From positions 1 to 23,965 of IMG/VR virus record IMGVR_UViG_3300034407_000208: a stretch of DNA of 23,965 bases; one strand, given 5' to 3'. Both the position numbers and the translations under genes were made by a program. This document shows positions 1-23,965 of the stretch, piece after piece (the first letter of the stretch is position 1; each line of letters opens with the position of its first letter). The notes beneath the pieces are model-generated. The model was given only the letters and a program-made list of their open reading frames with translations, was not told the origin of the DNA and ran no database searches. Source of the stretch: a virus.

Positions 1-14
1 TCAACTTTCCCAGT

Positions 15-857
15 ATGTCAGGTACTTTTGATGAGTCAGATAAAGGTGTTGTGTCTGAGACTGTTGGTTCGGTAGCTGCACCTGCACAAGCTACAACACC
101 TGAAGGTCTTGGTGAAATTACTGAAGCTGCAGAAACAGGTAAGCCAGCAAAAGATGATGTACTGTCTCGTGAATTTGGTATTAATGTAGACGTATGGAAA
201 AACCTGTACGCAGAACCGGATAAGATTGAAACATCCTACAGTGGTAGGCTTGCGGTAATCTCACAAAAACTTGCCCGTCCCACGAAAGATACTAACGTAG
301 ATGCTTTGAAGTCAGAACAACAACAGCTGTTAGCTGACTTAGCTACTATGAAAGAAGCTGAACGTGCCAAAGAAGGTACTACAACACCTAGCTTTACACT
401 TGGTACTATCAGTGCCAATGTGTCCGAAATTCGTAGGGGTGCATTAACAAAGTTTGGTTTTAAAATTGGTCTCAATGACGAGCTTACGAACCTTAACGAT
501 GGTAACCAGCACCTTGCAGATGTAGCAAGTATGGAAATTTCCTACCAGCTTAACCAACGTAACCAAGGTATCAGCGATCCTAACATGGCAAATACTGCAG
601 ACGCTATTCGTACTACTGCTTTGTCCGGTTTACGATCCTATGGTAACGATATAATAAGTGACGAAACTAAGTCTGCTAAAATTACTGTGGTTCCACAGGC
701 TGCAGATTTTGCTGCCGCTACAGAGCAAGGGCAGTATTCTCCCGGTCAAGTAGTACAAACAACTAATCCAAATACTAATGAAGCAATGTACGTTGTGTAC
801 ACAGGAGTACCAGATTACAAAACGGGTATGCCCTTTATTGTACTATCAGGCGGGTAA
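15..857 (+). CDS. Late-module protein, possibly virion-associated; 5' end uncertain
   Basis: I do not recognise this protein. From the ATG at 15 it has 280 residues. The first 50 or so are Ser/Thr/Ala/Glu-rich and low in complexity; the middle (about 50-150) is charged and probably helical, and the C-terminal 60 residues look like a small beta domain ending in Leu-Ser-Gly-Gly. The reading frame stays open to the left window edge, and the 14 bases before the ATG show no Shine-Dalgarno sequence, so the real start may lie outside the window. It ends 8 bp before the 1127-residue gene on the same strand, which suggests co-transcription. Its position beside a very large protein at the end of the rightward module suggests an internal virion or ejection protein. 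That role rests on context only. Confidence 0.72.
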   Translation: MSGTFDESDKGVVSETVGSVAAPAQATTPEGLGEITEAAETGKPAKDDVLSREFGINVDVWKNLYAEPDKIETSYSGRLAVISQKLARPTKDTNVDALKSEQQQLLADLATMKEAERAKEGTTTPSFTLGTISANVSEIRRGALTKFGFKIGLNDELTNLNDGNQHLADVASMEISYQLNQRNQGISDPNMANTADAIRTTALSGLRSYGNDIISDETKSAKITVVPQAADFAAATEQGQYSPGQVVQTTNPNTNEAMYVVYTGVPDYKTGMPFIVLSGG

Positions 858-865
858 TATAAGCA

Positions 866-3800
866 ATGACTGACAAAGCAAGCGTACTAGACTTTCTTGG
901 TGGTTATACCCCTGACGAGGAAGAACAGACAACAGCTACACCAGTAGAAGCCCCTGTACCTACGGGGGTTAACTCTACAAGTGTTATGGACTTTCTTGGT
1001 TCGTCTTCTGAAGACACTACCGCTATAGTAAAACCAGATCAAGATGCCGATTTGACTGCACCTCCACAAGAGTTGGGTGACACCGATTGGTTGATCCCAC
1101 GTGCAGATGATCCCAATGATCCGTACATAGCACCTGTGTATGAGTATAAGCAAGGTGAACGTCTGGCTGGTGTGAATGATGACATAGCACAGATGGACGA
1201 ATACATTGCTACACTAAGCGAGGAAGAACGTCAAGAGTTTGAGGCTACCGTATCAGATTCTATTGCTTCTGGTAATGGTATACGTGACGCTAACTTTATG
1301 GATGTGGCAATGTCTAAGCTTCCTACAAGTTGGTTGCTAGGCATGGGTAACTTCTTTCAAAAAGCTGGTGCAGTTACAACTGACGGTATGGAATCTGCCT
1401 TTGCAAGTTTAAATGATCTAAGTCCATCTGCCTTTGAAACACTTGCAAGTGCCGTTACACTTGGTAGGTACAAGATAGATGATCCATCTGAGTTAGCTGA
1501 CTTTATCGCAGATGGTGCAGGTGCCGCAGGTGAGTTCCTAGAAACAGTACCTGCACTTGGTCATGTCCAAGGTGCAATTAACACTGCCGTATCTACAGGT
1601 TCTAAAATATCTGCTACTGGTCTGTCTCGTCAAGCTATTCGGGAAGCTAAAGACCTTGCAGTTGCACAGCGTAACAACCCTGCAGGTGCAAGACTTGCAA
1701 CCATGCTTAACATTGATGAAGCACAGGCACGTGCTGCAGATGTAGCTGCAAAGAACCGTGATATTTCCGATCAACTTATACTAGATTTTGAGAATACCAC
1801 AGGTAAGACTATATCTGTGCAAAAAGGTGACAACCTAGAGCTTGATCCCGATCTTGCTAGGCAAGCTGGACTTGAGACAGCTGAAGAAATCACGGAACGT
1901 GATGGTGGCTTGTTTGATTTGAACTTGGGTGACGATGTAATTACATCACCCATTCTTAAACCAGAAAAGTTTGATGGTATTGTTGCTATTGCATCTGACT
2001 ACAAGAAACAATTTCCAGATGATTGGGATAATACAAAGCCCGTCATAGATAACTTGTATGAGTTAACCGTTAATAAAAAACTTATACCCGGTCAAACTTT
2101 ACTTGACGAGTTGAATAACTACGGACTGTCTTTTGAAGACTACGTATTGACAGTAGTAAGCGGTGGTTCACAAGCGGGTAAAACACTTAGTAAATTGTCT
2201 CAAATTAAAAGAGCAAAGCCTAAGAGTGTAGCTGAAGCTGATGCAGCCAAACGTGCGGCACGTGATGCAAATGAGTTTCGTAAGTTTGTAATGCGTGTAG
2301 AAAATGTACGTAGGGGTGGACTTGTTTCACAGATTGCTACTGCATCCCGTAACCTTATGTCCGGTGGTATACGTGCGCCTATGGAGAGCTTAGGTAACGT
2401 AATGGATGATGCCATATATGAAGCTGCAGATGCAGGTATTATGGCAGGTGGCAAGAGATTATTTGCTCGTGAAAACTGGCAAGATAGCTTTGCCAATATG
2501 CGTTACATGTTCTCTCGTCCTGATCTAGCCCAAGGGTACGGTGATTTAATACTTGAACAACCTGAGATGGCTAAACAACTTGATGCAATGTATAATAACA
2601 TCAATGAAATACAAGCTCTTACAGGTAGAGGTAGTGGCGGTGCAGTAGATAAAGTACTGTCTGAAGCTGAAGATGCAGTAAGTTTTCTTAACGGACCTAA
2701 CCGTTGGCAAGAATACTTAATACGGCGTGGTCAGTACTTTGGTGAGCTTGAAAGACTTGTTCGGCGTGAATACAAACTTGACTTGATTGACGTGTTGAAC
2801 GATGGCAAGTTAAAAGACTTGCTAAATGATGCTTCGTCAGTCAAACCGGAAGGTGCGCCAAGCTTTACTGCATTGGTAGATGAAGCCGTTACGAAGGCAC
2901 TAGATGTGACCTACGCTAAACAGCCAGAAATACCTGTGTTTCGTAGTACATCACAGTTTATTGTACGTAATGGATTGACCGTAGCAATTCCATTCCCAAG
3001 GTTTATGTTTAACAGCATGGAACTTATGGGTCAGTATGCAGGTGGTGCATCTATTCCCCTAACACGTAAGATGTCTAGCCTTGTTACTGGTGGACGTGTA
3101 GGTGGTGGACCACTAACAGCTAAAGATAGGCAGCGCATCACACGTAACATGATGGGCATGGCTGCTGTAGGTGCAGCATACTACATGCGTAGTGCAGATG
3201 ATGCTCCTGCAGACTTTGAACAAATCTCTGTAGGTGAAGATGCACAAGTAGATACTACAGCTGTGTATCCTATGGCTCAATTCTTGTATCTTGGTGAACA
3301 AGCGAAGCGTATTAACAACGGTACATTTGAAGAGCGTTTTGATGCCCAAGAGTTTTTAGAACTATTCACAGGTAGTAACTTCCGTACAGGTGTAGGTAAC
3401 TCCGTACTTGAAGAGGTTGCACAACTAGCAGATGCTACTGACTTGACTTCCGGTGAGGCATCTGGACGTTTGATTGGTAGGACACTTGGTAATTGGCTGG
3501 GTACATGGGCAGTACCATTGGGTCAGATTATTGATGCAGAACGTGCAACAGGTGTACGTGGTACAGAGTTTAAGGACGTGTCTACTGACCCTACCCTAAG
3601 CTTTGGTGGTACACTTGGAAAAGAAGTGACCCGTAGTCTAAAGCAACGTGGTATTGGTGTGTCTCCTGCCGAAGAAGCTGCGGCACCACGTCAAGAATAC
3701 CCATTCTATTCTGAGGGCAAAGAACGGTTGTACCCTTGGATGAAGTTTGGTGGTCTTACTATCACGGATAAGCCTGACGATGAAGGTGAATACCTCAAGC

Positions 3801-4249
3801 GTCTTGGCTTTAACTGGAGAGACTTTGGTAGTCGTAGTAAAGTACCTAGTATTAAACGCTTTGAACAAAGTATGGTCAATGGTTACATGCCTACCTTGGT
3901 TGAGATTGCTAAAGATCAAGAAGTACGGTTACGTAAAGAGTACTCAGAGTCTAGTGACAAGGTTAGAAACACATTCACAGAAGATGAGTTTGTAAGTAAC
4001 AAGCTACGCCCACTCGTATCGGCAAGGTTACGTAAGTTTAAGTCCAAGATACGTGACGGTGCAATTGCACAGGGTGATGACTATGCCAAGGCAATGACCA
4101 AGTACCGCCGTGTAACACCTGAGTATCGTAGGTTGGCTACCACGGACTTTGTGGATAGGTACGGTAAAGCACCTGACCCCCTTGATGCAGGTGACTTGAA
4201 CACCTTAATAGGTATAGCGGGTGCATATAGAGACGCATACAGTCAATAA
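866..4249 (+). CDS. Large (1127 aa) putative internal virion / DNA-ejection protein
   Basis: This is the largest gene in the window and the last of the rightward module. It is probably a structural protein of the T7 gp15/gp16 internal-core type, judged by size, position and composition, not by a recognised domain. The N-terminus holds a duplicated short motif, Ser-Val-Leu/Met-Asp-Phe-Leu-Gly, at residues 6-12 and 39-45, within an acidic Thr/Pro-rich stretch. The body is mainly helical and charged. A short Gly/Ala/Met-rich hydrophobic stretch near residue 765 could touch a membrane. No lytic transglycosylase signature was seen. The last 150 residues are very basic (many Arg-Lys pairs), compatible with DNA contact. 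The gene is followed within a few bases by a strong hairpin terminator. Confidence 0.8.
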   Translation: MTDKASVLDFLGGYTPDEEEQTTATPVEAPVPTGVNSTSVMDFLGSSSEDTTAIVKPDQDADLTAPPQELGDTDWLIPRADDPNDPYIAPVYEYKQGERLAGVNDDIAQMDEYIATLSEEERQEFEATVSDSIASGNGIRDANFMDVAMSKLPTSWLLGMGNFFQKAGAVTTDGMESAFASLNDLSPSAFETLASAVTLGRYKIDDPSELADFIADGAGAAGEFLETVPALGHVQGAINTAVSTGSKISATGLSRQAIREAKDLAVAQRNNPAGARLATMLNIDEAQARAADVAAKNRDISDQLILDFENTTGKTISVQKGDNLELDPDLARQAGLETAEEITERDGGLFDLNLGDDVITSPILKPEKFDGIVAIASDYKKQFPDDWDNTKPVIDNLYELTVNKKLIPGQTLLDELNNYGLSFEDYVLTVVSGGSQAGKTLSKLSQIKRAKPKSVAEADAAKRAARDANEFRKFVMRVENVRRGGLVSQIATASRNLMSGGIRAPMESLGNVMDDAIYEAADAGIMAGGKRLFARENWQDSFANMRYMFSRPDLAQGYGDLILEQPEMAKQLDAMYNNINEIQALTGRGSGGAVDKVLSEAEDAVSFLNGPNRWQEYLIRRGQYFGELERLVRREYKLDLIDVLNDGKLKDLLNDASSVKPEGAPSFTALVDEAVTKALDVTYAKQPEIPVFRSTSQFIVRNGLTVAIPFPRFMFNSMELMGQYAGGASIPLTRKMSSLVTGGRVGGGPLTAKDRQRITRNMMGMAAVGAAYYMRSADDAPADFEQISVGEDAQVDTTAVYPMAQFLYLGEQAKRINNGTFEERFDAQEFLELFTGSNFRTGVGNSVLEEVAQLADATDLTSGEASGRLIGRTLGNWLGTWAVPLGQIIDAERATGVRGTEFKDVSTDPTLSFGGTLGKEVTRSLKQRGIGVSPAEEAAAPRQEYPFYSEGKERLYPWMKFGGLTITDKPDDEGEYLKRLGFNWRDFGSRSKVPSIKRFEQSMVNGYMPTLVEIAKDQEVRLRKEYSESSDKVRNTFTEDEFVSNKLRPLVSARLRKFKSKIRDGAIAQGDDYAKAMTKYRRVTPEYRRLATTDFVDRYGKAPDPLDAGDLNTLIGIAGAYRDAYSQ

Positions 4250-4251
4250 CA

Positions 4252-4283
4252 AAAGAGGGGGCAATTAAGCCCCCTTTATTTTT
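4252..4283. terminator. Intrinsic terminator at the convergent junction, possibly bidirectional
   Basis: A perfect six-base GC stem, GGGGGC at 4257-4262 and GCCCCC at 4269-4274, encloses an AATTAA loop. It is followed on the + strand by a T-rich run (TTTATTTTT). On the - strand the stem is followed by TCTTTTGTTATT. It sits immediately after the late + strand gene and before the end of the leftward operon, so it can stop transcription arriving from either side. Confidence 0.88.
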
Positions 4284-4305
4284 GTCTATAGCTAACTTCG
4301 TTACA

Positions 4306-4635
4306 CTAGCGTGTGTCGCCACTACCACCAATTGTACCCTGTTCTTTTCGCTTCGACAGTTTCATCTCATTCTGACTGGCAATCATGCCTAGAGTAAGGT
4401 TGAGGTCAGTAGCAAGTGCAGCACAGTACCACAACACATCACCGATCTCACTGGCAATCTGTTCTCGCCAGTCATCTGGCCTATTGTCAGGCCCATCACG
4501 TACAAGCTTCTTTACTTTGTTGGCTACCTCACCTGCTTCACCTGCAAGTCCTAGTGCAGGGTACAGTATACGATGCTCATCTGGATAGATGGCAGTTTTG
4601 GATGCACTACGTTGATAGGAATTAAAATCAGACAT
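4306..4635 (-). CDS. mazG: MazG-like nucleotide pyrophosphohydrolase
   Basis: MazG-family enzymes hydrolyse NTPs or dNTPs to monophosphates plus pyrophosphate and bind Mg2+ through acidic residues on two helices. Here the first helix carries GEAGEV (E33, E36) and the second EIGDVLWY (E63, D66), which is the family signature, in a compact protein of 109 residues. I chose the ATG at 4635 because AAAGGAG lies just upstream; a longer frame begins at 4683 but would run deep into the preceding gene. The gene overlaps that gene by 8 bp. It is the last gene of the leftward operon, and the tail of about 30 residues after the fold is Gly/Lys-rich. In marine phages MazG is often grouped with RNR and ThyX, as here. 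Whether the substrate is dNTP or ppGpp cannot be told from sequence. Confidence 0.88.
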   Translation of the reverse strand: MSDFNSYQRSASKTAIYPDEHRILYPALGLAGEAGEVANKVKKLVRDGPDNRPDDWREQIASEIGDVLWYCAALATDLNLTLGMIASQNEMKLSKRKEQGTIGGSGDTR

Positions 4636-4879
4636 GCTGTACTTCTCCTTTAAAAATTGTTCTGCCTCTTGTTTTAGACTCATACTTCTTTACCCAGTTT
4701 AAATTGTCATAGTAAGCTTTATTGTAGCCCCTATTCCACTCACGGTACTGCATAGTATCCAGAGGATACGGGTTAACATGGTCACCTCTCTTAAAACTAT
4801 TGTAACCCATTGTCTGCTGTACCCTTAGAGGTGCATCATATTTACCTAATCCACGTTGTTCTCTTGTACGATTTTTCAT
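4628..4879 (-). CDS. Small basic protein, possible RMF/CrpP-like
   Basis: This is an 83-residue basic, Tyr/Arg/Asn-rich protein with a good ribosome site (GAGGAG upstream of ATG 4879). Residues about 35-60 carry a VNPYP segment followed by an EWNRGYNKAYYDN helix. That arrangement recalls ribosome modulation factor and the related small CrpP-type proteins, which have a CPY/NPY element followed by a W-x-x-G-x-x-x-A helix. The resemblance is from memory and short. If correct, the protein could bind ribosomes; otherwise it is an unassigned phage protein. It overlaps the start of the MazG gene by 8 bp, so the two are probably translationally coupled. Confidence 0.7.
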   Translation of the reverse strand: MKNRTREQRGLGKYDAPLRVQQTMGYNSFKRGDHVNPYPLDTMQYREWNRGYNKAYYDNLNWVKKYESKTRGRTIFKGEVQHV

Positions 4880-4891
4880 AAGTGTTACTCC

Positions 4892-5329
4892 TCATGCTAC
4901 GTTGATTAACTCTGCCTCTTTGTATGGCACGTGGTAGAACTGTTCACCTGCGTAGATGTTTCGTCCTCGTGCCTCACGTAGTTTGTCGTCCGTTAGTAGG
5001 CTACTGTCAATGCACCATGCCTTAGTCATGTCGCCACTGAAGATGTAAAACTTCAGATTGTTGCCGTGCTTTGACAGTAGTTTCTTTTTGCGTTCAGGTA
5101 TGCGTATCTCTGCCCAGTTAGTAGGCCAGTCACCTTTCCATGCAGTCTTTACTTCCGCTTCGCTGTAGTGTTTCTCACCTAGCTTCTCTGTCACTACGTC
5201 AGCATCATAGGATTCAGTACTGTCTACCAGTATATGACCATCCTTGAGTAGGTGATTGATTAGTGTATCCTTAGCTACACCATCGTACTTGCCATAAAGA
5301 TTCTTTGAGAAAGGTTTTCTGTACGCCAT
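4892..5329 (-). CDS. Putative PD-(D/E)XK-type nuclease, unassigned
   Basis: The 145-residue protein begins at ATG 5329 with CGGAG upstream. I do not recognise a named family with certainty. The N-terminal half shows a helix with LINHLLKDGH, an acidic turn (D42, D44) and then E57-A-E59-V-K61, which fits the acidic plus E-x-K core of restriction-endonuclease-like folds. The second half has a beta-rich segment (FYIFSGDMTKAWCID) and a Tyr/Phe-rich C-terminus. Other nucleases in this operon make a nuclease plausible, but EVK motifs also arise by chance. It lies between a small acidic protein and the RMF-like protein. Confidence 0.78.
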   Translation of the reverse strand: MAYRKPFSKNLYGKYDGVAKDTLINHLLKDGHILVDSTESYDADVVTEKLGEKHYSEAEVKTAWKGDWPTNWAEIRIPERKKKLLSKHGNNLKFYIFSGDMTKAWCIDSSLLTDDKLREARGRNIYAGEQFYHVPYKEAELINVA

Positions 5330-5334
5330 TGGAG

Positions 5335-5544
5335 TTACTCCGATTCTGGTTGTTCTGTTTCCGTTGTAAGTGACTGCTTCAATGCAGCCACCAGAGACTC
5401 CGACATACTACGTAAGCCTTGCAACTTGTAGTTCATGTCGGTTTGAATACGATTGTTGTATTGTATCTCTTGGAGTAATTTGTTTTGTTCCTCTGTGAAG
5501 TCATCAGTTTCATATTCTACATCATCAAGCGTCAGTTTTGCCAT
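5335..5544 (-). CDS. Small acidic coiled-coil protein
   Basis: A 69-residue acidic protein beginning MAKLTLDDVEYETDD, then a long helix (residues 16-58) with Gln/Leu heptad-like spacing and a Thr/Glu-rich tail. This layout is common among small phage proteins of unknown function (DUF6447-like in my memory, unverified). AGAGGAG precedes ATG 5544. The start overlaps the glutaredoxin gene end by 20 bp. It may be an oligomerising accessory protein; no activity can be assigned. Confidence 0.75.
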   Translation of the reverse strand: MAKLTLDDVEYETDDFTEEQNKLLQEIQYNNRIQTDMNYKLQGLRSMSESLVAALKQSLTTETEQPESE

Positions 5545-5776
5545 GTTCGATCTCCTCTAAGTGTCGTTTTAATTCAGTATAACCACCAATATAGTTCCCT
5601 TGATTGTCGAATATCTGTGGAACGGTAGTATACCCCGCCTTCTTAATCAATGTCAACAGCCATTTACTACTTGGATCATCTAAAGTATAGTAAGTGTACT
5701 GTTTATTTGCACCCTGCAATAGTGCTTTTGCACTATCACAGAAGTTGCATTGTGTCCTTCCTAGTATGACCCACAT
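5525..5776 (-). CDS. grx: Glutaredoxin
   Basis: The 83-residue protein has the thioredoxin fold of glutaredoxins: an N-terminal beta strand, the redox-active C10-N-F-C13, the cis-proline loop TVPQIF (about 52-57) and the C-terminal GGYTEL motif that binds glutathione. It follows the RNR gene with a one-base TAATG overlap, so it is probably translated by coupling. The likely role is to re-reduce the C-terminal cysteine pair of the adjacent ribonucleotide reductase during dNTP synthesis. The active site CNFC differs from the common CPYC, which is normal for phage members. Confidence 0.93.
   Translation of the reverse strand: MWVILGRTQCNFCDSAKALLQGANKQYTYYTLDDPSSKWLLTLIKKAGYTTVPQIFDNQGNYIGGYTELKRHLEEIEHGKTDA
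5627..5656 (-). promoter_or_regulatory. Possible internal promoter within glutaredoxin gene
   Basis: On the - strand TTGACA (5651-5656), 18 bp, TATACT (5627-5632), five of six. It lies inside coding sequence upstream of the small genes and MazG. It could supply these last genes or be chance. Confidence 0.35.
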
Positions 5777-7677
5777 TACACTAGGTCTACTATTTCACAA
5801 CTGTCACCGGAGCAAGCCATTGTCTGCATAGACACTGTGTTGTCTTCGTTTTCGTATTCATTAAGAAGTTCCCAATCAATGCTGGTCGGCATCTTGGCAA
5901 GCATCTCTTCGTACTCTTCCTTTGTGCAGTCCTGATACGGTGCTTGCTGGTAAGTATGATCTGAGTGTGGCAAGAATGACACACCTGACATCTCATCAAA
6001 GTGTTTGTACACAAATGCACCCACTTCCATCCACTCACCGTCACGTACTGAGATAGTCACGGATGGCTTATGTTCGCACCAGTGGCGCTGGTAGGTCAAC
6101 CACAGCTGAAGCTGCTCTACGGCTGTCATATCGTTGCGTGTGACTGCCTGTGTAGGTGACATAACAGGGAAGCTAAACACCACAGTGGAGTCAGGCTTCA
6201 TAACACAAGGCTCATTAGGAATACCTTGGTCAATCATGAAGTTTGTCAGAGGGTCTTTGTTATCGCCACGGACAGTCCGAATATAATAGGGGCTGTGACG
6301 AGCATGAATACCAGAAGCAGAGTCAACCAACTGTGATACCGTACCGGAAGGTTTAACGCAGCTGATACTAGCAGAAGCAGGGATGCCAAGCAGGTCAGCC
6401 CACTCAGCGTTAGTAGCGACAGCGATAGAACGTAAATGCTCAAGGGTCTTATCCAATCCTTTGTTAGAGTTTGTCATTAGTGGGTTGTCCATAATACCAG
6501 TCATAGACACACCAAGCAACCGCTCTTCTGCGGTGTTGTTCTGCCATACCTTACGTAGGTAGGGGAACTTAATCATGGTAGACTGGATCGTACCCAAGAT
6601 AGTAGCCAGTTTAACCTTACGCTCAAGGTCTACCAATGTATCCGTTGCTCGTACAACACACTCCGTTAAGTTACAAAACTGATATGGGCGTAAAATGATT
6701 TCAGAACAAGGGTTTGTACCGAACTCATAGTTAGGATCACGCCTACCAAACTTGGCTGCTTGCTTCTTGGATGCTTCACGATTGAAGATACCTCGTTCAC
6801 CGGACTTTGATTCAACCAGTGACAGCCATTCACGCATGAATGTTTCCATGTCTGGCTTCTCTGTGTACGCTACGGAGTTGTTAGCCAAGGCACGATGCCC
6901 AGCTGTCTCCCACCACTGACCTGACTTAGCATGACGCATACGGTCATCTGACAAGTTAGACAGTGAGATCATAGCGGAGCGGCGCACACCACCAACAACA
7001 ACGATCTGACCAATGAAGCACATCAAGTCGTGACATTCCATAGAGGATAGCTTACGTCCTTGTGCAGCCTTGAATGTAGACACAGCGAAGTTAAATAACT
7101 CTACAAGAGGTGCTGGGCCAGATGCCCTACCGCCGAATGTTTTTAGTCTTGCACCTGCAGGACGAACCTGTGACACATCCCACTTAGGGATTTCACCAGC
7201 CCATAGGAGAGCAAGAACTTGACGGAACCCTTTAGCCCAACCTTCCTTACTGTCCTTAACGACAACGACAGATTCACTCTGGAACAACTCTGGCACTTCT
7301 GGAAGCTTGCTGATGAACTGACGCTCTACACTGAACCCTACGCCAGTGCCACAGAGAAGGATGTACATAGCCTCATCGAATGATTTGGGGTCATCGACAG
7401 GCAAGTAACTACAGTTGTATCCTGCAGTGTTGTCACGGTCTAGGGCTGGCCCTGCAGTCATCATAGCTCTCATAGATGGCATGATCTCTTGACCAAGGAT
7501 AGCTTGCTCAATGCTGTCAATATAACTATTCTCTACTTTAACTGCACGGCGTACTACATTATCCATGTAGCGGCCTACTGTTTCACCCCATGACTCACGC
7601 CCCTTGCCATCAAAGTACTTAGCGTAACGTGACTTGTGGATGAATGCTTGATAGTCTGTTGGTAATTGATTACTCAT
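5776..7677 (-). CDS. nrdJ: Class II adenosylcobalamin-dependent ribonucleotide reductase
   Basis: This enzyme reduces ribonucleotides to deoxyribonucleotides using a thiyl radical made with coenzyme B12. The 633 residues match the monomeric RTPR type of class II: PSMRAMMTAGPAL then GYNCSY (C89, substrate-reducing cysteine), NPCSEI (C324, the radical cysteine, and E326), the partner C335 in QFCNLTE, the phosphate-binding SCVKPSGT near 440 and a C-terminal C622-x4-C627 pair that carries reducing equivalents. It is shorter than the bacterial prototype of about 739 residues. No separate small (R2) subunit is encoded nearby, as expected for class II. A CGGAG site precedes ATG 7677. The enzyme depends on cobalamin made or imported by the host. 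Glutaredoxin follows directly. Confidence 0.96.
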   Translation of the reverse strand: MSNQLPTDYQAFIHKSRYAKYFDGKGRESWGETVGRYMDNVVRRAVKVENSYIDSIEQAILGQEIMPSMRAMMTAGPALDRDNTAGYNCSYLPVDDPKSFDEAMYILLCGTGVGFSVERQFISKLPEVPELFQSESVVVVKDSKEGWAKGFRQVLALLWAGEIPKWDVSQVRPAGARLKTFGGRASGPAPLVELFNFAVSTFKAAQGRKLSSMECHDLMCFIGQIVVVGGVRRSAMISLSNLSDDRMRHAKSGQWWETAGHRALANNSVAYTEKPDMETFMREWLSLVESKSGERGIFNREASKKQAAKFGRRDPNYEFGTNPCSEIILRPYQFCNLTECVVRATDTLVDLERKVKLATILGTIQSTMIKFPYLRKVWQNNTAEERLLGVSMTGIMDNPLMTNSNKGLDKTLEHLRSIAVATNAEWADLLGIPASASISCVKPSGTVSQLVDSASGIHARHSPYYIRTVRGDNKDPLTNFMIDQGIPNEPCVMKPDSTVVFSFPVMSPTQAVTRNDMTAVEQLQLWLTYQRHWCEHKPSVTISVRDGEWMEVGAFVYKHFDEMSGVSFLPHSDHTYQQAPYQDCTKEEYEEMLAKMPTSIDWELLNEYENEDNTVSMQTMACSGDSCEIVDLV

Positions 7678-7683
7678 ATTACA

Positions 7684-7842
7684 TTACTCCGATATTGTTT
7701 TTACTGTTTTAATGTTCCACCCATCTACGTCAAAGATAAGCTCGTGTAGTACACTCTCTACTTCTTCAGTAACGGCTCCGTCCGTTGGCATTGGATAGTC
7801 TTCTTCATCTATGTCAAGTGTGAGGAATACTTTAACTATCAT
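7684..7842 (-). CDS. Small acidic protein (52 aa) upstream of RNR
   Basis: This short gene starts at ATG 7840-7842 with GAGGAG six bases upstream and ends with TAA at 7684-7686, leaving 6 bp before the RNR start. The protein begins MIVKVFLTLD and is acidic, with a beta-alpha-beta feel (strand, a negatively charged middle, helix EEVESVLHELIF, then a GWNIKTVKTI strand). I do not recognise it. Its strong ribosome site, tight packing and lack of any other reading of this interval argue that it is real. A link with RNR is suggested by position only. Confidence 0.75.
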   Translation of the reverse strand: MIVKVFLTLDIDEEDYPMPTDGAVTEEVESVLHELIFDVDGWNIKTVKTISE

Positions 7843-7859
7843 ATCAGTACTCCTCAGTA

Positions 7860-8198
7860 TTAAAAGTTAACACGTATGACATTTTCTTCTACCTCTTTAA
7901 TCTTTGGTACAATTTCTTCTTCTACTTCTTCATACGAAGTGTCTTCCGCTATGTTTGATAATATGGTACGTACACTTTCGTGTTCCTCTAACGCTGGTAT
8001 TGCAGCACACACAAGCTGCGATAGCTTCATGAGACTGTAGTGATCTTCGTCTGACATGTTGTTCTCTCCAGTTGTAACGCTGCCTACTAACAACTCCCCT
8101 GTCCAATTACCCTGTTCATCTAGGAACGGAGACAAACGAATGATGTAATCATTGGCGTCAAAGTCTACGAACACGGGAAGGTTTTCATCCTCATTCAT
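7860..8198 (-). CDS. Unassigned acidic protein (112 aa)
   Basis: A 112-residue acidic protein of no recognised family. The first 45 residues look like beta strands (FVDFDANDYIIRLSPFLD, GELLVGSV), the middle is a helix with Cys-Ala-Ala and the last third is rich in Glu (EEVEEEIVPKIKEVEE), probably an acidic helix. AAAAGGAG lies upstream of ATG 8198, and the start overlaps the endonuclease I stop by 3 bp, so the two are coupled. The acidic C-terminus could mimic nucleic acid or bind a basic partner, but that is speculation. Confidence 0.78.
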   Translation of the reverse strand: MNEDENLPVFVDFDANDYIIRLSPFLDEQGNWTGELLVGSVTTGENNMSDEDHYSLMKLSQLVCAAIPALEEHESVRTILSNIAEDTSYEEVEEEIVPKIKEVEENVIRVNF

Positions 8199-8656
8199 TT
8201 TTTCTGTCTCCTTTTAACTTTCTTGTACGGGCAGTGTATCAATGCCGGGTGCATGTCTTTGCCCTTCTCATGCAACCAATCTTCTGGAATGATGCGGTCA
8301 CTATATTGTATACCATTCTTTTCACACCATTGTCCATAGGTAGTTTTAGCACCCTTACTTAATTTACGTTTACTACTGGTAAATACAAATCGTATGTCCA
8401 GCTTAGGGTGCTGCTCCTTAACAGCTAAATGTTTGCGTCTGTCGTCAGCCGTAAACAACCCCTTTGTCTCAATCATGATGCCGTTACCCAGTACAAAGTC
8501 TGGAGTATAGGTACGGTACATGAGGTCTTCCCACTCTATCTTTACCTTTTCATATTTAAACTTTACTTTGTGTTCTACAAGGTATTCTTTTGTGCGAAGT
8601 TCAAGACCACTCCTATACCCATGCTTCATTGCGGCAGCAAATTGAGATGCCTTCAT
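8195..8656 (-). CDS. T7 endonuclease I-like Holliday junction resolvase
   Basis: Endonuclease I (T7 gp3) is a dimeric nuclease that resolves branched DNA and breaks host DNA. This protein has 153 residues (T7: 149). The catalytic set is visible: E19 in SGLELRTK, D53 in YTPDFVL and E63-x-K65 in GIMIETKG, matching T7 E20, D55, E65 and K67. The C-terminus is very basic (KKVKRRQKK), suitable for DNA contact. I chose ATG 8656, preceded by GGGAG and one base from the upstream stop; a longer frame starting at 8776 would overlap the exonuclease by over 100 bp. Its place beside exonuclease and SSB matches the recombination set of T7-like phages. Confidence 0.94.
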   Translation of the reverse strand: MKASQFAAAMKHGYRSGLELRTKEYLVEHKVKFKYEKVKIEWEDLMYRTYTPDFVLGNGIMIETKGLFTADDRRKHLAVKEQHPKLDIRFVFTSSKRKLSKGAKTTYGQWCEKNGIQYSDRIIPEDWLHEKGKDMHPALIHCPYKKVKRRQKK

Positions 8657-8657
8657 G

Positions 8658-9506
8658 TTAGTCTCCCGATTTGATGTACGCCACAATGGGTTTAGTACGT
8701 GCCTGTGATACCTTTGATGGTAGCTCCTCAATGTCGTAGCAAGAGAAGCGATAGTCACAGAACTTGCAGCTGTCATTGAGTACCAAGTTACCAGATGGTT
8801 TACCTCTAAAGGTTTCCGGTACAGGGCTGAAGCAACGCTTGAACTCGTTAGCGTTTACCGTTTCAATGTTACTCTCCAGCTTGTCCAGTTCTTCCTGCAA
8901 GTCCATACCATCTGCAGGTACATACTTGATGTTGCCATTGGCTTTGTTGACAACCCACCAGCCACCTACCTTTTTACCAGAGGCTTTGGCGTAACCAGCT
9001 AACTGCCCTACGTAACCAAATGGATCACTCTTCTTTAGTGTGTCAAAGGATTCAAACTTGTTTCGGTATGACCAGTCAGATGCAGACTTAACGTCATCTA
9101 CTGCACCATCCATAACCAAGTCGTAGCTGCCTTTGATCTTGTGTTCCCCTATCTCTAGTGTAACGAAGTTATCTTCATCGTTGTAATCAACCTTGGCTTC
9201 TTTGAGGATACCCTTGAATGCAGCTTCAACGATGTCCCCTAGTAGCATGTTCATTACAAATGTGGTCGGCAGTGGTAGGGCTTTCTCTGGCTCGTTTTTA
9301 GCGAACCAGAGTTGGCAAGTAGGTTTACCAATGTTAGACATACGTAAACGAAACTCGTCACGCCCTTTGCCACTACCGAACTGGCGGCGCATAGCATCCA
9401 TTACATCCTTGCCAACTTGTTCAATAGTCTCTTCGGACATTGTTGACTTACCGGATGTAGCATCTTCCAGATACTGATTGATCGCCAGTTCAGCAGGATG
9501 ATTCAT
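8658..9506 (-). CDS. RecB/Cas4-like PD-(D/E)XK exonuclease with probable Fe-S cluster
   Basis: This is probably the phage 5'-3' exonuclease that, as T7 gp6 does, removes primers, recombines phage DNA or degrades host DNA. The 282 residues show a RecB-type nuclease core: GDIVEAAF (D91, E94), GSYDLV (D129), D138-V-K140 and Q168-x-x-GY. Four cysteines, C64 near the start of the domain and C247, C250 and C256 at the end, match the Cas4/AddB pattern that binds a 4Fe-4S cluster. The ATG at 9506 shares one base with the SSB stop (TAATG), so translation is coupled to SSB. An AGAGGA site lies about 10 bases upstream. Confidence 0.9.
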   Translation of the reverse strand: MNHPAELAINQYLEDATSGKSTMSEETIEQVGKDVMDAMRRQFGSGKGRDEFRLRMSNIGKPTCQLWFAKNEPEKALPLPTTFVMNMLLGDIVEAAFKGILKEAKVDYNDEDNFVTLEIGEHKIKGSYDLVMDGAVDDVKSASDWSYRNKFESFDTLKKSDPFGYVGQLAGYAKASGKKVGGWWVVNKANGNIKYVPADGMDLQEELDKLESNIETVNANEFKRCFSPVPETFRGKPSGNLVLNDSCKFCDYRFSCYDIEELPSKVSQARTKPIVAYIKSGD

Positions 9507-10399
9507 TATGCAAAGTCCTCTTCGCTGATGTCAACGAATGCTTCCACCGTATCTACGTCAACGTCTTCGTTCTTGTGCATATTCTCATCCCATGTATTCA
9601 GAATGTATGTGTTGTAGTTCTGAATCCACGCCATGAAGTTACCGAATATTTCCTGTGTAACATTGTCCATCTCCAACGTGCTACCCAGATCAAGGTCAGC
9701 GTTTGGTACATAGAAGCTGCTACCATTTGGTAGTGGTACTTCACGTGTTGTGCAGTTGATGTTGTGTTGAGGTGGTAACCTACGCATCTTGGACAGCTTA
9801 ACAAACTGTTCACCCATAGTCTTGAAGGCATCACGGTTGTCTACTTCCCAGATGAATGGTGTCACTTCTACATCTACTGCATTGCCCTCTGCATCTGTAG
9901 GGTTGATTAACTCCACAGTACCAAAGATTGCACGGACACGTTTGATAGACTTGATAAGGTCTTTCATGTTGTCCGGTAGTGCCGCCCAGTCTTTGATGAA
10001 ACCAGCGGGTTTACCACAGTTGAAGCCACCGTCATTGTCCTTCATGTCACCGTTAAGATCGGTAGCCATGACGGTCTTGACGAAGCGGTTAGCTGTGTTG
10101 TCGTTGCCCTTGATGAACTTCTTGTACATGAAACGCTGCAAGAATGGACGGATGTTTACGCCCTCTGCATAGTACGTGGGGCCATCGGGGATTTCTAGTT
10201 TGTATGCACCGCCACCAATGACCTCTACGTTCTTCATCTTACCATTGACCTCTTGCTGGCCCATGATAGGTGTGTGATGAATACGTAACCGTGCAAGTGT
10301 GCTTGCTTTGCTGCTTGCCTTTGGTGCATCTGCCTCCATGCCCATAGCCTTTGCCATTGCAGAGAAGTTGTTGGTGTCGATTGTTGCTACTTCATTCAT
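9506..10399 (-). CDS. Probable single-stranded DNA-binding protein (T7 gp2.5 role)
   Basis: The 297-residue protein fits the phage SSB role: a disordered N-terminus, a large beta-rich core with many aromatic residues (about 60-250) and an acidic tail ending in a phenylalanine near the terminus (ISEEDFA). Such tails bind polymerase and helicase in T7 and E. coli SSBs. Length and position between DNA polymerase and exonuclease agree with SSB genes of marine podoviruses. I see no diagnostic motif that proves the fold, so the assignment combines tail, context and size. It has AAAAGGAG before ATG 10399 and its own strong promoter candidate at 10432-10460. A high level of product would be expected for a stoichiometric DNA-coating protein. 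Confidence 0.8.
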   Translation of the reverse strand: MNEVATIDTNNFSAMAKAMGMEADAPKASSKASTLARLRIHHTPIMGQQEVNGKMKNVEVIGGGAYKLEIPDGPTYYAEGVNIRPFLQRFMYKKFIKGNDNTANRFVKTVMATDLNGDMKDNDGGFNCGKPAGFIKDWAALPDNMKDLIKSIKRVRAIFGTVELINPTDAEGNAVDVEVTPFIWEVDNRDAFKTMGEQFVKLSKMRRLPPQHNINCTTREVPLPNGSSFYVPNADLDLGSTLEMDNVTQEIFGNFMAWIQNYNTYILNTWDENMHKNEDVDVDTVEAFVDISEEDFA

Positions 10400-10431
10400 A
10401 TTGTAGTCTCCTTTTGATAAAGCGAAAGTTA

Positions 10432-10460
10432 GTTATATCATGCTACGTCTTTTGTGTCAA
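10432..10460 (-). promoter_or_regulatory. sigma70-like promoter for SSB and downstream genes
   Basis: Read on the - strand, a perfect -35 TTGACA (10455-10460) is followed after exactly 17 bp by TATAAC (10432-10437), five of six matches to TATAAT. The -35 lies in the last codons of the DNA polymerase gene and the -10 in the 38-bp gap before SSB. The predicted transcript would start near 10425 and give a short leader carrying AAAAGGAG. This is the cleanest promoter in the window. Confidence 0.75.
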
Positions 10461-12486
10461 GCCAATTAGGACCAATCTTTGCCTCAAGTAGAAGTGGTAT
10501 GTTGAAATCAATACCCCACTTTCTATTGACGATTGGTATAAGCTTGTCATTCGCAGCTTGTATTACACGTAGTACCATGTCCTCTTCTTCTGGGTGTACG
10601 TCAATTACAATTGAGTCATGCACCGTGTTTACTACGCAGCTACGTAGCTTGTTTGCCGTTAGTAACTTATCAATGTATATCAGAGATATTGGTACTATGT
10701 CAGCCGTTGCAAACGATTGTACAGGATAATTTTTAATCTGTGTGAAATATGTCACACCCCCATACCGTCTACGTGTTACATCGGGAAAGGAGAACTCCCT
10801 ACCTGATGGTGTTGTGATCATGCCAGTGTTGAGTGCCTCGGTAGCCAAGCTCTTGTGCCAGTTGGCAACACCTGCATACTTTGTCGTAAACTGTTTGTAG
10901 TATGCCGCTTCTGCCTCTGATCTACCGAAACCACTAGCCCCATACAAAGGAGCAAAGGTATGTGCCTTAGCCTCTTGACGTGACATAGGTTGACCTGCAT
11001 CCGTGATAACTTGTGCAGTATAACTGTGTACGTCGAAGCCTGTGACAACCTCGTCAATAGCTGTCCTGTCCTGCGATAGGAATGCAGCGACACGAAACTC
11101 AAGCTGTGCGAAGTCAGCTTCCATAATCTTGCCACCCTCCCAGCGAGACACGAACACTTTCTTGACGGGGAATGTACCGCCACGTGGCATGTTCTGCATG
11201 TTGGGGTCTGCACCTGACAGTCGGCCTGTACCTGTACGATGCTGTAACAAACGTACATGCAACAAACCATCTGGCTTCATGTGGTTGGAGATACCCTCAA
11301 CAAAACTACTGAGGTACGTCTCAACGGCTGATAGCCTACGAACATTACGTAGGAATGTCTCTGCCTCTTTCATACCACGTGAACGTGCAATACCTTCCAA
11401 GAATATTAGGTTGTCCTTTCCTGTACCGAATCCGTTAGCACTAACCCACTTGGAGTTAGGCGGTGTAAACTTTAGGCCAGCAATGTTATTACCCATATCA
11501 CTAAAGATATATCCAACAGAGTTACAATTGCTGCATTTATTTGGTCTAGCATATAATGTCCCATCCTTCTTTTGTTTACGTATCTGTCCACTACCGTTGC
11601 ATGTACTGCACTGGTGTGCTTTCTGCTTGTACAACTTGTCACTGTGTCTGTTGACTGTGCGTTTGTATTCTGCGTCAGGCATACGTTCATCAAACAAGTC
11701 AGCCCATACTTTCTTGTCGTGTGGCTTACGGCTGTAGATCACCCAAGACAATTGCTCTGGGCTGTTGAGATTGATAGGTCTGTCACCCATCAAGTCAGCT
11801 GCCTGTTCCTCTAGTGCAATCTTGAGTAGGTTGCGTTCACTCTCAAACTTTTGACGCACTTCGTCTAGTGCAGCTAGGTCAACCTTGAAACCACGTTGAT
11901 AGATACGTGCAAGGTGTATAGCCAGCTGGTTGGTCAACTCTAGGGTTGGCACTAAGGAGGTGCATCCCTCGTACTTCGTCTGCAAAGTAATATACAACTG
12001 TTGAGTTGCATGTAGATCGTGTGACAAATATTCCGATAATTCATCATGAGGAATATCACGTGTGGAATATCCATTCTTAAAGTACTCCTTCAATGTGTCT
12101 TGCTTTTGTGTGTCAAGAGCATAGCGTTCTGCACAAGCCTCAAGGGACAGAGGTTGTTTCTGTCCACGTTGTAGTACGTACTCGCCAAGCATGGTGTCGT
12201 ATACGTTACCATCATAGGTAAAGCCTGACTCCCACAACCACAACAGATCGTGTGGTGCGTTGTGTGCTATAAGCAAAGACGTATTGTCTAGTGCGTCTTG
12301 TACAATGCGGTGACCATTGGGGGTAGGTGCATGGTCTGCATGATCAAATGTGACAATGGTTTCTACACCGTTGTCTTCTAACATACCTACCATCACCAAC
12401 GTATTCTCTGGCTCAAACGGATCAAGGTGTAACTTGCCATTGCGTTTGACCGTTGTGTTTTCTACGTCAAGTGTTAGGTGTCTCAT
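10438..12486 (-). CDS. Family A (Pol I-type) replicative DNA polymerase with zinc-motif insertion
   Basis: The 682-residue polymerase replicates the phage genome. The 3'-5' proofreading domain is intact: D7 and E9 (LDVENT), N76 and D80 (AHNAPHDLL), Y153 and D157 (YLSHD). Polymerase motif A is DFAQLEFR (D458), motif B is R503...K507...F511...YG and motif C is H623-D624. The residue equivalent to E. coli F762 is Phe (F511). No N-terminal 5'-3' nuclease domain is present, as in T7. An unusual segment at about 290-325 has two Cys-x-x-Cys pairs (C293/C296 and C318/C321), each followed by Gly-rich residues like a DnaJ zinc finger, in the thumb region. I chose ATG 12486 because AGGAG lies five bases upstream; a longer frame to 12519 would overlap the gene before. 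Confidence 0.96.
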   Translation of the reverse strand: MRHLTLDVENTTVKRNGKLHLDPFEPENTLVMVGMLEDNGVETIVTFDHADHAPTPNGHRIVQDALDNTSLLIAHNAPHDLLWLWESGFTYDGNVYDTMLGEYVLQRGQKQPLSLEACAERYALDTQKQDTLKEYFKNGYSTRDIPHDELSEYLSHDLHATQQLYITLQTKYEGCTSLVPTLELTNQLAIHLARIYQRGFKVDLAALDEVRQKFESERNLLKIALEEQAADLMGDRPINLNSPEQLSWVIYSRKPHDKKVWADLFDERMPDAEYKRTVNRHSDKLYKQKAHQCSTCNGSGQIRKQKKDGTLYARPNKCSNCNSVGYIFSDMGNNIAGLKFTPPNSKWVSANGFGTGKDNLIFLEGIARSRGMKEAETFLRNVRRLSAVETYLSSFVEGISNHMKPDGLLHVRLLQHRTGTGRLSGADPNMQNMPRGGTFPVKKVFVSRWEGGKIMEADFAQLEFRVAAFLSQDRTAIDEVVTGFDVHSYTAQVITDAGQPMSRQEAKAHTFAPLYGASGFGRSEAEAAYYKQFTTKYAGVANWHKSLATEALNTGMITTPSGREFSFPDVTRRRYGGVTYFTQIKNYPVQSFATADIVPISLIYIDKLLTANKLRSCVVNTVHDSIVIDVHPEEEDMVLRVIQAANDKLIPIVNRKWGIDFNIPLLLEAKIGPNWLDTKDVA

Positions 12487-12500
12487 GTATTCTCCTGTTG

Positions 12501-12686
12501 CTAGGACCAAACGTCCCATTCATCCGTTAGTAATGTATCATTTTTGTACACCCTGTCAAGTGCATCTTCAAACTCTTTATCGTTTGCGTATCTTTTCATG
12601 GCCTCAACTGCCTCAGTTACACTAAGATTGTTTTCGATCATTGCGTTGTACAATTTAATTTCTGATGCCTGTGTTGCTGTACTCAT
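12501..12686 (-). CDS. Small helical acidic protein (61 aa)
   Basis: A 61-residue, mainly helical acidic protein with the segment LSVTEAVEAMKRYANDKEFEDALDRVY, not recognised. AAAGGAG overlaps the stop of the DUF3310 gene and serves ATG 12686, so translation is probably coupled. It sits directly before DNA polymerase and carries a promoter candidate for polymerase in its 3' part. Confidence 0.72.
   Translation of the reverse strand: MSTATQASEIKLYNAMIENNLSVTEAVEAMKRYANDKEFEDALDRVYKNDTLLTDEWDVWS
12532..12559 (-). promoter_or_regulatory. Possible promoter for DNA polymerase
   Basis: On the - strand TTGACA (12554-12559) is followed after 16 bp by TACATT (12532-12537), a four-of-six -10. It lies in the end of the 61-residue gene, and a transcript starting near 12525 would reach the polymerase ATG at 12486 with its AGGAG site. 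It is weaker than the SSB promoter but placed in the same way. Confidence 0.4.
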
Positions 12687-12693
12687 TGTATGG

Positions 12694-12984
12694 TTACTCC
12701 TTTCCCTGTAGATGTATCAATCTTTCCAAGTACCATTGTGCTTTCAACAAGTCTTCCTGTTTGTTCTTGTAACGCCAGCGGTGTAGGTACTTAGCGACAT
12801 TTCCACGTAAGTATCCTATGTACTCCTCTGTAGTTAGAAAGTCTTCAATGTAATCTATACATTCTATCTTACCTTTGCCGTAGTGTGGCGGGTTGTTTAC
12901 ATTATCCGGTGTATGTTCTGACAATACTTTCTCCTTAAAGTCTTCATGCTCTTTCACAAGTCTCTTCCATTCACTGCTAATCAT
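12694..12984 (-). CDS. DUF3310 protein, T7 gp1.7-like (nucleotide kinase family)
   Basis: The 96-residue protein carries the DUF3310 signature: NNPPHYGKGKIECIDYIED, then a helix with Tyr-x-x-Gly-Asn-x-x-Lys-Tyr-x-x-Arg (residues about 60-75) and a C-terminal helix QEDLLKAQWYLERLI. DUF3310 occurs in T7 gp1.7, reported as a dGMP/dTMP kinase, and in many phages. A kinase would fit the dNTP-supply genes here, but the phage copy is shorter than gp1.7 and may be only the domain. I chose ATG 12984 since AGGAGG lies five bases upstream; it overlaps the upstream stop as ATGA. Confidence 0.9.
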   Translation of the reverse strand: MISSEWKRLVKEHEDFKEKVLSEHTPDNVNNPPHYGKGKIECIDYIEDFLTTEEYIGYLRGNVAKYLHRWRYKNKQEDLLKAQWYLERLIHLQGKE

Positions 12985-13169
12985 TCTTCCTCCTGACAGA
13001 AACCACACCATGTGTCTCTACTAGCATTACCACAACTGACACATTTACGCCACTTGTTTTTTGCATCACGATCAAAGGATGCCTTACGTTCTTCAGGTGT
13101 CATTGGTCTAATGTCTGTGAAGTCTGCCTCTAAGGGCCACTCATTGTCTGTCACGGAGTACATCCTCAT
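12981..13169 (-). CDS. Small zinc-ribbon-like protein, start uncertain
   Basis: The C-terminal half has two Cys-x-x-Cys pairs ([16 protein letters not shown]), the pattern of a small zinc ribbon, after an Arg/Lys-rich stretch; the N-terminal half is acidic. I do not recognise the protein further. Several starts are possible: ATG 13169 (used here, 62 residues), ATG 13163 with GAGG directly against it, GTG 13154 with GAGG nine bases upstream, and TTG 13190. All overlap the upstream gene. The end overlaps the DUF3310 gene by 4 bp. It may bind nucleic acid or a protein partner. Confidence 0.68.
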
Positions 13170-13353
13170 ACTTATTGAACAACTGCTCAAACTTCCATTG
13201 GTACACTTGCTGCATACCCATCAGTGCGTTCATCAGTTCATCCTGTGTAGGATCACGATCACCGTCACCTATCTGTCTGAACACAACCTGTAGGTCATCA
13301 CACACATGCCAGCAATCCATTATCATTGGCTCCAAGTCATATAGTTTAGGCAT
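13141..13353 (-). CDS. Small unassigned protein (70 aa)
   Basis: A 70-residue protein with an acidic N-terminus ([21 protein letters not shown]) and two predicted helices, the second reading [20 protein letters not shown]. No family recognised. Three consecutive ATG codons follow GGAGG; the third, at 13353, gives a normal six-base spacing and is chosen. The start overlaps the ThyX end by 8 bp. Confidence 0.72.
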
Positions 13354-13996
13354 CATCATCCTCCGTCAGAGCATCCCACGATACAGGGAATAGTTCAATC
13401 ATCTTACGATCAATTTGATTAGCTACCTCACGTGTCTCTGCTTGTGTGTCAGACTTGCAACGCAGGTTACACATGTCAGCAAAGGCATCTAGGCTACCAC
13501 TCCAGTACCACTCAGTCATGGTAGACTGTGGGAGTTCCATACGGGCTTGTTCTGGTGCTACACCCTGCGCTAGAAGGTCTTTGTAGGATTTAAGTGCTGC
13601 CCAACCTGAACTACCCCAATCACCTACATCTACTACACCATCAGAGCCTTGCTTCTTGTCAGCACTACGTCCACGCCATGCATAAGGAGTGTATAGCTCA
13701 GGCTCATCATCGACGTACCTGCGGCTGATCTCATTCCATCTCAAGAACTTATGCTTGACTAGCTGTCGTGCTACAAAGATCGGAGCCTTGACGTGGAAGC
13801 TGGCAAAGCAATGACCGAATGGGCTGATGTGTTTGTGCTTGGCTAGATAACGGATCAGCTTATCATCTTTCTTCTTGAGCTTGGGTGGCCCCCAAGGATC
13901 GTCTTCCATCTCACTTGTCTTACCAAACGATACCCGGGCTGCGTTAGCTACAGTCAGGTCATTACCCATGTGGTCAATGTACGTTGCTTTAATCAT
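13346..13996 (-). CDS. thyX: Flavin-dependent thymidylate synthase ThyX
   Basis: ThyX converts dUMP to dTMP with methylene-tetrahydrofolate, FAD and NAD(P)H. The 216-residue protein fits the family length. The ThyX motif, normally RHRxxSxNExSxRY, reads [14 protein letters not shown] at 81-94: both arginines of RHR are lysine and the first serine is arginine, while H82, N88, E89, S91 and R93 remain. SPFGH near 58 and a tail with [17 protein letters not shown] fit the family's dUMP- and FAD-binding parts. It overlaps the upstream nuclease stop as ATGA; GGAG lies about 11 bases before ATG 13996. With RNR and MazG it forms the dNTP-supply set. It avoids dependence on host ThyA. Confidence 0.94.
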
Positions 13997-14466
13997 GGTA
14001 AATTAAGCTCCTCTATCTTTAGGTTATAACAGTCTGCCCTTACTGTGAAGTTGTTTGATGGGTCTACATCACCTTTCTTTAGGGGAGTAGCTTTTTTGTA
14101 GTACTCTTGCTTATCCATTACGCCTAAGAACCATGCGGTATCAAGCGTATTCTTAACACGTACAAAAGCGTATGCGTCACAAGCTTGACTCGTATTAAAT
14201 TTAGCAACCGAACATTCATAATAAGACCGAGGCGGTACTGTTGTTTGTTTTGTCTTAACGTCTACCTTCTTACCATCTTTGGTAACTAGATCATAATCAT
14301 ATGTATTAGACCAGCTACCACCCATTATACTCAATGCTACTTGCTCCCCAATGAAACCCACTAAATTACCTGCACCATTTCGTATGGAGTTATTAAGTGT
14401 TCCCATTTCTTTATCTTTTAACTTGGCCTTATCTATCATTTCTTGCGTCACTGATACTTCAATCAT
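13993..14466 (-). CDS. PD-(D/E)XK-type endonuclease
   Basis: A 157-residue protein with a clear restriction-like nuclease core: E41 in GEQVAL, D59 in YDYDLV and D69-V-K71 in KKVDVKTKQT, then the strand YYECSVAKF. This matches small phage or archaeal endonuclease folds. It could cut host DNA, process replication intermediates or act as a homing-type enzyme; the sequence does not decide. GGAG and AGGTAG precede ATG 14466, and the start overlaps the preceding small gene by 8 bp. Confidence 0.84.
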   Translation of the reverse strand: MIEVSVTQEMIDKAKLKDKEMGTLNNSIRNGAGNLVGFIGEQVALSIMGGSWSNTYDYDLVTKDGKKVDVKTKQTTVPPRSYYECSVAKFNTSQACDAYAFVRVKNTLDTAWFLGVMDKQEYYKKATPLKKGDVDPSNNFTVRADCYNLKIEELNLP

Positions 14467-14638
14467 CTACCTGTACTCCAATGCACTCAATTGTCTCACT
14501 GTTTTCGTTCACCATAACTGCCGCATCCTTTAAGGCAGCTTTGCAAACAGTCTCATTGTCATACGTGCCTAAGTGGTAGTATCGTACACCAGTTTCGGGG
14601 ACAACGACAAACCATATTAACAACCATATTGTATTCAT
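14459..14638 (-). CDS. Small protein with N-terminal hydrophobic segment
   Basis: A 59-residue protein beginning MNTIWLLIWFVVVPETG, a hydrophobic stretch that could be a signal peptide or single membrane helix, followed by a small domain with two cysteines (C31 and C51) that could form a disulfide outside the cytoplasm. I chose ATG 14638, which overlaps the upstream stop as ATGA and has GGGAG upstream; a longer frame begins at 14692. It could be a membrane-located host-modifying or superinfection protein, or part of lysis. No family was recognised. Confidence 0.66.
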   Translation of the reverse strand: MNTIWLLIWFVVVPETGVRYYHLGTYDNETVCKAALKDAAVMVNENSETIECIGVQVDD

Positions 14639-14970
14639 GTTATTGACTCCCACAGTATATCTTTTGCTTCGTCTTCCGATAAACTGAACCATTCACCGTT
14701 GTCCGGTTTGTTCCAAGGTTGCTTTGTCTTTGCTGCACCAAGCAAGTGTGCCTTACGTTCTGACTCATTGTAGTCAGCGCATTGTACACAGTGTACTAGC
14801 TTGTAGTCTCTCTTGGGTGAGCCTGTTTGGTAGTTGTTCAACCTAACCTCTGCGTCACGAGACTTACCTATCTTGATCCAACCGGGCCAAGCCTCATTGG
14901 ATAATGCGTACACATACCCGGCTTGCACTTGTTCATCTGCGAATGCGTCTATGTCTTCCTGTGTAATCAC
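14635..14970 (-). CDS. GIY-YIG superfamily protein (T5orf172 type)
   Basis: The 111-residue protein shows the GIY-YIG fold of the T5orf172/MUG113 type: GYVYALSN (18-25), WIKIGKS (31-37), R43, a segment VQCADYNESERKAH with the possible metal-binding E71, and GEWFSL (92-97). These are stand-alone nucleases, some linked with homing or DNA repair; the target here is unknown. It begins with GTG at 14970, overlapping the upstream stop as GTGA with GGAGG seven bases before. The domain fills the whole protein, so no separate DNA-binding domain is attached. Confidence 0.86.
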   Translation of the reverse strand: MITQEDIDAFADEQVQAGYVYALSNEAWPGWIKIGKSRDAEVRLNNYQTGSPKRDYKLVHCVQCADYNESERKAHLLGAAKTKQPWNKPDNGEWFSLSEDEAKDILWESIT

Positions 14971-15167
14971 TGTATGGCCTCCTCTACTTCTTCCAGTGCT
15001 TCATCAATCTCAACTACTACATCGGCAAGCTGGTTGTGTTTGTCTATTGTTTCCAACAATGCCAGTTGAAAGGTTGCAAGGTTCTCTCTCTGCTTGTGTT
15101 GATCCCATAGAATGAGACCAATACAAGTAAAGAAACCAATGTCCAGTAGAACCGCTATGTCTATCAT
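14967..15167 (-). CDS. Small membrane protein with coiled-coil tail
   Basis: The 66 residues comprise one N-terminal membrane helix (about 3-21, VLLDIGFFTCIGLILW), a short basic loop and an acidic helix to the end (ETIDKHNQL...EALEEVEEAIQ) likely to form a coiled coil. This is the layout of many phage spanin-like or holin-accessory proteins and of host-takeover membrane proteins, so the role is open. It overlaps helicase as ATGA at its start and the GIY-YIG gene at its end. Confidence 0.72.
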   Translation of the reverse strand: MIDIAVLLDIGFFTCIGLILWDQHKQRENLATFQLALLETIDKHNQLADVVVEIDEALEEVEEAIQ

Positions 15168-16387
15168 GATACGTACCGTGCAATCTTGTACTCCAGATCA
15201 GTGTGTACAATGCCGTGCCATCCTGACAACTTGTTCTTCACCACATTGATGTGACGCTGATTGTCTTCTTCCTCTTGACCCTCAACTGTAGGGTTCTTGG
15301 AGATCATGATCATTAGGTCTGCCTCTGCCGCTTTGCCTGTACGTGAGCCTTCCATCATAGCTTGGTTAAGTACAACCTTACCCTCTGCCTCCGCCGATAG
15401 CTGAGACATGTAGAATACTGCACAGTCCTGTTGCTTCGCAATCTGACGAGCATGGATAGCGTTAGCCTTGAGTGCTTCATCGGGACGTGAGAAGCCAGCT
15501 GTACGAGCAAACTTGTCACCCATGTCTAGTATAACTACGTCAGGTTTGTACGACTTGCACACTGACTCAACCCAGTTCATGTCACGGCCTGTTGCATCCT
15601 TGAACATAACCTTGTCACGTATCTTACTAAAGATAGACATAGCTTGTACCCTGTTCGTTACGATCTCATGCTTGTCCATACCTGTAGCTGCCGTAATGTA
15701 GCGGTGAGCTACACGGTGGTAGCCTTCCTCGTTACACAGTACAATAACCTTAGCACCCTGCCACGCAAAGCCGTTAGGCCCAGCAACAAGTGAGGCATGG
15801 AAGGATGTCTTACCTGTGTTAGGTCTAGCACCTACCTCAATCAGGTGACCAGCATTGATACCCTCAACCTTACGTGTTAACGTAGGGATGTTGAATGTCC
15901 ACTGTGACTCAAGATCAGTCATTGCAATGATTGTGTCGAGGTCAATGTCCTCCCACTCAACCTTGAGGTTGGGAGTGAAGTCATCACCGTACTGCTCAAG
16001 CATCTGACGTAGCGGATCAAGACTAGACTTGCTACCGTTTACATAGTCGAAGCCAAGGTTGGCAATGTCTTCTCCTACAACCTGCTGGAACAGCTTAGAC
16101 AGCACCTCCTGTGCTACGTCACTGCCCATAGGCTGCTCCTTACTTACTTGATGGAACAGGTGCTTGTATGCCTCTCTCTGTGCCGTTGTGAGGGTAGGGT
16201 TGTTAGCCATGAACAGAGCCTCAATCTCTGCCGGAGTTACGGTACGCTCATAGCGATCCATAGCTGTGTCGATTGCTTGCTTGATCTTGCGAACATCCTT
16301 GCTGAACAATCTGTCGGGGCAACGTGCGCCACGATGATCGTCATAGAAAGTCTTGTCCATCAAGCTACGAATAAGGGATAGTTCCAT
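15164..16387 (-). CDS. DnaB-like replicative DNA helicase
   Basis: The 407-residue helicase unwinds DNA ahead of the polymerase. The N-terminal 160 residues are helical, like the DnaB N-terminal domain, and the RecA-like motor has Walker A GARPNTGKT (186-194), the NEE element at 219-221 and Walker B VVILDMGD (284-291), with SQL near 328-330 and a C-terminal Arg-Thr-Gly-Lys segment. Unlike T7 gp4, where primase and helicase are fused, the two proteins here are separate, with primase just upstream. AGGAG is about 10 bases before ATG 16387. Confidence 0.93.
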   Translation of the reverse strand: MELSLIRSLMDKTFYDDHRGARCPDRLFSKDVRKIKQAIDTAMDRYERTVTPAEIEALFMANNPTLTTAQREAYKHLFHQVSKEQPMGSDVAQEVLSKLFQQVVGEDIANLGFDYVNGSKSSLDPLRQMLEQYGDDFTPNLKVEWEDIDLDTIIAMTDLESQWTFNIPTLTRKVEGINAGHLIEVGARPNTGKTSFHASLVAGPNGFAWQGAKVIVLCNEEGYHRVAHRYITAATGMDKHEIVTNRVQAMSIFSKIRDKVMFKDATGRDMNWVESVCKSYKPDVVILDMGDKFARTAGFSRPDEALKANAIHARQIAKQQDCAVFYMSQLSAEAEGKVVLNQAMMEGSRTGKAAEADLMIMISKNPTVEGQEEEDNQRHINVVKNKLSGWHGIVHTDLEYKIARYVS

Positions 16388-16392
16388 TGGGG

Positions 16393-17154
16393 TTATTCTC
16401 CTAGTGATGAAAGGTTTGCCATGTCGGTTGGCATTCGGTATTTGATATCGTCTGTTAGTCGTAGAACCTTCACGGTATCTACGTAGCCTCGTAATTCTTT
16501 TGCAAATTGCAGTGTCTTGGGTAGTGCGTCAGGGTCTAGTGCAATTATAGCCGTTGAGAACTGCGATAAGTACTCCTTATGTCCATTGGACAATGATGTA
16601 CCCAACACTGCTACCCCAACACATACACCACTGCCTACAACGGCAGCACTTATGCAATCCTCAACGACTACCGCAGTTCTACCACGTCCGAAACTATATG
16701 GCAATACACTTTTACCATATCTTTTCCACTTAGGTATACGATTACCAAGTGATCTGCCCGTGGCATCTACGGTGACTCCATTATGTACAACAGGGAACAC
16801 CACACGATGTTCCTTCACATCGTACATAAGACCTAGCTGTTGTGCATCAAGCTCCCACTTGTCACAGAAACCTGACAGCTTTGAGTAGTCTCGCACAAAC
16901 CATTCCGGTCTAGTGAAAGTTGTAGTGTGTGTCTCTTCTGCAACAAAGCCAAGAGACTTGCGAATGTCCTCCGCTGTGAGTGTGGTACGAGTACCACCTG
17001 ACATGGAACAACTAGCCTTGTAGCAATTCCATACGATAGAACCCATGTTATTTGTAACAGTGAATGTGTTCTTACTATTACATGATGGACAAGTCATACG
17101 TCTTGTCTCACCATTGACTAGTGATAGATCACTTATAATGTTATTTATATTCAT
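16393..17154 (-). CDS. DNA primase with zinc-binding and TOPRIM domains
   Basis: The 253-residue primase makes RNA primers. Its zinc domain is C22-P-S-C25 ... C44-x4-C49, and the TOPRIM fold shows VVVEDCIS (E165) and ALDPDA (D207, D209), the metal-binding acidic residues. The protein is small, close to the primase half of T7 gp4, and pairs with the separate helicase gene that follows 5 bp later. The start has only a weak ribosome site (AGTGAA). A sigma70-like promoter (TTGACA, 16 bp, TACAAT) lies in the end of the upstream integrase gene. Confidence 0.93.
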   Translation of the reverse strand: MNINNIISDLSLVNGETRRMTCPSCNSKNTFTVTNNMGSIVWNCYKASCSMSGGTRTTLTAEDIRKSLGFVAEETHTTTFTRPEWFVRDYSKLSGFCDKWELDAQQLGLMYDVKEHRVVFPVVHNGVTVDATGRSLGNRIPKWKRYGKSVLPYSFGRGRTAVVVEDCISAAVVGSGVCVGVAVLGTSLSNGHKEYLSQFSTAIIALDPDALPKTLQFAKELRGYVDTVKVLRLTDDIKYRMPTDMANLSSLGE

Positions 17155-17175
17155 AGGTACTATTCACTTTCTGTG

Positions 17176-18279
17176 TTACTCGTTACCACTCGATTGTACA
17201 CGGACATTTCTTTGTGTCAATGCACTATTTGCAGAATGGTACGTATTTTTTAGATAGGGTTTCACGGAAGACACATGTGCATGGCCCGTCACTGACATGA
17301 CTTGGGGTAGTGGGACACCTGCATCCACCATCTGTGTAACTCCTGTCCTACGTAAGTCCATCAGACGTAAATCCTCTGGTAGTTTAGCCAGCCTCATTAC
17401 CCTACGGCCTACCTTCGACAGCCTCTCCATTGCATACGGTATGTACGTACCCTGCACAGGGCGAGGATGTGGTGCTACGTACTCTTGAAAACCAAAGTCA
17501 TTGCGCTGATCGTTGAGCATAATGCACAGGTCATCAGAGATTGGTAGTGTAACGTCAGCCCTACGCTTACTCTGTTCGAGGTTAAGTACTTGTTTTGCCA
17601 AGTCAATATTCTCCCACTTGAGATTGCGCATGTCACCAAGACGCTGACACCATTCGTATGCCATCTGCACAATGAGACCAAGATTGCGATACTCATAGTC
17701 GCTGTACGCTACATCAAGGAACCGGATAACGTCATCGTGTGACCACACTACCTTGCGTTGCGGTGTAGATTTACGTTTGATGTTAGCCCAAGGGTTCTGT
17801 GTAGTGTGTCCCATTTGTATGGCGTAATTGTACACACGGCTTGCACAAGTAGCAGCATGATTGGCGAAGCTGATACCTCTCTTCACCCACTCTTCGTATG
17901 CAGCCTTTGCAATCTTTGGTGTGACCATCTCGTACTTACGTGTACCCATAGTCTGATGGAGAACCGTCAGGAAGTACCTATAATCCACCTTAGTATTAGG
18001 ACGTAACATATTGAAATCATTAGACTGATAGTAGAAGTTTATCAAGTCCGTCACTCTGCTGCTTGGCTTTACTTGTACAACAAGAGATTGCTCATGTCTC
18101 CACGCATCAATGGCGGCATTGTGTTTCTTCACAATACGTCTCACCTCACGTATGTCATCTCCATATGTCTCCCTTGACACCACACCCTCGTCCACAAGGG
18201 ACTGCGGTGGGTTGAAGCGGTACGTGATGCCACCAGAAGGTGACACCCGTTGTTGTACGTAGCGTGGTAGTTTAGGCAT
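17176..18279 (-). CDS. int: Tyrosine recombinase / integrase
   Basis: The 367-residue protein has the two-part layout of phage integrases: an N-terminal SAM-like core-binding domain (about 70-165) and a C-terminal catalytic domain. Visible active-site residues are R213 (QRLGDMRNL), a likely K238, R310 (MDLRRT), H333 (TGHAHVSS) and the nucleophile Y342 (PYLKNT). The box II histidine, three residues before R310, is replaced by Met307. The gene is embedded in the replication operon, 3 bp after the DUF932-like gene. I found no tRNA-like sequence or direct-repeat att core in the window. A ribosome site is weak. It may catalyse integration, or resolve or circularise DNA. Confidence 0.93.
   Translation of the reverse strand: MPKLPRYVQQRVSPSGGITYRFNPPQSLVDEGVVSRETYGDDIREVRRIVKKHNAAIDAWRHEQSLVVQVKPSSRVTDLINFYYQSNDFNMLRPNTKVDYRYFLTVLHQTMGTRKYEMVTPKIAKAAYEEWVKRGISFANHAATCASRVYNYAIQMGHTTQNPWANIKRKSTPQRKVVWSHDDVIRFLDVAYSDYEYRNLGLIVQMAYEWCQRLGDMRNLKWENIDLAKQVLNLEQSKRRADVTLPISDDLCIMLNDQRNDFGFQEYVAPHPRPVQGTYIPYAMERLSKVGRRVMRLAKLPEDLRLMDLRRTGVTQMVDAGVPLPQVMSVTGHAHVSSVKPYLKNTYHSANSALTQRNVRVQSSGNE
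17193..17220 (-). promoter_or_regulatory. sigma70-like promoter for primase/helicase
   Basis: On the - strand TTGACA (17215-17220) is followed after 16 bp by TACAAT (17193-17198), five of six matches to the -10 consensus. It lies in the 3' end of the integrase gene. The transcript would start near 17186 and reach the primase ATG at 17154. It would let the replication genes be expressed apart from the integrase. Confidence 0.65.
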
Positions 18280-18282
18280 AGG

Positions 18283-19113
18283 TTAAGCGGCCTCCAACAG
18301 ACGGAACCTATCGTCACTGATCCACTTGCTTACCTCTTGCTCACGTGACCACATGCTGATTGCCTGTGTGTCGTTGCCTGTGTTCTTGAGGTTGAACCCG
18401 TTGCGTTCATCTGCATAGGTGGCATAGTTAGTCATAGCACTATACAGTGCGAACTTGTTGTGTCCACGTGTCGATGCCTCTTGCATGTACAAGCTGTACA
18501 TCTTCTCTGACTTGCGCTTAGACCCTAGCATGTCATCAAGCAAAGAGCTTACGTCTACATACTTGAGGTCAGTATGCGCCCACACCTGCATCTCTTGTGC
18601 CTGTGTGTAGAAGTCAGTACGAGCACGGTTAAGCTCATAGATAAAGCTCTCCATAGAGAAGTTAGATGTGTTCTTCTTACGCACCTTGTCGTGATCCCCT
18701 GTGATCATGCCGTTGGTACAGAAGAAATCAATAGCACCAAAGAATACTTGGTTGCTGCACGAACCATCAATGCCATGAAGGCTGATGATACGATTGCCGA
18801 TCTCTGTCTCGAACTTGTCTGTGCTTATGTCCATTGTGACATTGGGCAAGGTGATGTCTAGCATAGCCCATGCACCATTACGTGCAGTACGAAAGCTATA
18901 CTTGGCATCTTCCAAGTCATGCTCCGATAGTGTCTCCGTTGCGGTGTTGACTACACCACGAAAGAAGTCACCATGCGAGGCACATTGGAAAGATTTCCCA
19001 ACGATACCAAGCGGTTGACCTGTAGTCTGATTGATGACGTACTTCTTGTCGGGCATACGTGTGTCCTCAAAAGCTACATCAAAGTCTAAATCTTCTGGAA
19101 TATCAAAACGCAT
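18283..19113 (-). CDS. DUF932-like phage protein
   Basis: The 276-residue protein resembles the DUF932 family of phage and plasmid proteins of unknown function: an N-terminal beta region, then a segment GKSFQCASHGDFFRGVV where the family has its conserved Y/F-K-x-[VI] element, a central beta-rich part with TNGMITGD (near 135) and a helical C-terminus ending DDRFRLLEAA. I recognise it by overall pattern. ATG 19113 has AGGAG seven bases upstream; a frame to 19152 or 19173 lacks a better site. It follows the endolysin gene by 81 bp and precedes integrase. DUF932 proteins are often expressed early and may bind DNA or recombination proteins; this is not established. Confidence 0.8.
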   Translation of the reverse strand: MRFDIPEDLDFDVAFEDTRMPDKKYVINQTTGQPLGIVGKSFQCASHGDFFRGVVNTATETLSEHDLEDAKYSFRTARNGAWAMLDITLPNVTMDISTDKFETEIGNRIISLHGIDGSCSNQVFFGAIDFFCTNGMITGDHDKVRKKNTSNFSMESFIYELNRARTDFYTQAQEMQVWAHTDLKYVDVSSLLDDMLGSKRKSEKMYSLYMQEASTRGHNKFALYSAMTNYATYADERNGFNLKNTGNDTQAISMWSREQEVSKWISDDRFRLLEAA

Positions 19114-19194
19114 TTCACTCTCCTGTGATTGGTTAGATGGCAACTGTGCCATAGTTATATAGTCCCTGTCCACCCATATACTAGTAACGATAAG

Positions 19195-19587
19195 CTATCT
19201 ATAGAATAGGTGTGATCCATATGTCACAGTCTTGGACAAGGATGCACTCCAGTAAGGGTTAACGTACCTTGCGTGGTAGTGTGTAGCTCCGTTGGTAACG
19301 TCCGGTACGACACCAGTGAGAACTTGGTTGGCAACCAGCACGGACTTAGCCCATGCCAGTATCTCTGTGGGTTCGTCGGGCTTACCGTCACAGTACCATG
19401 TAAACTGGCACTTGAACTTACCCTTCTCGTACCCTTGCTGCACTACGGAACACACATCGTCGGGCCAGCGACCACTTGCAACCCTGTTGAGTACAACATG
19501 GGCTACAGCGGCTTGACCCTGCAATGGTTCACTACGTGCTTCGTGATATACATTGAGGGCCAAGCACATTAATGCTGCGCTAATCAT
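19195..19587 (-). CDS. SleB/CwlJ-type cell wall hydrolase (endolysin)
   Basis: The 130-residue enzyme is a Hydrolase_2 (SleB-like) lytic transglycosylase or amidase that cuts peptidoglycan. E16 in YHEARSE is the expected catalytic acid; QGQAAVAHVVLNRV, GATHYHA and the C-terminal GSHLFYR are the conserved segments. The domain starts at residue 1, with no signal peptide, so it needs a holin or membrane damage to reach its substrate. It overlaps the upstream 78-residue gene as ATGA. Its place in the early/replication operon, not in a late lysis cassette, resembles T7, whose lysozyme gene 3.5 is also in the DNA-metabolism block. Confidence 0.92.
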   Translation of the reverse strand: MISAALMCLALNVYHEARSEPLQGQAAVAHVVLNRVASGRWPDDVCSVVQQGYEKGKFKCQFTWYCDGKPDEPTEILAWAKSVLVANQVLTGVVPDVTNGATHYHARYVNPYWSASLSKTVTYGSHLFYR

Positions 19588-19820
19588 TGGAGCACCAGAG
19601 GTGCATCATGGATGTATCCATAGTTTGTGTACTCAGCGTGTACATATTCGGCACAGTCAATAAACTCAATCTTTGTACCGGGATGGTCATGGATAGCCAT
19701 GTGGATTGCAAATTCTACTGCACTATTCCAGCTATGCACAGCGGGATAGGTAGTATCTAGCTTGACCACGGATGCTGTACCGTCAATCTCAAGCGTTACA
19801 TCGTATGCCATTACAGCCAT
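19584..19820 (-). CDS. Small unassigned protein (78 aa)
   Basis: A 78-residue protein with a beta-hairpin-like N-terminus (YDVTLEIDGTASVVKLDT), a central helix (SAVEFAIHMAIHDHP) and an acidic, Tyr/His-rich C-terminus. Not recognised. AGGA precedes ATG 19820 at seven bases, so the first ATG is favoured over the one three codons later. It overlaps the endolysin start. Confidence 0.72.
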   Translation of the reverse strand: MAVMAYDVTLEIDGTASVVKLDTTYPAVHSWNSAVEFAIHMAIHDHPGTKIEFIDCAEYVHAEYTNYGYIHDAPLVLQ

Positions 19821-19822
19821 GA

Positions 19823-20092
19823 TTAGTCCTCTCTTTTTAGGCTTGGGAAGGCATTACGTATTTTGTACCCTACGGAACGCACTCCCTGCATGGTACTGTG
19901 ATAGCAATCACCCTCCAAGTCAATCATTTCCTGCTCAAAGTTCAACATTGTATCACATGCAAATCGTAATACTTCCTGTTGATTTGGTGTTAGATTGTTA
20001 AATGCTTCACGCATAGGCTTTTCCCTTTCTTCACGTTCCATTTTCCATTTGTTTTGGCGCTCTAGTTCTTCTTCATTTGGAATATAAGGCAT
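19823..20092 (-). CDS. Small charged helical protein (89 aa)
   Basis: The 89-residue protein has a highly charged N-terminal helix (residues 5-30, Glu/Arg/Lys) and a second helix-rich part (QQEVLRFACDTMLNFEQEMIDLEGDCYHSTM) followed by a basic tail. Not recognised; the shape is typical of early phage proteins that bind host targets. TAGGAG lies eight bases before ATG 20092. It is two bases from the next gene. Confidence 0.73.
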   Translation of the reverse strand: MPYIPNEEELERQNKWKMEREEREKPMREAFNNLTPNQQEVLRFACDTMLNFEQEMIDLEGDCYHSTMQGVRSVGYKIRNAFPSLKRED

Positions 20093-20103
20093 AGTTGTAT
20101 CTC

Positions 20104-20328
20104 CTAACCTGCAAAGTGTGATAGTTTACGTGGCTTGATACCATTACCAAACAGGTACACGGTACGCTTGCCAAAGTGGTACGCTACGGATGTAGCCATA
20201 CGCTGACGTTTGAACCAACCACGTGACATTGATTTGCGTTTACGCATCAAACCTTTCTTGCCAAACAGGTTGAACCGAAAGCCTTGTGATCCATCGTCCA
20301 ATGGTTTTGTTGCTACAATTACAAACAT
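20104..20328 (-). CDS. Small basic protein (74 aa)
   Basis: A 74-residue strongly basic protein. Its centre is an Arg/Lys-rich stretch (GKKGLMRKRKSMSRGWFKRQRM) flanked by beta-like segments, compatible with binding RNA, DNA or ribosomes. No family recognised. AGAAGGAG lies upstream of ATG 20328, and the start is directly adjacent to the stop of the HTH-like gene. Confidence 0.73.
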   Translation of the reverse strand: MFVIVATKPLDDGSQGFRFNLFGKKGLMRKRKSMSRGWFKRQRMATSVAYHFGKRTVYLFGNGIKPRKLSHFAG

Positions 20329-20670
20329 TTATGCTACTCCTTCTAGCTTTGCATCCAATTCTTTGAGCCATGTAACTAGGTGCTTACGTTGACGCATCAG
20401 TTTACCACGCTCCATGTCGTACTTACCACCAATAAGGCCAGCGGATTTGAGCAATTGGATGCGATAGTTTACACGGTTTTGATACTCGTTAAGCTCGCTT
20501 GCCATTTGCTTTTCCGTCTTAGTTTCCCAGTTCTCTAGGATGTAATCATCCAGAACGGAATAGTTGTATGTGTACTTACGTGCTTTCTTCATGTGGAATG
20601 TGTGCTGTACATACAACTCAGGCTTCAGGGATTTTACTACAGGGCGGTTGGTTTGTGTTGGGTTTGTCAT
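20329..20670 (-). CDS. Possible helix-turn-helix regulator
   Basis: The 113-residue protein is basic. Residues about 38-82 read as a winged or simple helix-turn-helix: a Tyr-Asp-Asp helix, then TEKQMASELNEYQNRVNYRIQLLKSAGLIGG, where QMASEL-NEYQNRVNYRI would be the turn and recognition helix, with a C-terminal Leu/Lys-rich helix that could dimerise. I chose ATG 20670, preceded by AAAAGGAG; a longer frame to 20703 lacks such a site. A DNA-binding protein here could act at the inverted repeats in the early region, but no direct link is shown. Confidence 0.76.
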   Translation of the reverse strand: MTNPTQTNRPVVKSLKPELYVQHTFHMKKARKYTYNYSVLDDYILENWETKTEKQMASELNEYQNRVNYRIQLLKSAGLIGGKYDMERGKLMRQRKHLVTWLKELDAKLEGVA

Positions 20671-20683
20671 GTGATAGCTCCTT

Positions 20684-21076
20684 TTAAGCTGTTTTAAGTT
20701 CAAGTGTTAAGTCAAGGCTGTGCCAGCCTATTGGCATACATACATGGGCATAGCCAGTTGTCAAGTCCATAAGTATATCTCCTACGGACATGCTTGGACG
20801 GTCTCGTATATTGGCAGTCTTTATGGAACCGTCACCATACCCATTGCCTTCATCAAAGATGGCCTCAAATGGGGTACGTTCTCTTGTTTCGATGTCGTGC
20901 ATAATCATGGTAGGTTCATACATATTGTGAAACAAACCGTCATGCACTGCATCTTCTACAGTCTCTCGTGTTGGCATACCAAGTGCGAAGTACGCTTTGG
21001 CATATACTGACGTAGGCATCCTGTTGATGCGGTCACTGTCAACATTAGTACGTTGGTAGATCATGTATACTGACAT
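20684..21076 (-). CDS. YodL-domain-like protein
   Basis: The 130-residue protein has the layout of YodL-type domains known from plasmids and phages: an N-terminal MIYQ strand, a middle YEPTMIMHDIE segment, TPFEAIFDEGNG, and the typical RPSMSVGDIL motif (about 93-102) followed by a beta-hairpin end. The match is from memory and could be partial; function of the domain is unknown, though it is often found near DNA-modification or anti-restriction genes. It begins two bases after the stop of the tiny upstream gene, with AAGGAT about ten bases before ATG 21076. Confidence 0.7.
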   Translation of the reverse strand: MSVYMIYQRTNVDSDRINRMPTSVYAKAYFALGMPTRETVEDAVHDGLFHNMYEPTMIMHDIETRERTPFEAIFDEGNGYGDGSIKTANIRDRPSMSVGDILMDLTTGYAHVCMPIGWHSLDLTLELKTA

Positions 21077-21078
21077 AG

Positions 21079-21234
21079 CTATGCTATCCTTTTACTTTTG
21101 TAATCGGTTACGCCTCGTTGCATTAGCACTTTTTTCTTTCGTGCAATGTCACGATCACGTTTCCAATCGTCATTGTATTTGGACTGTCCAACATTGGACG
21201 CTTTCCGTTTAGTCGTCTTGATGAAATTTTTCAT
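21079..21234 (-). CDS. Tiny basic protein (51 aa) carrying a copy of the 14-bp palindrome
   Basis: From ATG 21232-21234 to TAG 21079-21081, 51 residues, very basic (KRK, KRDRDIARKKK). The 14-bp palindrome at 21186-21199 is read in frame as SNVGQ. It overlaps the preceding tiny gene by 26 bp and ends two bases before the YodL-like gene, which supports it as part of the operon. No family recognised. Its ribosome site is not strong. It is short enough that the reading could be wrong. Confidence 0.6.
   Translation of the reverse strand: MKNFIKTTKRKASNVGQSKYNDDWKRDRDIARKKKVLMQRGVTDYKSKRIA
21186..21199. repeat. 14-bp palindrome copy 1
   Basis: GTCCAACATTGGAC: 6-bp perfect arms with a CA centre. 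It lies inside the 51-residue gene. Flank GGACT on the left as in copy 5. Confidence 0.9.
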
Positions 21235-21379
21235 TTCGTATTGCATCGTATTTGTCCTTGCTACGGTTACGTTTAGCTTTGCTACCTTTCTTTGGTGGCA
21301 CTACCTGTGGGGCTTTGCGCTCTTGCAGCATAGCCTTTGCCACAGGATTTACAATCCCCACAGATACTTTTTTAATCAT
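21209..21379 (-). CDS. Tiny basic protein (56 aa), NPVAKAM type
   Basis: The 56-residue protein runs from ATG 21377-21379 to TAA 21209-21211. It begins MIKKVSVGIVNPVAKAMLQE and continues with a Lys/Arg-rich stretch (PPKKGSKAKRNRSK). A NPVAKA start with a basic KKG segment is familiar from small conserved phage proteins whose job is unknown; a distant look of ArfA-like ribosome-rescue peptides (basic KKGKG) was considered but not relied on. AGAAGAGA precedes the start; overlaps on both sides fit a packed operon. Confidence 0.68.
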   Translation of the reverse strand: MIKKVSVGIVNPVAKAMLQERKAPQVVPPKKGSKAKRNRSKDKYDAIRNEKFHQDD

Positions 21380-21518
21380 CTGTCTCTTCTTCTACCTTGT
21401 GAAACTTTATTGTGATACAACCTGTGCCATCATCTTCCGTAACTTGCCACCAAAGGCCACGACTGTCATCAGATAGCACCATAGCATTAAGCCATTCAAA
21501 GAATACTTCTCTATCCAT
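21372..21518 (-). CDS. Tiny acidic protein (48 aa)
   Basis: ATG 21516-21518 to TAA 21372-21374 gives 48 residues beginning MDREVFFEWLNAM, with GLWWQVTEDDGTGCITIKF (a beta-hairpin-like stretch) and an acidic tail. Its start overlaps the end of the HhH-like gene by 8 bp and its stop overlaps the next tiny gene by 8 bp. Not recognised. It is real by arrangement and codon flow, but the ribosome site (TGGAT) is weak. Confidence 0.6.
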   Translation of the reverse strand: MDREVFFEWLNAMVLSDDSRGLWWQVTEDDGTGCITIKFHKVEEETDD

Positions 21519-22167
21519 GTTCAAATCCATATGTTACACATTCTACATGATACCTAGACACTACGTCACCAGTATCTAAGGCACGGTTGGCACGGTTACC
21601 AGCCACATACTCACACCATGAGTTCCACCAATATTCGGCAGTTGAAAGCTCATGATTTTCTCCATGCTCTGCGTACTGGTGGCACAAGTGAACGTAAGCC
21701 TCAATCTTACGAAGTATTGTAGCTTCCTTGGCTTTCATGTCAATTTTAGTTGCATTAACAGGTATACCAAAGCGTTTGAGGTTGTGGACATCCAAACAGG
21801 CAGTATCAAAGCCCAAGCATTGAGCCATAAATGCCGCTTTTACCATGCCAAAGTTAGGCACATTGACGAACAAACGTATAGCCTCTATGCAGCCTTGCTT
21901 GGAATCATAGCCGTGCTTGTCGGCAATCTGATACAATTTACCATATAGGTAATCCTTGTGGTCATTGAGGTACTCATAGCCATCGGACTTTTTACCCCAT
22001 AGGCAGTCAGCGGCATAGCCATCACGTTCAACCTTGACCATGCTACCACGGACTGTGGACAGGCCAGCTTGTATCGTAAGCAATACGAACAGGCCAGTGT
22101 TTACCAGAGCATCTGGGCCACGCCATTTTACGAAGGCTTTGATCTCATTTACATCACGTTGATACAT
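21511..22167 (-). CDS. Helix-hairpin-helix DNA glycosylase-like protein
   Basis: The 218-residue protein has, at about 100-133, a segment LFVNVPNFGMVKAAF...CLDVHNLKRFG that matches the helix-hairpin-helix plus catalytic Asp (D126) arrangement of HhH-GPD DNA glycosylases (VPGVGxKTA...VDxHVxR). The other parts are helical. It could excise or sense modified bases, or only bind DNA. The lysine seen in bifunctional members just after the hairpin is not obvious. ATG 22167 has AAAGGAT upstream; an ATG inside the palindrome at 22197 gives a longer form. The palindrome sits 22 bp upstream of the chosen start. Confidence 0.72.
   Translation of the reverse strand: MYQRDVNEIKAFVKWRGPDALVNTGLFVLLTIQAGLSTVRGSMVKVERDGYAADCLWGKKSDGYEYLNDHKDYLYGKLYQIADKHGYDSKQGCIEAIRLFVNVPNFGMVKAAFMAQCLGFDTACLDVHNLKRFGIPVNATKIDMKAKEATILRKIEAYVHLCHQYAEHGENHELSTAEYWWNSWCEYVAGNRANRALDTGDVVSRYHVECVTYGFEHG
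21716..21743 (-). promoter_or_regulatory. Possible internal promoter within HhH-like gene
   Basis: On the - strand TTGACA (21738-21743), 16 bp, TACAAT (21716-21721), five of six. It is inside coding sequence, about 200 bp before the three tiny genes. Its location makes it less certain than the promoters near gene starts. Confidence 0.35.
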
Positions 22168-22188
22168 TGTATGTATCCTTTCAAAAGT

Positions 22189-22202
22189 GTCCAACATTGG
22201 AC
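22189..22202. repeat. 14-bp palindrome copy 2
   Basis: GTCCAACATTGGAC with flanks AAAGT and GGTTT. It is 22 bp upstream of the HhH-like gene start at 22167, just ahead of its ribosome site. Confidence 0.9.
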
Positions 22203-22210
22203 GGTTTCAA

Positions 22211-22429
22211 TTAGGCAAATGCCTCATTCCATTCGGCAGGTGTGATACCTGTCATCAAGAACTCACGTTCTTCTGCCGACAATTGTGGCATAGCCGCTTG
22301 AATAAGCTGACCAGCTTTCCAATCATCATACTGTTGCCTAGTGAACGTCATAGACATTGTATTTTCTTTGCCAGACATCATAGATGTTTTACTTACATGA
22401 ACTGCATCGCTTGTCCAGATCATTTGCAT
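22211..22429 (-). CDS. Small early protein with 'EREFLMTGITPAEW' motif
   Basis: A 72-residue protein, mainly helical, ending AMPQLSAEEREFLMTGITPAEWNEAFA, a tail pattern I recall from many small phage proteins of unknown function. ATG 22429 has CGGAG eight bases upstream; an ATG at 22492 gives 93 residues, reading the palindrome in frame as NRPMLDTL, but has no clear ribosome site. The promoter and operator region at 22495-22554 lies directly upstream. If the transcript starts near 22518, both starts remain possible. Confidence 0.75.
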   Translation of the reverse strand: MQMIWTSDAVHVSKTSMMSGKENTMSMTFTRQQYDDWKAGQLIQAAMPQLSAEEREFLMTGITPAEWNEAFA

Positions 22430-22450
22430 TTGATAAACTCCGTTTAAAGT

Positions 22451-22464
22451 GTCCAACATTGGAC
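22451..22464. repeat. 14-bp palindrome copy 3
   Basis: GTCCAACATTGGAC with flanks AAAGT and GGTTT as in copy 2. It lies 22 bp upstream of the start at 22429, the same placement as copy 2 relative to its gene, and downstream of the 22.5-kb promoter. Confidence 0.9.
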
Positions 22465-22494
22465 GGTTTGTTTCAGTGTTAGTATTAAACATAT

Positions 22495-22554
22495 GTTATA
22501 TAACACTTTCACTAAAGTATCAGTGTTATATAACTATGTAATACTACTTGTCAA
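22495..22554 (-). promoter_or_regulatory. sigma70-like promoter overlapped by paired 13-bp inverted operators
   Basis: On the - strand TTGACA (22549-22554) is followed after 16 bp by TATATA or after 18 bp by TATAAC (22525-22530). The -10 lies in the arm AGTGTTATATAAC (22522-22534). Its perfect inverted partner GTTATATAACACT is at 22495-22507, 14 bp away, downstream of the predicted start. Each arm holds the self-palindrome GTTATATAAC. A dimeric repressor binding both arms would block or loop the promoter. It would drive the genes from 22492 leftwards. Confidence 0.72.
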
Positions 22555-22717
22555 GATGGTACGGTTCTATTTCAACGTGAAAGCCACCGACCTGTGGGAC
22601 AAAGACACCGAACTCATTGGCATTGGCATAGCCAAAGGTAACAAGGAATAGGTATACAAGTGCTACGCTTACTCCTACATAGGCGGCAAGTGCAATGTAC
22701 AATTCAGGTTTAGTCAT
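22544..22717 (-). CDS. Small single-pass membrane protein
   Basis: The 57-residue protein begins MTKPELYIALAAYVG and has one strong membrane helix (about 6-30), followed by a short tail (FGVFVPQVGGFHVEIEPYHLDK) that is beta-like and would lie outside or inside the cell depending on topology. I chose ATG 22717, with GGAAAG about nine bases upstream; ATG codons at 22738 and 22726 are alternatives. The 3' end holds the -35 of the following promoter. Role unknown; membrane proteins this early often act in superinfection exclusion. Confidence 0.7.
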   Translation of the reverse strand: MTKPELYIALAAYVGVSVALVYLFLVTFGYANANEFGVFVPQVGGFHVEIEPYHLDK

Positions 22718-22916
22718 TTTCAACATCTTTCCATCCACTGTCGTGGACTAACGTAGGAACACGGCGTTTCAACTCCTCTGGAGTGAACGTGTTGTCAATC
22801 AAAGTGTCCAATGTTGGACGGTTCATTTCATCTGCGAGTTCGCAGAACTGTGCCATAGCCGTGTCGAGCATAGACTGCTCAACACCAGCTTTGTAGGAAG
22901 ATACTTTGTATCTCAT
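22710..22916 (-). CDS. Small early protein (68 aa) carrying a palindrome copy
   Basis: The 68-residue protein reads through the palindrome at 22806-22819 as NRPTLDTL, then a Pro-Glu-Glu-Leu-Lys-Arg-Arg helix and an acidic tail. A similar motif (MLDTAM) occurs earlier at residues 16-21. Not recognised. ATG 22916 overlaps the upstream stop as ATGA; the ribosome site is weak, so coupling is likely. It overlaps the membrane-protein gene by 8 bp. Confidence 0.72.
   Translation of the reverse strand: MRYKVSSYKAGVEQSMLDTAMAQFCELADEMNRPTLDTLIDNTFTPEELKRRVPTLVHDSGWKDVEND
22806..22819. repeat. 14-bp palindrome copy 4
   Basis: GTCCAATGTTGGAC, the centre being TG on the + strand although the flanks (AAAGT, GGTT) keep the orientation of copies 2 and 3. 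It is inside the 68-residue gene. Confidence 0.9.
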
Positions 22917-23485
22917 GCAGCTTGACGCTTTTCGAGTACAGCCATCAAGTCAGTGATGATCTCTTCAAGATCAAGCTCATTCAATTCGGCTTGAGCTATG
23001 ATGGTATTCACCATCACTTTGTGAGTGATACGAGGCTTAGTTGTTTCAGCCTTTGGCTGTTCCGCATCGGACTGTCCAACATTGGACGTTTCACCTTCGG
23101 TGGTTTCATCTTTGGCTTTCTCAGCATCCCGCATTGCTTTCTGCAAAGCAGTAAGTGAAGTACCTTTGAACTTACCATCTTCGATGAACTTGCGGCACTC
23201 TACTTCGTTTTCAACGAACCACAGAGCTTCGGAACGGCGGCGGCGATCAATTACATTGATGCCATACATAGTTAGCGTTTGACGGCTTATCTGACCAGAA
23301 TCCAAAGTGGATTGAGCCTTCAACTCTTGTAAGAGTTTGCCAAGTCTTGTGTCGAAGCCAGAGGCTTTGATGGTATGTTTCAGACTGTTAGTCTGTTTCC
23401 AGATTGATGCTAAGGCTTTGCCTTCTTTTACGAGAGCTGAGATTGTAGTACCTTCGGTAGTTTTTGTTGTTGCTGAATTTGTCAT
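22913..23485 (-). CDS. First complete early gene; unassigned 190-aa protein
   Basis: The 190-residue protein is the first complete gene after the regulatory region at 23486-23742. It has a Thr/Lys-rich start, a helical part about 15-60, a basic segment ISRQTLTMYGINVIDRRRRSEALWFVENE (about 65-95) that could be a helix-turn-helix, a low-complexity Glu/Thr linker about 120-150 that contains the palindrome read as SNVGQSD, and a C-terminal Leu/Glu helix LNELDLEEIITDLMAVLEKR suited for oligomerisation. It may be an early regulator. AAGGA lies about ten bases before ATG 23485. Confidence 0.78.
   Translation of the reverse strand: MTNSATTKTTEGTTISALVKEGKALASIWKQTNSLKHTIKASGFDTRLGKLLQELKAQSTLDSGQISRQTLTMYGINVIDRRRRSEALWFVENEVECRKFIEDGKFKGTSLTALQKAMRDAEKAKDETTEGETSNVGQSDAEQPKAETTKPRITHKVMVNTIIAQAELNELDLEEIITDLMAVLEKRQAA
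23074..23087. repeat. 14-bp palindrome copy 5
   Basis: GTCCAACATTGGAC with GGACT flank like copy 1. It lies in the low-complexity linker of the 190-residue early protein. Confidence 0.9.
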
Positions 23486-23505
23486 TTCGGTAGTCCTTCT
23501 TTATC

Positions 23506-23584
23506 TATACTCTGTTTATATGAGAGAACCTATATCTCTCACAAATAGTGAGATATAGTTCTCTTTATAAACTAGTAGAGTATA
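23506..23584. repeat. Long imperfect inverted repeat in the early leader region
   Basis: The left arm (23506-23542) reads TATACTCT, GTTTATA, GAGAAC and CTATATCTCTCAC. The right arm (23548-23584), reverse-complemented, reads TATACTCTACTA, GTTTATA, GAGAAC and CTATATCTCAC. They match in the same order with three small gaps and a five-base centre (AAATA). Each arm also holds its own small palindrome (GAGAGA...TCTCTC and GAGA...TCTC). It could form a hairpin or cruciform, or be two inverted binding sites. It lies between the TTGACA at 23593 and the first complete early gene. Confidence 0.8.
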
Positions 23585-23598
23585 GTATAAGTTGTCAA
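23569..23598 (-). promoter_or_regulatory. Possible early leftward promoter (-35 strong, -10 weak)
   Basis: On the - strand TTGACA (23593-23598) is followed after 18 bp by TAGTTT (23569-23574), only three of six -10 matches; TATACT and TTTATA are near but at wrong spacing (8 and 21 bp). It overlaps the right arm of the inverted repeat, so a regulator could control it. The assignment as the main early promoter rests on position. Confidence 0.35.
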
Positions 23599-23742
23599 GT
23601 TGGTTTCTCATGACGTGATCCTCTGCGCCTGTCGTTTCCTACGCTACTGCAAAAATATATTTCATATATATTTTGAAGTTGGTGCGCTAAACTCATGCGA
23701 GGCTCCAGCTTGGATTAGGTCACCATTTGTGTTGCATAATTG

Positions 23743-23958
23743 TCATATACTTTGTATATGTAGCATGTCCAATGTTGGACACTTCAATTGACCATTGGCA
23801 GAGCTATGCACGGCTTGTGGATATGTGACATGACCATCTTCGATGGGGGGGTGGTATAAATGAGCATCGGCTTTGCAACACACCTTTGGTGTGAAAACTG
23901 CCCCAATTACTACACCATAAATGGTGGCAACTGATTGCATAACAGTTGTCGTAGACAA
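23743..23958 (-). CDS. Possible partial early protein at window edge
   Basis: A frame that stays open to the right window edge and stops at 23743-23745. From TTG 23958 it gives 71 residues, or from the internal ATG at 23940, 65. The N-terminal part is mildly hydrophobic (VATIYGVVIGAV), and the end reads the palindrome copy as CPTLDML, the same frame as two other copies. No ribosome site is visible in the window, so the true start may lie beyond it. It could be a real truncated gene or chance. Confidence 0.38.
   Translation of the reverse strand: MSTTTVMQSVATIYGVVIGAVFTPKVCCKADAHLYHPPIEDGHVTYPQAVHSSANGQLKCPTLDMLHIQSI
23744..23760. repeat. Small perfect inverted repeat at the end of the edge gene
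   Basis: CATATAC-TTT-GTATATG, 7-bp arms. It overlaps the stop of the possible edge gene and could be a protein site or a weak hairpin; there is no T-run after it on either strand, so a terminator is unlikely. Confidence 0.6.
23767..23780. repeat. 14-bp palindrome copy 6
   Basis: GTCCAATGTTGGAC with an ACTTC right flank, so it is inverted relative to copies 2-4. It lies near the end of the possible partial gene at the right edge, next to the hairpin CATATAC-TTT-GTATATG. Confidence 0.9.
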
Positions 23959-23965
23959 GTAAGTG

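Follow-up and report, generated by a model that had tools for sequence, protein, structure and literature searches.

Why should a short interrupted palindrome recur six times within the early region of a phage genome, and what would read it there? The window (the whole stretch of DNA analysed here, 23,965 nucleotides) is part of the genome of an HMO-2011-type roseophage and holds exactly six sites of the form GTCCAA-NN-TTGGAC, all of them within 21186–23780 (Table 1). The original prediction had listed these six copies, had found no seventh and had judged the set to exceed chance. On re-scanning, each of its coordinates proved exact, the nearest other sequence in the window carried two mismatches (at 15178), and the palindrome appeared in 0 of 100 dinucleotide shuffles of the window, with a chance expectation of 0.00. 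The CA and TG centres are a single double-stranded site seen in two orientations, and the centres CG, GG and TA also occur in relatives. The 190-aa protein gp190 is encoded by the first large gene of the early block; one site precedes this gene, another lies in its coding sequence, and several more fall between or within the early genes that follow. The two copies that had been placed about 22 bp before starts do lie there, and site 4 precedes the ribosome-binding site of the 72-aa gene.

Table 1. Positions of the palindromes, of genes in the early block and of two gp190 helices in the window
Feature	Position	Strand	Description
Site 1	23767..23780	-	Intergenic; GTCCAACATTGGAC on the early-gene sense strand; gp190 start lies ~282 bp downstream
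Site 2	23074..23087	-	Within disordered linker of gp190; frame S-N-V-G-Q
Site 3	22806..22819	-	Within 68-aa ORF; frame N-R-P-T-L-D-T-L
Site 4	22451..22464	-	Intergenic; about 21–22 nt before start codon 22429 of the 72-aa gene
Site 5	22189..22202	-	Intergenic; about 21–22 nt before start codon 22167 of the 218-aa gene
Site 6	21186..21199	-	Within 55-aa ORF (21079–21246); frame S-N-V-G-Q
gp190	22913..23485	-	190-aa protein, helical throughout; predicted to read the sites; without known family
gp190 helix 111–127	23105..23155	-	Predicted recognition helix; residues 112 and 116 covary with base pair 5/10
gp190 helix 81–92	23210..23245	-	RRRRSEALWFVE; contains R82
72-aa gene (phrog_20898)	22211..22429	-	Behind site 4
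218-aa gene (MYQRDVNEIK...)	21511..22167	-	Behind site 5; varying slots among relatives
Tyrosine integrase (PF00589)	17176..18279	-	Downstream, same early block

Among relatives the arms read GTCCAA, GTCCGA, GTCCTA or CCCCAA, and copies within one genome change in concert. All 80 IMG/VR loci that we selected solely for encoding gp190 have palindromes, 2–9 each, with 72 loci of class A and 8 of class G; over the whole set there are 379 class-A sites, whereas palindromes with permuted arms average 0.08 each. Both gp190 and the site are present in CRP-1, CRP-345 and HMO-2011, and both are absent from CRP-207, CRP-2, CRP-603, CRP-235, CRP-738, CRP-212, CRP-4 and HTVC033P. Each of 20 long gp190-positive contigs (46–80 kb) carries 3–8 sites, nearly all of them within a few kb of gp190 in the long contigs with coordinates listed, and in most relatives an upstream site lies ~130–420 bp before gp190. 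A scan for CCCCAACGTTGGGG returned 63 stretches, with multiple copies solely in the two gp190-bearing contigs. Looking among gp190-bearing relatives, we found neither a loss of the copies in close relatives nor an equal density of sites elsewhere.

The sites and the residues of gp190 were compared over some 130 relatives. The A-to-G arm switch, for which the tree shows 10 changes of class, goes with two residues in a single gp190 helix, 112 (T112 to S) and K116. S112 is found in 13 of 14 class-G proteins as against 1 of 109 class-A proteins, class frequencies that may be biased by the overlap of some of the peptide patterns for fetching loci with residue 112, and K116 is found in 14 of 14 class-G proteins; the picture was unchanged by the A3 search, which relied on the RRR motif alone. 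Across eight independent pairs the two residues follow the class or stay equal, with the reverse in none. In following class, residues 112 and 116 reached 7.1 and 7.4 on average, the next best column reached 2.7, and no other gp190 column among 116 approached them; the neighbouring early proteins g56, g113 and g78 yielded no class-linked column. Since the sites and two gp190 residues change together, the palindromes are most likely docking sites for gp190. We strongly infer that gp190 binds them directly, and the protein itself is most likely a previously unrecognised phage DNA-binding protein. A second helix may contribute, as R82 becomes Q in both CCCCAA-type relatives, which weakly suggests that this residue contacts base pairs 1–2. 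The gp190 of HMO-2011, with K112 and Q82, is an exception to the residue code.

The copy inside gp190 changes its peptide with the class (SNVG, SDVG or PNVG), so the DNA is the conserved entity. This upholds, for DNA, the original claim that DNA or RNA rather than protein is conserved, a claim that had correctly noted two reading frames, LDTL and SNVGQ; the first is used at 22806, the second at 23074 and 21186. Coding coincidence, in which conservation of a peptide (SNVGQ or LDTL, for example) would produce the repeats, has almost no probability left, and it is already refuted for the window's six sites taken together: SNVG is almost invariant within gp190, but identical DNA stands in two frames and between genes, and the peptide varies while the palindrome of the genome's own class persists. 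One copy does appear to be such a case. A copy in the integrase of relatives (ERLSKVGR), absent from the window, was rejected as an operator; it keeps its letters when the class switches, and we regard it as coincidental because a class-G genome retains class-A letters there.

The same variation bears on whether DNA or RNA is read. An alternative is that hairpins of the form GUCCA-NNNN-UGGAC arise in early mRNA and that gp190 or another protein binds them to control translation of the next gene. Many copies would be well placed for this (186 of 289 further distinct class-A sites precede an SD and start codon, with a mode of 19–21 nt), the stem stays paired through class changes, and hybrid sites on the sense strand are G-U more often than A-C. 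However, the loop, which is the centre of the palindrome, is found in both orientations, and 31 of 43 single-mismatch sites have a non-pair in the arms, some of them inside transcribed genes. Folding is also unremarkable (z −0.2 to −1.7), mid-gene copies lack a nearby start, and the symmetric A/T flanks, seen at every site location in classes A and G, sit past an unpaired two-base step. Because sites face either way and the RNA stem is frequently disrupted, the target is best taken as double-stranded DNA, and the hairpin idea of the original prediction is disfavoured and in our judgement improbable. Its suggestion of serine-recombinase crossovers is disfavoured as well, since the centres differ between copies, with CA/TG, CG, GG and TA mixed within a genome.

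What kind of protein would read these sites is less readily seen from family resemblance. For gp190 we found no convincing family match in Pfam, PHROG, NCBIfam or PDB, no match of its sequence to PDB, and nothing at E <= 0.001 when two models of its fold were compared with PDB by Foldseek; no DNA-binding fold was recognised in it, nor an HTH domain of known family. A fold search of a viral library gave one match at E 3e-5, to S4S2E1 (205 aa, 23% identity), possibly the HMO-2011 homologue, which is equally long, together with a weaker match to an uncultured phage protein. A winged-helix-like 113-aa protein (20329–20670; phrog_2440, E 0.0065) was also considered as the reader and rejected, as it was undetected in HMO-2011 and several motif-bearing loci and has no class-linked residue.

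We consider it probable that the palindromes are operators of gp190, acting as a sequence-specific phage DNA-binding protein that turns down early transcription. gp190 would bind the palindrome, probably as a dimer, with helix 111–127 of each subunit reading one half-site and residues 112 and 116 reading base pair 5. The outer base pairs may be read by the arginine-rich helix 81–92, and the A/T-rich flanks, two bases past each half-site, would be part of the recognition. As gp190 accumulates, it would occupy the sites and early transcription would fall, through a stoperator-like block of elongating polymerase, through looping, or both. The original prediction of operators or stoperators, with the 190-aa protein as candidate, thus gains support from co-occurrence, concerted site changes and residue covariation, and its repression part is one that we infer. 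The role of gp190 could be that of an early shut-off timer, or of an immunity repressor in an integrase-bearing phage, an integrase being found in 20 of the 20 long gp190-positive contigs tested. A search of 84,980 bacterial and archaeal genomes found no gp190, which leaves integrated relatives unproven. We counted this against the model, along with the lack of a fold match for gp190, the HMO-2011 exception and an upstream site that no promoter consistently overlaps.

It is also conceivable, though unlikely, that gp190 binds the sites for a purpose other than repression, as a nucleoid, partition or replication-origin protein or in early activation or antitermination. The sites span 3–4 kb of the early region, inside genes and between them, and no promoter is consistently overlapped by the upstream site, which showed no consistent position relative to a sigma-70 promoter among relatives. 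However, gp190 has no ParB-family or replication-initiator match in Pfam, PHROGs or NCBIfam, leaving the partition sites of the original prediction unsupported, the ~200–1000 bp spacing is unlike that of iterons, and sites immediately ahead of ribosome-binding sites are consistent with control of transcription.

Repression from many operators has close parallels. In cluster A mycobacteriophages (L5 gp71, Bxb1, TipsytheTRex), many short stoperators lie in early regions, mostly intergenic, a conserved one lies upstream of the repressor gene, and from group to group the stoperator consensus changes along with the repressor (PMC6550527, PMC9283540). Here, too, many copies lie in the early region, one is upstream of the candidate regulator gene, and the site consensus diverges with gp190. 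In contrast, the cluster A stoperator is a 13-bp asymmetric site oriented with transcription and present in >20 copies genome-wide, whereas the site described here is a palindrome in either orientation, its hybrid forms likewise facing both ways, with 3–10 copies in the early region. The cluster A repressor is a monomer with an HTH (in L5 gp71, an HTH plus a stoperator domain) that halts elongating transcription where it is bound and makes lysogens immune, and no similarity of gp190 to it was found by PDB sequence, Foldseek (E <= 0.001), Pfam or PHROG. Lambda CI and P22 C2 are dimeric repressors of two-fold symmetric operators, with one recognition helix per half-site. The palindrome resembles their operators in its two-fold symmetry, exact arms and symmetric flanks, and gp190 would resemble them in likely autoregulation and in placing one helix in each half-site, but the sites run along the operon rather than clustering at one promoter pair, and gp190 lacks a CI-like or HTH family match. 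LacI-type auxiliary operators, with one upstream and one ~400 bp inside the first gene, are matched by a site upstream of gp190 and one ~400 bp inside it, which would allow looping, though gp190 is an unrelated protein and the sites here are more numerous.

The early genes headed by sites get shuffled in a cassette-like manner: the 225 ORFs directly behind a site represent 59 families in 65 orders, and the family of the 72-aa gene sits in varying slots behind sites among relatives. PeSL elements of T4-type phages, reportedly an early promoter plus a stem-loop heading shuffled genes, form mobile regulatory cassettes, and here a short palindrome likewise stands in front of many small early genes that have been shuffled; unlike in PeSL, no early promoter was found as a consistent part of the element, which moreover covaries with a cognate protein. 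The diversity of site-headed ORFs could suggest that the repeats are mainly recombination joints for swapping early cassettes, with gp190 covariation secondary. We find this highly improbable, because copies inside gp190 and other genes, and residue-level covariation over repeated class switches, are left unexplained, and a 14-bp repeat offers little length for homologous recombination. On the sequence evidence, the best reading is a new repressor family that exerts autoregulation or immunity through multiple operators, in the manner of stoperators.

Among marine phages the HMO-2011-type group is both dominant and widespread, many members of the present subgroup carry integrases, and the word 'repressor' is absent from the HMO-2011-type genome papers PMC9038755, PMC8528129 and PMC6918029. 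A tentative extension, which we hold somewhat short of probable, is that gp190 founds a new phage repressor family with an unprecedented DNA-binding fold and a repeatedly evolved two-residue switch, the site classes GTCCAA, GTCCGA, GTCCTA and CCCCAA being natural immunity groups of HMO-2011-type phages. If true, gp190 would represent a type of DNA-binding protein not known before. A cognate protein–site pair with a recurrent natural specificity switch would give direct access to early control, to the question of lysogen formation and to immunity groups among uncultured viruses, and the putative regulatory switch is directly testable in a very abundant group of ocean viruses.

The six copies of the palindrome GTCCAA-NN-TTGGAC lie in the window exactly where the original prediction had placed them (starts at 21186, 22189, 22451, 22806, 23074 and 23767), with no further match, and its judgement that they are not due to chance is borne out by shuffled window sequences, which yield zero copies. 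The early genes occupy the minus strand, and site positions are given in that reading (see table). Since its DNA polymerase is nearest to those of CRP-345 (77%), CRP-1 (77%) and HMO-2011 (67%), the window is assigned by sequence to an HMO-2011-type phage (PMC9038755); at the DNA level it matches Roseobacter phages (CRP-207, CRP-4, CRP-345 and others).

Sites and other early-region features of the window
Feature	Position	Strand	Remark
Site upstream of gp190	~282 bp before gp190 gene	-	intergenic
Site within gp190 gene		-	intragenic
Site within 68-aa ORF		-	intragenic
Two sites	each 21 nt ahead of start codon (22429; 22167)	-	
Site within 55-aa ORF		-	intragenic
113-aa protein	20329-20670	-	weak match to transcriptional regulator family phrog_2440, E 0.0065; also kept in CRP-1 and CRP-345
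Cell wall hydrolase	19195-19587	-	PF07486, E 5.6e-26; amid early genes, adjoining a gene matching phrog_1221

The sites accompany gp190, the 190-aa product of the first large early gene. Contigs with a complete region and a gp190 at 76–96% identity carry 5–7 sites (CRP-345 six, CRP-1 five). To avoid circularity, 80 loci were picked by gp190 alone: 72 have at least two GTCCAA sites (class A), and the remaining 8 all have 3–6 copies of GTCCGA-NN-TCGGAC (class G), while permuted-arm palindromes gave a mean of 0.08 matches across the whole set. Searches for distant gp190 added GTCCTA-NN-TAGGAC (L295), CCCCAA-NN-TTGGGG (five copies in L254/L255; also L216) and hybrid sites. HMO-2011, whose gp190 homologue is only 27% identical, has zero GTCCAA sites and instead five AGTCCG-ACAG-CGGACT copies in the corresponding early region, four one way and one reversed. 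Among the named phages compared, those without gp190 have neither type; one of these, CRP-603 (MZ892991), carries four TGTGA-TCACA palindromes within 120 bp (54104-54213) upstream of early genes, possibly operators of a different regulator. Copies within one genome are mostly of the same class, and this concerted change points to a single trans-acting reader.

The comparison took in 135 different gp190 sequences, of which 109 belong to class A and 14 to class G. Position 112 holds T in 105/109 class-A and S in 13/14 class-G sequences. At position 116 every class-G sequence has K, and those of class A have mainly A, K, S or R. On a gp190 tree computed without the helix bearing these residues, site class changed at least 10 times, and across eight phylogenetically independent pairs S112 tracked class in 7.1 and K116 in 7.4 on average, the other pairs showing no difference and never the opposite direction. 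The next best of the 116 columns scored 2.7. Two of the searches fetching gp190 used peptide patterns overlapping residue 112; the A3 search, whose pattern omits it, likewise returned both classes. No comparable column was found in the neighbouring proteins g56, g113 and g78, which few class-G loci cover; class-G loci are also scarce for the integrase and the DUF932-like protein. The two residues lie four apart on predicted helix 111–127 (AlphaFold models, pTM 0.53–0.55), as expected of a recognition helix. Hybrid A/G-site genomes mostly encode S112 with R116, and the two CCCCAA-type proteins (54% mutual identity) keep T112, as expected since base pair 5, which distinguishes classes A and G, is unchanged. 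Both have Q in place of the otherwise near-universal R82; because HMO-2011 gp190 also has Q82, a second DNA contact there is only suggestive. In L332 (IMGVR_UViG_3300045738_000193), GTCCTA/GTCCCA half-site hybrids in both orientations accompany C112/N116, possibly a further specificity. Recognition of the sites by gp190 is strongly inferred.

The target appears to be DNA. The gp190-internal site is read in one constant frame (116/116), and its peptide shifts with site class (SNVG, SDVG/SDIG, PNVG) within an otherwise poorly conserved linker of low prediction confidence, as for disordered segments, which upholds the earlier view that protein is probably not what is conserved. That view had left DNA and RNA open. 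An RNA hairpin draws mild support from hybrid sites, which on the sense strand form G-U oftener than A-C, but many one-mismatch sites break the stem and folding at the sites is unremarkable. DNA is favoured by centres and hybrid half-sites in both orientations and, in classes A and G, by symmetric A/T-rich flanks (left, A at 0.62–0.83 at a distance of three to four bases from the site against a background of 0.32; right, T at 0.52–0.73 at a distance of three bases against 0.26). In L015 (15688), CRP-345 (7079) and CRP-1 (6868) the integrase gene also contains a copy, GTCCAAGGTTGGAC, encoding ERLSKVGR. Because this copy retains class-A letters in G014 (23196), a class-G genome, it is probably no more than a coincidence of coding.

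We hypothesize that gp190 dimers bind the palindromes and that, through sites before, inside and past its gene, gp190 would dampen the operon to which it belongs, by acting as a roadblock or by looping. The stoperators of cluster A mycobacteriophages (PMC9283540, PMC6550527), invoked originally, are the closest functional analogue; the system is not placed among them because site symmetry, number and spread and the protein family differ. An immunity function, also hypothetical, is plausible for gp190, given a tyrosine integrase in 20/20 long gp190-positive contigs and host integration by CRP-3 of another subgroup (PMC6918029); gp190 was not found in 84,980 bacterial and archaeal genomes.

Leaving aside sites in the gp190 gene or upstream of it, 186 of the 289 distinct class-A sites have a ribosome-binding site followed by a start codon behind them, in most cases at a distance of 19–21 nt, on contigs of which many are fragments and whose gene starts were set automatically. 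The genes directly behind sites (window 20684-23485, relatives L006-L349) comprise 59 families in 65 different orders, from which we conclude, by sequence comparison, that site-headed small early genes are swapped as cassettes. Newly arriving cassette genes would fall under gp190 control.
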